In this document: piece after piece, positions 1 through 64,000 of the stretch
How the letters are laid out: each line of letters starts with the position of its first letter
Numbering within the stretch: position 1 is the stretch's first letter
Assembly: GCA_937967455.1 (NCBI GenBank)
Contig: CALCJK010000012.1
Span: 62,001-126,000 of the forward strand
Reading direction: 5' to 3'
Length of the DNA: 64,000 nucleotides
From: an uncultured bacterium
Lineage (GTDB): Bacteria; Bacteroidota; Ignavibacteria; UBA10030; BY39
Program-made: the position numbers and the translations under genes
The notes under the pieces: model-generated
Seen by the model: only the letters and a program-made list of their open reading frames with translations
The model's database searches: none
Told to the model about the DNA's origin: nothing

Positions 1-42
1 CACATGGTGATATGTACTGAGAATTCAGTTTATGTGATTTTC

Positions 43-71
43 AGCCCCATCTTTGATGGGGCTTTTTTTTT
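43..71 (+). terminator. Rho-independent terminator of an upstream gene
   Basis: Perfect 9-bp stem AGCCCCATC / GATGGGGCT with a TTT loop, followed directly by a run of about nine T. It is a textbook intrinsic terminator on the plus strand. It closes a transcription unit whose coding part lies outside the window and insulates the sigma-factor operon starting at 125. Bases 1-42 show nothing I can assign. Confidence 0.9.
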
Positions 72-124
72 AATTAAACTTATCATAAATTGTTAATGTC
101 TAAACTTCAGAAAAGCTTATATTA

Positions 125-679
125 ATGCAAGAAAAGTCAGATTTTGAGTTAATATCGGAATTTAAAAACGGAAATCAAGAAGCTTTTAATCTGCTGGTCA
201 GAAAATACCAGAAAAAAGTATACTGGATTGCTCGGAAAATGCTTGGAAATCACGATGATGCTGATGATGTTGTGCAGGATGTTTTTGTTAAAATTTTTAA
301 AAGCTTAAAAGATTTTCGCAATGAATCCTCTTTCTATACTTGGGTGTATAGAATTACAGTTAATTTCTCAATATCTTTCTTGCGTCGTAAAAAAATGTTT
401 GATTTAATAAAATTTGATGAAGCATTTCCAGCAACTTTAAAAGTAAATACAAACGATAATCCAATATTGAGTATTGAAAATCAAGAAATGAATACAATCA
501 TAGAACAAGCAATAGCACAACTACCTAATAAACAGAAAAAAGTATTTATTCTACGGTATTATAATGAATTACCTTACGAAGAGATATCAAAAATACTAAA
601 AACGTCTGTTGGCGGTTTAAAAGCAAATTATTTCCACGCTTTGAAAAATATAAAAAAATATTTGGACAAAGAATTATGA
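125..679 (+). CDS. ECF-type RNA polymerase sigma factor (sigma-70 family)
   Basis: 184-residue sigma factor of usual ECF size that would direct core RNA polymerase to a stress regulon. Region 2 (about residues 20-90) includes the acidic DDADDVVQDVF stretch and the WVYRITVN segment. Region 4 (about 125-178) carries PNKQKKVFILRYY and a helix-turn-helix ending in KANYFHALK. The stop overlaps the next start by 4 bases (ATGA), and that next gene has an anti-sigma zinc motif, so the two are a translationally coupled sigma/anti-sigma pair. The regulon cannot be told from sequence. Family assignment is secure, subgroup is not. Confidence 0.92.
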   Translation: MQEKSDFELISEFKNGNQEAFNLLVRKYQKKVYWIARKMLGNHDDADDVVQDVFVKIFKSLKDFRNESSFYTWVYRITVNFSISFLRRKKMFDLIKFDEAFPATLKVNTNDNPILSIENQEMNTIIEQAIAQLPNKQKKVFILRYYNELPYEEISKILKTSVGGLKANYFHALKNIKKYLDKEL

Positions 680-1272
680 AATGTAATAAAAAATTTCTTC
701 TACCAGACTTTATACAGGGCAAACTATCTCAAATAGAATCAACTATTTTAAGAGAGCATATTGATAAATGTAAAATTTGTACTTATGAATATAAAAACCT
801 CAAATCAATTTTGAATAAACTTGAAAATGAAAATCAAAAGGAACCGGATGAGACCTATTGGATTAATCTATTACCAAATATTTATCAAAAAATTAGTTCT
901 AAAAAATTTAATTATTATCAAAAATATTTTCCGCAAATTGTAGGTTCTGCTGTTATCCTGATCTTTATTGCATTATTAATAGTTAAACTATTTAATTACA
1001 ATTGGTATAATGAAGAATTTCCCAAAAATGCAGAAATTCTAACTTTATTAGATAGTGTTGATCAAGATGGGATATTTTTATATAATGAAAATAACATCTC
1101 TGATAAATATGCTTATAATAATTCGGATGATTTTGTGTTAAAAAGTATTATTTTAACAAGTAATAATGTTGAAGAGTTATATAAAGAAAATATAACAATA
1201 CATGAATTGAAAGATGAAGAGCTTAATTATTTATTGTCCTATTTAAATGAAGAAAAAAAATATAAGAGGTAA
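676..1272 (+). CDS. Anti-sigma factor, zinc-finger (ZAS) transmembrane type
   Basis: 198 residues. The N-terminus has C3, then H28-x3-C32-x2-C35, the HxxxCxxC pattern of zinc-binding anti-sigma domains that clamp ECF sigma factors. One transmembrane helix follows (about 88-107, VGSAVILIFIALLIV), then a roughly 90-residue extracytoplasmic tail with no family I recognise. The 4-base overlap with the sigma gene makes the pairing strong. The topology (cytoplasmic zinc domain, one helix, outer sensor) suggests a cell-envelope signal releases the sigma factor. Whether release is by proteolysis (an RseP homologue lies at 4104-5420) is inference. Confidence 0.82.
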   Translation: MKCNKKFLLPDFIQGKLSQIESTILREHIDKCKICTYEYKNLKSILNKLENENQKEPDETYWINLLPNIYQKISSKKFNYYQKYFPQIVGSAVILIFIALLIVKLFNYNWYNEEFPKNAEILTLLDSVDQDGIFLYNENNISDKYAYNNSDDFVLKSIILTSNNVEELYKENITIHELKDEELNYLLSYLNEEKKYKR

Positions 1273-1275
1273 AAA

Positions 1276-1791
1276 ATGAAAAGAATCACTATAATAACAA
1301 TTACAATTTTTTTGTTATTAAGCCAATTAAGTAATGCTCAGATCCATGAAAGACCTTTTGGTCCTGCACCAGAAAGGATAGAAAAGTATAAAAAGCTAAG
1401 ATTAATCGAGGAATTAAATTTATCGGACGAAACAGCTATACGATTTTCTAAATTATATAATGCACATCTGGATAGTCTTAGAGAAATTCGCAGAAAGATG
1501 GATGAGTATCAAAATGATCTTGGGATATATCTTGAGAAAGGTAAGTATTATCAGGATAGAGGTAATGAATACAATAAGTATCTTAAAGATTTTAGAAAAA
1601 TTTTAAAGGATTATGAAGATTGCCAGAAGAAATTTTGGGAGACCAACAAAAATTATACGGAAAAGCTTAAACAGCTGTTAAATGAAGAACAACTTGCTAA
1701 GTATTATTTATTTGAAAAAAAGTTCAATAAGGAATTGCGTGATGCGCTGGATCAATTGCGAGAGAATATGCCTAAACGAAGGATGAGGTAA
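1276..1791 (+). CDS. Secreted Spy/CpxP-like helical periplasmic protein
   Basis: 171 residues with a clear Sec signal peptide (about 1-21, ending SNAQ). The mature part is all helical, charged and without cysteine. LNLSDETAIRFSKLY resembles the start of Spy/CpxP or periplasmic-sensor type domains, where an LT-x-x-Q-x-like helix begins a four-helix hairpin. It starts 3 bases after the anti-sigma stop, so it belongs to the sigma operon. Spy-like chaperones are typical envelope-stress partners, which fits this place. The family call rests on architecture and context, not on a diagnostic motif. Confidence 0.55.
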   Translation: MKRITIITITIFLLLSQLSNAQIHERPFGPAPERIEKYKKLRLIEELNLSDETAIRFSKLYNAHLDSLREIRRKMDEYQNDLGIYLEKGKYYQDRGNEYNKYLKDFRKILKDYEDCQKKFWETNKNYTEKLKQLLNEEQLAKYYLFEKKFNKELRDALDQLRENMPKRRMR

Positions 1792-1793
1792 TT

Positions 1794-2954
1794 GTGAAGT
1801 CTATTTATCTGGATTATGCAGCCACAACGCCGCTTGATCCTGAAGTGTTTGAAGTAATGAAGATTTATTTTTTAGATAAGTTTGGGAATGCTTCCTCAAT
1901 TCATAGATACGGACAAATAGCTAAAGCTGCATTGGAAGAAAGTAGACTAAGTATTGCCAAGTTAATAGGTGCAAAACCTGGAGAATTTTATTTTGTAAGT
2001 GGTGGTACAGAAGCTAATAATTTTGCAATTAAAGGTGCTGCTCTAAATGCTTTTCGATTGGGAAAAAACCACATTGTAACTTCAGAAATCGAACATCATG
2101 CTGTTCTCGATTGTTGTGCATACCTTGAATCAAATGGTTTTGAAGTAACTTACTTGAAGGTTGATAGTTCCGGAGTTGTAAATCCAGAATCTGTTGAAAA
2201 AGCTATAAAAAAGAATACTTGCTTAATTTCCATAATGTTAGTCAATAATGAAATCGGAACTATTAATCCTATAAAGGATATTGGCGAAATAGCAAAAAGG
2301 CATAAAATAATCTTTCATACAGATGCAGTTCAGGCATTCGGGAAAATACCAATTAATGTTGAAGAATTAAATGTTGATCTGTTAAGTATCAGTGCACATA
2401 AGATTTATGGTCCGAAAGGAATAGGTGCAATTTATATAAGAAATGGTGTAGAGTTAGAAAAAATTGTTCATGGTGGCGGACAGGAAAAAGGTAGAAGAGC
2501 TGGGACTGAAAATGTACCTTCTGCGGTTGGGTTTGCAAAAGCAGCAGAAAAAGCTATTCAGAATATGAAATTTGAAAACCAGAGATTATTAAACTTGAAA
2601 TTAAATTTTAAACAAAAAATTTGTAACTTATTTCCGTTTGTATTATTCAATGGAATCGAATCTAAAAGTGTGCCTCACATTTTGAATATTTCTTTTGATA
2701 GCTCGAAAATTAAAATTGATGGAGAAGCTTTGTTATTAAATTTAGATCTAAATGGGATTGCTGTTTCGGCTGGATCGGCATGTACTTCAGGAAGTATAAA
2801 ACCATCTCATGTTATCTTAAGTATTGGCAGGGATTTGGATACTGCAAAATCAACAATTCGTTTTTCCTTTGGTAAATTTACAGAAGCCGAGGATCTTGAT
2901 TATGTGCTTATGGTTATGAAAGAAGTTGTTGAACGTATTGGTATAGTTCTGTGA
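1794..2954 (+). CDS. Cysteine desulfurase, NifS/IscS class V aminotransferase
   Basis: 386-residue PLP enzyme that removes sulfur from cysteine as a protein persulfide, for Fe-S clusters or thio-modification. The N-terminus MKSIYLDYAATTPLDPEV is typical. SAHKIYGPKG holds the PLP lysine (K203), SEIEHHAVL and the TDAVQ motif are present, and SAGSACTSG holds the persulfide cysteine (about C330). The best start is GTG at 1794, 2 bases after the preceding stop, so it is co-transcribed with the ECF stress cluster. No IscU-type scaffold is adjacent, so nifS, iscS and tRNA-type roles cannot be told apart. Confidence 0.93.
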   Translation: MKSIYLDYAATTPLDPEVFEVMKIYFLDKFGNASSIHRYGQIAKAALEESRLSIAKLIGAKPGEFYFVSGGTEANNFAIKGAALNAFRLGKNHIVTSEIEHHAVLDCCAYLESNGFEVTYLKVDSSGVVNPESVEKAIKKNTCLISIMLVNNEIGTINPIKDIGEIAKRHKIIFHTDAVQAFGKIPINVEELNVDLLSISAHKIYGPKGIGAIYIRNGVELEKIVHGGGQEKGRRAGTENVPSAVGFAKAAEKAIQNMKFENQRLLNLKLNFKQKICNLFPFVLFNGIESKSVPHILNISFDSSKIKIDGEALLLNLDLNGIAVSAGSACTSGSIKPSHVILSIGRDLDTAKSTIRFSFGKFTEAEDLDYVLMVMKEVVERIGIVL

Positions 2955-2956
2955 AG

Positions 2957-4102
2957 TTATACTGAATAGTTTTTATTATTGAAGTATTTGTTTAAATTAA
3001 ATTCTTGTTCAATAAAAATATCTTCTTCTAAAATCTCTTTTCCATTTCCATCTACATCTCTTAAAGCAACGAAGGTACTTAAGTCACCAACTTCCATAAG
3101 AATTGGTGAATTAGTTGTGTGAGTGTTTACCTGATATGATATACCAAGGTCGGCATCGATAATAGTTCCGTTTTTATATCTAATTTTTACATTTCTAATT
3201 ATAAGATCGTATGCTTTATATGTGTTAAAGGGTAAATCTTCATAAATCCCAATATCTAAAGATTCGTAATTTTCAACTGATATATTAAAAAAAGTCATAA
3301 GTAAGCTAATGGCATTTAACTTTCTTATTAAAAATTTTTCAGGGTCATTTTTTATGTGTCCGGATTCGATTAGTATTGTACTTGTTCCCCAAGATTGCAT
3401 TTTATCTCCAAATGCTCTGGGTTCGTAGGTATCATCATAACGGGTTATTTTTCCTGGTATGTAATTATTTAAGATATTAGCTAATGAAGCTGCAATTTTT
3501 TTAGCTCGAAGTCGAACTTCATTATCACTTTGCTTTTCATTAAAAGCAGGGGCAAGTAAGGCAATGCATGTTATTTCATCTGTATAACCTACTGTGCTTA
3601 ATTCTTGATCATGTAAATTGAATCCAAATTCAGGATTGATTTCATTTTGGATATTTTTTAATACCTTTGCTTCAGGAGTAACGAGTCTTATTGCATCTCT
3701 ATTTAAATCGATGTATTGAGCTGTTAATCTTTGGTGTCGTGCTGCACCATCAGGATTTAAAATTGGTACAAAAAACAGCGAAATTTTTGAAAGCATTTTT
3801 TTAAATTCAGGTTCTTCTGAATAATTAATAAAAAAGTTAAAAATATCAGCAATAGCCATCGTAGCAGTAGATTCATCACCATGCATTTGTGACCATAAAA
3901 GAATCTTTGTTGTACCTTTTCCTGCTTTAAATAGTTTTATTGGTCTGCCTTCAAATGATTTACCAAGTTCTTTTATCTCAAATAGTTTTTCATTTTTTTT
4001 AAGTATTTTGGAAATTATCTGATAATAAGTTTCAGGTTGGAACCTTCTGGATTGGAGTTCGCTAACAAAATAATTTTCGTAATTTTCAATTAAGTTTTTC
4101 AT
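2957..4102 (-). CDS. M14-family zinc carboxypeptidase-like protein
   Basis: 381 residues, no signal peptide visible. It keeps the M14 zinc site: MHGDESTA gives the H-x-x-E pair, and FNLHDQ gives the third ligand. PILNPDGAARHQR and LNRDA match the substrate-binding region (NPDG, N-R). TILIESGH probably supplies the catalytic glutamate. A roughly 90-residue C-terminal extension has no obvious family. The substrate may be a peptide, a murein peptide or an N-acyl amino acid. It starts 1 base after the rseP stop, last gene of dxr-rseP-M14, and ends 2 bases from the convergent cysteine desulfurase. Confidence 0.8.
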   Translation of the reverse strand: MKNLIENYENYFVSELQSRRFQPETYYQIISKILKKNEKLFEIKELGKSFEGRPIKLFKAGKGTTKILLWSQMHGDESTATMAIADIFNFFINYSEEPEFKKMLSKISLFFVPILNPDGAARHQRLTAQYIDLNRDAIRLVTPEAKVLKNIQNEINPEFGFNLHDQELSTVGYTDEITCIALLAPAFNEKQSDNEVRLRAKKIAASLANILNNYIPGKITRYDDTYEPRAFGDKMQSWGTSTILIESGHIKNDPEKFLIRKLNAISLLMTFFNISVENYESLDIGIYEDLPFNTYKAYDLIIRNVKIRYKNGTIIDADLGISYQVNTHTTNSPILMEVGDLSTFVALRDVDGNGKEILEEDIFIEQEFNLNKYFNNKNYSV

Positions 4103-4103
4103 A

Positions 4104-5420
4104 TTAAAAATTCATAATGTCGTTATAAATTACATATGCCATTAAAGCTAGTAACATAAAGAAACCGACTTGCTGTATTGCAAGTTTTACTTTTACCGGG
4201 ATTTCTTTTCGTATTATGAGCTCGATAAATAAAAAGAGTATGTGTCCACCATCAAGCGCTGGAAAAGGTATAATATTAATGATTGCTAAACTAATACTGA
4301 GTAATCCCATAAATGCCAAAAAACTTATCCAACCCATTTCTGCTGATTGGGTTGCCATTTGTGCAATTTTAATTGGTCCGCCGAACGACTGTGAGAATTT
4401 CGCTTTACCAATAATTATTTGTTTGATTGAGTATGCAAATAGTTTAGTTGCACTAATAATGTTGCTAACTCCCGCAGTTAATGCTTCATAAATTGAATAA
4501 CTAACTTGTTTTTTGGGTCCTATATAAATTGTACCAAGTCCTACGCCTATTCTACCTTCATTTGTAACTATTGCTGAACCTTTTAATGTATCTTCATTTC
4601 TTTTCCAAACAATAAGAAGTTCTTTATTAGCATTTGCTTCTATTATACTTTTTACCTGTGCTGAATTGTTTACAATCTGATTATTAATTGATATTAAAAT
4701 ATCTCCAGGTTTGAGCCCGACATTTTCTGCTGGTTTTCCTGGTTCGACAGCGGTTATTAAAGTTGCGGTTCCTTCAGGAAATATACCTAAATCATCCTCA
4801 CTGAATGTTTTTATTTCTTTATAAGGAATAATTAAACTTAGTTGTTCTCCATTTCTATCAATATTGATTTCTATATCAGTACCTACTTTTTCGAGAAAAA
4901 TCTGTGAGTTGATTTCGTCCCAATGATTAATATTTTTTTTGCCGACTGTAACAATTTTATCTCCCTTTTTTATGCCGATTTTACTTGCAATACTGTTTTC
5001 AGCAACAAAACCTACAATGTTGGTTTCTTTTAAGAATTTTCCTTGAGAAAAATTTATTCCCCAGAAGATAATAATTGCCAATAGGACATTCATTAAAACA
5101 CCTGCAATCATAACGAAAAACTTTGATATGAATGGTTTTGAACGAAACTCCCAGGGTTCAGGTGGTTTTTTAAGAAAATCTGTATCCATACTTTCATCAA
5201 TCATACCGGCGATTTTTACATAACCACCAATAGGAATCCAGGATATACAGTAATCTGTGTCGCCGATTTTTTTACCAAAAGCTCTAGGTGGGAATCCAAT
5301 AGAAAATCTATCCACTCTCATTCCAGTTAATTTAGCAGCTAAAAAGTGGCCGAGCTCATGAACTAAGACAAGAATGCCAATTGTGATTAAGAAATAAAAT
5401 ATAGTTAATAAAATGCTCAT
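4104..5420 (-). CDS. rseP: Site-2 zinc metalloprotease RseP (M50), PDZ-containing
   Basis: 438-residue intramembrane protease. HELGH at residues 21-25 within the first helix supplies two zinc ligands and the catalytic glutamate; PFPALDGGH near the C-terminus supplies the third ligand (LDG motif). Two PDZ-like segments lie between (around IASKIGIKKGDKIV and PAENVGLKPGDILI). RseP cleaves transmembrane anti-sigma factors and remnant signal peptides. The order dxr-rseP is conserved widely. The anti-sigma factor at 676-1272 is a plausible local substrate, which is inference. Confidence 0.95.
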   Translation of the reverse strand: MSILLTIFYFLITIGILVLVHELGHFLAAKLTGMRVDRFSIGFPPRAFGKKIGDTDYCISWIPIGGYVKIAGMIDESMDTDFLKKPPEPWEFRSKPFISKFFVMIAGVLMNVLLAIIIFWGINFSQGKFLKETNIVGFVAENSIASKIGIKKGDKIVTVGKKNINHWDEINSQIFLEKVGTDIEINIDRNGEQLSLIIPYKEIKTFSEDDLGIFPEGTATLITAVEPGKPAENVGLKPGDILISINNQIVNNSAQVKSIIEANANKELLIVWKRNEDTLKGSAIVTNEGRIGVGLGTIYIGPKKQVSYSIYEALTAGVSNIISATKLFAYSIKQIIIGKAKFSQSFGGPIKIAQMATQSAEMGWISFLAFMGLLSISLAIINIIPFPALDGGHILFLFIELIIRKEIPVKVKLAIQQVGFFMLLALMAYVIYNDIMNF

Positions 5421-5424
5421 TTGT

Positions 5425-6594
5425 TTACCTGATTAAGTTATTAATGTTTGAAAGAACAAAATTTCTTGTTTCTGAATCAGCTTTTATTATTTCTTCTAAT
5501 GATGGGTTTTCAACAATTTTCACTGATTCCATAGCTTTTTGAATAATCTTGGGTATTTTATCAAAAGTAATTTTTTGTGTAAGGAAAAGTTCTACTGCAA
5601 TTTCGTTGGCTGCATTCATTATGGCTGGAGAAGTTCCACCATTTATTAATGCTTTATATGCAAGCGATAAACATTCGAATTTTTGAATATCAGGTTCAAA
5701 GAAAGTGATTTGCTTTAAATCATTAAAATTCAAACGAGTCGATCTCAAAGGGAATCTTTCTGGATATGAGAGAGCATATTGAATTGGAATTTTCATATCT
5801 GGGTATCCAAGTTGGGCTTTTATTGAACCGTCTACAAATTCCACCATTGAATGTATAATTGATTGCGGGTGAATGATTACTTCAATTTTTTCAATTGGTA
5901 GATTGAAAAGATAGTGTGCTTCTATTATTTCAAGTCCTTTATTCATCAAAGTTGCAGAGTCTATTGTAATTTTACTTCCCATTTTCCAATTTGGATGTTC
6001 AAGAGCTTGAGATATTGTTACAGAAGCGAATTTATTTTTATCCATTTGCCAGAATGGGCCACCCGAAGCTGTTAAAATTAATCTTGAAACATTATTTATG
6101 TCTTCACCTACGAGGCACTGAAAAATTGCACTATGTTCACTGTCGATAGGAATTATTTTCGTATTTGAATGAGCTAGCATTTTTGTTATTATATTTCCTG
6201 CAACTACAAGTGTTTCTTTATTTGCAAGTGCTATTCTTTTGTTCGATTCAATAGCTTTAATTGTTGGAACTAAACCCACGAATCCTACAAGGGAGTTTAT
6301 CACGATGTCAACTTCTGGGCTGGAAGCTATAGTATTTAAACCTTCCTCACCAATAAAAATTTTTACAGTATCACCAAAAATCTTATAAATAACATCGGCT
6401 GAGGTTTGATCCATTACAGCTACTCCAGTGGGTTGAAATTTTCTTATTTGTTCTACAAGCTTTGGGATACCTTTATTTGCAGAAAGATATGCAATACGAT
6501 ATTTATCAGGGAAGTTGGAGATAACTTCAAGGCTATTTATACCAATTGAGCCTGTAGAACCTAATATCGCTATATTTTTCTGTGTATTTTTCAT
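5425..6594 (-). CDS. dxr: 1-deoxy-D-xylulose 5-phosphate reductoisomerase
   Basis: NADPH-dependent second step of the MEP isoprenoid pathway, about 389 residues. ILGSTGSIG is the nucleotide-binding loop, IDSEHSAIFQ and TASGGPFW bind metal and substrate, and MNKGLE is diagnostic. I place the start at the ATG at 6594. A longer in-frame reading to a TTG at 6618 would begin inside the terminator hairpin 6603-6632, so it is unlikely. The gene ends 4 bases before rseP, with which it forms an operon. Confidence 0.96.
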   Translation of the reverse strand: MKNTQKNIAILGSTGSIGINSLEVISNFPDKYRIAYLSANKGIPKLVEQIRKFQPTGVAVMDQTSADVIYKIFGDTVKIFIGEEGLNTIASSPEVDIVINSLVGFVGLVPTIKAIESNKRIALANKETLVVAGNIITKMLAHSNTKIIPIDSEHSAIFQCLVGEDINNVSRLILTASGGPFWQMDKNKFASVTISQALEHPNWKMGSKITIDSATLMNKGLEIIEAHYLFNLPIEKIEVIIHPQSIIHSMVEFVDGSIKAQLGYPDMKIPIQYALSYPERFPLRSTRLNFNDLKQITFFEPDIQKFECLSLAYKALINGGTSPAIMNAANEIAVELFLTQKITFDKIPKIIQKAMESVKIVENPSLEEIIKADSETRNFVLSNINNLIR

Positions 6595-6602
6595 TAAAAA
6601 TA

Positions 6603-6632
6603 TAGCCCCGAAAAGCAATTTAGCCGGGGCTA
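6603..6632 (-). terminator. Intrinsic terminator between add and dxr
   Basis: 8-bp perfect stem TAGCCCCG / CGGGGCTA around a 14-base loop. Read on the minus strand the hairpin is followed by TATATTTTTAATG, a T-rich tail. It sits 39 bases past the adenosine deaminase stop and just before the dxr start, so it separates hutH-add from dxr-rseP-M14. Confidence 0.75.
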
Positions 6633-6671
6633 AAATAAATTAAGAAATTATGGGGTTAAAACCAAAATTTT

Positions 6672-7769
6672 TTACCTCTTTTTTAATTTTAAAGCATTCC
6701 TCAATTTTTTAAAACCCGGTTTAATTTTGTTGTATATCAAATCAATTCTTTGTTTATAAGGAATAAATGCGCTTTTCATTGCATTGATGGAAAGTTTTTC
6801 AAGATCATCAAAGTTTAAATTAAAAGTTTCGTAAGCAATCTTGTATTCTTTGGTCATTGTTGTGTCACTCATTAATCTGTCGTCAGTATTTAATGTTACT
6901 CTGAATCTATATTTATAATAAAGTCCGAATGGATGTTCTTCGAGACTTTTCACAGCACCGGTGTCAACATTACTTGTTAGACAGATTTCAAGAGGAATTC
7001 TTTTATCAAGTATATATTGTGCAAGATAACCCATTTTAACAATTTTGTTTGGTTCATGTTCATCGACTGCAATATCTTCAATCAAACGAGTTGCATGACC
7101 GATTCGATCTGCACCACACCATTGGATAGCTTGCCAGATAGATTCTTTCCCAAAAGCTTCACCAGCATGGATAGTAATATGAAAATTTTCTCTTTTTATA
7201 TAATTAAATGCTTCTAAATGTTTTTTTGGTGGGAAACCACCTTCTTCACCAGCAAGATCAAATCCAACTACACCTCTTTCTCTGAAGTCTATTGCAAGCT
7301 CTGCCATTTCTTGTGAGAGTTTCATATTTCGCATTGCTGAGATAATTAATCCATATTCAACTCCAAATTCTCGCTTTCCTTTTTCGAGTCCTTTTAACAC
7401 AGCATTTACAACCTCTTCCCAGTGTAATCCGTTCTTTGTGTGAAAGACAGGTGCAAAGCGTGTTTCTACATAAACAACGCCATCATTAAACATATCTTCA
7501 ATCATTTCGTATGCGACTCTTTCGAGTGCTTCCTCACTTTGCATTATTGCAGTTGTGTGTTCAAATCCTTCTAGGTAAAGTGGAAGGCTACCTCTTCTAG
7601 CTCCTCGATGGAACCATTCAGCAAGTTCACCAGGATCTAAAGTGGGAAGCTTTGTATATTTTTGATCTTTTGCTAACTCAATAATAGTTGATGGTCTCAA
7701 ACCTCCGTCCAGATGGTCGTGCAAAACAACTTTGGGCATAGCTCTAATTATTTTTTCTGTAAGTTTCAT
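6672..7769 (-). CDS. add: Adenosine deaminase
   Basis: 365-residue zinc amidohydrolase converting adenosine to inosine. HDHLDGG supplies the first two zinc histidines, HAGEAFG holds the third ligand histidine and catalytic glutamate, IGHATRL the catalytic histidine, and LNTDDRLMS the zinc/catalytic aspartates. LTSNVDTGAV matches the family's SN-x-T region. Length fits the adenosine branch, but adenine deaminase-like members cannot be excluded without phylogeny. It starts 13 bases after hutH stops, so the two are probably co-transcribed. Confidence 0.9.
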   Translation of the reverse strand: MKLTEKIIRAMPKVVLHDHLDGGLRPSTIIELAKDQKYTKLPTLDPGELAEWFHRGARRGSLPLYLEGFEHTTAIMQSEEALERVAYEMIEDMFNDGVVYVETRFAPVFHTKNGLHWEEVVNAVLKGLEKGKREFGVEYGLIISAMRNMKLSQEMAELAIDFRERGVVGFDLAGEEGGFPPKKHLEAFNYIKRENFHITIHAGEAFGKESIWQAIQWCGADRIGHATRLIEDIAVDEHEPNKIVKMGYLAQYILDKRIPLEICLTSNVDTGAVKSLEEHPFGLYYKYRFRVTLNTDDRLMSDTTMTKEYKIAYETFNLNFDDLEKLSINAMKSAFIPYKQRIDLIYNKIKPGFKKLRNALKLKKR

Positions 7770-7782
7770 AGAAATTTTATCT

Positions 7783-9342
7783 TTATTTTAATTTTCCTAT
7801 TGCGTTTTCTGTTGCTTTAAGAACAGAACCATCTACAACCAAGTTCAATGCTTTTTCAATATCTTCGTAAAGAATCCTATCGTCGTAGATATGGTGGAAA
7901 TGTTTTCTTAAGAATTTATAAGCAGCATTAGTACCTTTACCTGGTTTCATTACTTTTTTTGTTTTTATATCTAAACAGGAAAAATCTAAAGCTTGGGCTG
8001 CTGTTAAAAGTTCAATTGCAATTACGGTTTGTACATTCTTTAATATTTGCCAGCACTTTTGTGCACTTATTGAACCCATGCTGTTATGATCTTCTTGATT
8101 TGCAGAAGTTGGAATTGAGTCGACTGAAGCTGGATGTGTTAAAACTTTGTTTTCTGAAACGAGTGCTGCGGCTGTGTATTGTGCAATCATTAATCCTGAA
8201 TTTAAACCACCTCGAGTTGTCAAAAATCTTGGTAAACCACTTAAGGAACCGTTCAACATGCGCTCTATTCTTCTTTCGGCAATATTAGAAAGCTCAGATA
8301 ATGCTATTGCAAGGAAATCTAGAGCGAGTGCAATTGGTTGACCATGAAAATTTCCACCTTCAAGATGAACCTTTTCCTTTGCAAAAATAATTGGATTATC
8401 TGTCACTGAATTAATTTCCGTCTGAATTATATCATAAGCATAGTGTACTGCATCTCGAGTTGCACCATGAACTTGTGGAATGCATCTTAAAGAATATGCA
8501 TCCTGTACCCGTGGATCGTTGAACCTATGAGATTCTCTTATTTCACTGCCTGATATTAACTTTCTCAAATTTTCAGCACATTCAATCTGTCCTTTATGTG
8601 GTCTCAATTTATGTATTCTTGCATCAAATGCTGTATCTGTTCCTTTTAATGCCTCAAATGTCATTGCTGCCGAAATATCTGCAATCTTACAAAGTCGAAT
8701 GGCTTCATGAACTATTAAAGCAGCGTACGCAGTCATCATCTGAGTACCATTAATTAATGCAAGCCCTTCCTTTGCTTTTAATTTTAGTGGTTTTAAATTC
8801 AGTTTCTTTAACGCTAATGAAGCATCCATTAAAACATCCTGATATAGTACTTTTCCTTTTCCTAAAAAAGAAAGTGTCATATGTGATAATGGAATTAAAT
8901 CGCCGCTTGAACCAACTGATCCTTTGGATGGAATAATAGGTGTAATTCCTGAGTTGAAGAAGTTTTTAATAAATTCAAGAGTTTCGTATCTGATTCCAGA
9001 GTAACCTTTTGCTAAAGCATTCAGACGTAATATTATCATGGCTCGAGTCACATCAAGTGGAAGAGGATCTCCAACACCTGAAGAGTGACTTAGAATTAAA
9101 TTTTCCTGAAGTTTTTCAATATCGGTTAAACTGATTTTAATATTACTAAACTCCCCAAAACCTGTTGTTATGCCGTATATTACATCTCCGTTTTTAATCC
9201 ACTCATCTACTGTATGCCTGGAGGATTTAATAGATTTTATTGCAGATTTTGTAAAATCTATTTGAATTTTGTTATAAGATTTTACAGTTTGATAAAGCTC
9301 CTCGATTCTTAGGCTATTACCATCTAATTGTAATTTTTCCAT
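7783..9342 (-). CDS. hutH: Histidine ammonia-lyase
   Basis: About 519 residues from the ATG at 9342; a longer reading from 9399 adds a basic, lineage-poor extension and is rejected. It converts histidine to urocanate. YGITTGFGEFS, LSHSSGVGDPL (the SH pair selects histidine rather than tyrosine) and NQEDHNSMG (HAL-type glutamate) support HAL over PAL/TAL. The MIO cofactor triad, usually Ala-Ser-Gly, reads Ser-Ser-Gly in GSVGSSGDLIPLSH; the central serine is kept, so cofactor formation is possible. hutU is far away at 53265; hutI and hutG are not in the window. Confidence 0.93.
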   Translation of the reverse strand: MEKLQLDGNSLRIEELYQTVKSYNKIQIDFTKSAIKSIKSSRHTVDEWIKNGDVIYGITTGFGEFSNIKISLTDIEKLQENLILSHSSGVGDPLPLDVTRAMIILRLNALAKGYSGIRYETLEFIKNFFNSGITPIIPSKGSVGSSGDLIPLSHMTLSFLGKGKVLYQDVLMDASLALKKLNLKPLKLKAKEGLALINGTQMMTAYAALIVHEAIRLCKIADISAAMTFEALKGTDTAFDARIHKLRPHKGQIECAENLRKLISGSEIRESHRFNDPRVQDAYSLRCIPQVHGATRDAVHYAYDIIQTEINSVTDNPIIFAKEKVHLEGGNFHGQPIALALDFLAIALSELSNIAERRIERMLNGSLSGLPRFLTTRGGLNSGLMIAQYTAAALVSENKVLTHPASVDSIPTSANQEDHNSMGSISAQKCWQILKNVQTVIAIELLTAAQALDFSCLDIKTKKVMKPGKGTNAAYKFLRKHFHHIYDDRILYEDIEKALNLVVDGSVLKATENAIGKLK

Positions 9343-9420
9343 ATTTTTTGATGCGTAAATTTTTTTTAATTTAAAAATAAAACACGATAAAAGCAACAAT
9401 TTGTAAAAATTTCAAAATAG

Positions 9421-9449
9421 TTGACTTTTAATGTTTTTTTCCATAATTT
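9421..9449 (+). promoter_or_regulatory. Candidate sigma-70-type promoter for the two-component genes
   Basis: TTGACT at 9421-9426 is a good -35 hexamer. TAATTT (9444-9449) lies 17 bases downstream, and CATAAT overlaps it with a 15-base gap, so the -10 position is approximate. AGGAG at 9463-9467 is a good ribosome-binding site for the ATG at 9474. The segment lies between divergent hutH and the REC-kinase gene. Confidence 0.45.
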
Positions 9450-9473
9450 AAAATAAATTTATAGGAGCTGAAT

Positions 9474-10568
9474 ATGGCAAAAGAATACAAAATCTTGATT
9501 GTGGATGATGAGGAGCATTTTAGGATGTTAGTTAAAGATTTTTTAATGGGCGAAAAATTTAACATAGTAGATGAAGCCACCAGTGGGGATGAAGCATTGG
9601 ATATATTAATGTTGAATGATTATGATATAATTCTCTTAGATATCAGAATGGAAGGTATTGATGGAATTGAAACACTAAAGCAAATTCGAAGAATAACACC
9701 CAGTACCGATGTAATTATGATTACAGGTTATGCTGATATCCCGAGTGCTGTTGAATGTATTAAGTATGGCGCAAGGGAATTTTTAGAAAAACCGGTGAGA
9801 ATGGAATTATTGATTGAAAAAATAAATAAAATATTAAAATCTCGTGAAGAAGAAAAGCATCTAAGAGAAATTCAGATAGATTTTCCAACTTTGGTAATGC
9901 ACAAATTACAATTACCTCTCAGCACGGCAAAGTCTGCAATTACGTTATTAAACAAAGGACTTGAAAACATAGTTACAGAAAAACAAAAAGAATTGTTAGA
10001 ACATATTGATCAAACACTCTGGAAAATTGATGCTACAATAAATGATCTTATTGATTTGGCAAAGCTTGAAAGTGGTAATGCTCAACTTGAAAAGTTACCT
10101 GTAAATATGGATGAACTTGTTCCTGCAATTTGTGCTAAGAGGGAAAACGAACTTAAAACTAAAAATATCAATCTTGTATTTCTTATCGACAAAAAGGTTC
10201 CAACTATAGAAGCTGATCCTGAAAAATTAGAAAAAGTTATTCTGAATATTTTAGATAATGCTATTCGATATTCAAGTCCAAACAGCTCAATAAAAGTTAG
10301 CACTACAACAATACATAAAGAAGTTGAAGGTAATTTAATACCATATATAGAAGTCTCAATTTCAGATAATGGAGTTGGAATATCCCCAGATATTTTAACT
10401 TATATTTTCAATAAGATAAAACCTGATTTTTCTGACAAAGAAAGATCAACTGGTCTGGGTTTAGCTTTATGTAAGCTTATCGTAGAAGCTCATAATGGAT
10501 TTATCACTGCTGAATCTCAAGTTGGTCAAGGAACAACAATTAGATTTGCACTACCTATTAATGCATAA
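9474..10568 (+). CDS. Receiver-histidine kinase protein (REC-HisKA-HATPase), no sensor domain
   Basis: 364 residues. Residues 1-120 are a CheY-like receiver (VDDEEHFR acidic pair, ILLDIRM phosphoacceptor aspartate, MITG threonine, EKP lysine). A HisKA-like helix pair follows with H in VMHKLQLPLS, which replaces the usual H-E-L-R-T-P. The HATPase domain has N-box ILDNAIRYSS, G1 SDNGVG and G2 GLGLAL. No transmembrane or PAS segment is present, so input must come by phosphotransfer to the receiver or from a partner. The next gene, 28 bases on, is an NtrC-type regulator and its likely partner. Confidence 0.87.
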   Translation: MAKEYKILIVDDEEHFRMLVKDFLMGEKFNIVDEATSGDEALDILMLNDYDIILLDIRMEGIDGIETLKQIRRITPSTDVIMITGYADIPSAVECIKYGAREFLEKPVRMELLIEKINKILKSREEEKHLREIQIDFPTLVMHKLQLPLSTAKSAITLLNKGLENIVTEKQKELLEHIDQTLWKIDATINDLIDLAKLESGNAQLEKLPVNMDELVPAICAKRENELKTKNINLVFLIDKKVPTIEADPEKLEKVILNILDNAIRYSSPNSSIKVSTTTIHKEVEGNLIPYIEVSISDNGVGISPDILTYIFNKIKPDFSDKERSTGLGLALCKLIVEAHNGFITAESQVGQGTTIRFALPINA

Positions 10569-10596
10569 ATGAATATTTAAATGGAGCGATCCAAAA

Positions 10597-11964
10597 ATGG
10601 AAAAAGTTAAAATCTCAATACTTATAGCAGATGATGAAGAAGAATTTCGCTTTATGTTGAAAACTTACCTCGAATCAATTGGGTATGATGTTTATACCGT
10701 TTCAGATGGGGTAGCAGCAATTGATATTGTACAGGAGAAAGCATTTGATCTGGTTTTGCTCGACATTAGAATGCCACATGTTGATGGAATTGATGTGTTA
10801 AAATTTATAAAAGAAAAATTTCCTATGGTAGATGTTATAATGTTAACGGGTGTAGATGATGTTAAAATTGCCGTTGAATGTATGAAACTAGGTGCTTATG
10901 ATTACCTTACCAAGCCATATTCAGGAGATGAATTGGTAAGAGTCATAAAAAAAGTACTTGAGAAGCAAAGATTAATTAGGGAAAATCAATTAATAAAAGC
11001 GGAGCTTCAAAGACTTGCAGGCAGTACAGATATCGTAGGTCAAAGTAAAAAATTTAAAGAAACTCTGGATCTTGCATTAAAAGTTGCACCAACAGAATCA
11101 ACTGTTTTGATCCAGGGACAGAGTGGTACAGGGAAAGAATTAATTGCAAATTTTATATACAAAAACAGCAATCGGGCAGATAAACCTTTTGTAGTCTTAA
11201 ATTGTGCTTCTTTACCTGATACGCTTATAGAAAGTGAGCTTTTTGGACATGAAAAAGGTTCTTTTACAGATGCTCATACAATGAAGCAAGGGCTGGTTGA
11301 GCTTGCCGATGGTGGTACATTGTTCCTTGATGAAGTTGGGGATATAAGTCCTATTGTACAACCTAAACTTCTGCGTTTCATACAGTCAGGAGAGTTTCGA
11401 AGAGTTGGTGGAAATATCATGCTGAAAGCCAATGTAAGAATAATTTCTGCAACCAACAAAAATCTTGCTGAGGAAGTTAAAGAGGGTAGATTCAGGGAAG
11501 ATTTGTTGTATAGAATAAATGTGATTACAATTACAGTTCCCCCTTTGAAAGAAAGAAAAGATGATATTCCAGTCCTAGTTGAATATTTTCTAACAAAGAA
11601 GATGCGCACAAGGACAGCGAAAAGAATTTCTCCTACAGCATTGGAAATATTAATGCAATACCATTGGCCTGGCAATGTCAGGGAATTAGAAAATGTGCTT
11701 GAAAGAGCAGCTATACTTGCAAAAGGCGATATTATACAACCGTATGATTTATCATTAACTCCAACCTTAGGTCAGATTGAATTATCCTCTTCTTCAAATA
11801 ATTTAATTGGTAATAATATACCAATGAAAGAAATTGAAAGATTGCATATTGAAGGAGTATTAAGAAATTTAAAAGGAAATAAAGCTGAAACTGCTAAAGT
11901 TTTAGGTATAAGTTTGAAAACTCTTTACACTAAAATACATCAGTTCCAAATTGATATTGAATAA
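10597..11964 (+). CDS. NtrC-type sigma-54-dependent response regulator
   Basis: 455 residues: receiver (1-120; VLLDIRMP), AAA+ activator (about 140-375) and Fis-type HTH (about 405-450). Walker A is GQSGTGKE, Walker B FLDEVGDI, and the arginine-rich GRFREDLLYRINV segment is present. The sigma-54 contact loop, canonically GAFTGA, reads GSFTDA here. The HTH is NKAETAKVLGISLKTLY. It should activate sigma-54 promoters when phosphorylated. It pairs with the sensor-less kinase upstream. Target genes are unknown. Confidence 0.93.
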   Translation: MEKVKISILIADDEEEFRFMLKTYLESIGYDVYTVSDGVAAIDIVQEKAFDLVLLDIRMPHVDGIDVLKFIKEKFPMVDVIMLTGVDDVKIAVECMKLGAYDYLTKPYSGDELVRVIKKVLEKQRLIRENQLIKAELQRLAGSTDIVGQSKKFKETLDLALKVAPTESTVLIQGQSGTGKELIANFIYKNSNRADKPFVVLNCASLPDTLIESELFGHEKGSFTDAHTMKQGLVELADGGTLFLDEVGDISPIVQPKLLRFIQSGEFRRVGGNIMLKANVRIISATNKNLAEEVKEGRFREDLLYRINVITITVPPLKERKDDIPVLVEYFLTKKMRTRTAKRISPTALEILMQYHWPGNVRELENVLERAAILAKGDIIQPYDLSLTPTLGQIELSSSSNNLIGNNIPMKEIERLHIEGVLRNLKGNKAETAKVLGISLKTLYTKIHQFQIDIE

Positions 11965-11986
11965 TAAAAAGAAAGGTAAAATCGTC

Positions 11987-12454
11987 ATGAAAGGCAATAA
12001 GAAATTAATTGAAAAATTAAATGTGCTGCTTTCTGAAGAATTAACTTCAGTGAATCAGTATATGGTTCATTCAGAAATGTGTAATAATTGGGGTTATGAA
12101 AAATTACACAATCATTTTGAAAAGAGAGCAATAGATGAAATGAAGCATGCTGAAAAACTTATCGGAAGAATTATCTTCCTTGAAGGAATGCCAATTGTGA
12201 ATAAACTTTCACAAATTAAAATTGGTAATACAGTTCCTCAAATGCTTTCGAATGACCTGATATCTGAAATTGAAGCTAATAAAATGTATAACGAAGTTAT
12301 TTTACTTGCAGGTGAAGTAAAAGACTTTGCTACAAGAGAAATGTTAGAAAAAATTTTACTTGATGAAGATAGGCATATAGACGAAATTGAAGAGCTCCAG
12401 GACCAAATCTCTCAAATGGGTGTTGAAGTATTTTTATCGACCCAGGTAAGTTAA
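11987..12454 (+). CDS. bfr: Bacterioferritin
   Basis: About 155 residues from the ATG at 11987, preceded by GAAAGG; a TTG reading at 11951 would overlap the regulator and is rejected. It is a four-helix iron-storage subunit. LLSEELTSVNQY gives the first ferroxidase glutamate, IDEMKHAEKLI has the E-x-x-H ligands and the methionine that binds heme in Bfr dimers (M52 in E. coli numbering), and DEDRHIDEIEE gives the last ligands. Length and motifs match E. coli Bfr. No bacterioferritin-associated ferredoxin is adjacent. Confidence 0.93.
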   Translation: MKGNKKLIEKLNVLLSEELTSVNQYMVHSEMCNNWGYEKLHNHFEKRAIDEMKHAEKLIGRIIFLEGMPIVNKLSQIKIGNTVPQMLSNDLISEIEANKMYNEVILLAGEVKDFATREMLEKILLDEDRHIDEIEELQDQISQMGVEVFLSTQVS

Positions 12455-12458
12455 GGAA

Positions 12459-13148
12459 GTGAAAATTTTAAAGCTGCATAAATGGAACATTAATGTTAAA
12501 GAAGCTTTAGATATACAAAGAACATACTCAAAGTATGTAATTCAAAAGAAATTAGATAAGAAAATTAAGATTGTTGCCGGTTGTGATGTAGCTTTCAAAA
12601 AGGATTCGAATATTGCCTGCGCGGGAATTATATTATTGAGTTTTCCCAAACTTGATGTAATTTTTGAAAAAATTATTTTTTCGGAAGTTAAGTTTCCATA
12701 TATTCCAGGTTTTTTATCATTTCGAGAAACACCTGTTTTATTAAAGTTATTTAAAAGCGTCCCATATGAAATTGATTTAATCTTTGTTGATGGTAATGGT
12801 ATTGCACATCCTAGAAAATTTGGAATTGCATCGCATCTTGGAGTCATACTCGATTTACCAACAATTGGTTGTGGTAAGACTTATTTATTAGGTGAATACA
12901 ATGAACCAGAAAACCAGGCAGGAAGTTATTCAATGCTGTTTTATAAAGATGAAATTGTTGGTGCAGTTGTTCGTACAAAAAATAATGTAAAACCAATCTT
13001 TGTATCGGTTGGTCACAAAGTATGTTTAGATGATGCTATTAATTACACCTTAAAGTTTTGTAAAGGATATCGGATACCTGAACCAATTCGTAAAGCACAC
13101 ATACTTGTGAATTCTTATTTAAAGAAAGGGAATAAAAAAGTATTATAG
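12459..13148 (+). CDS. nfi: Endonuclease V (deoxyinosine 3' endonuclease)
   Basis: 229 residues. It nicks DNA near deoxyinosine and starts repair of deaminated adenine. VAGCDVAF has the first catalytic aspartate (AGVDVAY-like), YIPGFLSFRE is the family PYxPGFLSFRE block, and IFVDGNGIAHPRKFGIASHLG the central metal-binding block. The start is GTG at 12459 with AAGGAAG just upstream, 4 bases after bfr stops. Immediate neighbours (bfr, mgtE) are unrelated in function. Confidence 0.93.
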   Translation: MKILKLHKWNINVKEALDIQRTYSKYVIQKKLDKKIKIVAGCDVAFKKDSNIACAGIILLSFPKLDVIFEKIIFSEVKFPYIPGFLSFRETPVLLKLFKSVPYEIDLIFVDGNGIAHPRKFGIASHLGVILDLPTIGCGKTYLLGEYNEPENQAGSYSMLFYKDEIVGAVVRTKNNVKPIFVSVGHKVCLDDAINYTLKFCKGYRIPEPIRKAHILVNSYLKKGNKKVL

Positions 13149-13157
13149 GAAAATAAT

Positions 13158-14537
13158 ATGCTTGGAAAAACCATTCAACCTGAAATCAAAGAGCTTATTC
13201 AGAAAAAAGAGCTCTCTATTTTAAAAGAATTATTTGAAGATTGGCACCCGAGTGAACTTGCTGAATTGATTAATGACCTTTCTGAAACTGAAAGAGCTAT
13301 AGTTTTCAGAATGCTTCCAAAGGATAAGGCGGCTGATACATTCGAATATTTGGATATTGAAACACAGAAAGCATTTTTAAAAGGTCTTGCTCAGGAAGAA
13401 GTTGCTATAATACTTAATGAAATGTCGCCTGATGATCGTACTGCATTACTTGAAGAACTGCCCGGAAATGTTGTCAAGCAACTCATAGAACTTCTTTCGC
13501 CACAGGAAAGAACAATTGCAACAACACTTTTAGGTTATCCAGAAGATTCAGTTGGACGACTTATGTCGCCCGATTACATAGCTGTGGAAAAAGATTGGAC
13601 TGTCCAGCAAGTCCTGAATTACATTCGAGAACATGGTAAAGATATAGAATCTTTTGATATGATTTATATTGTAGATGAAAAAGGTAAGTTAGTGGATGAT
13701 ATTCGGTTAAGAGATATACTATTAGCTAATCCTGATCAAAAGATTTCTGAACTCTCAGATGGTTCGTTCATTAGTTTACAGGTTACTGATAAAAAGGAAT
13801 CTGTAGTACCAATATTCAGACAATATGATAGAACTGTTCTACCTGTTGTAAATTATGAGGGATTTTTGCTTGGTATTGTTACTATAGACGATGTACTTGA
13901 TGTTATCGAAGAAACGGATACAGAGGATATTCAGAAGTTCGGTGGTTTGGAAGCCCTAGAATATCCTTATGTGAAAACCCCATTGCTTCAAATGATAAAA
14001 AAGAGAGCAGGTTGGTTGGTGATTTTATTTGTTGGCGAAATGTTGACTGCTACGGCTATGGGATATTTTGAAAATGAAATAGCTAAAGCTGTAGTATTAG
14101 CTTTGTTTGTTCCATTGATTATCTCCAGTGGTGGTAATTCTGGATCACAGGCTGCAACACTTATCGTCCGTGCGTTGACTTTAGGGGAACTCACAGTAAA
14201 GGATTGGTGGCGAGTGATGGAAAGGGAAATAAAATCAGGCTTGGCTTTAGGTTCTATCTTAGGAGCTATAGGATTTTTAAGGATTACTGTCTGGACATTT
14301 TTTACTGATATATATGGCCCACATTGGCCATTAATAGCTACTACAATATTTTTTGCGCTTGTTGGAGTAGTCACTTGGGGAACTTTTGCAGGATCAATGC
14401 TTCCCATTTTATTAAAAAAATTAGGCCTTGATCCAGCTGTGTCCTCTGCTCCGTTTGTTGCTACTATAGTTGACGTAACAGGAATAGTTATTTATTTTTC
14501 TGTAGCATCTGTAATTTTAGCCGGAAGTTTATTATAG
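13158..14537 (+). CDS. mgtE: Magnesium transporter MgtE
   Basis: 459-residue Mg2+ channel. The cytoplasmic N domain (1-130) has repeats of the LPKDKAADTFEYL and MSPDDRTALLEELP kind. Two CBS domains follow (about 135-255), which bind Mg2+ and gate the pore. The C-terminal five-helix membrane domain starts near 285 and carries the signature ISSGGNSGSQAATLIVRAL. Length and order match the family. It starts 9 bases after the endonuclease V gene. Confidence 0.96.
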   Translation: MLGKTIQPEIKELIQKKELSILKELFEDWHPSELAELINDLSETERAIVFRMLPKDKAADTFEYLDIETQKAFLKGLAQEEVAIILNEMSPDDRTALLEELPGNVVKQLIELLSPQERTIATTLLGYPEDSVGRLMSPDYIAVEKDWTVQQVLNYIREHGKDIESFDMIYIVDEKGKLVDDIRLRDILLANPDQKISELSDGSFISLQVTDKKESVVPIFRQYDRTVLPVVNYEGFLLGIVTIDDVLDVIEETDTEDIQKFGGLEALEYPYVKTPLLQMIKKRAGWLVILFVGEMLTATAMGYFENEIAKAVVLALFVPLIISSGGNSGSQAATLIVRALTLGELTVKDWWRVMEREIKSGLALGSILGAIGFLRITVWTFFTDIYGPHWPLIATTIFFALVGVVTWGTFAGSMLPILLKKLGLDPAVSSAPFVATIVDVTGIVIYFSVASVILAGSLL

Positions 14538-14603
14538 TTGCATTTTATTTTTTTATTTTTTAACTTTTGAAAAATATCTCTTCATTAATAGGAGAAGTAT
14601 CAT

Positions 14604-15038
14604 ATGAAATTTTTTCAACATAATTGGACTAAAGTTTTGATAGCATATCACCGATTTGCTGGAAGCTGGGCTTGGATTTTACATCGCATTACTGGTATTG
14701 CATTGACGGGATATATAATGTTGCATATAATTGCTCTTTCAAGTTTACAAAAACATAAAATTGATAATGGTAAAGCTTTTAATGAAGAAATGGCACTCTT
14801 CTCATCCCCATTTTTCTTGTTTCTTGAATGGCTACTATTTGCCTTCGTAATATTTCACTCACTTAATGGAATCAGAATTGTATTAATAGATTTTGCAAAT
14901 GGTGCACGCTATCAAAAAAAGCTTCATTATGCAGTTTTGACAATCGGAATTATTGCTTTCCTTGTTATGGGTTATGTTATTTTCAGTCATCAATTGAATG
15001 AATCCACAGCATTTTTATTCTCACCAACAAATAAATAA
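14604..15038 (+). CDS. sdhC: Succinate dehydrogenase cytochrome b subunit SdhC
   Basis: 144 residues, three predicted transmembrane helices. WAWILHRITGIALTGYIMLH has the SdhC H-R-x-T-G quinone-site motif and a heme-ligand-type histidine. FHSLNGIRIVLID matches the H-x-x-N-G-x-R segment of the second helix. A strong AGGAG ribosome-binding site precedes ATG 14604. First gene of sdhCDAB; it anchors SdhAB and passes electrons to quinone. Confidence 0.9.
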   Translation: MKFFQHNWTKVLIAYHRFAGSWAWILHRITGIALTGYIMLHIIALSSLQKHKIDNGKAFNEEMALFSSPFFLFLEWLLFAFVIFHSLNGIRIVLIDFANGARYQKKLHYAVLTIGIIAFLVMGYVIFSHQLNESTAFLFSPTNK

Positions 15039-15058
15039 AAAATTTTCAGGAAGAGACT

Positions 15059-15412
15059 ATGTCATATAAACATTTAGGATCAAGAAATTCAGGAGCACCA
15101 GGTTGGTTATTTCAAAGAATAACAGGTATTGTATTAATTGTTGCAATGGTTGGCCATTATATTTTAATGCATTACACTCCCAGCTCAGGCCACGAATTTG
15201 CTTCAACTTTTGAAAGAATGCAGAATCCTCTCTGGAAAATATTTTATTTGACATTTGTCGTAATTGGTCTATACCACGGATTAAATGGAATATGGGGGAT
15301 TGTTCGTGATTTCAAAATGAAACGCTGGATCAGTGTAACTATTTTAGGTGTACTTATAATTGCAGGCATTAGCTTTGCAACATTAGGTTTTATGAATGTT
15401 CTTGTATTTTAA
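15059..15412 (+). CDS. sdhD: Succinate dehydrogenase membrane anchor SdhD
   Basis: 117 residues with three hydrophobic helices. GWLFQRITGIVLIVAMVGHY repeats the R-x-T-G quinone-site theme with a possible heme histidine, and LYHGLNGIWGIVRDF parallels SdhC's H-x-x-N-G segment. Lies between sdhC and sdhA with 20- and 18-base gaps. The two anchors are evidently related and form a two-subunit, heme-binding type membrane domain. Confidence 0.88.
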   Translation: MSYKHLGSRNSGAPGWLFQRITGIVLIVAMVGHYILMHYTPSSGHEFASTFERMQNPLWKIFYLTFVVIGLYHGLNGIWGIVRDFKMKRWISVTILGVLIIAGISFATLGFMNVLVF

Positions 15413-15430
15413 AAATAAAAAGAAAAAATT

Positions 15431-17179
15431 ATGGTTCACAAACATGATGTTATAATTGTAGGTGCCGGACTTGCTGGCTTAAGAGCTGCTGTTGAATTGG
15501 CTGATAAAGCTGATGTAGCAGTCCTTTCTAAAGTATTTCCAACTCGTTCACATTCTGGTGCTGCACAGGGTGGAATAGCAGCAGCACTTGGAAACGAAGA
15601 AGAAGATCGCATCGAATGGCACATATTTGATACAGTAAAAGGAAGCGATTATTTAGGCGATCAGGATGCAATTGAAATGATGGTTAGTGAAGCTCCAGAT
15701 GTGATCTATGAACTTGAACATATGGGCGTTCCTTTTAGTCGAACAAAAGATGGAAGAATTGCACAGAGACAATTTGGAGGTCACACTCGACCAAAAGTTA
15801 GTCCTGATGGTAAAGAGACTCGTGTTGCCATTCAACGTGCTTGCTATGCTGCCGACAGAACTGGTCACGTAATTCTTCATACATTGTATGAACAATGTGT
15901 GAAACATAAAGTTCGTTTCTATTCTGAATTTTATGTTATGTCACTAATTATTAAGGACAATATTTGCCGCGGTATCGTTGCCTTCGATTTGAAAAATGCT
16001 GAAATACATACTTTTCATGCAAAAGCAGTTATGTTTGGGACAGGTGGATATGGCAGGGCTTGGAAAATAACCTCAAACGCGTATTCAAATACTGGAGATG
16101 GTGTTGCAATAGCTTTTCGTGCAGGAATTCCACTTGAAGATATGGAATTTGTTCAATTTCACCCAACTGGTTTGTGGAAACTTGGAATATTAGTTACTGA
16201 AGGAGCTCGTGGTGAGGGAGGTTATTTAAGAAATCGCTTTGGCGAAAGATTTATGGAAAAATATGCTCCAACTGTAATGGAACTTGCACCAAGAGATTTG
16301 GTTACTCGCTCTATAACAACAGAAATACTAGAAGGTCGAGGCATTGATGGCAAAGATTATGTCCATTTAGACCTGACGCATGTTGGAGAAGCTAAATTAA
16401 AAGAACGCCTTCCTGAAATTATTGGATTTGCCAAAACATATGTCGGCGTAGATCCAGTCAAAGCTCCAATTCCCATTCAACCAACTGCACATTATTCTAT
16501 GGGTGGAATTCCTACATCACTTTATGGCGAAGTTCTACTTGATGAAAAAGGAAAAATCTTAACTGGTTTTTATGCTGCAGGCGAATGTGCATGTGTAAGT
16601 GTTCACGGAGCTAATCGGCTTGGAACAAATTCACTACTTGATGCTGTGGTTCACGGAAGAAGAACAGGAAAACAAATTTTAAAATTTTTGCAGACTGCTG
16701 AGTTTAGTGATTTACCTAATGATGCAGACCAAGATGTAAAACAACGAATTGATGAGTTGTTTAAATCATCTGATTCCAAAGAATCTTATCATAAAATTAA
16801 AGACTCACTCCGTGAAAATATGATGGCAAAAGCTGGTGTATTCAGAAATGAAAAAGATCTAAAAGAAATGAAAGAACTTATACACGAACTGAGAGAAAGA
16901 TATAAAAATGTTGGATTAAGAGATAAAAGCAAAAACTTTAACACTGAACTTATGGAAATTCTGGAATTAGGAAATTTACTTGAATTCTCAGATGTGATTG
17001 TTGAAGGAGCAATTGCTCGTCAGGAATGTCGGGGTGCACACTGGAGAACAGATTTCCAAAAACGAGATGACCAAAACTGGATGAAACATACATTGGCGTT
17101 TAGAACAGAAAAAGGTATTGAATTAAGATATAAACCAGTTACTGTAACTAAATATCAACCACAAGAAAGAAAATATTAA
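15431..17179 (+). CDS. sdhA: Succinate dehydrogenase flavoprotein subunit SdhA
   Basis: 582 residues. [13 protein letters not shown] is the FAD dinucleotide fold, and [12 protein letters not shown] contains the histidine that is covalently flavinylated. [19 protein letters not shown] and [16 protein letters not shown] are conserved active-site and FAD-binding blocks. The C-terminal domain ends [10 protein letters not shown]-like (here [10 protein letters not shown]). It oxidises succinate to fumarate on the cytoplasmic face with SdhB, C and D. Complete and uninterrupted. Confidence 0.97.
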
Positions 17180-17196
17180 TAAATCAGGCAAATAAT

Positions 17197-17895
17197 ATGC
17201 AAGTTAAATTTTCTATTTTTAGATATGATGCATCAAAAGATGAAAAACCATATAGACAAGAATTTAGTTTAGAAGTTGAACCAACAGATCGTATACTAGA
17301 TTGTCTGGATCGAATTAAGTGGGATTATGATGGTAGTTTAACTTATAGAAGATCTTGTTCACATGGGATTTGTGGCTCTGATGCAATTAACATCAATGGA
17401 AAAAATATGTTAGCCTGTCAGGTTTTAATTCAAGATATAAAGAAGAAATTAATTAGAATTGATCCTATACCTGGAATGCCTGTGATAAAAGACCTTGTAG
17501 TCGATATGACGGATTTCTTTGAGAAGTATGAAGTTGTAAAACCTTATTTAATTGCAAAAAATCCACCAGCAAAAGAGCGATTGCAATCGCAAGCCGAAAG
17601 AGCATTAATCGATGAAGCGGTTAATTGTATATTATGTGGTGCCTGTACAAGTTCCTGTCCTTCAATGTGGGGAAATCCTAATTATCTTGGACCTGCTGCT
17701 CTCTTAAAAGCATATCGTTTTGCATTTGATAGTCGAGATGAAGCACCTGCTGAACACCTCGAGGCAATTGATACAAATGATGGCGTCTGGAGATGCCATA
17801 CAATTTTCAACTGTGTGGAAGCTTGTCCGAAAGAAATCAATCTAACCTGGCACATCTCACAACTAAAGAAAAAAATGGTTGAAAGGGAATTTTAA
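17197..17895 (+). CDS. sdhB: Succinate dehydrogenase iron-sulfur subunit SdhB
   Basis: 232 residues. The plant-ferredoxin-like N-domain has SCSHGICGSDA and a later C for the 2Fe-2S cluster. The C-domain has CILCGACTSSCP for the 4Fe-4S cluster and CHTIFNCVEACPKEI for the 3Fe-4S cluster. It wires SdhA to the quinone site. Last gene of the operon; a 339-base gap follows. Confidence 0.97.
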   Translation: MQVKFSIFRYDASKDEKPYRQEFSLEVEPTDRILDCLDRIKWDYDGSLTYRRSCSHGICGSDAININGKNMLACQVLIQDIKKKLIRIDPIPGMPVIKDLVVDMTDFFEKYEVVKPYLIAKNPPAKERLQSQAERALIDEAVNCILCGACTSSCPSMWGNPNYLGPAALLKAYRFAFDSRDEAPAEHLEAIDTNDGVWRCHTIFNCVEACPKEINLTWHISQLKKKMVEREF

Positions 17896-18234
17896 TATAA
17901 GTATGAATAAAGTTGCTTAGCAATTTTCTAGCACAACTAAACATTGTTTCCTTAAACAAAACCTGAAAGTTTTCAGTTTTAAATAATTTGTCTGTATTCT
18001 AGATATACAAACTTCTGTTATTTTAAATTTCCAGTTAATAAGACCTTGTATTTTTTCATTGCGTTAAGTAAGTGAAATACTGTAGTGTGGTGCATTCTAT
18101 AACTTATGGCCTGTAAATATATTTAAATCCATAAATTCGGAAATATATTAAGAATGTATTAAATTTATAAAAATTTTTTATGTATTTTGTAAATATATTG
18201 CAAAATTAGTTTTAAAATGGAAAAGGATTAATTT
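17896..18234. other. Non-coding gap, 339 bases
   Basis: Between sdhB and the acyl-CoA dehydrogenase gene. I see no ORF of note and no tRNA-like cloverleaf. Apart from a weak hairpin near 17960 it is plain A+T-rich DNA. The last 20 bases hold AAAGGA, the ribosome-binding site of the next gene, whose promoter must also lie here. Confidence 0.6.
17957..17981 (+). terminator. Weak hairpin, possible sdh terminator
   Basis: CTGAA / TTCAG stem with a 4-base AGTT loop, flanked by AAAA upstream and TTTT downstream that could extend it around one mismatch. It lies about 65 bases past the sdhB stop. The stem is short, so termination is only a guess. Confidence 0.3.
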
Positions 18235-20896
<2,662 letters not shown>

Positions 20897-20902
20897 AATT
20901 TT

Positions 20903-21997
20903 ATGGAAAGCGTCTTAACGAAAAAACACTACCTTTACATTTTAAGAAAAATAAAAAGTCATTTTGCAGCATATAGAATTGATGCATATGTCATAACTTT
21001 TTTACCTCATATTAAATATGCTTCAGGATTTTCTGGTAGCAATGCAATTTGTATTATAACTCAAAAAAGAAATTATTTAATTACAGATAAAAGATATATA
21101 CAGCAAGCAAAGAACGAAACTTTTGGTTGGGAAATAGTAGAATCGGATGGGGATATTTTTAAAACTGTAAAAGAAAAAAAATTATTACAAAAATCTAACA
21201 GAATTGGAATAGATGGTAATCATACAGCTTATGCAAAATATCTTGAATTAAAAAGTATTTTTAGTGAAAGTAAAATATTACCAATTTCTGAGTTAATCGA
21301 AGATTGTGCTTCAGTGAAAGGGCAATATGAAATAGAATGTATTAAAACTGCTGTTGATATTACAACTAAAGTATTTGAAAAAATTCTTGATTTGATAAGG
21401 CCAGATATAAGAGAACTGGAGATCTCAGCAGAAATTTCTTATCTTCAAAAAGTTTTAGGCGCTGAGGGCGATGCATTCCCTCCAATTGTTGCGAGCGGCA
21501 AAAACTCAGCATATCCACATGCTCATTCTACAAAAAAGAAAATAAAATATGGAGAAATAATAACTCTTGATTTTGGTTGTTTATATAAAGGTTATCACAG
21601 CGATATGACCAGAACAATTTTTTTAGGTAAACCTGAGGAAAAGTTTAAAAAACTTTATGGTATTGTTCTGGAAGCACAGAAAAAAGGTATTGAAGTTGTA
21701 TCAGCTGGTGTTAAATGTAAGGATGTGGATTTTGCAGCACGTAATTTTATAGACAAGCTTGGATTTGGGAAATATTTTACTCATTCATTAGGACATGGGA
21801 TCGGGTTATCTATTCACGAAGCCCCACATATTAGCTATAAGAGTTCTGAAGTTCTTCAGAAAGGCAATGTGATTACTATAGAGCCAGGAATTTACATGCA
21901 AAATATTGGTGGTATTCGTATTGAAGATATATTGTTAGTGACTGATAGCAAGCCCAAAATATTAACAAAAGCGAGTAAGGATCTCATTATTTTATAA
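20903..21997 (+). CDS. M24 metallopeptidase, Xaa-Pro aminopeptidase/dipeptidase type
   Basis: 364 residues with a creatinase-like N-domain (1-130) and pita-bread catalytic domain. Metal ligands: LDFGCLYKGYHSDMTRT (two aspartates), HSLGHGIGLSIHE (histidine), ITIEPGIYM and GGIRIEDI (glutamates). Cleaves an N-terminal residue or dipeptide preceding proline, in the cytoplasm. Begins 6 bases after guaB; its stop codon shares a base with the next start. Confidence 0.88.
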   Translation: MESVLTKKHYLYILRKIKSHFAAYRIDAYVITFLPHIKYASGFSGSNAICIITQKRNYLITDKRYIQQAKNETFGWEIVESDGDIFKTVKEKKLLQKSNRIGIDGNHTAYAKYLELKSIFSESKILPISELIEDCASVKGQYEIECIKTAVDITTKVFEKILDLIRPDIRELEISAEISYLQKVLGAEGDAFPPIVASGKNSAYPHAHSTKKKIKYGEIITLDFGCLYKGYHSDMTRTIFLGKPEEKFKKLYGIVLEAQKKGIEVVSAGVKCKDVDFAARNFIDKLGFGKYFTHSLGHGIGLSIHEAPHISYKSSEVLQKGNVITIEPGIYMQNIGGIRIEDILLVTDSKPKILTKASKDLIIL

Positions 21998-23286
21998 TGA
22001 ATACGGAAATCACAAAACTTAGAAATTTATTAGTTATTGCTTATTATTTCCCTCCACTTGGTTTGAGTGGTGTTCAAAGAACTCAAAAATTTGTGAAATA
22101 CCTTCCACAATTTGGATGGAAACCAACTATCATTACTGTTACACCTACTGGATATTTTGCACAAGATTATACACTCTTAGATGAATTAAAAAATAAACCT
22201 ATTGAAATAATACGAGTTGGTTCTCTTGATCCGAACCGCTTTTTTAGAAAAAAAGGTATTGTAAAAATGCCATCAGAAAGAATTCGAAAAATATTTTCCT
22301 TTCTAAGCGATACATTTTTTATACCTGATAATAAAATTGGTTGGAAAAGAAATGTTTTAAAACAAGTTGGCGAACTATTAAAAAAAAACAATTACAGTTT
22401 AATTTTTTCAACTGCACCTCCATTTACTGATTTTATTATAGCAAATGAAATATATCAGAAATATAAAATTCCATATGTGCTGGATTATAGAGACGCCTGG
22501 TTAGATTACCCTATTAAATATTATCCGACACCTTTGCACAAATATCTGAATTATAAATATGAAAAGGATGCATTGCATAGTGCAAAGAAAATTATTACAA
22601 CAAATAGGAAAGTTAAAGAGCTAATTCTTAAGAGATATAAATTTTTAGAGTATAACGATATAGAAATCATACCTCAGGGTTACGATCCAGAAGATTTTGT
22701 TCGTAATAAACCTCTACCGCGCCCACCTGTAAAGAAGATGAGAATTACACATGCAGGCGTATTTTATGGTAAGCGAACTCCAAAGTTTTTCTTTCAAGCA
22801 CTTGAGAAACTTTTTAATGAAAAACCCAACTTAATGGATAAGATTGAAGTCTTTTTTATTGGTAACTTTAAGGATGAAGATAAAAAATTAATTGATAAGT
22901 ATAAATTAGGAGGTGTTGTTAATTTGCTTGGCTATCTAGACCATCAAAAATGCATTCAGTACCTTATGTCTTCAGATTTACTTTGGTTGATGCTGGATAA
23001 TGAGACACAGTCGCCAGGCAAAGTATATGAATATATTGGGGCAAAAAAACCAATACTTGCTAATGTTCCAGATGGTTTTATAAAACAGACATTGGAAGAA
23101 TTTAGTTGTAATACTGTTCTTCCTCCGTTTGAGGTAGACCGTACAAAGCATGCTATTTACTCTTATTATTGTAAATTCGAAGATGGTTATAATTATCAAT
23201 TTGAAGAAGAAAAAATCAATATATATAATAGAGTTGAATTAACAAACAAACTTGCAAACATTTTAGGATTTGCGTTAGAAGCATGA
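21997..23286 (+). CDS. GT4-like glycosyltransferase
   Basis: 429 residues, two-domain GT-B fold. The N-terminus has AYYFPPLGLSGVQR, and the C-domain has GKVYEYIGAKKPILANVPDG, the E-x7-E-like nucleotide-sugar segment. STAPPFTDFIIA and DYRDAWLDYPI are typical of a Bacteroidota surface-polysaccharide subgroup. No signal peptide. The sugar and acceptor are not readable from sequence. Starts on the last base of the preceding stop (TAATG) and overlaps purD by 4 bases. Confidence 0.8.
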   Translation: MNTEITKLRNLLVIAYYFPPLGLSGVQRTQKFVKYLPQFGWKPTIITVTPTGYFAQDYTLLDELKNKPIEIIRVGSLDPNRFFRKKGIVKMPSERIRKIFSFLSDTFFIPDNKIGWKRNVLKQVGELLKKNNYSLIFSTAPPFTDFIIANEIYQKYKIPYVLDYRDAWLDYPIKYYPTPLHKYLNYKYEKDALHSAKKIITTNRKVKELILKRYKFLEYNDIEIIPQGYDPEDFVRNKPLPRPPVKKMRITHAGVFYGKRTPKFFFQALEKLFNEKPNLMDKIEVFFIGNFKDEDKKLIDKYKLGGVVNLLGYLDHQKCIQYLMSSDLLWLMLDNETQSPGKVYEYIGAKKPILANVPDGFIKQTLEEFSCNTVLPPFEVDRTKHAIYSYYCKFEDGYNYQFEEEKINIYNRVELTNKLANILGFALEA

Positions 23287-24557
23287 AAGTTTTAATAATT
23301 GGCTCAGGCGGTAGAGAACACGCCTTAGCGTGGAAAATAAGTCAAAGTCCTTTGGTAGATAAAATCTTTTGTGCGCCAGGTAATGCCGGTATTGCACAAA
23401 TTGCTGAAATTGTACCAATCAAATTGGAAAAGAACGAGCAAATACTAAAATTTGCATTAGAAAACTATATCGATCTTACTGTAGTTGGACCAGAACAGCC
23501 ACTAAATGAAGGAATTGTAGATTTGTTCATTGAGAACAATTTAAAAATTTTTGGGCCGACTAAAGCAGCTGCTCGACTTGAATCAAGCAAAGTTTTTGCC
23601 AAAGAGTTTATGAAAAAATACAAAATTCCGACCGCAAATTATCGTACTTTTGATCGTAGCCAGAAATTTGAAGCTGAAAGGTATATAAATGAAAACCCAG
23701 TACCAATCGTTATAAAAGTTGATGGATTAGCATCAGGGAAAGGGGTGATGATTTGTGAATCAAAGGAAATAGCTATAGCCGAACTTGATAATATATTCGT
23801 AAGACAAAAATTTGGAGAGGCAGGTAATTCAATAGTAATTGAAGAGTACATGATTGGTGAAGAACTCTCAATATTTGTTATTACAGATGGTGAAAACTTT
23901 TTAATATTACCTCCTGCCCACGATTATAAAAAAATTTTAGATGGCGACATAGGTAAAAATACTGGAGGAATGGGAGCTTATGCACCTGTTCCTTTTGTTA
24001 ATGAAGATTTAATGAATAAAATTAAACGCTCTATTATTAAACCAACTATAAATGGAATGAGAGCTGAAGGAATTCCATTTAAAGGGTGCCTGTATTTTGG
24101 ACTCATGTTAACGGAAACAGGACCAAGAGTAGTAGAATATAATTCCAGGTTTGGTGATCCCGAAACACAAGTAGTTTTACCTCTTATTGAAAGTGACCTC
24201 GTTGAAATAATCCTGGCTTCAATTGAAAACAAAATAAAAGATATAAGATTGAATCTTAATGATAATGCTGCAGTCTGTGTTGTTCTTTCTTCTCACGGTT
24301 ATCCTGATAATTATGAAATTGGGAAAAGAATTTATGGTTTAGAAAAAAGATTCCAGGATATCTTGATATTTCATGCAGGTACAAAGTTAGATGATGGTGA
24401 AATTTTAACTTCTGGTGGTAGAGTTCTTGGTATTACATCTTATGGTAGTAAAGAGAAATTTCAACAAGTTGTTTCAAATGTTTATGCTGCAGTTGAACAG
24501 ATTACATTTGATGGTGCCTATTATAGAAGCGATATTGGAAAAAATGTAAAATTCTAA
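23283..24557 (+). CDS. purD: Phosphoribosylamine-glycine ligase
   Basis: 424-residue ATP-grasp enzyme of de novo purine synthesis. IGSGGREHALAWK is the N-terminal signature, VVGPEQPL and KVDGLASGKGV are nucleotide/PRA-binding blocks, and GGMGAYAP and EYNSRFGDPETQ are diagnostic PurD motifs. The start ATG overlaps the glycosyltransferase stop (ATGA). Other pur genes are not adjacent. Confidence 0.97.
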   Translation: MKVLIIGSGGREHALAWKISQSPLVDKIFCAPGNAGIAQIAEIVPIKLEKNEQILKFALENYIDLTVVGPEQPLNEGIVDLFIENNLKIFGPTKAAARLESSKVFAKEFMKKYKIPTANYRTFDRSQKFEAERYINENPVPIVIKVDGLASGKGVMICESKEIAIAELDNIFVRQKFGEAGNSIVIEEYMIGEELSIFVITDGENFLILPPAHDYKKILDGDIGKNTGGMGAYAPVPFVNEDLMNKIKRSIIKPTINGMRAEGIPFKGCLYFGLMLTETGPRVVEYNSRFGDPETQVVLPLIESDLVEIILASIENKIKDIRLNLNDNAAVCVVLSSHGYPDNYEIGKRIYGLEKRFQDILIFHAGTKLDDGEILTSGGRVLGITSYGSKEKFQQVVSNVYAAVEQITFDGAYYRSDIGKNVKF

Positions 24558-24575
24558 TAGAAAGGAAATAATATT

Positions 24576-25505
24576 TTGAAAATATTAGTAACAGGTGGTG
24601 CTGGATTTATTGGTTCACATGTAGTGGATGCTTATATCAAAGCTGGACATTTGGTATCTATAATCGATAATTTATCTACGGGAAATATTAAAAATTTAAA
24701 TCCAGATGCGAAGTTTTTCGAACTTGATATAAGAGACGAAAAATTAAAGGAAATTTTTGAAAATGAAAAATTTGATATTGTAAATCATCATGCTGCACAG
24801 ATGGATGTTAGAAAATCTGTTGATGATCCAATATACGATGCATCGGTTAATATACTTGGCGTACTTAATTTGCTTGAAAATTGTAAAAATTATGGAGTGA
24901 AGAAGTTTATTTTTGCTTCAACTGGTGGTGCAATCTATGGTGAACAGGATTATTTCCCAGCTGATGAGGAACATCCTTTGAGGCCACTTTCACCCTATGG
25001 AATTACTAAACTTGCAACCGAAAAATACCTTTATTATTATGAAAAAGTGTTTGGTTTGCAATATATAGTTCTTAGATATGCTAATGTATATGGTCCTCGT
25101 CAAAATCCACATGGTGAAGCTGGCGTTATTGCAATTTTCACTAAGAAAATGCTTGAAGGTAAACAACCTCAAATAAATGGAGATGGAAAACAAACTCGCG
25201 ACTATGTTTATGTAGATGATGTAGTTAATGCAAATCTTCTTGCGTTAAATTACAGCAAATCGGAAATATTTAATATTGGTACGGGAATTGAAACCGATGT
25301 TAATACTCTTTTTCTTAAATTGCGCGATTATACAGGTTCGAATTGTGACGAATACCATGCTCCACCAAAAAAGGGTGAACAATTGAGAAGTGTCCTAAAT
25401 TATGCAAAGATAAAATCAGAACTCAATTGGGAACCAAAAATTAATATCGAAGAAGGTTTGAAATTAACAGTTGATTATTTTAAAAAATCAATTCTTGAAT
25501 CATAA
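24576..25505 (+). CDS. NAD-dependent nucleotide-sugar epimerase (UDP-glucose 4-epimerase-like)
   Basis: 309 residues of the extended SDR type. VTGGAGFIGSHVVD binds NAD; ASTGGAIYG and PYGITKLATEKY supply the serine/threonine and Y-x-x-x-K catalytic set. YANVYGPRQNPHGEAGV is typical of GalE/WbpP-like epimerases. The start is TTG at 24576 with AAAGGA 10 bases upstream; no nearby ATG fits. Likely makes a sugar nucleotide for polysaccharide, consistent with the glycosyltransferase two genes upstream. Confidence 0.85.
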   Translation: MKILVTGGAGFIGSHVVDAYIKAGHLVSIIDNLSTGNIKNLNPDAKFFELDIRDEKLKEIFENEKFDIVNHHAAQMDVRKSVDDPIYDASVNILGVLNLLENCKNYGVKKFIFASTGGAIYGEQDYFPADEEHPLRPLSPYGITKLATEKYLYYYEKVFGLQYIVLRYANVYGPRQNPHGEAGVIAIFTKKMLEGKQPQINGDGKQTRDYVYVDDVVNANLLALNYSKSEIFNIGTGIETDVNTLFLKLRDYTGSNCDEYHAPPKKGEQLRSVLNYAKIKSELNWEPKINIEEGLKLTVDYFKKSILES

Positions 25506-26465
25506 ATGAATAGAATAAACCAATTAAGTGAGAAAATAATTTTAGGGGATAGAATATCAATATCTCGTGGAATTTCAATGATTGAAAATGAATACTCTGA
25601 ATCAAAAATTTTGCTTAATAAAATATTTAAAAATATAGGGCAGGGTTATCGTATAGGAATTACCGGTCCTCCTGGTGCGGGTAAAAGTACACTTACAAAT
25701 AAACTTGCAGCATTTTATCGTAAAAATAATTTAAAAGTAGGTATAATAGCAGTCGATCCAACTAGCCCCTTTACCGGAGGTGCAATACTTGGAGATAGGA
25801 TTCGAATGACTGATGTGGAGTTAGATGAAAATGTATTTATTCGCAGTATGGCATCTCGTGGAAGCCTTGGAGGTTTAAGTAAAAAAACATCTGAAGCGGT
25901 AGATATTCTAGATGCTGCAGGGTTTCAAATATTAATTATCGAAACTGTAGGAGTCGGACAATCAGAATTGGATATTGCTTCTACCGCCGATACTACAATT
26001 GTTGTACTTGTACCTGAGTCTGGAGATTCAATTCAAGCGATGAAAGCAGGTCTAATGGAAATAGGTGATATTTTTGTGTTAAATAAATCTGATCGAGCTG
26101 GTGCTGATCAAGCAGTAATGTCAATTAAAACAATACTTAATCTGAAACAACAAAAAAATAATTGGCAACCCGATGTTATAAAAACAGTTGCCAGTGAAAA
26201 CAAAGGAATTGATGAGCTTGCAAATAAAATTGAAGAACACCGACAGTTTCTTGTTTCGACGAATAATTTGATTCAAAAGAGGGAAAAGAGATTAAACGAT
26301 CAAATTCGCAACCTAATTACTGAACATCTGCATATAGAATTCTGGGATGAAGAGCGTGAAAATATATTGAATAATAATCTGAAATTAGTACTTGAAAAGA
26401 AAGTAACCCCTTATGAATTGGTTGAACAATTGTTGAAAAATTTTAACACTAAAGGTTATAAGTAA
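25506..26465 (+). CDS. meaB: MeaB/ArgK-type G3E GTPase, B12-mutase chaperone
   Basis: 319 residues. GITGPPGAGKSTLTNKL is the P-loop, VDPTSPFTGGAILGDRIRM the switch segment specific to MeaB, ETVGVGQSE the Walker B region, and LNKSDRAGAD the base-recognition loop. It loads and protects adenosylcobalamin in methylmalonyl-CoA or related acyl-CoA mutases. No mutase gene is in the window, so its client lies elsewhere. Starts 1 base after the epimerase stop region. Confidence 0.93.
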   Translation: MNRINQLSEKIILGDRISISRGISMIENEYSESKILLNKIFKNIGQGYRIGITGPPGAGKSTLTNKLAAFYRKNNLKVGIIAVDPTSPFTGGAILGDRIRMTDVELDENVFIRSMASRGSLGGLSKKTSEAVDILDAAGFQILIIETVGVGQSELDIASTADTTIVVLVPESGDSIQAMKAGLMEIGDIFVLNKSDRAGADQAVMSIKTILNLKQQKNNWQPDVIKTVASENKGIDELANKIEEHRQFLVSTNNLIQKREKRLNDQIRNLITEHLHIEFWDEERENILNNNLKLVLEKKVTPYELVEQLLKNFNTKGYK

Positions 26466-26528
26466 TTCCAGAGATAAACAGATTCTCATTGTAATATTCA
26501 AAATAATTGTTTATAATTTTTATAGATT

Positions 26529-27935
26529 ATGAATTTGAAACTAAAATATTTTATACTACTTGCTGTTCCGGTTGTATTATACTCTCAACAACATTGGATA
26601 AAACTCGAAAAAGTGGATACTCTTAAAATTCGGAAAGTTGTATTTTGTGATAGCTTAACTGGATGGATAGCTGGAGACAATGGTTTGATTATGAAAACTA
26701 CAAATAGTGGATTAAGCTGGTTTCGACAGAATTCAAATGTAGAGCAGAATATTGTTGAAATATTTATGCTAAATAAACAATATGGCTGGTGTTTAAGCCA
26801 TTCAATTAACAATGGAGATTATTTTACAACAATTTTAAAAACAAGCAACGGTGGAGAAGATTGGATAAGTTCAATTTATCCTGAAGCAAATAAATTGTTC
26901 CTGTCAGTTTTCTTTTTGGATACACTTATAGGATGGATGTGCGGAGATTTTGGAACACTTGTGAATACTCAGGATGGTGGTATAAACTGGTCAGATGTTC
27001 GGGTGGAACCATCAGAGTATCCAAGATTAACTGTTAATAAAGTAAAATTTTTTTCACCATCATTTGGAATAGCAGTCGGTGGGGTAAGAGATCTCGCCGC
27101 AGTAATTTGGCGAACAACAAACGGTGGTGAGGTCTGGAATGTTTCCCTTCAAGGTACAGAACCATTATATGATATTCATTTTAAAGACAATTTAAATATT
27201 ATTGCTTTTGGTGGAGATTTTGAATTTGGAGCAAGTGTTGTTCGTTCTTCAGATGCAGGTTTAAGCTGGGATTATCAATTTATAGGTTTATGGGGTGAAG
27301 GGAGAAGTGTTTCTTTCAAAAATGAAGATACTGGTTTCGTGGCTCTTGGATATTCAGGAACATATATGTATACAACGGATGGTGGGTATAGTTGGACAGA
27401 TATATATACACCTGATTCTGTTCGAGTATATAGTATTTCATTTCCAGTTTCAAATTATGGATTTATGGTTGGAGATAATGGTATAATTTTAAAATATGCA
27501 GAAAATTTTGCTACTGAAATAAGGAGTAGCTGGAATTTGATATCACTTCCAATAAATACAAATTTAATAAGTAAACAGGATTTGTTCCCTTCTTCTATTT
27601 CTCAAGCATATAAATACCAACCTGGTGTTGGTTATCAAGTTGTGGATACAATTAATAATGGTTTAGGGTATTGGATTAAATTTCCTGCAGACACAATTGT
27701 TAGTATTTTTGGAGCGCTAAGACCAGTTGATTCAATAAATGTTAAAAAGGGTTGGAATATAATCGGTTCAATATCTAGTTATGTACCAGTTCAAAAAATA
27801 ACTACACATCCAGATGGAATTATTAGCTCAAATTTCTTTTATTACGATAACGGTTATAAAATGGCTGATACTATCAAGCCATTTTATGGTTACTGGGTTA
27901 AGATTAAGAATGACGGATTTTTAATTCTAAAGTAA
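26529..27935 (+). CDS. Secreted YCF48-type propeller protein with C-terminal WNL repeat domain
   Basis: 468 residues. Signal peptide 1-19 (ending LYSQ). Residues 20-330 hold about six YCF48/BNR blades, each with a G-W/F...GDxG-x-I-x-x-T-x-x-GG-x-x-W pattern (GWIAGDNGLIMKTTNSGLSW, GWMCGDFGTLVNTQDGG, GFMVGDNGIILKY). Residues about 335-468 form a different domain with two related halves: WNLISLP...GYWIKF and GWNIIGS...GYWVKI, ending FLILK. The same domain ends the protein at 62092. An outer-membrane or surface role is likely; ligand unknown. Confidence 0.75.
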   Translation: MNLKLKYFILLAVPVVLYSQQHWIKLEKVDTLKIRKVVFCDSLTGWIAGDNGLIMKTTNSGLSWFRQNSNVEQNIVEIFMLNKQYGWCLSHSINNGDYFTTILKTSNGGEDWISSIYPEANKLFLSVFFLDTLIGWMCGDFGTLVNTQDGGINWSDVRVEPSEYPRLTVNKVKFFSPSFGIAVGGVRDLAAVIWRTTNGGEVWNVSLQGTEPLYDIHFKDNLNIIAFGGDFEFGASVVRSSDAGLSWDYQFIGLWGEGRSVSFKNEDTGFVALGYSGTYMYTTDGGYSWTDIYTPDSVRVYSISFPVSNYGFMVGDNGIILKYAENFATEIRSSWNLISLPINTNLISKQDLFPSSISQAYKYQPGVGYQVVDTINNGLGYWIKFPADTIVSIFGALRPVDSINVKKGWNIIGSISSYVPVQKITTHPDGIISSNFFYYDNGYKMADTIKPFYGYWVKIKNDGFLILK

Positions 27936-27939
27936 CTAT

Positions 27940-28920
27940 TTAGATTATTCCTTCCTGTGAATACCATTCAACTGTTTTTCTAATTGCTTCTTCCAAAGGA
28001 GTAACTTTGTAATTTAATTCTTTAATTGCTTTTTGTGAACTTACCCAGAAATTTTTCCCTATATAAGTTGCAATATCTGAACTAATAATTGGTTTAATTT
28101 TAGATATGTTACTAAAAACATCAAAAATTATTGATATAGGTTTGATTATCTGTGATGGAAATTTGTAACGCGGAGGAGTTACACCTATAATTTCAGCTAT
28201 CTTGTATAATGCATCTTTGATTGTTAGATTATTGCCACCTAAAATATATCGCTCTCCAATTTTTCCATATAAAGCTGCATTGATATGTCCGTTGATAATA
28301 TCATCTATAAAAGAGATATTTATACCACCATCTAAGTAAAATGGAATAGTTTTGTTTTTTAATCTTTTTATCAGTGCTCCACCGTGGAAATTGTAATCAC
28401 CCGGTCCAATAACTATTGAAGGATTAACGATTACTGCAGGTAAGCCTTTTGCAACCGTGAGTAAAACTTCTTTTTCTGCTAAAAATTTTGTGTAATTATA
28501 AATGAGTTTTTCACCCCAGTTGTATTCAGATAATTCATCAATTAATGTGTAATTATTTTTCCAACCTAATGTTGCAACTGAACTGGTGTGTATAAATTTT
28601 TTTATACCAGAATCTAGTGCGACTTCACAAATATTGCGCGTTCCGATAACATTAGTTTGATATTGTTGTTTTTCTTTTCCTTTCCACATTGCAATTACTG
28701 CAGCAGTATGGAAAACAGTATCACGATTTTTAATTGCCCTATAAAGTGTATTCTTATCATTTAGATCACCAAAGCAAAATTCTATATCTAAATTTCTTAA
28801 GTATTTTAGATTAGAATTCTGCCTGACTAAGACTTTAACTTTGTAGCCTTTTGAAATTAGTACTTTAGTTAAATTGTGTCCAATGAAGCCAGATCCACCT
28901 GTGACAAGTATAGTTTTCAA
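27940..28920 (-). CDS. NAD(P)-dependent epimerase/reductase of the extended SDR family
   Basis: 326 residues. [14 protein letters not shown] is the Rossmann motif; [10 protein letters not shown] and [11 protein letters not shown] supply the serine and Y-x-x-x-K catalytic residues. The spacing and [14 protein letters not shown] resemble dihydroflavonol-4-reductase-like and hopanoid-associated sugar epimerase groups. Substrate not predictable. Its start overlaps the hemB stop by 4 bases, making it the last gene of a four-gene minus-strand run. Confidence 0.78.
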
Positions 28921-29888
28921 ATCAGTTTTACTGCATCCTTGGCAAAATATGTTAGTATCAAATCAGCGCCTGCGCGTTTTATTGAGGTTAATACTTCCAG
29001 CATAACTCTTTGCTCATCAATCCAGCCAAGCTTAGCTGCTGCTTTAATCATGGAATATTCTCCACTAACATTATACGCTGCAGTAGGCATATGAAAAACA
29101 TCTTTTACTCTTCTTACAATATCCAGGTATGGTAACGCAGGTTTAACCATTACTATATCAGCACCCTCCTCAATGTCTGTTTGAACTTCTCTCAAAGCTT
29201 CATCTGAGTTTGCTGGATCCATCTGATGCGATCGCCTGTCTCCAAATTGTGGTGTGCTTTCTGCTGCTTCTCTGAAAGGTCCATAAAATCCAGATGCATA
29301 TTTTGCAGCATACGACATTATTGGAATATTATAATAATTGTTTTTATCTAAAATTTCCCTGATTGCTTTAACTCTTCCATCAAACATATCCGATGGAGCT
29401 ACCATATCCGCGCCAGCCTGAACATGTGTTAGTGCTTCTTTGGCTAATAGTTCAACTGAAGCATCATTTACAATTTCATCTCCTTTAACAATTCCACAAT
29501 GACCGTGTGATGTGTATTCGCATAAACATACATCAGTTATTACGAAAAGTTCAGGAATCTCTTTTTTTATGGCACGAACTGCTCTTTGTATAATTCCTTC
29601 AGGGTTATAAGCCTCACTTCCAAGTTCATCTTTTTGTTCTGGAATACCAAATAAAATTACGGCTGGAATCCCAAGTTTTTTAACTTCTTCACATTCTTTT
29701 AAAATCTCATCTATTGACATTTGATAAACTCCAGGCATTGATAATACTTCTTTTTTAAATTTATTGCCTGGTGCAACAAACAAGGGATATATAAAATCAT
29801 TTTTGGACAATTCTGTTTCTCTAACCATAGAACGAATTATAGGATTCATTCTTGTTCTTCTATGTCTTCTAAAATTGCTTTCTTTCAT
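28917..29888 (-). CDS. hemB: Delta-aminolevulinic acid dehydratase (porphobilinogen synthase)
   Basis: 323 residues. Condenses two 5-aminolevulinate molecules to porphobilinogen. [15 protein letters not shown] is the N-terminal signature. [16 protein letters not shown] has the three-cysteine zinc site, marking the Zn-dependent class. The two Schiff-base lysines are in [16 protein letters not shown] and [11 protein letters not shown]. The later heme genes hemE-hemH-hemY lie at 43587-46989, in a separate operon. Confidence 0.97.
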
Positions 29889-29913
29889 TTATTCCTCTTT
29901 GATTGTTTTTATT

Positions 29914-30306
29914 TTAAGGTAAGTAACTAATTAATTCTATTAAATTTCCTTCAGGATCACGAAAGTATAAACTTTTACCCTTGCCATGTGTTCCAATTCT
30001 TTCGACTGGCCCTAATTCAATAGGAATGCCATGTTTGGAAAGATGCTCCATTGCTGAAGATATGTTACCTTCCCATAGGAAACAAATGTCAGCTGAACCA
30101 CAGGTTGGATTTTTTGCTTTAGGTTGTGCAAATGTTAAATCTGTATGTAGGATTATCTTTTGCATTGAAAACAACATGGATGGATAACGAATTTGCCCGC
30201 TTTTCCAGGCTTCGTAATCAATCAATTCTGCACCAAGTACTCTTTTGTAGAAATTTAATGTTTCTTCAATATTTTTGACTGTTAATACAAAATGATCGAT
30301 CTGCAT
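29914..30306 (-). CDS. VOC-family (glyoxalase/dioxygenase fold) protein
   Basis: 130 residues, one complete two-module VOC fold. DHFVLTVKNIEETLNFYKRV is the N-terminal strand-helix signature with a metal histidine; KSLYFRDPEGNLIELISY is the C-terminal one with a metal glutamate. HGIPIELGPVERIGTHGKG is typical of a virulence-protein/ring-cleaving-dioxygenase-like subgroup. Reaction unknown. 25 bases upstream of hemB and 11 downstream of the hydrolase. Confidence 0.85.
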   Translation of the reverse strand: MQIDHFVLTVKNIEETLNFYKRVLGAELIDYEAWKSGQIRYPSMLFSMQKIILHTDLTFAQPKAKNPTCGSADICFLWEGNISSAMEHLSKHGIPIELGPVERIGTHGKGKSLYFRDPEGNLIELISYLP

Positions 30307-30317
30307 GATTTTGTCCT

Positions 30318-31121
30318 TTATATATTTTCAATATTGTTTAGGAATTGAAATAGAAATTTATTGAATAATACTGTATTTTCAATGTTTATCATATGTGCTG
30401 CACCAGGAATTATATGCAATTCAGAATTGGAAATCAAATTTTTCATTTTAAGGGCATCATCAGGTGTTGTAAGAGAGTCCTTTTCTCCTACCATTAACAA
30501 TGTTGGTACTTGAATTTTATTGAGCGCTTCAGTTGTATCGGTTCTTGCTGCAAGTGCAATTAATGTAGATGCAACAGATAATGGAGATGTTTTATCAATT
30601 ATTTTTCTTATCAAATCAATTGTACTAGGTGACCGTATAAAAGTATCTTCACTAAAAATTGACTTTAAAAATTCTTGAGAGAATCTATGAATTCCTTCTT
30701 GTTTTACAATTTTTACCTGACGGGCTCTGCGTATTTTGGCTTCATTTGTATCTGCTGAAGATTTAGTAGAACACAATACGAGTGCTTTGACTCTTTCTGG
30801 ATTTCTTTCGATAGCTCTCAGAGCTATATATCCCCCCATTGACAAACCGACAAGTACTGCATTTGAAATTTGAAAGTAGTTCATTAGTTCAATTAAATCA
30901 TCAACAAAAAATTCTATTAAATATTGACCATCTCCATAATCGCTTTCTCCGTGTCCTCTAATGTCATAAGCTATTGTAAAAAATTTTTCAGGAATTGATT
31001 TTAGTTGAGGTGTCCACATATTAAGATCAAAAGGGAAACCATGAATAAATATAACTGGTAAGCCATTTGGATTTCCTCTGGTGATGCAATGTACATTAAG
31101 ACTATTTATGTTAATTTTCAT
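30318..31121 (-). CDS. Alpha/beta hydrolase
   Basis: 267 residues, no signal peptide. FIHGFPFDLNMW is the oxyanion HG region, LVGLSMGGYIAL the nucleophile elbow (serine), LMVGEKDSLTTPDD the acid turn, and GAAHMINIE the catalytic histidine. The YDIRGHGESDYG segment and overall layout resemble 3-oxoadipate enol-lactonase/BioH-like hydrolases, but substrate is not determined. First gene of the hydrolase-VOC-hemB-SDR run. Confidence 0.85.
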   Translation of the reverse strand: MKININSLNVHCITRGNPNGLPVIFIHGFPFDLNMWTPQLKSIPEKFFTIAYDIRGHGESDYGDGQYLIEFFVDDLIELMNYFQISNAVLVGLSMGGYIALRAIERNPERVKALVLCSTKSSADTNEAKIRRARQVKIVKQEGIHRFSQEFLKSIFSEDTFIRSPSTIDLIRKIIDKTSPLSVASTLIALAARTDTTEALNKIQVPTLLMVGEKDSLTTPDDALKMKNLISNSELHIIPGAAHMINIENTVLFNKFLFQFLNNIENI

Positions 31122-31200
31122 AAATTTAAATGTGAATGATTAAATTTTATGGTAAAATTTATAATTTTAATATATGGAAAAGTTTCTGATAAGTGCAAAT

Positions 31201-31239
31201 AAAAAAGCTGCTGCAGGCTATGTTTGACTACAGCAGCTT
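31201..31239 (-). terminator. Intrinsic terminator of citrate synthase gene
   Basis: 9-bp perfect stem AAGCTGCTG / CAGCAGCTT with a 17-base loop. On the minus strand the stem runs into six T. It lies 22 bases past the citrate synthase stop, so it ends that transcript and separates it from the hydrolase gene. Confidence 0.85.
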
Positions 31240-31260
31240 ACAATTATTTGAGAAATTAAT

Positions 31261-32541
31261 TTACTTTGCAGTAACCTGAGATTTTACCCATTTAGTGGTT
31301 ACAGATTTTGGTCTGACAATTGGGTATCCCATAGCTCTGGCTATGATTGCCTGTGCTGAAACTCCGAGTGTACGCGAAACACTAAAAAGTACAGTGTAGT
31401 ATTCAAATTCAGTCATGCCAAAGTGGTATAACAAAGCACCCGAGCCTGCATCAACGTTTGGCCATGGGTCTTTAATTTTCTGGACCTGTTTTAAAACATC
31501 TGGAACTACCTCGAAGACACGTGCAACTGTTTCGAAAACTGGATCCCCAGCACAATATTTTTTGCCAAAATCCAAGAATGCATCAAATCGAGGATCTGTT
31601 ATTCTTAAGACTGCATGTCCATAACCTGGAATTACTCTTCCAGCATTTAATGTTTCCCATGCATAGTTCTTGAGTTGTTCATGAGTTGGTACTCCATTAA
31701 ATTTCTTTATTGTGTCTAAAATCCAGGCGAGACATTCTTGATTTGCCAAACCGTGTAATGGACCAGCAAGTCCGTTTAAGCCTGCTGAAACAGCATAATA
31801 GAGATCAGATAATGCAGAAGAGACGGTTGCAGTTGTTGCTGCGCTTACATTCCCGCTTTCATGATCTGAATGTAGTGTAAGATACAAGCGCATTAATTTT
31901 GTAAAGTCACCATTTGGATCAGGTAGGCCTAACATGTGAACATAATTAGCTGCCCAATCAACACCTTTTTTAGGTGGAATTAAATCTCCTTTATTATAAC
32001 GCATTCTGTAAACACCGGCAGCAACGTTTGTTATACGCGCAATTAAATTTAAAGCATCTTCTAACATTGCTTCCCAGAAGACTTCTTTCTTCATTCCTTC
32101 ATTATATTTCTTTCGGAAAATTGACTCTCTTTCCATTACAAGAATTGCGGTGTTGAGCATTGCCATTGGATGAGAATCTTTAGGCATAGCTCTCAATACA
32201 TCCCATACATAAGAAGGCACTTCCATTCTTGCTTCTAATTCTGCTTGCAAATTTTTTAGTGTTTCTGCGTCTGGAAGCTCACCAGTACATAATAGATAAA
32301 ATATCTCTTCTGGTAGTCTTTCACGTAATTCAGCAATTGGTTTTTCTCTGATGATTAAACCTTTATCGGGCGGGACTTCTGATGTATCACAGACTAAACA
32401 TTTTACCCCTCTTTGACCGCCATAGAGTTGTTCTACTGTAACTTCTGAAATTACTTTTGAACCATGCTCCTTGACAAGATTTTTAACCTCTTCACGCCAG
32501 GATGGTATTACCTGAGCAAGTTTTTCTTTTAATGTAGCCAT
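31261..32541 (-). CDS. gltA: Citrate synthase, eukaryotic/mitochondrial type
   Basis: 426 residues. Catalytic residues lie in LAGPLHGLANQE (His), VIPGYGHAVLR (His) and WPNVDAGSGALL (Asp). Many segments follow the animal mitochondrial enzyme rather than the common hexameric bacterial one: YGGQRGVKCLV, LTLHSDHESGNVSA, LSDLYYAVSAGLNGLAG, YYTVLFSVSRTLGV and RPKS near the end. Similar eukaryote-type enzymes are known from Geobacter. AAAGGAG precedes the ATG. Monocistronic, with its own terminator. Confidence 0.95.
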   Translation of the reverse strand: MATLKEKLAQVIPSWREEVKNLVKEHGSKVISEVTVEQLYGGQRGVKCLVCDTSEVPPDKGLIIREKPIAELRERLPEEIFYLLCTGELPDAETLKNLQAELEARMEVPSYVWDVLRAMPKDSHPMAMLNTAILVMERESIFRKKYNEGMKKEVFWEAMLEDALNLIARITNVAAGVYRMRYNKGDLIPPKKGVDWAANYVHMLGLPDPNGDFTKLMRLYLTLHSDHESGNVSAATTATVSSALSDLYYAVSAGLNGLAGPLHGLANQECLAWILDTIKKFNGVPTHEQLKNYAWETLNAGRVIPGYGHAVLRITDPRFDAFLDFGKKYCAGDPVFETVARVFEVVPDVLKQVQKIKDPWPNVDAGSGALLYHFGMTEFEYYTVLFSVSRTLGVSAQAIIARAMGYPIVRPKSVTTKWVKSQVTAK

Positions 32542-32785
32542 TCTTATTTCTCCTTTTGTTGTTTAATATAATATAATAGATGAACTTTAATTATGGATTT
32601 TTGACTGATTTCTGATGAACAAAACTTTTTCTGGACTGATTCATCCAGGGGATTGGTCTATATTTATAAGAAAAGCAAATTAATCTTTCTTAATATAACA
32701 TAAAGCAACTTAAAATTCAAGAAATTATTTGGATATACATAATTAAAATATTCAGTTAAAGTCTAAATAAACAATTATTTTATTC

Positions 32786-33232
32786 TTAAACTGGATATTT
32801 TCCTGTAATATAATCAACCAAAGTTTTTATTTCGTAATCTTTCTGTTCAAGCAAATTTTTGACAATATCTCCAATAGAAATTATGCCGGTTAATTCTCTG
32901 TTTCGAAAAATTGGAATATGTCTTATTCTTTTAAGGGTCATTGTATTCATTAATGCCTGTATATCATCATCTTCTGAAGCAATAACTATATTTTCTTTTG
33001 GTGTCATTATGTCTTTAATTATTACTTGTTCGGGAGATTTTTTGGGGAATATGCATTTCTTTATGATATCACGTTCTGATACTACTCCAACAATATCTCC
33101 TGAGTTGTTTTTTACTATTAATAAACCGATTTTGTTGTTGACTAATTCCGAAACAGCTTCCATAACTGTCGAGTCTTCATTAACAACAACAACTTTTCTT
33201 CCTTTTAAATCTAATATATCTTTAGCTATCAT
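32786..33232 (-). CDS. CBS-domain pair protein
   Basis: 148 residues made of two CBS domains and little else: VVVVNEDSTVMEAVSELVNN...GVVSERDIIKKC, then IVIASEDDDIQALMNTM...GIISIGDIVKNLL. Such stand-alone proteins usually bind adenine nucleotides and act as energy or redox sensors for partner enzymes. It follows the fumarase gene by 36 bases, so it may be co-transcribed with it. The 244 bases downstream up to citrate synthase hold no gene I can see. Confidence 0.88.
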   Translation of the reverse strand: MIAKDILDLKGRKVVVVNEDSTVMEAVSELVNNKIGLLIVKNNSGDIVGVVSERDIIKKCIFPKKSPEQVIIKDIMTPKENIVIASEDDDIQALMNTMTLKRIRHIPIFRNRELTGIISIGDIVKNLLEQKDYEIKTLVDYITGKYPV

Positions 33233-33268
33233 GTTTTGCCCTTAAATTGATGAATAATTTTAATATAT

Positions 33269-34780
33269 TTATGCAAATTTTTCAAGTTCTTTACCTGATG
33301 CAGTTTCAATTTCTGCATGCAAACTATTGCCATGTGAATCCATTGTAACAATGGCAGGGAAGTCAACTACTCTTAAATGCCACATCGCTTCTGGGATTCC
33401 AAATTCTTCAAGGAAATTTACACCTTCCACTTTAATAATACATTTTGCATAAAATTGTGCTGCTCCACCAATTGCATTCAAATATACAGCACCATGTTCT
33501 TTCAACGCATCAAGTGTTTTCTTTCCCATTCCACCTTTACCTATTACTGCTCGAATTCCAAATTTTCGTATTACATCTGCCTGATATGGCTCTTCTCGAC
33601 TGCTGGTTGTTGGTCCTGCCGCATTTGCAAACCACTCTCCGTCTTTCTTTAGCATTACTGGTCCACAATGATAAATAACGCCTCCTTTTAAGTCAATCGG
33701 GGAATCATGCTTTGACAGATGTGCATGAATTGCATCTCTGCCAGTATATATTATTCCATTTAATAATACTACATCACCAACCTTTAAGGAACGAATTTTT
33801 TCTTCAGTTATTGGTGTTTCAAGTTTTATCTCTTTCCCTGTTAAAGGAATTTTATGTTCTAGTGCCATCTTTCGAATTGGTTCTGTATCTTTATACAACC
33901 ATCTCTTAATTTCACCTGTTTTTGGATCAATCACAACTCCCAATCTCCTGAATGCCCAGCAATCGTATGCAACTGAGACAAAGAAACTTGCGGGTAAGCG
34001 ATTTGCTGCTGTTATTTTGCAACCAATTAGAGTTGTTTTACCACCAAAGCCCATTGTGCCGATATTTAGTTTATTTGCATCTTCCATAATTCTTTTTTCT
34101 AACTCTGCAAGTTTAGGATCAGGATTAATATCATCGAGAGTTCTTAAGAGTTGTTGTTTTGCTAGATCATAACCTGTTGCTCTATCCGAACCAATACACA
34201 CACCTATTGCACCAACACTGCAACCGTGCCCCTGTGCTTGCCATACAGCATGCATAATACATTTTCGAACTCCCTCAAGATCACGATCTGCTCTACCAAG
34301 ATGATCAAGGTTTGTAGGTAAGGAATATTGAATATTCTTGTTTTCACAACCTCCACCTTTAAGTAAAAGTTTTACTTCAATTTCATCTTTTTCCCACTGT
34401 TCGAAATGAAATACCGGGGTTCCAGGACCAAGGTTATTTCCGGAATTCTTACCAGTAATTGAATCAACTGAGTTTGGTCTTAATCTGCCGACTTTTGTGG
34501 CTTCGGCAATTGCCTCTTCAATTGCTTTGCGCATCTGTATTTGATTAACACCAACAGGCGTATGAATATAAAAAGTTGGCATCCCCGTATCCTGACATAT
34601 TGGCGCAATTTCTTGTTGCGCCATATCAATATTTATAGCTATTGTACTGAGCGCAAGTGCGGCTTGTGTGTTTGGAGTTTCATCTTCAATTGCTTTTGCT
34701 ATTGCACGACGAACATCAGGTGGTAAGTTAGCTGATGTTTCGCTAATTAGCTCGAACATACTTTGTTTAAACTTTTCCAT
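33269..34780 (-). CDS. Fumarate hydratase, class I (iron-sulfur)
   Basis: 503 residues; alpha and beta parts fused in one chain. PICQDTGMPTF, KGGGCENKN and IGVCIGSDRATGYDLAK carry the cysteines that hold the 4Fe-4S cluster. The C-terminal part has GRDAIHAHLSKH, YHCGPVM, AAGPTTSSREEPYQ and GKGGMG. Interconverts fumarate and malate. An L(+)-tartrate dehydratase role is less likely given its size and the nearby TCA genes. Complete; ATG at 34780. Confidence 0.93.
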   Translation of the reverse strand: MEKFKQSMFELISETSANLPPDVRRAIAKAIEDETPNTQAALALSTIAINIDMAQQEIAPICQDTGMPTFYIHTPVGVNQIQMRKAIEEAIAEATKVGRLRPNSVDSITGKNSGNNLGPGTPVFHFEQWEKDEIEVKLLLKGGGCENKNIQYSLPTNLDHLGRADRDLEGVRKCIMHAVWQAQGHGCSVGAIGVCIGSDRATGYDLAKQQLLRTLDDINPDPKLAELEKRIMEDANKLNIGTMGFGGKTTLIGCKITAANRLPASFFVSVAYDCWAFRRLGVVIDPKTGEIKRWLYKDTEPIRKMALEHKIPLTGKEIKLETPITEEKIRSLKVGDVVLLNGIIYTGRDAIHAHLSKHDSPIDLKGGVIYHCGPVMLKKDGEWFANAAGPTTSSREEPYQADVIRKFGIRAVIGKGGMGKKTLDALKEHGAVYLNAIGGAAQFYAKCIIKVEGVNFLEEFGIPEAMWHLRVVDFPAIVTMDSHGNSLHAEIETASGKELEKFA

Positions 34781-34908
34781 ACAGCTCCTCTGATTGTTTT
34801 CGATTAAATTTTTTAAAATTACTTTTTAAAGATAAGAAGGAGAAAGATTTAATACAAATTTTTTGTATTTATTTTCTTAAAATGATTAAAATTTCAAAGA
34901 TTTTTAAA

Positions 34909-34928
34909 AATACCCCTAATGGGGTATT
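34909..34928. promoter_or_regulatory. Perfect 8-bp inverted repeat, candidate operator (CsoR/CstR-like)
   Basis: Half-sites AATACCCC and GGGGTATT separated by TAAT. The core TACCCC-N4-GGGGTA resembles operators of CsoR/CstR-family copper or persulfide sensors. TTGACT begins in the last two bases of the repeat (34927-34932) and TATAAT is at 34955-34960, though their 22-base spacing is not ideal. It lies about 78 bases before peptide A and about 130 bases upstream of the divergent fumarase. A bidirectional terminator is less likely because no gene ends here. Confidence 0.45.
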
Positions 34929-35006
34929 GACTTTTTGAAGTTTGAAAAATAAATTATAATCGTTAATTAATAAAAAGTGGCTAAAAATAAATGAAAGGGT
35001 AAAAAA

Positions 35007-35244
35007 ATGAAAGTATTTTTAATTAAGTTTACTAATTCTTCTGATATTCCATTTATATAATCCTATTCCTGCTATTTAGGATACAAACCCAACTTCTTTC
35101 CAATGCCTTTCTGCTCTTGAAAGATGTAAAAAATCTTGTTATGAAGTATATAAAGAGTCATGGTACTTAAGAATGGCATGTGTATCCGGATGTTATTTAG
35201 CATTTATGAATTGTCATCTTGGAGATCCAATAGGTATATTATAA
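35007..35244 (+). pseudogene. Six-cysteine secreted peptide A, broken by frameshift and amber codon
   Basis: ATG 35007 has GAAAGGG just upstream. Read in that frame it ends after 17 codons (35058-35060). Removing one A at 35021-35022 gives a fine signal peptide, MKVFLLSLLILLIF...PIPA, then an in-frame TAG at 35077-35079, then a mature peptide to TAA 35242-35244. The core has six cysteines spaced x6, x3, x13, x3, x6, identical to the intact peptide at 39085; 15 of the 37 core residues match. No alternative start lies between the TAG and the first cysteine. Either a recent pseudogene or partly sequencing error. Confidence 0.72.
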
Positions 35245-35258
35245 TTAGGTATTAATTT

Positions 35259-36209
35259 ATGTTATTTTTAGTAATTTTTTTGTTTGTAAGTTTAACTAAT
35301 TCTGCTTTAGCTCAAACAAAAAGCTATAACAGTAATCAAGCAGTAGGTTCGATTGAAAGAATTTTTTCAATTGAATCTACTGCTCAAGATTTATTATTGC
35401 AAATTGATGATATCCAGGTATTAAGTAATGAAGAAATATTACTTGCTGATAATTTAGATTTATCTGTTAAAGTATATAATAAGGAAGGAATATTAAAAAA
35501 GAAGTTATCTATTAATGAGATTAGGGATTTGAATTATAAATTTCCATTTCGAATCGCAAAATCCGATAATTATCTCGCAATTGTTGCTTACAACACTCCA
35601 TATATTTACATCTTATCGAGTAAATATGAATATTTAAGAACCATTAAAACTAAAGGTATTGTATTTGAAATTGGTATCGACAAGGATGAAAATATTTGGA
35701 CTGGAGTTAATACAGGTATAAAGTATTACACATTGTTTAAATATGATATTAACGGAAATGTTTTAGATACAATTCCTCTGAAGAATTCAACAGGTAATTT
35801 ATTACAAGATTTTTTTCATTTTGTTATTACTGAAGAAGGATATATTATAGTAACTTATATATATCTTAATAAAATTGAAATTTGGAAAACCAATGGAGAT
35901 TTCATAAGAGAATTTTCAATTAAAGATATGCCGTTAAAGCCGGAATATATAGATACAGAAGATATAAAAGTTCCCAAGGGAGTTATAATTGGCAGTGTAA
36001 CATACATTAATGAAGAGTTGTATTTATTAGGCGGACATTACACAGAAAAACCTTTTAAAGATATTTATGTGTATAATATTCTGGGTGAGTATATTAAGAA
36101 GTTAATTCTTTCAGATGCAGCATCACAAATTTATATCACAAGTAATAAATTTTTGTATGCAGTCGAAAATAAAAAAACCAAGGTTTCTAAATATAAGATT
36201 AATGATTAA
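35259..36209 (+). CDS. Secreted six-bladed beta-propeller-like protein A
   Basis: 316 residues with signal peptide 1-18 (ending ALAQ). The rest is all-beta with blade-like repeats of about 45 residues: VKVYNKEGILKKKL, IYILSSKYEYLRTI, LFKYDINGNVLDT, IEIWKTNGDFIREF, IYVYNILGEYIKKL. This matches NHL/TolB-like six-bladed propellers such as the BF3164-like family of Bacteroidota. Clear homologue of the copy B protein (IPLKNSTG / IPLKHSSG, YVYNILGEY / YVMNILGEF). No lipobox. Probably periplasmic, binding a peptide or partner; function unknown. 14 bases after the peptide A stop. Confidence 0.78.
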   Translation: MLFLVIFLFVSLTNSALAQTKSYNSNQAVGSIERIFSIESTAQDLLLQIDDIQVLSNEEILLADNLDLSVKVYNKEGILKKKLSINEIRDLNYKFPFRIAKSDNYLAIVAYNTPYIYILSSKYEYLRTIKTKGIVFEIGIDKDENIWTGVNTGIKYYTLFKYDINGNVLDTIPLKNSTGNLLQDFFHFVITEEGYIIVTYIYLNKIEIWKTNGDFIREFSIKDMPLKPEYIDTEDIKVPKGVIIGSVTYINEELYLLGGHYTEKPFKDIYVYNILGEYIKKLILSDAASQIYITSNKFLYAVENKKTKVSKYKIND

Positions 36210-36244
36210 TCTGCAGTTGGTAATATAATTCAAGTTAAACTAAT

Positions 36245-36716
36245 ATGAAAAATAATATCAGGAGAATTTTTTTCTTCTTATTTATAATAATACTTTTTAC
36301 CATTGTTACTTATAATATTTCTAAGAAAGAAAGAATAGATATTAAGATTCATGAATTTGATTCAATTGTAAGGCAAATTATTGATTCTATAGTTATTAAT
36401 ACAAATAAAAAATTTTACGCAATAACATTTATTGATCCATTAGACTTTAATTGTCCACCGTGTTTCAACAATATAATTTCTTATTTGAGATTTATTAAAG
36501 ATAATGGTGTTGACCAGGATTTGCCAATATTTTAAAATGACAAGAGTTTTAATCAACTATGGTATAGATTTAGAGTTCAAAAGATTAAATAATTTAAAAG
36601 ATTTAGAAAAAAGTATTGTATTTATTATCAATAACAAAAAAGAAATTATTTGTAATTTTGAGTTTCCAATCACAGAAGAAGACAAAAGAATAATAATGTC
36701 TTATATTAATAATTAA
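36245..36716 (+). pseudogene. Membrane-anchored CxxC thioredoxin-like protein A, frameshifted
   Basis: The first frame (36245-36535) encodes an N-terminal transmembrane helix (IFFFLFIIILFTIVTY) and FNCPPCFNNII, a thioredoxin-type CPPC site. It stops just after DLPIF. The +1 frame continues at once with KMTRVLINYGIDLEFK and ends in IINNKKEIICNFEFP, matching VSDKNRKILFAG in the copy B protein. Deleting one T from the run at 36530-36533 joins the two into about 157 residues. Probable single-base frameshift. Programmed slippage or assembly error are possible. Confidence 0.68.
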
Positions 36717-36719
36717 ATT

Positions 36720-37589
36720 ATGATACGTATTAAGAATTTAACTAAGATCTACAAAAAAAATATAATTGCATTAAGAAATATAACAATAGATTTACCTAAT
36801 AATAATATTATTGCTATCCTGGGATTAAATGGGGCTGGTAAAAGCACTTTGATGAAAATCTTATTAGGTTTAGTAAAACCAACTTCTGGTTACGTAAATA
36901 TTAATGATAGTGGTGAGGTTTCTAAATTTAAATTCTCATATTTGCCGGAAAATTTTCTCATGGATAAAAACATTAAGGTCATTGACTTTTTACAGTTCTT
37001 TGGCAAACTTTATGGAATTGAAAAAAATAAATTAAATATTTCTATCGAACAATATTTGCATTTATTTGAAATCTATGATTTCAGAAATAAAAAAATGGGA
37101 GATTTGTCTAAAGGAATGAATATTAAAGTTGGACTCATACAAGCCCTTCTCAAAAAAGCTGATTATTATTTGTTAGATGAACCTACAGAGGGATTAGATC
37201 CAATTTCAAGATTGAAGATGAGAGAAATTATATTTAAGCTTAAATCGGAGGGTTCGACGGTTATAATTAATTCTCATATATTAGCAGAGTTAGAACTATT
37301 CGCAGATTTCTATGTAATATTGCACAAAGGTGAATTAATAGATTATAAGTTCTCAAAGGACCTTTCAGGTCAAGCTAAATATGAAGTTGAAATCTCAGAA
37401 TTACCCAAGGATAATTATTTTAATTATATGAAAAAAGATTCAAGCTGGATTTGTAATATTAATGGGATAGAAAACCTTAAAGATTTTATAACTCATATTG
37501 ACTCAATGTCCATAAAAATTTTAAATATTAAGCCTATAACATCTTCACTGGAAGAATATTTTAATTCGCTGATACAAAAGCAAATATGA
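36720..37589 (+). CDS. ABC transporter ATPase A (CcmA/DrrA-like)
   Basis: 289 residues. Walker A GLNGAGKST, Q-loop region YLPENFLM, signature LSKGMN (in place of LSGGQ), Walker B YYLLDEPTEGLDP, switch histidine INSHILAE. A roughly 70-residue C-terminal extension resembles that of ABC-2 exporter ATPases. Cytoplasmic, powers the two permeases that follow; overlaps permease 1 by 4 bases. Starts 3 bases after the thioredoxin-like pseudogene. Confidence 0.93.
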   Translation: MIRIKNLTKIYKKNIIALRNITIDLPNNNIIAILGLNGAGKSTLMKILLGLVKPTSGYVNINDSGEVSKFKFSYLPENFLMDKNIKVIDFLQFFGKLYGIEKNKLNISIEQYLHLFEIYDFRNKKMGDLSKGMNIKVGLIQALLKKADYYLLDEPTEGLDPISRLKMREIIFKLKSEGSTVIINSHILAELELFADFYVILHKGELIDYKFSKDLSGQAKYEVEISELPKDNYFNYMKKDSSWICNINGIENLKDFITHIDSMSIKILNIKPITSSLEEYFNSLIQKQI

Positions 37590-38386
37590 ATACTTTGATA
37601 AAATATACATTCAGAAATGTATTTTATAATCCCTTAGTTAATATTTTAAATTGTTTACAATTAATAATAATTATTATATGTACTTTTTTCTTGAATTTTA
37701 TTTATGACAGTTCTGGTCAAATTGCTATTGTAAAAATTTTCGGTAGTAATATATTGGCAAATATTTTCTTTAACGAGATACTTCCTACGTTAAGTTATCT
37801 TTTAATTTTTGTAATCCTTATCATTATAATAATCTCTTTTGGCAATTTATACACAAGGTTGTATAATAATCCATTCAATAAACTGATATTAATTAGTAAT
37901 ATCTCAAGGGTAAAATTAATTTTATGTGGTTTCTCAGGAATAAATTTGTATTTTTTAATTAATTTTGCATTCTTTTCAACCGCTCTATCTTTAATAATAT
38001 ATTTCAAAACTGATGATTTTATAACAGAAGCTTTCATTTTATTTACTAACCTTTTTCTTTTTTTGTTATCGCTTTCGGTTATTATTAATTTATTTGGTTT
38101 TTTATTAAAAAATGAATCAATATCTTCACTTATCGGTATATTATTTCCAGTTCTTATATCTCCATACATATCAAAAGTAGTAAATAATGCTGATCCTTTT
38201 TTAGAAAAAATTTTATTGGCGATATATTACTTAATTCCTCCTTTAACTATAGAACTAGATAATAGTTTAAAAATTTACGACACACATATTTATAATATGG
38301 ATAAGATATTATTAACGATACCTTATATTTTCTTTTATCTTTTAATAGTTTTATACCTCTTTAAAAAAGTAGACATTAATGATTAG
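37586..38386 (+). CDS. ABC-2-type permease A1
   Basis: 266 residues, six predicted membrane helices, very A+T-rich. Opens with NTLIKYTFRNVFYNPLVN, an amphipathic coupling segment also found at the start of permease B1 (TKINLRSLFINPV). No catalytic domain. Together with A2 and the ATPase it makes a one-ATPase/two-permease exporter like LanFEG-type immunity transporters. Overlaps the ATPase gene by 4 bases and the next gene by 8. Confidence 0.72.
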   Translation: MNTLIKYTFRNVFYNPLVNILNCLQLIIIIICTFFLNFIYDSSGQIAIVKIFGSNILANIFFNEILPTLSYLLIFVILIIIIISFGNLYTRLYNNPFNKLILISNISRVKLILCGFSGINLYFLINFAFFSTALSLIIYFKTDDFITEAFILFTNLFLFLLSLSVIINLFGFLLKNESISSLIGILFPVLISPYISKVVNNADPFLEKILLAIYYLIPPLTIELDNSLKIYDTHIYNMDKILLTIPYIFFYLLIVLYLFKKVDIND

Positions 38387-39038
38387 TGCGAATAATAATG
38401 AATTAAAAAAGTATATTATTTGGTTTGTAATATTTTTTATTTCAACAAATCTGTTTGCAGGATATATTTATTCCACAAATAAAATTATACAGGAAAAAAT
38501 AATTGAACAAATTGAAAAGAAAATTTCCGATAAATATATTGTGGAAATGACAAGATTAGGGATGGAAACCAATCGTAACAATAAGGCGTTTGTTTTGTAC
38601 ATGACAATTAATTTTGCTTTTCAAAAATTGTATTCGTTGTTTTTATTTATTCTTATATGTTGGGGGTTATTTAGCTTGTGGTTTGATACTCGTTTATCTT
38701 TTAAAAACATTACAATTGCTGGTTTAACATCTAGTTTTATTCTAGCAGTTGGTACCTTAATAGATATGGCTTTGATTTTCATCACTGGTCAAATAGGTTC
38801 GCATTTTGGGTTAACATTATTTATAAATACTTTCGGATTACATCATTTATTAACTCGTATCATCCGAAATTTTAATATTATAACTCTTCTTTTCATTGGA
38901 TATTTTTCATTACTGGTAAGCAAACTATATAATGAGAAATTGATTGTACTCTTTATTTTATCATTTATTTCTGTTTTAAGCTTAATTCTTGTTACATATT
39001 TAGTTGGCATTCATTTAGATTTGCATACTGGGTTTTAG
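38379..39038 (+). CDS. Membrane protein / permease A2 (Yip1-like layout)
   Basis: 219 residues, about six hydrophobic helices, with a charged extracytoplasmic stretch after the first. It is a homologue of the last protein of copy B: EMTRLGMETNRNNKAF / EMTEKGINAIIHNPAM after helix 1, and NTFGLHHLL / NYYSLHPFI later. The family is not certain; a Yip1-type or second ABC permease role fits. Last gene of copy A; a short gap leads to peptide B. Confidence 0.62.
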   Translation: MISANNNELKKYIIWFVIFFISTNLFAGYIYSTNKIIQEKIIEQIEKKISDKYIVEMTRLGMETNRNNKAFVLYMTINFAFQKLYSLFLFILICWGLFSLWFDTRLSFKNITIAGLTSSFILAVGTLIDMALIFITGQIGSHFGLTLFINTFGLHHLLTRIIRNFNIITLLFIGYFSLLVSKLYNEKLIVLFILSFISVLSLILVTYLVGIHLDLHTGF

Positions 39039-39040
39039 AA

Positions 39041-39052
39041 ATGATTAATCAT
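39041..39052. repeat. 12-base perfect palindrome before peptide B
   Basis: ATGATTAATCAT, 2 bases past the permease A2 stop and 32 bases before the peptide B start. Too short a hairpin for a terminator. It could be an operator or chance in A+T-rich DNA. Confidence 0.25.
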
Positions 39053-39084
39053 ATGTTATATTTGTTTTAAGTATTAGGATTTTT

Positions 39085-39327
39085 ATGATAATAGTAATTT
39101 TAAATTACAAGAAAATATATTATGCTATTTTGATGTTGGCATTTTTAACATCTAATAATTTTACAATCAATCAAGTTTACGCAGTAGAAGAAAGCTGGTG
39201 TTTGATAGCTTTAAGAAGATGCGTAGCTGAGTGTAAACGTACATTTGGTGAATCTAACCCAATTACATGGAGCTGTATCACAGGTTGTAATATAGCTTAT
39301 TTAAATTGCATATATGATATTTTTTAA
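39085..39327 (+). CDS. Secreted six-cysteine peptide B
   Basis: 80 residues. Sec signal peptide about 1-33 (hydrophobic YYAILMLAFLTS, cleavage near QVYA), leaving about 47 residues. Six cysteines spaced x6, x3, x13, x3, x6. The spacing is mirror-symmetric; in a helix the first three fall at i, i+7, i+11 and the last three at j, j+4, j+11, so they can staple two antiparallel helices. The inner C-x3-C...C-x3-C pair recalls plant alpha-hairpinins. I know no named family. Likely roles: bacteriocin-like toxin, signal peptide or metal/redox peptide, processed and exported by the genes after it. Confidence 0.7.
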   Translation: MIIVILNYKKIYYAILMLAFLTSNNFTINQVYAVEESWCLIALRRCVAECKRTFGESNPITWSCITGCNIAYLNCIYDIF

Positions 39328-39371
39328 GTCATTATAGGTTTAGAAATATTTTTTTAATTCTGAGAAACTAA

Positions 39372-40340
39372 ATGAAGTTAATATCTTTTCTTTTAATAAT
39401 TATAGGATCTTTATTATCTCAAGAAGCGAATAATCAGCATCAAAATCTATTTGTTGCTAGGGCACAACATTTATTAACGATCACAAGCTCAAATAAAGAT
39501 ACATTATTTCGTGCATATGATTTATACGTCAGTCCAGGGGGAGATATTTATATTGCAGATCAAGTCGAAGATTGTATAAAGATATTTAATCAAAATGGCA
39601 AATTGATAAAAAAGTTTGGCAAGACTGGGAGTAAACCTGGCGAGTTTAATACAATAGGTGAAATAGCTATATCAGAAAATTATATTGCTATATCAGATTA
39701 CATATCCTCCCGACTGCAAATTTTTTCAAAGGATTTTAAGCATATTCGAACAATTTATGCACAAGGAATTGTTTTTGATTTGGCTTTTGATTCTGATGAA
39801 TTTTTATGGGTTGGGGCATTTACTGGCAAGAAAAACAAAACCCTATTTAAATATTCTAAAGAGAGCAATAAAATCATACAAATTATTCCTCTAAAGCATT
39901 CGAGTGGTGATCAGTTTAAAGATATATTTTTTCTCGCAATTTCTAAAGATGGCTATGTGGTTATAGCATATCGTGTTTTAAATAGAATCGAAGTTTGGGA
40001 TAAGTCAGGTAAGTTTATTCGAGATTTTCAAGTACCAGGACTGAAATCGGAAGCTGATAGTAAAAAGATTTCGACAGGATTATTTTCAAGTACCAGAGTA
40101 CCAGATGGAATAATTTTTGGTTTTTGTAGTGTAAACGATTCTGGAGATATTTTTCTAATTGGGGGGAGCTACTCTGAAAATCCTGCAAGGGATTTATATG
40201 TAATGAATATCTTAGGAGAATTTCATGCAAGAATTACAATGCCAGAGAAAGTATGGAAATTTTATATGCAAGATAAAACAAATATTTATGTAGTAAGTGG
40301 GAAAGAGCTTAATTTTGTGAAGAAATATTTATTAAGATAA
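39372..40340 (+). CDS. Secreted six-bladed beta-propeller-like protein B
   Basis: 322 residues, signal peptide about 1-18. Blade repeats typical of NHL propellers: VSPGGDIYIADQ...IKIFNQNGKLIKKFGKTG, IAISDYISSRLQIFSK, LFKYSKESNKII, IEVWDKSGKFIRDF, DLYVMNILGEFHARI. Homologue of the copy A propeller across its length. Such proteins lie next to thioredoxin-like and small peptide genes in other Bacteroidota, from memory. Two unpaired-looking cysteines (VEDCIK, FGFCSV). Probable periplasmic binding partner of the peptide. Stop shares a base with the next start. Confidence 0.8.
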   Translation: MKLISFLLIIIGSLLSQEANNQHQNLFVARAQHLLTITSSNKDTLFRAYDLYVSPGGDIYIADQVEDCIKIFNQNGKLIKKFGKTGSKPGEFNTIGEIAISENYIAISDYISSRLQIFSKDFKHIRTIYAQGIVFDLAFDSDEFLWVGAFTGKKNKTLFKYSKESNKIIQIIPLKHSSGDQFKDIFFLAISKDGYVVIAYRVLNRIEVWDKSGKFIRDFQVPGLKSEADSKKISTGLFSSTRVPDGIIFGFCSVNDSGDIFLIGGSYSENPARDLYVMNILGEFHARITMPEKVWKFYMQDKTNIYVVSGKELNFVKKYLLR

Positions 40341-41233
40341 TGATATTTTTTTTAAAAAAATTTTTGCCTCTGTTTACAGGTTTATTAATAATCTGTACTA
40401 ATATTTTAAAGTTAATCTATTTTGAAGATTTTTTATTTTCTTTAATATGGAACTCTATTGTATTAACTTTTTTATTATTTCTTTTGGGATGTGCGAGCGC
40501 ATTAATGTTAATAATAAGGAAACAAATTTATCTATTTGCAATTATTCTTTTAGTTTTATTTTCATTTGAGTTATTCAATTATTCACATAAAACTCTCAAT
40601 ACTGGCTATTTTTCAGGAAGTTTGTTTTTGAGAACTGAGTATCTCATTGCTTTGCTTTTTTTATTTAATTTAACTGCATTAACTGCATATGTGTTTTCTA
40701 AAAAAGAATTTATGTACAGAAATAATATCTCTAACTTATTAATATCTATATTTATAATTGCATTTTTATTGTGGTTTGAATATGAATTTATTTCAAGCAA
40801 CTTTAAACTAAAAACAAGGCAAGAAAATGAAATCCAGATTCTAACCCAAATTTCTAATTCTTTTAATGATATTGATAAAGAGAAATTTGTAAAGCTCGAA
40901 TATTTTTCAATAAATAGTTATATTGATTGTAAACCATGTTTTGAAAAATTACTTAAATTTAATAATTTTGTAATTGAGAATAAAGAGATCTTTGAAAAAA
41001 TTTCAATTTTAGGTATTATAATAAATGATTCTAATGATGATAGCGTCCATGTATTGGAGAGGATTAATAAATGGAAAGAAACTTACAACATTCAAATTCC
41101 AATAAAATTCTTTTGTCTAAAAAATTATGATGAAAATTTCCAGAATTATATCATCGTTTCTGATAAAAATCGTAAAATATTATTTGCAGGTAAATGGCAT
41201 CCTAGAATTATAAATATTTTAAAAAAATTATAA
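40340..41233 (+). CDS. Polytopic membrane protein with C-terminal CxxC thioredoxin-like domain B
   Basis: 297 residues. Residues 1-155 hold about four to five membrane helices (FLPLFTGLLIICTNIL, IVLTFLLFLLGCASALML, IYLFAIILLVLFSF, LIALLFLFNLTALTAYV, LISIFIIAFLLWF). The outer domain has INSYIDCKPCFEKLLKF, a CKPC redox site, and ends with IIVSDKNRKILFAGKWHP. The layout recalls MauE/DoxX-like membrane domains fused to a redoxin, which support disulfide formation or reduction. Likely acts on the six-Cys peptide. Copy A has only one membrane helix. Direction of electron flow is not decided. Confidence 0.75.
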   Translation: MIFFLKKFLPLFTGLLIICTNILKLIYFEDFLFSLIWNSIVLTFLLFLLGCASALMLIIRKQIYLFAIILLVLFSFELFNYSHKTLNTGYFSGSLFLRTEYLIALLFLFNLTALTAYVFSKKEFMYRNNISNLLISIFIIAFLLWFEYEFISSNFKLKTRQENEIQILTQISNSFNDIDKEKFVKLEYFSINSYIDCKPCFEKLLKFNNFVIENKEIFEKISILGIIINDSNDDSVHVLERINKWKETYNIQIPIKFFCLKNYDENFQNYIIVSDKNRKILFAGKWHPRIINILKKL

Positions 41234-41249
41234 AGATAATCTTTCTTTA

Positions 41250-42161
41250 ATGCAAGAAAAATTTATTGAGATCAAGAATTTGAACAAAACCTATCGTGGT
41301 AAAATTAAGGCTTTGAAAAATGTTTCGCTGGATATTTACCAGGGAGAAGTTCTGGCATTGATAGGACTAAACGGTGCAGGTAAATCAACACTTGTGAAAA
41401 TTTTGCTTCAGCTTGTAATACCTGATTCAGGAGAGATTTTATTTAACACAAAATTATTCGACAGATCAGGTATTAAGAATTCAATAGCATATTTGCCTGA
41501 GTTGTTTAGAATCCCTCCGGATATGAAAGCATATACATTTTTAAAATATATGGGAGAATTAAGTGGGTTGAATAAAAGTGAAATCCAAAAAAAAATAATA
41601 GACATCTCACATACACTTCAACTTGAAAAATGGTTAAATAAACCAGCTAAAAAATTTTCTAAAGGTATGATGCTAAAATTAGGAATTGCTCAAACTCTTT
41701 TAGATGATTATTTATTATATGTCTTGGATGAACCAACTGAAGGTCTTGATCCTATCGCCCGAAGAACAGTAAGAGATATAATCAAATCCTTACAAGATAA
41801 GGGCTGTACTTTTATTATTAACTCACATATGTTATCCGAAATTGAGCTTGTTGCTGATAGGTTTGCCATAATTCACCAGGGTGAGATAATAAATATAGGC
41901 AAAGTTAATGAGTTGTTACGTGGGAAGCCTGTATATGAAGTGGTTGCAAATGTAAATCCAAATTTAACTCAATGGCAATTTTATGAATATAATTCATTAT
42001 GGAAATGTTCTGTTAGTACACCTGAAGAATTAAATTTGCTCTTAAATGATTTAAACAATTCCTCGGTTAAAGTGCATAATATTTCAATGAATACACTTAA
42101 TTTAGAAGATTTATTTTTACAAAATATCTTTGCAAGAGATGTGGACAATAACAAAAATTAA
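41250..42161 (+). CDS. ABC transporter ATPase B (CcmA/DrrA-like)
   Basis: 303 residues. Walker A GLNGAGKST, signature FSKGMM (not LSGGQ; the SKGM form is shared with copy A), Walker B LYVLDEPTEGLDP, switch histidine INSHMLSE. A C-terminal extension of about 75 residues is as in copy A. Ends inside the next gene, consistent with tight coupling to the permease. Exports or expels the cassette's product; substrate inferred, not shown. Confidence 0.94.
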   Translation: MQEKFIEIKNLNKTYRGKIKALKNVSLDIYQGEVLALIGLNGAGKSTLVKILLQLVIPDSGEILFNTKLFDRSGIKNSIAYLPELFRIPPDMKAYTFLKYMGELSGLNKSEIQKKIIDISHTLQLEKWLNKPAKKFSKGMMLKLGIAQTLLDDYLLYVLDEPTEGLDPIARRTVRDIIKSLQDKGCTFIINSHMLSEIELVADRFAIIHQGEIINIGKVNELLRGKPVYEVVANVNPNLTQWQFYEYNSLWKCSVSTPEELNLLLNDLNNSSVKVHNISMNTLNLEDLFLQNIFARDVDNNKN

Positions 42162-42924
42162 TTTAAGAAGTTTATTTATAAACCCAGTTATAATTTTGAT
42201 ATACATAATTGAAGTACCTGTATTATTGTTATTAATTTTTGGAATTAAGATAAATGTCGAAAACGGTATTGTAAATTCTCTTATATTTTTTAACAGAAAT
42301 ATAGATGATGTGGGTATATTAATTAATTTTAGTTTGCCTTATTTATTACAAATTTATATTTTTATACATGTCTTTTTGTATATAATAACGACCGGGGGAA
42401 TTACATTGAGTATCATAAAAAGCCCAATATCTTCTATCATTTTAACCAAAGAAATTACAAGAAATCAATATATAATTGCACAATATTTGAGTTATAACTT
42501 TTTTATAATTATACATCTTTTAGTTTTTGGAACATTGATATTTTTAGTTTTATACATAAAAACTCATCTTTTATTATTTGAAGAGGTTTTTTTACCTTGC
42601 TTGCATATTACCTTTTTAATGAGCTCATATACAATGATTTATTCACTATTGGGTGTGATAGTTGATAGTGAAACTTTCGTTCTTGCGTTCGGATTCATAA
42701 TTTATTTTTACTTAGGTTATCATATAGAAAATATCACAATTGAAAATGGTTTATTTTTTAATATTATAAAATATATTTTTCCACCAATTTTAAGTATTAA
42801 GGAATACAATATTATTATTGACATTGATTCCTTAGATTTATTCAAAATTGGGCTGAATATATTTTACATTGTTATCTACCTTTTAATAACAATACTGATT
42901 TATAGGAAGAAAGATTTATCGTAA
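42139..42924 (+). CDS. ABC-2-type permease B1
   Basis: About 261 residues from ATG 42139; a TTG three codons upstream (42130) is possible. It overlaps the ATPase gene by 23 bases. Six predicted membrane helices. Begins MWTITKINLRSLFINPV, like permease A1. ILTKEITRNQYIIAQYLSY resembles the cytoplasmic loop of ABC-2 permeases. No other domain. Confidence 0.72.
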   Translation: MWTITKINLRSLFINPVIILIYIIEVPVLLLLIFGIKINVENGIVNSLIFFNRNIDDVGILINFSLPYLLQIYIFIHVFLYIITTGGITLSIIKSPISSIILTKEITRNQYIIAQYLSYNFFIIIHLLVFGTLIFLVLYIKTHLLLFEEVFLPCLHITFLMSSYTMIYSLLGVIVDSETFVLAFGFIIYFYLGYHIENITIENGLFFNIIKYIFPPILSIKEYNIIIDIDSLDLFKIGLNIFYIVIYLLITILIYRKKDLS

Positions 42925-42932
42925 TGGTGTAA

Positions 42933-43595
42933 ATGATTAAGTTTTTATATAATATAAATAGTTTGTTAAATGATTACCATAAAAATTTGTTATTTATATT
43001 TTATCTTGCAACTGTTTTTATCTTGAATTATCTTCTTTTGTCGAATGAGGATTATCTTAGGGTAGTATTTGAGAAGGCAAGTACTTCGGTAGAGAATAAA
43101 GAAATGATAGAAATGACAGAAAAGGGCATAAATGCAATTATACATAATCCCGCTATGATTTTACTATTAAGTTTAGAACAGGTTTGGAAAAATGCCTATT
43201 CAATATCATTGCTAATCATTATGTGCTATTTGTTTGTGTCATTTTATACGAACAACTGGATCTCGATCTTAAAAATATATTATCTGTTTATGTCAGTAAT
43301 AATAATTTTAATATTTGGGTTAATTTTAAGCTTTAGTTTAAAGTATCTAACTTATATTTCAATTTCATGGTTTGAATTTGGAACTTATTTCAACTATTAT
43401 TCACTACATCCATTCATTAAAAAACTTTCGAGCGGGTATGAAGCGTTTACAATTTTATTTTTATTTGCCTCTTCAAAAATTATCTCAGTTCAGTATCAAG
43501 AAAAATTTATAGCAGTTTTTTTTCTTATAAATTTATCCTGGCTAATAATTATAATAATTTCTTATTTTGCTGGTTTTAGTGTTTCGCTAAGTTGA
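42933..43595 (+). CDS. Membrane protein / permease B2
   Basis: 220 residues, about six hydrophobic helices with an extracytoplasmic charged stretch after helix 1 (VFEKASTSVENKEMIEMTEKG). Homologue of A2 by the shared EMT-x-x-G and N-x-x-x-LH motifs. Second membrane partner of the exporter or a Yip1-like accessory. Its 3' end overlaps the convergent hemY gene by 9 bases, so there is no room for a separate terminator. Confidence 0.6.
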   Translation: MIKFLYNINSLLNDYHKNLLFIFYLATVFILNYLLLSNEDYLRVVFEKASTSVENKEMIEMTEKGINAIIHNPAMILLLSLEQVWKNAYSISLLIIMCYLFVSFYTNNWISILKIYYLFMSVIIILIFGLILSFSLKYLTYISISWFEFGTYFNYYSLHPFIKKLSSGYEAFTILFLFASSKIISVQYQEKFIAVFFLINLSWLIIIIISYFAGFSVSLS

Positions 43596-44978
43596 TAGAT
43601 TTGAGTTTAAAATTCTTTTAACGGTCTTATCCGAGCTAATAATGCAATCTCCGACCGAGATACCACCTCGATAATTTGCACATATGAATACACCATTATA
43701 ATTACGCTCAAATTTTTCTATAACGTTTAAAACATTACCATAACCCAAATTATATTGTGGAATTGCCTTTTCCCATCTAATAACTTTTAAGAATTCAGGA
43801 TCTTTTTTTATTCCTATAATATTTTTTAACTCTGAATTGGTAACTTCTAATAACTTAATGTCATCAAGTTCAAAGATTTCAGGATTTCTCGAACCTCCCA
43901 CAAATGTTGTAAAAGCTGAGAAACCTTCAGGTGCGCGATTAGGAAAAATGGTTGATGACCAAATTGTCCCAAGTATCTTTCTCTTTTCTTTTTCTGGTAT
44001 CAGATATCCAAATCCGTCCAGATTTCTTTGAATTATCTCATTTTTGTATCCGAGAAAAACCTCAGCTACTGGTGGATAGTAAATTTTTTCCAAAAATCTT
44101 GAAGTTTCGGGATCGATTGGATTAATTATTTTTGCAGCTGCATATGCAGGCACAGAAAGTATCACAATATCAGTCTCAATAACTTTTTTCTCACCATTTC
44201 GATAGTAATTTACGACATACTTTGTGCTTTTGTCAGATCTGTATGGAATTATATTTTCTACTTTAGAGTTAAGTTGAAAATTGTTTTTGAGTTTTTGAAA
44301 AATTGCATCAGGTAAAGTATACATACCATTTACAAATGAAAACATTCTTGCCCGATCTTTCGCTTTTTCTGCTCGTTGTTTTCTTTCCTTTCGACCTTTT
44401 ATCAATCCCTTGATTAAGCCACCGTATTTTTCTTCAAGTGCATAAAGTTTTGGGAAAGCATACTTTACTGATAATTCTTCTGGATTTCCTGCAAATACAC
44501 CTGCTACAAATGGATTAATTGCATAATCAAGTATTTCCTTACCTAATCTTCTTTCAACAAATTCAGCAACGGATTCTTCTTTAATTGATTTTCCTATGAA
44601 TGGTTCTTTCAATATTCTCAATTTACCTTTAGTACTCCAGAGTTTTGATTTAATAAACGCAGGAGGACTCATTGGTATAGGGTGGAGAGTAGAGTTTCTA
44701 AGTATGTAGCGCTTATTTGATGCTTCGTTAGCGTAAACTCTTTGTTCTATAATTTCTAAATCCTGAAAAATTTCATTAAAAAGTGGTGTGGTTTCGAGTG
44801 CACTGTTTGGACCTTTTTCAATCAAATATCCATCTTCCTGGATGGTTTGCATAGTTCCTCCTACCTGATAATCCTTTTCTAAAATCATGATATCAAAACC
44901 ATGCTTTTTTAACCAATATGCACAGGTAAGACCGGAAATTCCAGCTCCAACGATTACAACTTTTTTGTTCATTTGCAT
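43587..44978 (-). CDS. hemY: Protoporphyrinogen oxidase, oxygen-dependent HemY type
   Basis: 463 residues. VVIVGAGISGLTCAYWLKKHG binds FAD; YLIEKGPNSALETTP is the PPO signature near residue 55. The C-terminus has the FAD-contacting ICANYRGGISVGDCI. Oxidises protoporphyrinogen IX to protoporphyrin. A coproporphyrinogen oxidase role (Gram-positive type) is possible for this family, but the neighbours are hemH and hemE. Start at 44978 or 2 codons later. It overlaps hemH by 10 bases. Confidence 0.92.
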   Translation of the reverse strand: MQMNKKVVIVGAGISGLTCAYWLKKHGFDIMILEKDYQVGGTMQTIQEDGYLIEKGPNSALETTPLFNEIFQDLEIIEQRVYANEASNKRYILRNSTLHPIPMSPPAFIKSKLWSTKGKLRILKEPFIGKSIKEESVAEFVERRLGKEILDYAINPFVAGVFAGNPEELSVKYAFPKLYALEEKYGGLIKGLIKGRKERKQRAEKAKDRARMFSFVNGMYTLPDAIFQKLKNNFQLNSKVENIIPYRSDKSTKYVVNYYRNGEKKVIETDIVILSVPAYAAAKIINPIDPETSRFLEKIYYPPVAEVFLGYKNEIIQRNLDGFGYLIPEKEKRKILGTIWSSTIFPNRAPEGFSAFTTFVGGSRNPEIFELDDIKLLEVTNSELKNIIGIKKDPEFLKVIRWEKAIPQYNLGYGNVLNVIEKFERNYNGVFICANYRGGISVGDCIISSDKTVKRILNSNLST

Positions 44979-45943
44979 GATTGGATTACTTCATTTTTTA
45001 AAGCTTCAATGAATTTGGGGTGAGCATTCAAAGCAGGCATCATCTCATATTGCTCAACGCCTAATTCGTTAGCTAATTGTCGTACTTGAATATTTATTTC
45101 ATATAATGTTTCAAGGTGCTCACTCACAAAAGAAATTGGTACGATCAATAGATATTTCTCTCCTTCTGTAACTAATTTTGTAACTGTATTTATTAACGAA
45201 GGTTCTAACCATTTCAATAGCCCAACTTTACTTTGATAACAAAGTATATGCTTTGATCTCCACATACCTTTTCTCATAACAAATTCAACTGTCTTTTCGA
45301 TTTGTTCCTTATATGGATCGCCTGTTTCAATTAAATTTAAAGGAACACCGTGTGCGCTAAATACAATGGTTATTTCTTCCTGATTTGCTGTAAACTTTTT
45401 TAGTGTAGTGTTTATTTGATCGACAAGCGCTTCAATGTAGAGATCGTTATTGTAAAAGTTTTTAATAATTGTCAAATTTTTTGGAATGAATTTTTGTTTA
45501 CGACATTGCCTTTCCCATTCATTTAAACTGGAACCAGTTGTTGTTTTTGAGTATTGCGGATAAAGAGGAAGTAATATATATCGATCAAAATTTGTTTTTA
45601 ATAATTTTTCAACTACATTTCCAATCTTTGGGTAAAAATATCTCATTGCAACAAATACTTTTGCATCAAAATATTTTTTTAATTCATTTTCAAGAGCTGC
45701 TGCTTGTTGATCTGTTAATTCAAGAATTGGGGACTTGCCACCAATACTAATGTAATGATGTTGAATGATGCGTACTCTGTTTGATGAAATTAATAGTGCA
45801 AGTGGTTTTCGTATAATTGAAGCAAAGGGAAAATCGAATATGTCGGGATCTGAAAATAAATTATATAAAAATTCTTCGACTGAATTAATCGAATCTGGTC
45901 CACCTAACTGGAACAGAATTACTGCTATTCTTTCTTTATTCAT
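44969..45943 (-). CDS. hemH: Ferrochelatase
   Basis: 324 residues. Inserts Fe2+ into the porphyrin. FQLGGPDSINSVEEFLYNLF is the N-terminal signature, MRYFYPKI matches the active-site loop, and VFSAHGVPLNLIETGDPY carries the catalytic histidine. PISFVSEHLETLYEI is the second signature. Soluble, no cluster-binding C-terminal cysteines evident. Middle gene of hemE-hemH-hemY; overlaps hemE by 4 bases and hemY by 10. Confidence 0.95.
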   Translation of the reverse strand: MNKERIAVILFQLGGPDSINSVEEFLYNLFSDPDIFDFPFASIIRKPLALLISSNRVRIIQHHYISIGGKSPILELTDQQAAALENELKKYFDAKVFVAMRYFYPKIGNVVEKLLKTNFDRYILLPLYPQYSKTTTGSSLNEWERQCRKQKFIPKNLTIIKNFYNNDLYIEALVDQINTTLKKFTANQEEITIVFSAHGVPLNLIETGDPYKEQIEKTVEFVMRKGMWRSKHILCYQSKVGLLKWLEPSLINTVTKLVTEGEKYLLIVPISFVSEHLETLYEINIQVRQLANELGVEQYEMMPALNAHPKFIEALKNEVIQSCK

Positions 45944-46989
45944 TTATGATACTTCTTGCTTTCTTCTTTTACAGTTTGAATTAATATCTTAGCATTTTCA
46001 ACTGGCGTATTGGGTAGAATTCCATGGCCAAGATTGAAAATGTGGCCACTTCCGTTACCATAATTTTCCAGTATCCTTTTGGTTTCTTCTATAATAATTT
46101 CTGGATTTTTTAATAACACTTCAGGATTTAAATTACCCTGTAATGCGACTATATCACCGATGGATTTTCTTGCTTCACCAATATCTACTTTCCAATCCAA
46201 TCCAACAACCTCGCATCCTGTTCTTGCAATGAATTCAAGTGAGTGTGAAGCGTCTTTACAAAATACAATTATTGGTTCATCTTTTCTTTTCAGTTCAGAA
46301 ATAATTTGTTCTATGTATCTAAGTGAAAAATCTTTAAATTTGTTTTTGGGTAATATACCACCCCAGGTATCAAAAATTTGTATGGCATCTGCACCTGATT
46401 CAATTTGTGCAGAAAGATATTTTGTTACGGATTTTGTGATCTTTTCAAGTAAATTATGAAGTTCTTGAGGTTGTTTTTCTGTGAGAGTTAGAATTATATC
46501 AAATTTTTTTTTCCCTTCTCCTTCTATCATATATGTTGCTAATGTCCAGGGCGAACCAGAAAATCCAATTAGTGGTACTCTTCCATTCAGGTTCTTTTTT
46601 GTTAGCTCAATGGCATCCATTAAGTATTTTAACTTGTCGTGTGGGTCTGGTATAATTAATTGATTTACATCATCAGTTGTACGGATTGGCTTTGGAAAGC
46701 GAGGGCCACCTTTGCCTTCTTCCATTACTAATTCCAGACCCATTGCTTCTGGGAGAACAAGTATATCAGAAAAAATGATTGCAGCATCAACACCTAAAAT
46801 ATCTACTGGTTGAATTGTAACTTCAGCGGCAAGTTCTGGAGTTTTACACATTGTCAGAAAGTCGTACTTCTCACGAATTTTTCTGTATTCAGGAAGATAT
46901 CGACCAGCCTGTCGCATCATCCATATTGGTGTACGTTCACAGGGTAAACGTTTTGATGCTTTTAAAAATAAATTGTTTAATAAATTCAT
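45940..46989 (-). CDS. hemE: Uroporphyrinogen decarboxylase
   Basis: 349 residues. RTPIWMMRQAGRYLPEYR is the diagnostic N-terminal motif with substrate-binding arginines; GFSGSPWTLATYMIEG is the second signature. IFDTWGG and NLGHGILPNTP are also typical. Converts uroporphyrinogen III to coproporphyrinogen III. First gene of the operon, divergent from the FtsB-like gene. No hemN or hemF is seen, so the coproporphyrinogen step is encoded elsewhere. Confidence 0.96.
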   Translation of the reverse strand: MNLLNNLFLKASKRLPCERTPIWMMRQAGRYLPEYRKIREKYDFLTMCKTPELAAEVTIQPVDILGVDAAIIFSDILVLPEAMGLELVMEEGKGGPRFPKPIRTTDDVNQLIIPDPHDKLKYLMDAIELTKKNLNGRVPLIGFSGSPWTLATYMIEGEGKKKFDIILTLTEKQPQELHNLLEKITKSVTKYLSAQIESGADAIQIFDTWGGILPKNKFKDFSLRYIEQIISELKRKDEPIIVFCKDASHSLEFIARTGCEVVGLDWKVDIGEARKSIGDIVALQGNLNPEVLLKNPEIIIEETKRILENYGNGSGHIFNLGHGILPNTPVENAKILIQTVKEESKKYHK

Positions 46990-47167
46990 ACTCTAAATTT
47001 AGAATTTGAGTTTTTTAAAATATATTGAATTTCAATGAGTTAAACAAAGTAAGATATTTTACTTGTGCTAATAATAATATCAATTTTCTTGGTTGCTATT
47101 TTTAGGTTTTCATTATCATAATATATCACTTGCAAAATCTCAAAAATTGCGTTACATTTCTTATGAA

Positions 47168-47515
47168 ATGGACGAAAACTTTTACAGGAAAGAAAAGCCT
47201 CAATGGCGTAAACCTGAAAGCTGGTTTAAGCGACTTGTAGTAAATAATTTTTTTAAGTTTGTATTTTTACCCTTGTTAATAATACTTTTCTTGTTTATTA
47301 TCAGTGATAAAGGTCCAATAAAGCGAATTCAGCTTGAAAATGAAAAGATATTACTCGAAGAGAAGATTAAACAGGCAAAAGCTGAACAGGAAAGATTGAA
47401 AAATCAACTAAGATTACTTGAGACAGATAAATTTTATATTGAGAAGGCTGCGCGTGAAAAACACAATATGGCTAAAGAAGGTGAAACAGTATATAAATTG
47501 AAAAAGACTCAGTGA
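47168..47515 (+). CDS. Septum-formation initiator (FtsB/DivIC-like)
   Basis: About 115 residues from ATG 47168; an upstream TTG reading at 47093 adds an unlikely tail. A basic N-terminus is followed by one membrane helix (VFLPLLIILFLFIIS) and a coiled coil (IQLENEKILLEEKIKQAKAE...LRLLETD) ending KAAREKHNMAKEGETVYKL, the FtsB/DivIC C-terminal signature. Links FtsL and FtsQ at the division site. The stop is 1 base before rarA. Confidence 0.85.
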   Translation: MDENFYRKEKPQWRKPESWFKRLVVNNFFKFVFLPLLIILFLFIISDKGPIKRIQLENEKILLEEKIKQAKAEQERLKNQLRLLETDKFYIEKAAREKHNMAKEGETVYKLKKTQ

Positions 47516-47516
47516 T

Positions 47517-48845
47517 ATGGAATTGTTTGAAGATGAAAATCTCTCTAAAACTACCTCTAAAACTTATTCTCCACTTGCAGAGAGGATTAGACCAAATTCC
47601 CTTTCAGAATTTATAGGGCAAACCCATCTACTTAGTGAAGGCAAAAGTCTCAGAATATTAATAGAAAAAGATGAGGTGCCATCTATGATTCTCTGGGGTC
47701 CTCCAGGTTGTGGGAAAACAACTCTTGCTCGATTGATTGCTCAACATACTAAAGCTAGTTTTTTTCAGCTTAGTGCAGTTGCGTCTGGTGTTAAAGAAGT
47801 TCGTGATATTATTGAATATGCTGAAAAAAATATTAAGCATAAAAATAAAAGAACAATTTTATTTATTGATGAAATTCATAGGTTTAATAAAGCTCAACAA
47901 GACGCACTTCTTCATAGTGTGGAAGACGGTGTAATAACACTCATAGGAGCAACGACTGAAAATCCATCATTTGAAGTAATCTCTCCATTATTGTCTAGGT
48001 GTAGAATTTATATTCTCGAACCATTATCAAAGCATGAGTTAATTCAGATACTTAAAAATGCTATTACGAATGACGTTTATTTAAGAAGCCAAAAAATACA
48101 AATTGTGGATGAAGTAATTGATTATTTAATTTTACTATCGGGTGGCGATGCTCGTGTGATGTTGAATGGCTTTGAAACCTGTGTTAAAATTGCTAAGCCA
48201 GATAAGGAAAATGAGAAACAAATTACAAGAGAGGTAGTTGAATCAGCTTTTCAGAGAAAAACTCTTAAATATGATAAATCAGGAGAGGAACATTACAATA
48301 TCATTTCAGCTTTTATTAAAAGCATTAGAGGAAGTGATCCTGATGCAGCTGTTTATTGGTTGGCGAGGATGCTTGAGGCTGGCGAAGATCCGAAGTTTAT
48401 TGCTCGAAGAATGATAATACTTGCATCTGAAGATATTGGAAATGCTGATCCATATGCTCTTACACTTGCAACAAGTTGTTTTACAGCTATTGATTATATA
48501 GGGATGCCAGAAGGTAGAATAGTACTTGCACAAACCGCCACATATCTGGCTTCTGTTCCAAAAAGTAATGCATCATATAAGGCAATTGAAACAGCAATTG
48601 AGGATGTTCGTAATCTTCCAAACGAACCTGTTCCTATACATCTACGCAATGCTCCAACAAAATTATTAAAAGAATTAGGTTATGGAGAAGATTATAAGTA
48701 TGCTCATAATTATGATAATAATTTTATTGAACAACAATATTTACCTGATAACTTAAAGGATAAAGTATATTACAAACCAACAGAATCAGGTCGAGAAAAA
48801 ACTCTCAAGGATAGATTGAATAATCTCTGGAAGAAAAAAAGATAA
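47517..48845 (+). CDS. rarA: Replication-associated recombination protein A (MgsA/RarA AAA+ ATPase)
   Basis: 442 residues. PLAERIRPNSLSEFIGQTHLL is the family N-terminus, ILWGPPGCGKTTLARLIA Walker A, LFIDEIHRFNKAQQDALL Walker B, and GATTENPSFEV sensor 1. The C-terminal tetramerisation region has RGSDPDAAVYWLARMLEAGE and RRMIILASEDIGNADP. Acts at stalled replication forks. Sits between ftsB-like and ROK kinase genes. Confidence 0.96.
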   Translation: MELFEDENLSKTTSKTYSPLAERIRPNSLSEFIGQTHLLSEGKSLRILIEKDEVPSMILWGPPGCGKTTLARLIAQHTKASFFQLSAVASGVKEVRDIIEYAEKNIKHKNKRTILFIDEIHRFNKAQQDALLHSVEDGVITLIGATTENPSFEVISPLLSRCRIYILEPLSKHELIQILKNAITNDVYLRSQKIQIVDEVIDYLILLSGGDARVMLNGFETCVKIAKPDKENEKQITREVVESAFQRKTLKYDKSGEEHYNIISAFIKSIRGSDPDAAVYWLARMLEAGEDPKFIARRMIILASEDIGNADPYALTLATSCFTAIDYIGMPEGRIVLAQTATYLASVPKSNASYKAIETAIEDVRNLPNEPVPIHLRNAPTKLLKELGYGEDYKYAHNYDNNFIEQQYLPDNLKDKVYYKPTESGREKTLKDRLNNLWKKKR

Positions 48846-48847
48846 CC

Positions 48848-49819
48848 ATGGATCGGAAATTAGCAATAGGAGTAGATATAGGTGCTACAACTATTAAAGG
48901 TGGTATAGTTGATCTTTTAAACCAGAAAATCATCTTTCAGAAAAAAGTTGATACATTTGCTATGCAAGGACCAGATATCGTCCTGCGGCAATTGAATTAT
49001 TTAATAAAAGAACTTTTACTTGAAAAAGAGCATGAAGAGTTTTGTGGGATAGGTATTGGTGCCCCCGGGATTGTTGAGAATAATAGCAGTGTTGTAAAAT
49101 ATCCTCCAAACTTTTTAGGTTGGGATGAAGTTGATATTGGTGAGTTTTTATATAAGGAATATCGTTTACCTGTGCGAGTGGAAAACGACGCTAATGCTGC
49201 AGCTTTAGGCGAAGCTAAGTTTGGTGCAGGTATAAATTATCCAAATTTTATATTTGTTATATGGGGAACTGGTGTAGGTGGTGGAATTATATTAAACGGA
49301 AACATCTATAGAGGTCCATTTGGTGGAGCTGGAGAAATTGGTCATACCACAATTGATTTTAATGGCCCACTATGTAATTGTGGAAATCGTGGATGTATTG
49401 AAAGTTATGTAGGACAACGTTATCTTTCTGAAAGAACCCGTTTAAGGTTAAATCAATTAACTGATCCATACAAACAATCAAAAATTTTGCAACTAGTTGA
49501 TGGTAAACCCGAGTTGATTGATCCTGCTATTATTGCACTTGCTGCTAATCAGGGTGATGAGTTGGCAAAAACTATACTGCTTGAAGCTGCCGAATTGCTT
49601 GGAATAGCTTTAGCATCAATACTCAATGTATTGGATTTTAGAGTGGTTATTTTGGGTGGAGGAATCTCAGAAGCTGGTGAATATATAATAACTCAAATTC
49701 ATCAATCTATAAAAAATCATGTTTTAAAAACGATTAAAAAAGATACAAAGGTAATTAAAGCTAAATTGGGTAATCATGCAGGAATTTTTGGAGCAGCATC
49801 CTTGGTATTAAATCTATGA
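48848..49819 (+). CDS. ROK-family sugar kinase (glucokinase-like)
   Basis: 323 residues. IGVDIGATTIKGGIVD is the ATP phosphate loop, VENDANAAALGEAKFGAG the catalytic DN region, and GEIGHTTIDFNG with CNCGNRGCIESY the ROK zinc site. WGTGVGGGIILNG completes the signature. No HTH, so an enzyme rather than a repressor. Glucose is the usual substrate; N-acetylated sugars are possible. Two bases after rarA; overlaps the next gene by 4. Confidence 0.9.
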   Translation: MDRKLAIGVDIGATTIKGGIVDLLNQKIIFQKKVDTFAMQGPDIVLRQLNYLIKELLLEKEHEEFCGIGIGAPGIVENNSSVVKYPPNFLGWDEVDIGEFLYKEYRLPVRVENDANAAALGEAKFGAGINYPNFIFVIWGTGVGGGIILNGNIYRGPFGGAGEIGHTTIDFNGPLCNCGNRGCIESYVGQRYLSERTRLRLNQLTDPYKQSKILQLVDGKPELIDPAIIALAANQGDELAKTILLEAAELLGIALASILNVLDFRVVILGGGISEAGEYIITQIHQSIKNHVLKTIKKDTKVIKAKLGNHAGIFGAASLVLNL

Positions 49820-52284
49820 ATTTTTTCAAATTATACATATTCTTCTGGATAATTTTGATACTGCCTTTAAATTTGTTTTCACAATTACAGGACACACTAA
49901 TGAATCAAAAGGGAACTGACACTTTAAAAATAGAACCACAATCTAAATCTGCAGGTGTGGATACTACAATCTTTTATTCATCCGAAGACTCTATAGTGTA
50001 TTCCATCTCAAATAAAAAAATGTTTCTTTATGGTAAATCAAATATTAAATATAAGTTGATGGAATTGAAATCAGAAAGAATTGAAGTTGACTGGAACACA
50101 ACCATTCTGAAAGCTACGGGAATTTTGGATCCTTCTGATAGCACAAAAACAAAGCTAATAGGTACTCCAATTATGATTGATGGAGGCGAAGAATTTCATG
50201 GTAAAGAATTGATGTATAATTTTAAAACTCAGAAGGGAAAAATTACTTTAGCTGATACTAAATCTGATGAAGGAATTTATTATGGTTCTCATGTAAAGAA
50301 AATTGAAAAGGATGTTCTTTTTATTGCAGATGGGAAGTATACGACCTGTGATAAAGAAAATCCACATTTTTATTTTCAATCCCCAAGAATGAAATTGATT
50401 GTTAAAGATAAAATTATTGCAGAACCTATTTATTTTTATATTGCTGACGTTCCTGTTTTTGCTATTCCCTTCGGCGTGTTTCCGAGTAAAAGCGGCAGAA
50501 GATCTGGTTTTTTTGCTCCAGCTTATGGCGATAATGCGACTTTTGGTAGATATTTAAAAAAAATTGGTTACTACTGGGCTTTAAGTGATTATTATGATCT
50601 TGCATTACACGGAGATTGGTATACAAATGGAAGTTTTGTATTAAATTCGGAATTCAATTATGCTTTAAGGTATTATTTTAATGGTGGGGTTAGTGGGACT
50701 TATAAAAGATTTATCTCTTCTGAGAAGGGGGATCCAAATTATAATATTCAGGAAGGATATAATATAAATATTCGTCATAATCAGGAAATTAACCCATGGA
50801 CAAGGGCAGATGTAAATTTTACTTTTATGAGTGATAATAATTATCGACTGACTAATTATTTATCAGAGGCTCTGCAACAGACAATAGTTTCGAATGCTAC
50901 ATTATCTCGTTATTGGGAAGGGACACCCAATAGTGCATCTATTAATATATCTAGAACACAGCAATTAATTTCTGGCAGAATAGATGAAATAATTCCCACA
51001 ATATCTTTTAACAGGAGCCAGAGTTTTCCATTCAGAAGGAAAAAAGCCGCAGGTGAGTTAGAGTGGTATGAGCAGATTGGTTATAGCTACAGAGCAAATT
51101 TTGCTAACACTCATTCAAAAATTCCGATAACCATTAATAATGTGAAGCAAATTAACCAAAGTGGAGAAATTTCATTCACAAATCTGAATTCCTATCGTAA
51201 CGATAGAAAACAATCTTTAAGTCAAAATTTAGATGCGAGTATATCCCCAAAGATAGGATACTTTACAATTACACCAAATATTTCTTTTCGTGATGAACGA
51301 ACGCAATTGAATAACTTAATTCCATTTAGAGCAATCGAAGATAGTAGTTTAAGTAAAAAGAGAGAGAAAGAATTTATTACCAATGGTAATCTCAGTACTG
51401 GAATTTCGACCTCAACCAGACTTTATGGAATCATTCAGCCCAATGTTCTTGGTATTGCGGCATTCAGGCATACGCTAACTCCAAATTTATCATTTATATA
51501 TTCAAAACAAGTTTACGGTAAAAATATTAGGAAAGGACAATCGGTTGCTAACTTTTCAATAGGAAATGTATTTGAAATAAAATCACAATCTGAAACTGGT
51601 GAAGAAAAAAAAATTCAGTTGTTAAATCTTGGTATGAACTTATCTTATAATTTTTCAGCAGATAGCTTGAATTTTTCAAATGTAGGATTATCGTACAGGA
51701 CTGGTATTGGCGAAATACTTAATTTTTATGGTTCAAGTAGCTTTAATCTTTATCAGTATGATGAAATAGCAAAGCGAACAATAAATAAGTTTATGATTGA
51801 CCAGGGTAAGTTAGCACGGCTTGAGAATTTTTCTTTAAGCTTATCAACTTCTCTATCTGGAGAAAGAAAAGCAAAAACTGAGCAAATTACTGTTGATACA
51901 ATTTCTCAATCTATTAAGCCAAAAGGATATAAAGGTGTATATATACAGGAAGAGCCAGATTTTAGTATACCATGGAGATTATCGCTAAATTGGAATTTCT
52001 CTGAAAGTTTTATTCCAAATGCTAAAAGTCGTTCCGCAAGTGTTTCTTTATCTCTTGATTTTAATTTAACTGAAAATTGGAAATTCAGAGTAAATGGAAA
52101 TTATGATCTCGTTAGAAAAGAAATTTCTGCTCCAATGATTCAGATTGATAGAGATTTGCATTGCTGGGTAATGAACTTTACATGGGTGCCTACAGGATAT
52201 ATTAGAAATTATAAATTAGAAATAAGAGTTAAAGCTTCTCAGCTTCAAGATGTAAAGATAACAAAACAGAGAATGACTTATTAA
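49816..52284 (+). CDS. LptD-like LPS assembly outer-membrane protein
   Basis: 822 residues with signal peptide 1-22 (ending NLFSQ). Residues about 55-190 look like the OstA/LptA beta-jellyroll (DSIVYSISNKKMFLYGKSNIKYK, then LKSERIEVDWNTTILKATG), and the rest is a large beta-barrel rich in alternating hydrophobic strands ending NYKLEIRVKASQLQDVKI. PVFAIPFGVFPSKSGRRSGFF fits LptD N-barrel junctions. Predicted to put LPS into the outer leaflet. No cysteine pairs as in E. coli LptD, common outside Proteobacteria. Confidence 0.8.
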   Translation: MNFFKLYIFFWIILILPLNLFSQLQDTLMNQKGTDTLKIEPQSKSAGVDTTIFYSSEDSIVYSISNKKMFLYGKSNIKYKLMELKSERIEVDWNTTILKATGILDPSDSTKTKLIGTPIMIDGGEEFHGKELMYNFKTQKGKITLADTKSDEGIYYGSHVKKIEKDVLFIADGKYTTCDKENPHFYFQSPRMKLIVKDKIIAEPIYFYIADVPVFAIPFGVFPSKSGRRSGFFAPAYGDNATFGRYLKKIGYYWALSDYYDLALHGDWYTNGSFVLNSEFNYALRYYFNGGVSGTYKRFISSEKGDPNYNIQEGYNINIRHNQEINPWTRADVNFTFMSDNNYRLTNYLSEALQQTIVSNATLSRYWEGTPNSASINISRTQQLISGRIDEIIPTISFNRSQSFPFRRKKAAGELEWYEQIGYSYRANFANTHSKIPITINNVKQINQSGEISFTNLNSYRNDRKQSLSQNLDASISPKIGYFTITPNISFRDERTQLNNLIPFRAIEDSSLSKKREKEFITNGNLSTGISTSTRLYGIIQPNVLGIAAFRHTLTPNLSFIYSKQVYGKNIRKGQSVANFSIGNVFEIKSQSETGEEKKIQLLNLGMNLSYNFSADSLNFSNVGLSYRTGIGEILNFYGSSSFNLYQYDEIAKRTINKFMIDQGKLARLENFSLSLSTSLSGERKAKTEQITVDTISQSIKPKGYKGVYIQEEPDFSIPWRLSLNWNFSESFIPNAKSRSASVSLSLDFNLTENWKFRVNGNYDLVRKEISAPMIQIDRDLHCWVMNFTWVPTGYIRNYKLEIRVKASQLQDVKITKQRMTY

Positions 52285-52322
52285 TTTACTTGATTTTGCT
52301 GAAAAAATTTGTTTAATTTTAT

Positions 52323-52781
52323 ATGGAATACAGATTTGTCATAGATACAATGCTTGAAAAATTAGCTCGATGGTTAAGACTTATTGGATGTGATGCTATA
52401 TTTAATTCGAGGATGGATCCCAAAAAGCTTATTCAAATTGCTAATGAAGAAGGACGTGTATTTGTTACCCGAAGAAGGTTTTTGCCTGAAGATGCAGATA
52501 TTAAATATTTACATAAACTTAATACTGAAGATTTTGAAGAACAATTGAAAAATATGATTGAAGTTTTCAAAATTGATTATCAAAATAATCTTTTTACTCG
52601 TTGTGTGGAATGTAACGAAAAGGTTGTGAAGGTTGATAAAGAAGTTGTGAAGGATCGCGTTCCGAAAATGTCGTGGGAAGGATTTTCTGAGTTTTATGAG
52701 TGTCCGCGATGTAAAAAAGTATTCTGGAAAGGTGCACATTATAATAACACAGTTAAAAAGTTGGAAAAAATAATGAGGTAA
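52323..52781 (+). CDS. Mut7-C RNase-domain protein with zinc ribbon
   Basis: 152 residues. The N-part has [21 protein letters not shown] and [16 protein letters not shown], the PIN-like Mut7-C (DUF82) pattern with acidic catalytic residues. The C-part has two C-x2-C knuckles (CVECNEK and CPRCKK) and KVFWKGAHY. Likely a small ribonuclease. Followed 4 bases later by the adenosine-specific kinase; a combined transcript is likely. Confidence 0.88.
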
Positions 52782-52785
52782 AATT

Positions 52786-53268
52786 ATGGAATTAAAAATT
52801 GTAAAAATCGAAAAGCCAGAAAATATGAATTTTATTCTGGGGCAAGCACATTTCATTAAAACTGTTGAAGATATTTATGAAGCGGTTGTGTCAACAAATC
52901 CACATATGAAGTTTGGACTTGCTTTTTGTGAATCCTCTGGTCCAGCGCTTGTAAGATATATTGGTAATGACCAAAATTTAATTGATATTGCTAAAAAGAA
53001 TGCTCTTAACCTTGCAGCTGGACATTCTTTTATACTTTTTATGGAAAATGGTTTTCCAATCAATATTTTGAACACAATTAAGCTGGTGCCAGAAGTTTGC
53101 AGAATATTCTGTGCTACAGCAAATCCAGTGGAAGTTATTATTGCTGAGACAGATCAGGGTAGGGGTATACTCGGTGTGATCGATGGTATAAAAACTAAAG
53201 GTATTGAATCTGAAGAAGATATCAAATATAGAAAAGAATTTATAAGAAAAATTGGGTATAAGTTATGA
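52786..53268 (+). CDS. Adenosine-specific kinase family protein
   Basis: 160 residues, small single-domain family (PF04008 type). [36 protein letters not shown] and [18 protein letters not shown] are typical, as is [30 protein letters not shown]. Named for adenosine binding in archaeal members; the activity in bacteria is not well shown. Its stop overlaps the hutU start by 4 bases, so the two are translationally coupled. Confidence 0.87.
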
Positions 53269-54917
53269 TTAAAGAAATTAGAGCTCCAAGAGGTGCAGAA
53301 ATTATCTGTAAGGGCTGGATTCAAGAAGCTGCTTTGAGAATGTTAATGAATAACTTGGATCCAGATGTTGCTGAAAAGCCACAGGAATTAATCGTTTATG
53401 GTGGAACAGGTAAAGCTGCAAGAAATTGGGAGTGTTTCGAAGCTATCGTTAAAAGTTTAAAAGAACTTGAAAATGACGAAACTTTATTAATTCAATCTGG
53501 TAAACCTGTAGGAATTTTTAAAACATATCCCGATGCGCCAAGAGTTTTAATTTCAAATGCTATGCTTGTGCCTCATTGGGCAAACTGGGACGAATTTCGT
53601 CGACTTGAAGCTCTGGGTTTAACAATGTACGGGCAGATGACAGCTGGTAGCTGGATTTACATAGGTACTCAAGGGATTTTACAGGGCACTTACGAGACCT
53701 TTGCTGCCTGTGCAAATAAATACTTTGGTGGGTCGTTATCAGGTAAGTTTTTACTAACTGCTGGTTTGGGTGGAATGGGTGGTGCCCAACCACTTGCAGC
53801 AACTATGAATGGCGCAGCAGCATTGGTTATTGAAGTAGATAGGTTACGAATTGAAAAAAGATTAAAAACTGGATACCTCGATCGAATGACCTCAAGCTTG
53901 GATGAAGCTCTAGAGATAGTTCTGAAAGCAAAAGATAATAAAGAGGCAATTAGTGTTGGACTTTTAGGAAACGCTGCCGAAGTTTTACCTGAAATTGTAA
54001 AACGCGGAATTGTGCCTGATGTATTAACAGATCAAACTTCAGCACACGATACATTGAACGGTTATGTACCCGCAGGAATCACTTATGAAGAAGCTCTTGC
54101 TTTGAGACGCAGTGATCCACAAAAATATATTGCGATGGCTAGAATTTCCATTGTGGAACACCTCAAAGCTATGCTTGAATTACAAAAACTTGGCGCAATA
54201 ACATTTGACTACGGTAACAATATTCGCGGAGAAGCTTACGCTAATGGGGTAAAAAATGCTTTTGATATTCCAGGCTTCGTGCCTGAATATATCAGACCAT
54301 TGTTTTGTGAAGGTAAAGGTCCTTTCCGCTGGGTTGCACTTTCGGGAGATCCACAGGATATATATAGAACCGATAAAGCTGTCATAGAAACATTTCCTGA
54401 AAACAAACCTTTAGTTAGGTGGATTGAAAAAGCACAAAAACAAGTACACTTTCAGGGACTCCCCGCAAGGATTTGCTGGCTTGGTTATGGTGAGCGCGCA
54501 AAAATGGGAAAAATTTTTAACGACCTTGTAGCAAAAGGTGAAGTTAAAGCTCCGATTGTTATTGGTCGTGATCATCTGGATTGTGGATCAGTTGCATCTC
54601 CAAATCGTGAAACAGAAAAAATGAAAGATGGAAGTGATGCTATCGCCGATTGGCCTATATTGAATGCTCTCTTAAATGCAGTTGGTGGGGCTAGTTGGGT
54701 GAGTGTCCATCATGGTGGTGGTGTAGGCATTGGTTTCTCAATTCATGCTGGTATGGTTGTGGTTGCTGATGGTTCAAAAGCTGCAGAAATTAGACTACAA
54801 CGAGTCTTAAATTATGACCCCGCTATGGGAATAATCCGCCATTCAGATGCTGGTTATGAATTGGCAATTGAAAATGCTAAAAAATTCAATATTAAAATAC
54901 CTATGTTAAAAAACTAA
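53265..54917 (+). CDS. hutU: Urocanate hydratase
   Basis: 550 residues. Converts urocanate to imidazolonepropionate with NAD+ as electrophile. [14 protein letters not shown] is near the N-terminus; [40 protein letters not shown], and [16 protein letters not shown] holding the active-site cysteine are family motifs. [16 protein letters not shown] is near the C-terminus. Second hut gene of the window; hutH is 44 kb away on the other strand and hutI/hutG are not seen. Confidence 0.97.
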
Positions 54918-54939
54918 AAACCCTAAAAAGTTTTTTAAC
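54905..54939 (+). terminator. A+T-rich hairpin at the end of hutU
   Basis: 11-bp perfect inverted repeat GTTAAAAAACT / AGTTTTTTAAC around a 13-base loop, beginning inside the last codons of hutU. The T run is part of the stem. Possible intrinsic terminator or transcript-end structure, though it lacks G+C strength. Confidence 0.45.
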
Positions 54940-55009
54940 AAATTTATACCAATTTCTAAGGAAATTAAGAGATCCATTTAATAAATTACATTAAGGAAAT
55001 ATATAAACT

Positions 55010-55030
55010 TGTTTATTTCAAAAATAAACA
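55010..55030. promoter_or_regulatory. 9-bp inverted repeat, candidate operator upstream of the CDGSH gene
   Basis: TGTTTATTT and AAATAAACA separated by CAA, 30 bases before ATG 55061. TATACT follows at about 55033 and could be a -10 hexamer. A perfect repeat this close to a start suggests a repressor site, but the DNA is A+T-rich and the regulator is unknown. Confidence 0.35.
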
Positions 55031-55060
55031 TTATACTTATAGCAAAAAATATTGGGTATT

Positions 55061-55297
55061 ATGAGCGAACCTAAAATAGTACAGAAAGCTCCATTTGTTG
55101 TAGAACTGAGTGCTGGCAAATACTTTTGGTGTGCATGTGGACTTTCTTCGAATCAACCATTTTGTGATGGTTCACATAAAACAACTGATATTGTTCCTAT
55201 TTCATTCGAAATTAAGGAAAAGTCTAAAATAGCGTTATGTGGTTGTAAGCATACAAAAAATAAACCTAAATGTGATGGAACACATAAAAATTTATAA
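55061..55297 (+). CDS. CDGSH iron-sulfur protein, two-site type
   Basis: About 78 residues from ATG 55061 (a TTG 3 codons upstream is unlikely). Two CDGSH motifs: CACGLSSNQPFCDGSH and CGCKHTKNKPKCDGTH, each with three cysteines and one histidine for a redox 2Fe-2S cluster. Two-motif members resemble mitochondrial inner NEET (MiNT/CISD3)-like proteins. Likely cluster or electron transfer in the cytoplasm. Starts a new unit after hutU; the next gene is 21 bases on. Confidence 0.88.
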   Translation: MSEPKIVQKAPFVVELSAGKYFWCACGLSSNQPFCDGSHKTTDIVPISFEIKEKSKIALCGCKHTKNKPKCDGTHKNL

Positions 55298-55318
55298 TCA
55301 CAATTTTATATATTTGTA

Positions 55319-56482
55319 ATGCAATTTTTTTTATCTCAAAAAGACAGATTGGCTCTTGGCTCAAATGGTGCGTATCCTAATACGCTTATAGAAATTGATA
55401 GGGAAGGAAGTCAAAAAAAACATGATGTTCACGAAAAAGTTACACGCCCCTGGATAAGACATTATTTTTACACACAACTTCTTAGAGAGTCCGGTTCAAG
55501 TGATGTAATAGAAGCACGTGATAGAAATTTGATTGATATATTAAAAACAACTTTACCTCTTGCTGAAAATTCTTATGCAGAATCATCACTTTCTTGCTGG
55601 CGAATTTTTATTGATACATCTTTTAAAACTATTGAAACCAAATGGCTTTCGGGACAAAGAAAAGTTTTCCTTAAAGAAAAATTCAGCAAAGCAGTGGAAC
55701 ATATTGAAATTGAACCTCCTTTCTCAAATCCTCAAAGAAGTTTTCTTTTCCTGGATGAAAATCGTTTTCTTAGAAGACTTCCTAAAATACCAATAAAACT
55801 TTTCTTCTCTTTCTCAAATAATTATATAAGTGAGTTGCTTGAAATTTTAAAACAATCTGTCTTGCAAAATCCCCATAATCGAGATGTTGAACATTTAATG
55901 TATTTATTCTATAAAGGATTTAATGCAATTCCTGAATTGAAAGAGTTTGCTGAGAATAATAATCGAATCGAATACCTTGAGTGGATATATTGGGCTGAAG
56001 ATGATAAAAGAAGTTTAGCTGAGATGAAGCGCTCAAAAAACGAGTTTGAATTAGCTTTTTATTTCTATGATTCTGCAAACCTTACCCCTTCAGAATACAA
56101 AGAAATTGCGGATTGGTATCTTTCTGAAAACGAATTCAAATTTGCTTATCATTTTTATTATAAGGCAAAGGAGTTTGAAATAGCACAGGATATTTTACAA
56201 AACATTGGAATTAAAGAATTTAGCTCGCTTGCAAAGATGCGGCAGCTAATTAATTCGAGTGCTGATTTAAATGAAAATACAATTAAAAATCTGTATGAAC
56301 AGGAGCTTGAAACTTTACATGGTTTTAATCGAATCAGATCAAATGAATCTTATCAAAGAATAGCATCTGCACCCTCATTACAATTTGATAGAGAAACCGT
56401 TGAGAATAAATATGCGTTCGGAGAACTTACAGAAGAAGAATATTTAAGATTATTGGCACAACTTAGAGATAGAAGACATTAA
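55319..56482 (+). CDS. Uncharacterised helical-repeat protein, SHOCT-like C-terminus
   Basis: 387 residues, not recognised. No signal peptide. The N-part (1-120) is mixed and has WIRHYFYTQLLRESGSSD. Residues about 170-330 are alpha-helical and repeat-like (AFYFYDSANLTPSEYKEIADWY, then FAYHFYYKAKEFEIAQDIL), TPR-like in spacing. The last 25 residues, ENKYAFGELTEEEYLRLLAQL, look like the short SHOCT domain, which often marks oligomerising membrane-linked proteins. It is followed 21 bases later by a zinc-ribbon protein, so the two probably work together. Confidence 0.6.
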   Translation: MQFFLSQKDRLALGSNGAYPNTLIEIDREGSQKKHDVHEKVTRPWIRHYFYTQLLRESGSSDVIEARDRNLIDILKTTLPLAENSYAESSLSCWRIFIDTSFKTIETKWLSGQRKVFLKEKFSKAVEHIEIEPPFSNPQRSFLFLDENRFLRRLPKIPIKLFFSFSNNYISELLEILKQSVLQNPHNRDVEHLMYLFYKGFNAIPELKEFAENNNRIEYLEWIYWAEDDKRSLAEMKRSKNEFELAFYFYDSANLTPSEYKEIADWYLSENEFKFAYHFYYKAKEFEIAQDILQNIGIKEFSSLAKMRQLINSSADLNENTIKNLYEQELETLHGFNRIRSNESYQRIASAPSLQFDRETVENKYAFGELTEEEYLRLLAQLRDRRH

Positions 56483-56503
56483 TGAAAAAAAAGGAGTGTT
56501 AAA

Positions 56504-57805
56504 ATGCCACAAAAAATGTCCATAAAAATTGGAGTTGAGAGGTGTATGCACTGTGGCCATAAGTGGATAGACTATTCAGGTGCTAGGGATTTTTGTTATA
56601 TGTGCGGGAGAAAAAATATATCTGAAACTCTTTCATTAAGTGATATTAGAAATGCGATCATCTCACTCCGTAACGAAGATAAAAAATACTTAGATAAGTA
56701 TACAAAAAGGGCTTCGGTATTAAAACAAAGATATAAAGAAACTGCAGATCTATATTTAAACAGAGCAAAGGAAATTTACTCAAAAATTCAACCGATTTAC
56801 TACCAGGGAAATGTGTCGGATAGAGTAATTGAACAATTAATTTTTTGTTTTCGTCTGTTTTCCGAAGTTGGTTTAAATAAATCTTCTGCAAGTTGTGCTT
56901 ATATGATTGCTACTGGTTATTTTCAGCGAGGTATTGAAAAAGATATTCAAGCAATAGAAGATTTAGGCGATTTAATAGCAGCTCGCCAGTGGTTTTTGAG
57001 ATTGGATGCAAAAGAGTGGGAAGCTGCTACAAATCTACATATAGGAGAAAAATCAATGGCAACAATTAGTACTGATCCCGTTCTACTCCAGACTATGATG
57101 CAAATTGCTCTTTGGCATTTTTATAAAGCCCGTAATTACTATTTTGAAAAAAAAGCCAATCAACTTGTGGAAAGAATTCAATTTGATATAGACCAAACAA
57201 CAAAACTACTGGCTTCATATACTAGAGGTTTATCTGAAATTGAAGCAGCAAAAATTACTGCGGCTGGCAACGAAGCTCAAGGTACGGAAATTAAAAAAGG
57301 ACTTGAAATTCTAAGTAATTCGGTTGGTTATGGACTTGAAACTTTTGGAGAGCATATTGAAAAATTTGGAGGAAGTTTAAGTCGATCTCTGCAAGGCATG
57401 GCTGGTTTATTGAGTGCAAGTATTAGCCAATCTGCATACACTGTAGGAGCTTCCGTTGGAAAACCAAGTAAAGCTATAAAAGAAAGTATTGTAGATATGA
57501 ATAGAATGATAAATGCCTGTGTTCAAGCTTTACCAGAAGAAGTTGTAAAATCAATAAACGAACTCGGGACAAAAGTTGTAAAAGGTTCTGCCAATAAAAA
57601 TGTATTAAGAAAAGTAATTAATAATGAGCCGTTTAAAAATCTTACAGAATCGGTTGTTCCAAATGCAGAATACGCAATCCAGAATTTAGATAAACTGGAT
57701 CAACCTTCAGCAAATTACTCTGAAAGTTTACTCGATACAATGATTGAAGAAGGTATGGATTCTGTCCTGACGCAAGTTGGTAAAAAAGAGTTAAGTCCAG
57801 TCTAA
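56504..57805 (+). CDS. Uncharacterised zinc-ribbon protein
   Basis: 433 residues, not recognised. N-terminal zinc ribbon C-x2-C...C-x2-C in CMHCGHKW and CYMCGRKN. Then mostly helical; residues about 235-345 are amphipathic and Gly/Ser/Ala-rich (GYGLETFGEHIEKFGGSLSRS, GLLSASISQSAYTVGASVG), suggesting a membrane-associating or oligomerising segment. AAGGAGTG ribosome-binding site before ATG 56504. Same operon as the preceding helical-repeat gene. Confidence 0.6.
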   Translation: MPQKMSIKIGVERCMHCGHKWIDYSGARDFCYMCGRKNISETLSLSDIRNAIISLRNEDKKYLDKYTKRASVLKQRYKETADLYLNRAKEIYSKIQPIYYQGNVSDRVIEQLIFCFRLFSEVGLNKSSASCAYMIATGYFQRGIEKDIQAIEDLGDLIAARQWFLRLDAKEWEAATNLHIGEKSMATISTDPVLLQTMMQIALWHFYKARNYYFEKKANQLVERIQFDIDQTTKLLASYTRGLSEIEAAKITAAGNEAQGTEIKKGLEILSNSVGYGLETFGEHIEKFGGSLSRSLQGMAGLLSASISQSAYTVGASVGKPSKAIKESIVDMNRMINACVQALPEEVVKSINELGTKVVKGSANKNVLRKVINNEPFKNLTESVVPNAEYAIQNLDKLDQPSANYSESLLDTMIEEGMDSVLTQVGKKELSPV

Positions 57806-57823
57806 TAAAAGAGGAATAATCAT

Positions 57824-58177
57824 ATGTACGGAATAGGTCATATTGAGCTACCTTCCACAAATTTCCAAGTTACTAAGAATTTTTTCGGAAAAATTTTTAA
57901 GTGGAAATTTGAGGAAGTTCCCGAGTGGAAATATATGCTCTTCTATGCACCTCATAAACCTCATGGTGGTTTCTATTTTGTGAAGAAAATGCCAAAGAAG
58001 CATACAATACTTCCATACATTGAAGTAGATTCAATAGAAAAAACACTTAAGGCAATTAAAAAGTATAATGGTAAAGTTCTAACCAAGAAAACACCAATTG
58101 CAGATATGGGTTGGTGGGCTAAGTTTGAAACTCCAGATGGATGTCCATTAGCGCTTTGGGAAAGTACAAAAAAGTAA
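57824..58177 (+). CDS. VOC-family (glyoxalase-like) protein
   Basis: 117 residues. GHIELPSTNFQVTKNFFGKIF is the first VOC strand-helix, with a possible metal histidine; FETPDGCPLALWES closes the second module with an E ligand. Resembles the bleomycin-resistance/CFP-30-like group. Reaction unknown. 18 bases after the zinc-ribbon gene and convergent with the sensor kinase. Confidence 0.83.
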   Translation: MYGIGHIELPSTNFQVTKNFFGKIFKWKFEEVPEWKYMLFYAPHKPHGGFYFVKKMPKKHTILPYIEVDSIEKTLKAIKKYNGKVLTKKTPIADMGWWAKFETPDGCPLALWESTKK

Positions 58178-58189
58178 CAATTTGTTTTC

Positions 58190-60376
58190 CTAAATATACT
58201 TTAAAACCGTTTTTTCTAAGTCTTCTTTATTAATAGGTTTAATTAAAATTTCTTTAACTCCGTGTTCGATTAGACCTGCTGCATCTGCTTTTGATTCATA
58301 AGATGTTATTATGATTACTGGTATTTCACTTGTCTGAACATGGGTTTTCAATTCTTTTAGCATTCGTAAACCATCCATACCAGGCATTGCAAAATCAGCT
58401 AAAATCAAAGACGGCATCTTAGATAACGCAATTGACATAGCTTCATAACCATCATATGCTTCATATAACAAATAATCTGGTAGTATCTGTTGCATAAAAT
58501 GAGTGGTTAATTGTCTGTCGCCTTTGTTATCATCTACTATCAATATAGACTTTTTAACAGCAGGTAGTGTTAAATAAAAGCTTGAACCTTTATCTACTTG
58601 GCTTTCAACATAGATTTTTCCACCGTGTTTTTGTATAATTTCAGCACATAATGCTAATCCTAAACCAGACCCTTCTTCACCTTCAGTTCCTCTTGAGAAA
58701 TATTTCGTATCAATTCTGAATAATTTTGGAAAATCTGCTTCAGGAATTCCTATTCCAGTATCATTGACAGCGACTTTTACGAAGTTTTCCTCAGTAGTAA
58801 TGTACTCAACCCAAACCTTCCCGTTCTGTGGAGTAAATTTGATCGCATTTGCAATTAGATTTGAAAATAATTGTTGAACTAAATTCTCATCGACATTTAC
58901 GGTTATATTTTCAGGTATATAATGTGTTAATTCTATATTTTTTCTATGTGCATTACCAATTAGTGAAAGTATTGAACTTTCTACCAACTTCTTCAAATTA
59001 CTTGGTTTAGGTTCAAATCTAATTCGGCCCGTTTCAAGTCTTGACCATTCTAATAAGTTATTTAATAAGCGTAATTGTTGTTCAGCTGCATGTTTAATAT
59101 ATGTTAAGAATTCTTTCTTTTCCTCTTTTGTAAATTCCATATTTTCATCCAATAACATCTCGGTAAAACCAAGAATGCTATTAAAGGGCGCTCTGAGATC
59201 ATGCGAAATAATTGATAAAAATTTGTCCTTTTGAGCATTAAGTAACCTTATGGCGTTTTCTGCTTCTTTCCTCTTTGTTATATCCTGAATCATTCCCTCA
59301 TAATAAATAATATTTCCCTCATAATCCTTAACAGCCCGTGCATTTTCTACTACAGTAATTTCTTTTCCATCTTTTCTCTTCAATCTTAATTCGTAATCAA
59401 TAACCTTTCCATCCCGATCCATTATTGTTTTAAAAGCTTTTCTATCATCTGGATTTACATATAATTGCGATGCATCTAAGTTTAAAAATTCCTCCATATT
59501 ATCATAACATAGCATATCAAGAAGAGCTTTGTTTGCTGTAATTATTTTTCCATCTATTGAGGTTTGATAAATGCCTTCTATTGAGTTATCAAATATCGAT
59601 TTATATTTCGCTTCTGCCCTCAATAATTCTGTTTTTTGTTTTATTTCATGTGAAATATCTCTTTTAATTTCTATTACATTAATTAGATTACCAAAATCAT
59701 CATACACAGGTGTTATTGTTAGTTCTTCATCATAAATCGATCCATCCTTCTTACGATTTTTTATAATTCCGTGCCAGGGTTTCCCCTGTAATACCTGACT
59801 CCAGATTTGATGCATTTGTTTTCTAAACAAAGGATCTGGGTCAAGAATGGATAACTTTTTGCCTAAAGCTTCTTCTTTTGTATAACCTGTTATCTTTTCG
59901 AAAGCAGAATTAACATAATGTATATACCCTTCCTTATCTGTAACGACAACCATTTCAAATGTCTGATCAATGATTTTTGAAAGTGTGAGAGTTTCTTGAT
60001 CTAAAATTTTTCGGATTGATATATCAAATCCAACACAGTATATTATCGATTTGTTTTTAATTGTATAAAATTTGCTGTTCTGTCCTATCCATCTGATTTT
60101 TTTAGATTTTGTAACAATTGGAAATTCGTTGTAAGCTGAAAAATGTTTTTGCTTTAATTGTGTACTGAATATTGTTTTTACCGTCTTTAAATATTCTTTT
60201 GGTATAAGTTGAAAAAGGTTTTTCTTGAGAAGCTCATTGAGGCTGTAGCCTGTAAAATTTGAAAAAGATGGATTAGCAAAAGTGAATTTTCCATTTTTTG
60301 TAATAAAATAAACGAAAGAGGGTGTCTGTTCTACAAAATTTTTGAATTGTTCCAAGTCAATTTTTTGAGTTTTCAT
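58190..60376 (-). CDS. Hybrid sensor histidine kinase with PAS domains and C-terminal receiver
   Basis: 728 residues, no membrane segment. Three PAS/PAC modules (about 10-120, 130-245, 250-370; for example GYTKEEALGKKLSILDPD), HisKA with H in IISHDLRAPFNSI, HATPase with NLIANAIKFTPQNG, NDTGIGIPE and GSGLGLAL, then a receiver with LIVDDNKGDRQ, LADFAMPGMDG and LIKPINKEDL. Cytoplasmic sensor that phosphorylates its own receiver. No output regulator is next to it. Start ATG at 60376. Confidence 0.92.
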   Translation of the reverse strand: MKTQKIDLEQFKNFVEQTPSFVYFITKNGKFTFANPSFSNFTGYSLNELLKKNLFQLIPKEYLKTVKTIFSTQLKQKHFSAYNEFPIVTKSKKIRWIGQNSKFYTIKNKSIIYCVGFDISIRKILDQETLTLSKIIDQTFEMVVVTDKEGYIHYVNSAFEKITGYTKEEALGKKLSILDPDPLFRKQMHQIWSQVLQGKPWHGIIKNRKKDGSIYDEELTITPVYDDFGNLINVIEIKRDISHEIKQKTELLRAEAKYKSIFDNSIEGIYQTSIDGKIITANKALLDMLCYDNMEEFLNLDASQLYVNPDDRKAFKTIMDRDGKVIDYELRLKRKDGKEITVVENARAVKDYEGNIIYYEGMIQDITKRKEAENAIRLLNAQKDKFLSIISHDLRAPFNSILGFTEMLLDENMEFTKEEKKEFLTYIKHAAEQQLRLLNNLLEWSRLETGRIRFEPKPSNLKKLVESSILSLIGNAHRKNIELTHYIPENITVNVDENLVQQLFSNLIANAIKFTPQNGKVWVEYITTEENFVKVAVNDTGIGIPEADFPKLFRIDTKYFSRGTEGEEGSGLGLALCAEIIQKHGGKIYVESQVDKGSSFYLTLPAVKKSILIVDDNKGDRQLTTHFMQQILPDYLLYEAYDGYEAMSIALSKMPSLILADFAMPGMDGLRMLKELKTHVQTSEIPVIIITSYESKADAAGLIEHGVKEILIKPINKEDLEKTVLKYI

Positions 60377-60387
60377 ATGAGATATTA

Positions 60388-62010
60388 TTATTTTATAACA
60401 TTAAGTTTTCTTAAATATGCTCCAGTTTCTAAAGATTTTCCAGATGCATTTTTAATACGGATATACCATTCTTCCATTTCCCCATTCGCATATAAAGATG
60501 ATATTATCCATTTGCTTACTTCAGGATTTTCAATTCTTGAATCTCCAAATTTGTTAAGAATTACTTCATATAATTGAGATGCAATCATCTCGGATAATAT
60601 ATAATTTTGATAGTAGCAGGGATACATTGTGTACCAGATTGATGCTGCAAATCTGTGTGGAGTGTTATTTGGTATTTCAACAAGAAGGTACTTTTTATAC
60701 ATTGTTTTTTCCAATAGATCAAGGTCTTGATCTGGATCTTTATACATTTCGTATTCAAAGAAAAAATCCTTTAATGTTTTTCTCATTGCATAGATTTCTC
60801 CAAAATTTTTTGTTGCTATGTATTTATCAATTTCATCTTGAGATGCTCCGGTATATTTTTTCAACCATTCAGGATCTGTCACAAATTGTGTTTGTAGTTC
60901 TGCAACACCTTCAGAGTATGCGCCGCAGGAAGCACCCGGTATCCACTCGTATCCTTTTAGTATTGGATATTTAATGTTTGTATGTACAATTTGGAGCGCA
61001 TGTCCATATTCGTGGAATGCAACCTGGTAAAATCTTATCCCATCGATAGGATTTAGAATAAAACGAGAATCATCAGGGATTTTAATGCCAATGTTTAGAC
61101 CACCAAATGGAATAGCTCGAATTAATTTTTTTATTGGCAAGGAGTCAGTTTTGAAACCAATGTTGTTATAAAACTTATCAAGTATATAAAAAATTGAATC
61201 TTTAGGAAAATAAGAATCAGAAATTGTTGTCCAATTATATATCATTGCTTCAAAGTCCCATGGATAAATTACTTTAACTCTGTGTTTCTTTTTTGAAGCA
61301 TCGATAAACTCTTGAAATTTACGATTGGTTTGTTCTTCAAGAGAGTTAAGTGTTTTAATTAACCATTCTTCATCTATTTGTTGTAAATAAAGAGAAAGTG
61401 AGTAGAAATTGTAAAATCCTAATGACTTTGCTTTTTCGTTTCTTAGTTTCACTAGTTCTACCAAGTCTTCTTTTGCTTCAGCTGAAAGTTGAGATACCAC
61501 ATTCCATAATTTATAGCGGATTTTCGAATTTTTTTCTTTACGTAGTTTATTATTTATTTCTGCGAGTGTTATGGGCTCGTTAGCGTACTTAAATTTGAAA
61601 TTTGCGATTTTTTTCTGAAGATTATTTTCTTTAATGGCTATAATTGAATCAGTATAGATCTGTCCGCCTAGGAAGCATCTCCACCAAAGCTCAAGGCGGC
61701 GAGATAGAGTATCATCGGCAAGCGAACTTGAACGAGCTCTCCATTCTTCAATTAACTTTTGATTGTTCTTATTTAAAAATATTTCTGAGAATTTTTTCTT
61801 TGCATAATCTAAGTTTTCTTTCCCGGAACCAGAATATAGGTTCCAGTTTGCTAATCCTGTTTCTATGCATGCATTCTCGTATTTTTGCTCCAGAGTATCT
61901 AAATAACTTATAAGTTGGTTTTTTGTCTTAATTTCTTCTTTTTTTCTTTCACAGGATGAAAATGCCAGTATGACGATCGGAACTAAAAATATTATAATTT
62001 CAAATCTCAT
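60388..62010 (-). CDS. Zinc metallopeptidase lipoprotein (HEXXH; M2/M3-like)
   Basis: 540 residues. The signal ends in a lipobox-like FSSC (IVILAFSSCERKKEE), so the mature protein is probably lipid-anchored. FHEYGHALQIVH gives HEXXH, and GAYSEGVAELQTQF lies about 25-30 residues later and supplies the glutamate third ligand of gluzincins. Mostly helical outside. This fits angiotensin-converting-enzyme-like (M2) or oligopeptidase (M3) families; which of the two I cannot decide. Likely cleaves peptides in the periplasm or at the surface. Confidence 0.78.
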   Translation of the reverse strand: MRFEIIIFLVPIVILAFSSCERKKEEIKTKNQLISYLDTLEQKYENACIETGLANWNLYSGSGKENLDYAKKKFSEIFLNKNNQKLIEEWRARSSSLADDTLSRRLELWWRCFLGGQIYTDSIIAIKENNLQKKIANFKFKYANEPITLAEINNKLRKEKNSKIRYKLWNVVSQLSAEAKEDLVELVKLRNEKAKSLGFYNFYSLSLYLQQIDEEWLIKTLNSLEEQTNRKFQEFIDASKKKHRVKVIYPWDFEAMIYNWTTISDSYFPKDSIFYILDKFYNNIGFKTDSLPIKKLIRAIPFGGLNIGIKIPDDSRFILNPIDGIRFYQVAFHEYGHALQIVHTNIKYPILKGYEWIPGASCGAYSEGVAELQTQFVTDPEWLKKYTGASQDEIDKYIATKNFGEIYAMRKTLKDFFFEYEMYKDPDQDLDLLEKTMYKKYLLVEIPNNTPHRFAASIWYTMYPCYYQNYILSEMIASQLYEVILNKFGDSRIENPEVSKWIISSLYANGEMEEWYIRIKNASGKSLETGAYLRKLNVIK

Positions 62011-62091
62011 CTTTTTGCTCTTGTAGGTTTTGATATGTTAGTCAAATTTTCCGTTAAGATAATTAAAATATTATGTTTAAACAAAAAATAT

Positions 62092-64000
62092 TCATGGTTT
62101 AAAGATTAAAAAACCTGGATTTCTTATTTTAATCCAGTATCCAAAACCGGGTTCTAGAACTTCAGTATTGATGTATCCACCCCAAAATTTATAGAATTTT
62201 GAGATGATTATGTTTTCAGGAATCTGGATAATATTTTTAGTTTCAATATGATATGAAGGCGAGCCTATAAGGTTCCAACCGGTGTTTACAATAAGTGTTT
62301 CGGCTGTAATTGGTTTGCCAATAAACTGTGCAATATGTGCACTGGGAAATTTTAACCAAAAACCTGCACCACTTGAAATTGAATCAATCGGTATGTAACC
62401 ATTTTCATAAATATATCCTATTGTGGATGCGGTTGGATATAAATCAGCAATATTTGCTTTTGATTTTTTAATCGGTAAAGATAATAGATTCCAACCTTTT
62501 GAAATTGATATTAATTTTAAGATTATTTTTTTGCTTGCAAGAACAATGCTATCGGGAATTAATGAAGCGTTATGATGTATGATTAAAAGCCCATCTTCTG
62601 AGTGTTTTAGTGTCGGAGAATATATAATAGAGATGTTAGTTGAATCAAACGGAGCTATTTCCAAACTTTCTGGAGTTACTGAAAAGTCATTGTTGGTCGA
62701 AGCAATTGAATAAATTTTAAGTGTTGCATTACCAGAATTATAAATTCTAAAATCTTTGATTTTTGTAGAGTCCACAAACACTGTATCAAAATCAATTAGA
62801 GAAGTAGAGGCATAATATAATGGTTGATAGATTACTCCAGTCCCCTGGACGAATATTGTATCTCGATTTTTGAAAGCATTATGATATAAAATTATTTTTC
62901 CATTATATTGCTCTGCACTTTGGGGTGAAAATTTTATTTTTAATAAAATTGAATCATCTGAAGGTACAGAAAAACTATATTGATTAACAGAAAAAATATA
63001 ATTGTCACAAGTTATACTGTCAATTTTTATATTTCCTTCGCCAATATTCTTAATAACCAGGTTATATGATCTTTCCAAACCAACCGCCAGTGTATCAAAA
63101 TTTATATTGTAAGTTGAGAGATTTAAAATTCGAATCAATTTTTCATCATAATAATTCTTAATTTGTTGAACATTTTCTTTCAAATTTGATATACTGCTCA
63201 ATCGATCATTACCTGTTCCAACGGCAAGAGCAAAATGGAATTTTCTAATTTCAAATGGTTGAATGTTAATTGGCCCAAAAGAAAGCAATATTTTTTTATC
63301 ATTCGATGATGTATCAATCCAACCAGTTTGGGTTATTGGATCTCCGGAATACATAATATGAGTAGGTTGATTTGTGATGGGATTGATTATTGAAGTTCCA
63401 TCTCTGTTTAAACCTTTTAAAAAATTGTATGCTTCTTCAGCATTTAAAGGATCGTCCCAAAGTGAATCTAAATCTTTAAATCCAATGAAAGAATAAGAAT
63501 TTTCACCAATAACAGGCGCCTTTAGTATTATAATACCAACTGCAGGCGGATTATTGCCGTAATACATATCTTCATCGTTATAATTGAAAGTATAGGCTAG
63601 ATTTAGTGTAGTATCAATTCCAACAAGGTCATCTGCAAAAAAACCAATATCACAATCCAACCATATTCCAATATATGCGTTAAGGATTTCCGAAGTACCC
63701 TTATTAATAATAATAAATTCTGCAAATACAGAATTTTCTATAAATGGAATAGAATCTCCATATACATATTGTTGCACTTCAATAGATAGAGGTAGAGTTG
63801 AAAATTCTCTTGATTGATTTCTTGAATCATTATATACGCACCAAATATTTTGGAAACTTTTTCTGAGTGGTAAGTTATCTGGAGAAACGGGTGCGCCATC
63901 ATCTACTGGCCAGTTATCATAATCGGAATTTGTTCCCGCAGAATCATGGCTAAAAATTTTATAAAATCTATATTTTGGGTTATCTGGTGGTTGTGGAGTA
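62092..64000 (-). CDS. Large secreted protein with choice-of-anchor-like repeats and C-terminal WNL domain (partial)
   Basis: The reading frame stays open from TGA 62092 to the right edge, so the start lies outside the window; a GTG at 63777 is not the true start. About residues 230-400 from that GTG hold two Ig-like modules (IKFSPQSAEQYNGKIILYHN, FDTVFVDSTKIKDFRIYNSG) of the ASH/choice-of-anchor-D kind. The C-terminal 135 residues repeat the domain seen at 26529-27935: WNLLSLP, GFWLKFP, GWNLIGS, GYWIKI, FLIF. Secreted or surface protein of unknown ligand. Confidence 0.7.
   Translation of the reverse strand, partial: TPQPPDNPKYRFYKIFSHDSAGTNSDYDNWPVDDGAPVSPDNLPLRKSFQNIWCVYNDSRNQSREFSTLPLSIEVQQYVYGDSIPFIENSVFAEFIIINKGTSEILNAYIGIWLDCDIGFFADDLVGIDTTLNLAYTFNYNDEDMYYGNNPPAVGIIILKAPVIGENSYSFIGFKDLDSLWDDPLNAEEAYNFLKGLNRDGTSIINPITNQPTHIMYSGDPITQTGWIDTSSNDKKILLSFGPINIQPFEIRKFHFALAVGTGNDRLSSISNLKENVQQIKNYYDEKLIRILNLSTYNINFDTLAVGLERSYNLVIKNIGEGNIKIDSITCDNYIFSVNQYSFSVPSDDSILLKIKFSPQSAEQYNGKIILYHNAFKNRDTIFVQGTGVIYQPLYYASTSLIDFDTVFVDSTKIKDFRIYNSGNATLKIYSIASTNNDFSVTPESLEIAPFDSTNISIIYSPTLKHSEDGLLIIHHNASLIPDSIVLASKKIILKLISISKGWNLLSLPIKKSKANIADLYPTASTIGYIYENGYIPIDSISSGAGFWLKFPSAHIAQFIGKPITAETLIVNTGWNLIGSPSYHIETKNIIQIPENIIISKFYKFWGGYINTEVLEPGFGYWIKIRNPGFLIFKP

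Follow-up and report, generated by a model that had tools for sequence, protein, structure and literature searches.

A probable, partly decayed copy of a six-cysteine peptide cassette in Ignavibacteria, with an apparent internal deletion in its thioredoxin-like gene

The methylamine dehydrogenase gene set includes the small cysteine-rich protein MauA and the propeller MauB, and the maturation of this enzyme resembles the gene cassette described here in bringing together, in one operon, a MauE homologue, a thioredoxin-like partner, a small cysteine-rich protein and a propeller. The cassette differs in its six-bladed DUF5128 propeller, predicted two-helix hairpin and ABC exporter, and the likeness is one of possible working only. 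Candidate RiPP clusters of Streptomyces, reported with decRiPPter, hold MauE/MauD homologues beside cysteine-rich precursors, with MauE (and in one family also MauD) proposed to act on the precursor (PMC7794033). These clusters, however, belong to Actinobacteria, their precursors contain at least eight cysteines, and no propeller or ABC set is mentioned in the available part of that source (PMC7794033); in the present cassette, by comparison, the MauE and thioredoxin-like domains form one fused protein, and the cysteines of the peptide number six, with mirror-image spacing. Protection ABC systems of the LanFEG type for lantibiotics (TIGR03740) likewise place an ATPase and two membrane proteins beside a small peptide gene, but the copy A ATPase is not a member of this family (139.1 bits against a cut-off of 309.75). 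ABC genes present without the peptide are also seen in enterocin ABC resistance without production, as far as the available part of the source describes it (PMC10598978); the enterocin bacteriocins are known, whereas activity and immunity function are putative for the cassette.

The window, i.e., the whole 64-kb stretch of DNA analyzed, carries two copies of the cassette, A and B, whose features are collected in Table 1.

Table 1. Features of cassette copies A and B, with positions in the window, strand and basis of assignment.
Feature	Position	Strand	Basis
Conserved block with 18-bp palindrome	34907..34937	.	Putative operator/promoter-like function
Copy A peptide gene, broken	35007..35244	+	Three-frame reading, peptide profile, Cys spacing
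Copy A six-bladed beta-propeller-like protein, open	35259..36209	+	Profile E 6e-113 (itself a member of the propeller profile)
Copy A thioredoxin-like 5' piece, CPPC	36245..36535	+	ORF, profile
Likeliest zone of frame change and internal deletion	36484..36513	+	Junction scan, frameshift-aware alignment
T run, not the favored junction	36530..36533	+	Junction scan
Copy A thioredoxin-like 3' piece, other frame	36504..36716	+	ORF, profile, junction scan
Copy A ABC ATPase, open, invariant residues all kept	36720..37589	+	Profile, alignment
Copy A ABC permease-like membrane protein, open	37586..38386	+	ORF, profile
Copy A second membrane protein, open	38379..39038	+	ORF, profile
Copy B peptide: hydrophobic leader and six-Cys core, predicted two-helix hairpin	39085..39327	+	
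Copy B beta-propeller	39372..40340	+	PF17170 DUF5128, 28.6 bits, cut-off 22.9
Copy B MauE-like membrane domain fused to thioredoxin-like domain, CKPC	40340..41233	+	
Copy B ABC ATPase	41250..42161	+	ORF, profile
Copy B permease-like protein	42130..42924	+	ORF, profile
Copy B second membrane protein	42933..43595	+	ORF, profile

Judged from its gene content, the cassette is a real family composed of a six-Cys peptide, a beta-propeller, a MauE/thioredoxin-like fusion and an ABC exporter. Twenty-two peptide matches, located in the window and the fetched loci with our own profiles, were examined. The propeller adjoined the peptide in all 22; the thioredoxin-like gene came next in 17 (that of copy A as two pieces), was missing in four and was cut by the contig end in one. 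The ATPase was found in the same gene run in 14 of these 22 loci and further off in two, and was absent within about 7 kb in another two; the remaining four loci are cut by the end of the stretch or contig. Since the propeller is constant and the ABC part optional, gene content suggests that the hydrophobic leader, and not the ABC part, carries the peptide across the inner membrane. No modifying enzyme besides the redox fusion was seen in the cassette. Within the order, the cassette was detected in 15 of 98 genomes by propeller and in 17 of 98 by peptide (G044 giving a weak peptide match only), and across the phylum in 8 of the 395 genomes sampled. Literature searches, within the search terms and library covered, returned no description of it. 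Four loci (L075, L076, L077 and L078), from three genomes that belong to the phylum but not to the class, combine peptide, propeller, ATPase and permease without a thioredoxin-like gene.

The peptide of copy B was modeled from its single sequence as a two-helix hairpin in the mature part (block-mean pLDDT 94-96, residues 41-70), and a fold search with this model returned no match below E 2.7. The leader of the copy A peptide is broken. Three-frame reading placed the leader in a frame (35007-35060) that ends early in TAA and the core (35080-35244) in another, separated by at least two frame changes or by one rearrangement, and the remnant, interrupted by a stop, was recognized by the peptide profile at E 5.5e-11. 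All six cysteines of the copy A core are in register, with the same 6-3-13-3-6 spacing as copy B; the general pattern C-x6-C-x3-C-x(8-17)-C-x3-C-x6-C was observed in 10 of 12 aligned family members and in variant form in two. With a core as clean as this, the loss in copy A may simply be recent.

An earlier note had described the thioredoxin-like gene of copy A as split by a one-base frameshift at the T run, such that reads with three T would restore one intact gene. The sequence and the ORF list bear out the layout that it described: two overlapping plus-strand ORFs (36245-36535 and 36504-36716) lie in different, adjacent frames, the first containing CPPC and being closed at the T run (36530-36533) by a TAA at 36533-36535, read as TTT-TAA. 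For comparison, relatives of the cassette were gathered from the 98 genomes of the order and their thioredoxin-like parts compared, and the resulting profile (excluding G060, C2b and C2c, which are cut by unknown bases or of another type) matched both pieces with E-values of 1.5e-6 and 8.8e-5, profile E-values in this work including the profiles' own members. As both pieces match one profile, they represent a single gene rather than two ORFs that happen to overlap.

The single-base character of the event was contradicted by both length and alignment. The distance from CxxC to stop is 250 nt in copy A versus 291-336 nt in all 14 intact relatives used. A junction scan over all joins ended the first piece at 36484-36505 and started the second at 36510-36516, with a best score of 62.2; in these best joins of the two frames, 24-31 profile columns are absent, among them those of the strand that follows the CxxC helix; CPPC itself is present. 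Joining at the T run scored 48.5, with 18 profile columns still absent. Similarity to the family, moreover, is already seen in the second frame 20 nt ahead of the T run, and this frame is coding-like from about 36510-36516, its residues TRICQYF (36513-36533) aligning with the RINxW stretch of the family. At most penalties tried, a frameshift-aware alignment located the change near 36488, and 22 columns were absent; the loosest penalties added more frame changes, the harshest frameshift and gap penalties collapsed the alignment to the first piece alone, and the controls, copy B and G003, aligned without any frame change. Taken together, the length deficit and the early coding of the second frame locate the frame change within about 36484-36513, coupled to a deletion. 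The deletion was read against relatives of about 20-40% identity, as no copy A orthologue was found in any genome examined, and its exact ends are therefore uncertain.

A single-base frameshift at the T run was accordingly ruled out on the CxxC-to-stop length and the junction scores, and we consider it very probable from these comparisons that the gene was killed by an internal deletion together with a frame change. With its frame broken and its conserved core lost relative to intact homologues, as expected of a pseudogene, it looks like an internally deleted one that a recount of reads could not restore, since the missing stretch would stay missing whatever the number of T. Assembly or sequencing error, with the gene intact in the organism, was also considered. 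The genome of the window is assembled in 39 contigs, but a missing stretch cannot be a miscounted base, the copy A peptide has further frame changes and the rest of the 64 kb appears undamaged, which makes this explanation very unlikely. Programmed +1 frameshifting at TTT-TAA, yielding one functional protein, is about as improbable. Shifting is favored where a UUU codon stands before a stop with a further U, as at the copy A site. Against it, none of the 14 intact relatives used for comparison has a frame change at the junction, a core strand would be absent from the joined product, and, as noted, coding in the second frame begins 5' of the T run.

Copy A also departs from its relatives at the N-terminus of the redox protein, where 69 residues precede CxxC, compared with 156-225 in nine fusions and 65-80 in three short forms. 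The long-form N-terminal membrane domain of its nearest relatives is absent. MauE (PF07291) was above the cut-off of 27 in three of the five homologues scanned (54.1, 60.5 and 64.4 bits), with one weak match (12.1 bits) and one homologue without a match; the Pfam scan did not detect it in copy B itself. In trees, copy A grouped with copy B, G001 and G003, with a support of 0.964 for the propeller and weaker values at other nodes. The sets used for trees and identities comprised 14 propellers, 10 ATPases, 10 permeases and 8 second membrane proteins, and are limited to relatives for which the fetched stretch included the gene. Because the trees place copy A by the long-form copy B, G001 and G003, it has likely lost the MauE domain, a conclusion drawn from trees in which several inner nodes are weakly supported. 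A start of ORF 36245-36535 precisely at the last MauE helix, suggested by visual inspection, found no support in a shuffle test. The redox fusion of copy B was modeled as strand-helix-strand-helix-strand-strand at low confidence (pLDDT 44), so that only the order of elements is usable, and gave no thioredoxin match in Pfam or among PDB sequences.

The remainder of copy A, and of the window, was found in good order. Sixty-one non-overlapping ORFs of at least 80 aa span 61,197 of its 64,000 bases, and no broken genes were found in it beyond the copy A peptide and thioredoxin-like gene. Damage is indeed confined to these two, as had been claimed, with the propeller, the ATPase and both membrane proteins open. 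The copy A ATPase keeps 34 of the 34 residues that are invariant in the other nine sequences, and the copy A propeller, which gives sub-threshold Kelch matches only, is yet homologous to that of copy B over its length. Lineage-specific changes of copy A against copy B were 140:103, 144:117 and 145:114 with three outgroups (p 0.02, 0.11 and 0.06), and against G003 152:98, 148:111 and 139:112 (p 0.0008, 0.025 and 0.10); outgroup G029 gave 140:103 and 152:98, and the two other outgroups gave weaker or non-significant results. Copy A thus appears to have evolved somewhat faster than its sister copies, which fits relaxation.

Two further cassettes show other degrees of loss, and neither has a peptide match. 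The same-genus MAG Ignavibacteriae bacterium BY39 (G001) carries one cassette at the same site, between fumarase and hemG, with the other five genes open and a peptide region holding no start-to-stop frame like that of the family. Lineage-specific changes over the five genes were 100:120 for G001 versus copy B (p 0.20, G003 as outgroup), and no relaxation of the G001 machinery was apparent from this comparison; dN/dS for the pair of copy B and G001 came to 0.11 to 0.36, rough values since dS exceeds 1. On contig 2 of the window's genome (L015 7468-9816), the propeller, ATPase and permease are in pieces, the thioredoxin-like piece is open and the gene order is different. Intact, partly decayed and largely decayed copies thus coexist in one genome, beside a same-genus genome lacking the peptide only, and this graded set makes it testable whether the machinery outlives its product for a reason. 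A split gene alone would be ordinary decay; the peptide-propeller-redox-ABC cassette around it is the more useful and interesting observation.

Our preferred explanation, to which we assign a probability of roughly 0.75, is that copy A, an old and diverged paralogue of the peptide cassette, has by now decayed in part. Where the cassette is intact, the six-Cys peptide would be brought to the periplasm by its Sec-type leader and would fold, probably aided by the MauE/thioredoxin-like fusion, as a disulfide-zipped helical hairpin. It may then work with the beta-propeller as partner, and the ABC proteins could either carry it onward or shield the cell against it. The thioredoxin-like gene of copy A would have been killed by the internal deletion that removed the strand after the CxxC helix, and the peptide leader was broken; with an intact redox gene in the neighboring copy B, copy A may have been able to dispense with its own. 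Whether the open genes of copy A reflect selection, e.g., for immunity, or too little time for decay is in our estimate close to an even choice. More tentatively, and with a good deal of doubt, the loci may represent a so far undescribed peptide family that occurs in Ignavibacteria and elsewhere in the phylum. Its members would be secreted helical hairpins with six cysteines, each with a propeller as partner and often with a MauE/thioredoxin-like fusion that matures it; the peptide gene would be lost time and again, the propeller, redox and ABC genes being normally constrained. If so, the machinery would be useful without its own peptide, in resistance to, or use of, the peptides of neighbors.

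The earlier note had gone further, proposing a change of one base at the T run, loss of the product and selective retention of the exporter as an immunity or resistance function, which we judge possible but less likely than not. Lesions were found in only two of the six copy A genes; by length alone, the chance of three lesions all falling in these two is about 0.006, and that of these being the two genes lost about 0.025, both figures being post hoc. The intact ATPase residues also point this way, as does G001, where the peptide was lost and all other genes were kept without acceleration, and in enterocins resistance has been transferred without bacteriocin production through an ABC-transporter immunity gene, according to the available part of the source (PMC10598978). 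Against the proposal, the thioredoxin-like split is not a one-base event and copy A is mildly accelerated; the propeller was kept as well, so that the retained part is not just an exporter; and the contig 2 cassette lost its exporter too, which counts against a general rule of machinery retention. What survives of the proposal is the possibility that machinery is kept after product loss, with one independent case, G001, which strengthens it more than copy A does. Alternatively, the machinery of copy A, and of G001, could serve in trans a peptide encoded elsewhere. The constraint on all five non-peptide genes of G001 and the position of the copy B peptide directly beside copy A would suit such a role, and peptides of other families, including a Cys-rich candidate on contig 2, could be substrates. 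At E 0.01 or better, however, the whole G001 genome yielded no family peptide, and the window's genome none beyond those of copies A and B; we regard service in trans as unlikely. The partly decayed paralogue remains our preferred reading of copy A.

Upstream of the cassette lies the palindrome ATACCCCTAATGGGGTAT (ATACCCC-N4-GGGGTAT, 34910-34927), running into TTGAC. A single occurrence of this pattern was found in each of two genomes, that of the window and G001, in both cases upstream of the cassette, and its exact form was not found in three other family genomes. The block is conserved between the species of the window and G001; it is possibly an operator- or promoter-like site, and its conservation suggests that regulation of the cassette site has been kept in both genomes.

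Two additional observations concern other loci. In G017 (L037 1177-2151), the damage runs the other way, with an in-frame TAA in the propeller and an intact peptide. The minus-strand gene at L015 12010-12264, on contig 2 of the window's genome, encodes a protein of 84 aa that looks secreted and has a Cys-rich pattern of another kind; it adjoins another propeller and thioredoxin-like genes, and may represent a second peptide family of the same style.

Follow-up and report, generated by a model that had tools for sequence, protein, structure and literature searches.

The window, as we call the whole 64,000-nucleotide stretch of uncultured Ignavibacteria DNA analysed here, carries two tandem cassettes on one strand, each headed by a gene for a six-cysteine peptide. 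Cassette A is partly broken, and cassette B holds the intact peptide.

Cassette A
35008..35244, + strand: broken peptide gene; six-cysteine core in frame (35080-35241), signal part disrupted
35259..36209, + strand: propeller, open; E 5e-52 to the propeller of cassette B
36245..36716, + strand: thioredoxin-like gene (CPPC), frameshifted; ORFs 36245-36535 and 36504-36716 lie in two frames
36720..37589, + strand: ABC ATPase, open, all catalytic motifs kept
37586..38386, + strand: permease, open (from the ORF list and position)
38379..39038, + strand: membrane protein, open (from the ORF list and position)
Cassette B
39085..39327, + strand: precursor of the predicted hairpin peptide, 80 aa; ATG start, weak AGGA upstream
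39085-39183, + strand: predicted signal peptide of this ORF, typical Sec, cleavage after VYA
39184-39324, + strand: mature six-cysteine peptide of this ORF, 47 residues (34-80)
39372..40340, + strand: secreted six-bladed NHL/DUF5128 beta-propeller (PF17170, 28.6 bits against a gathering cut-off of 22.9)
40340..41233, + strand: membrane protein with a four-TM (MauE-like) part and a thioredoxin fold, CKPC
41250..42161, + strand: ABC ATPase (PF00005, E 1.5e-26); Walker A/B intact, E-loop (YLPE), SKG signature
42139..42924, + strand: ABC-2 type permease (from position; its relative in L091 matches ABC2_membrane_2, E 2.6e-8)
42933..43595, + strand: further membrane protein of no known family, conserved in the relatives G001, G003, G009, G151 and G065

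The mature peptide of cassette B reads VEESW-C-LIALRR-C-VAE-C-KRTFGESNPITWS-C-ITG-C-NIAYLN-C-IYDIF. An earlier note on this DNA had described the ORF at 39085-39327 as encoding C-x6-C-x3-C-x13-C-x3-C-x6-C, with a broken copy of equal spacing that shares 15 of 37 core residues. Both statements were confirmed: the spacing is 6-3-13-3-6, and the copy at 35080-35241 agrees with it in spacing and in that number of core residues. When all six frames of the window were searched for C6C3C(8-17)C3C6C, only these two copies matched, and the pattern arose in none of 300 residue shuffles. The peptide ORF and its broken copy are not due to chance. In cassette A the signal portion is interrupted by frameshift/stop codons, and the six-cysteine core downstream of them is uninterrupted.

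The other proteins of cassette B were assigned with varying certainty. Profile comparison related the propeller to NHL propellers in the PDB (E 7e-47). The 40340..41233 protein itself gave no match to MauE (PF07291); proteins at the same position in relatives did (E 1.9e-12 to 3.9e-17), and the MauE gathering cut-off was exceeded beside nine related cassettes. Its AlphaFold2 model contains a thioredoxin fold (Foldseek probability 1.00 to SdbA, ResA and StoA), but as the confidence of the model was low (58), it was used for the thioredoxin half only. The ATPase scored 166.3 bits against the lantibiotic-protection family TIGR03740, far under the curated cut-off of 309.75. The thioredoxin-like gene of cassette A was called by eye, by comparison with the thioredoxins of L101 and L091.

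The peptide family, its cysteines and its predicted fold

Relatives were sought first with the neighbouring propeller gene and then with peptide profiles. About 30 were found, in Ignavibacteria and in other classes of the same phylum. Their distribution is patchy: genomes with relatives number 16 out of 98 for the order, 19 out of 391 sampled for the class, 11 out of 396 sampled for the phylum and 11 out of 245 for a second class (these samples overlap). Named hosts are Ignavibacteriae bacterium BY39 (the genus of the window, judged from the match of G001), Ignavibacteriae fen_1255 and Bacteroidetes bacterium OSL_B.mb.4. An NHL protein of a DPANN genome (L102), which a contig scan with a closer propeller alignment yielded along with these three, was rejected as unrelated. 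No family in Pfam, NCBIfam or PHROGs covers the peptide at cut-off; the matches to DUF3903 (0.038), TIGR04117 (0.014), NF007463 (0.0028) and BSMAP (2e-4) involved single members only and were discounted as CxxxC helices matching by chance. A search of the open-access literature did not find the peptide cassette. No relatives of the peptide were found in phages, nor any of the propeller in plasmids or viral contigs (two weak plasmid hits to the propeller were judged generic), and hence we claim no origin from a mobile element.

The tabulated set comprises 33 sequences, both window copies included. Six cysteines are present in 28 of them, and 25 of these 28 keep both arms (6-3 and 3-6) exactly, so the free variation of spacing among homologues that the earlier note had named as a refutation was not observed. 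The loop between the exact arms measures 8, 9, 10, 12, 13, 15 or 17 residues. Mature peptides have about 36-55 residues and a charge from +1 to -9, i.e. neutral to acidic. In close pairs, dN/dS of the mature part was about 0.12, 0.29, 0.27 and 0.54, mostly <0.3, which indicates that the peptide gene is under purifying selection. Several members from the second class (e.g. L117:4096-4338) share an acidic loop with a fixed length of 17, resembling G(D/E)TxxDGxxR, which is likely a functional epitope.

It had also been proposed that the cysteines occupy one face of each helix and that the pairs C1-C6, C2-C5 and C3-C4 form naturally. At a helical phase of 100 degrees per residue, the cysteines of each helix lie within 40 degrees of one another, and the residue numbers of all three pairs sum to 48; among the 15 possible pairings, the nested one alone has such a constant register. 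Departures from the common pattern are coupled in the same way. C1 and C6 are both absent from G600b, and they are shifted together in G032 and G020; C3 and C4 are both absent from G744, leaving C6C...C6C; and G073 has gained an extra symmetric inner CxxxC pair. The membership of G744 is weak (E 6e-4), and a same-strand lipoprotein downstream of it resembles the propeller of related cassettes. The chance that two losses both strike one of the three nested pairs out of fifteen is about 4%, and the symmetric gain in G073 lends support beyond this figure. The exceptions are G151 with 6-3-13-4-6, where one residue was added between C4 and C5, and G022, which carries a seventh cysteine. Metal binding by the cysteines was set aside, since the coupled losses of C1 with C6 or of C3 with C4 fit disulphide pairs better, though no metal test was made.

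For the mature 47 residues, whose structure prediction the earlier note had suggested as a check, AlphaFold2 (MSA of 4) gave a confident helical hairpin with helices at 5-21 and 26-44 (mean pLDDT 92.1, pTM 0.71). The fixed arms, the paired departures of cysteines and this confident model together make the hairpin and the nested pairing C1-C6, C2-C5, C3-C4 well supported as a reading of the sequences, the disulphide bonds themselves being inferred. The suspected likeness to alpha-hairpinins was borne out by the model: its best PDB match by TM score was Luffin P1 (0.73/0.73), and a second alpha-hairpinin, the vicilin leader hairpin (TM 0.54), was among the 11 Foldseek PDB hits; for neither was the E-value significant, the fold being small. 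The sequence profile of the peptide gave only sub-threshold hits in the PDB (best E 0.04), several of which are CxxxC helical hairpins. As the predicted fold is alike, yet the profile remains below threshold, the likeness to the plant peptides is best read as convergence.

Operon context and loss of the peptide

Almost without exception, the gene that follows directly on the peptide gene encodes a six-bladed NHL/DUF5128 propeller, which in many relatives is a lipoprotein. Downstream of it, Ignavibacteria cassettes commonly encode a MauE-type/thioredoxin membrane protein, the ATPase and permease of an ABC transporter, and one more membrane protein. Cassettes of the second class have a reduced set, consisting of the peptide, a lipoprotein propeller, an ATPase and a permease, without MauE or thioredoxin. 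Motifs were intact in all 20 cassette ATPases compared; the Q-loop position is E in 19 and D in one.

Several other arrangements were noted. In G463 (L117:3841-4338), two hairpin peptides stand in tandem ahead of one propeller, possibly as a two-peptide system. The genome of the window also encodes, on contig C2 (L086, minus strand), a distinct small secreted protein with 13 cysteines (7013-7279), which has no match in Pfam or NCBIfam and whose gene immediately precedes those for a DUF5128 propeller lipoprotein and a thioredoxin-like protein. In G035 (L042:6063-6320), a cysteine-rich secreted small protein that is not a hairpin lies between two propeller genes. The pairing of a propeller with a cysteine-rich peptide may be a wider theme. 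Propellers of the DUF5128 type that adjoin cytochrome clusters (L087, L088) were considered to have no relation to the cassette.

Decay has affected the peptide in two instances. In cassette A the peptide and thioredoxin genes are broken, and the propeller, ATPase, permease and membrane protein genes remain open. In G001, of the same genus, the same fumarase/hemG locus holds a peptide relic that has lost cysteines and bears a deletion and a stop, and the five genes downstream of it are open. Such a pattern is expected of a costly or dispensable peptide against which the other genes protect, although two cases are few. A third, more decayed cassette, with fragments of a propeller, ABC, permease and thioredoxin, lies on contig C2 of the window's genome (L086, 2471-4816, minus strand). 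The patchy distribution, the tandem cassettes, the decayed cassette on C2 and the tandem peptides of G463 fit birth-and-death of competition genes.

Possible function and known counterparts

Plant alpha-hairpinins (Luffin P1, EcAMP1, BWI-2c, vicilin leader peptides) are helix-loop-helix peptides with nested CxxxC pairs, as predicted here. Their core is defined as CX3CX4-20CX3C (PMC11591084). Nearly all members of the family meet this definition, with the inner four cysteines spaced 3-(8..17)-3, and, as far as prediction goes, they meet the helix-loop-helix requirement as well; the C1-C4/C2-C3 bonds of that core agree with the paired gains and losses of cysteines, in the absence of disulphide data. 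In contrast to the plant peptides, however, the present ones show no significant sequence similarity, carry an extra outer x6 pair on both arms, are not cationic, and are bacterial products with a Sec leader, encoded in an operon with a propeller and an ABC transporter. Homology to alpha-hairpinins or a plant precursor was thus not supported (PDB profile E of at least 0.04; bacterial hosts).

The arms of glycocins have CX6C spacing. Two CX6C arms in a predicted helical hairpin are likewise found in our peptide, and G744 keeps exactly C6C...C6C. Glycocins (sublancin, glycocin F, thermoglycocin) are bacterial helix-loop-helix peptides with nested disulphides (PMC12457901). In the present peptide, a third nested pair lies inside, where glycocins have a C-terminal loop. 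No glycosyltransferase was seen in the window cassettes or the neighbourhoods inspected, and no C39-peptidase domain was matched in the cassette ABC transporter, the peptide having a Sec-type signal instead. As homology and cluster features fail, membership in either group is not claimed. The earlier note had held that such a fold in a bacterial cassette would be new. This is true of the family, its three-pair arm spacing and its operon; the idea of a stapled bacterial helical hairpin is known from the glycocins.

We tentatively favour, at somewhat short of even confidence, a disulphide-stapled bacteriocin-like peptide accompanied by a LanI/LanFE-like protection unit; killing, binding and protection are all inferred, and no activity has been shown. 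The precursor would be exported by Sec, and its mature part would form two antiparallel helices with three nested disulphides. In Ignavibacteria, the MauE-type membrane protein and thioredoxin of the cassette would make or shuffle these bonds, but they are not universal, as the second-class cassettes lack them; MauE has been found with cysteine-rich precursors in candidate RiPP clusters (PMC7794033). The peptide would act outside the producer as an antagonist, the co-encoded propeller would bind it, and the E-loop ABC-2 transporter would clear it from the producer's own membrane. LanF carries an E-loop. This putative division of labour between propeller and transporter resembles that of a LanI lipoprotein and LanFEG, the precedent in lantibiotic immunity (PMC5786555; PMC4828448), where a peptide gene is likewise accompanied by a lipoprotein and an ABC ATPase/permease with an E-loop ATPase. 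It differs in that the lipoprotein is a propeller, the peptide is apparently unmodified except for disulphides, and the ATPase remains under the curated cut-off, so far under it that this counts against a LanFE-like unit. The protection idea rests on cassette A and G001, where the peptide is broken and the propeller and transporter genes are open.

Doubt about the bacteriocin-like role arises from the neutral to acidic charge, in which these peptides differ from classical membrane-active bacteriocins, and from the absence of any dedicated outer-membrane exit route among the encoded functions. It also arises from the fair match of the MauE, propeller and cysteine-rich subunit set to a methylamine-dehydrogenase-like complex. 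That enzyme has a cysteine-rich light chain and a propeller heavy chain, with MauE and MauD serving the disulphides, and its mau operon, like the Ignavibacteria cassettes, places a cysteine-rich small secreted protein, a propeller, MauE and a thioredoxin side by side. The peptide could accordingly be a small structural subunit joined to the propeller in a stable periplasmic complex, its disulphides formed by MauE/thioredoxin, with the ABC transporter aiding assembly or supplying substrate. This is unlikely, though to be taken seriously: besides the adjacent quartet, the position of the peptide just upstream of the propeller, the neutral or acidic charge and the other cysteine-rich peptides adjoining propellers all suit it. 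However, the propeller here is a six-bladed DUF5128/NHL one, an ABC transporter is present, and no Trp is invariant in alignment A2, so the tryptophan pair needed for the tryptophylquinone (TTQ) of the light chain is not conserved. The second class dispenses with MauE and thioredoxin, and loss of the peptide from G001 and cassette A, with the propeller and other genes left open, is unexpected for subunits of one complex.

A secreted signal (pheromone), with the propeller as sensor or carrier and the transporter importing, exporting or clearing it, would agree with a conserved, non-cationic peptide under purifying selection and with the AraC-type HTH gene seen by inspection just upstream of two second-class cassettes (G716 and G717). 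We regard it as distinctly improbable, as no regulator was seen beside most cassettes or in the window, and the distribution is patchy. Still less probable is a peptide that serves the ABC-2 transporter as an accessory regulator or cofactor, the transporter itself exporting or maturing something else in a NosDFY-like manner; within the operon, the ATPase and permease match the propeller in conservation, but neither a candidate cargo gene nor a metalloenzyme was seen in the cassette, and the transporter is retained after the peptide is lost.

Returning to the bacteriocin-like reading, its broader form, which we put forward a shade more hesitantly, is that these are a new class of Sec-secreted hairpin bacteriocins of Ignavibacteria/Bacteroidota with triple nested disulphides, each with a propeller receptor and an ABC protection unit, as a convergent bacterial counterpart of plant alpha-hairpinins. 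In any event, we describe a previously unannotated family of secreted peptides whose disulphide connectivity can be read from coupled gains and losses of cysteines, and whose conserved set of partners yields testable predictions on binding, folding and protection. A hairpin with loops of 8-17 residues on fixed staples would be a ready natural scaffold, and if the peptides are antagonistic, they enlarge, by one peptide class, the short list of bacteriocins known from this bacterial group.
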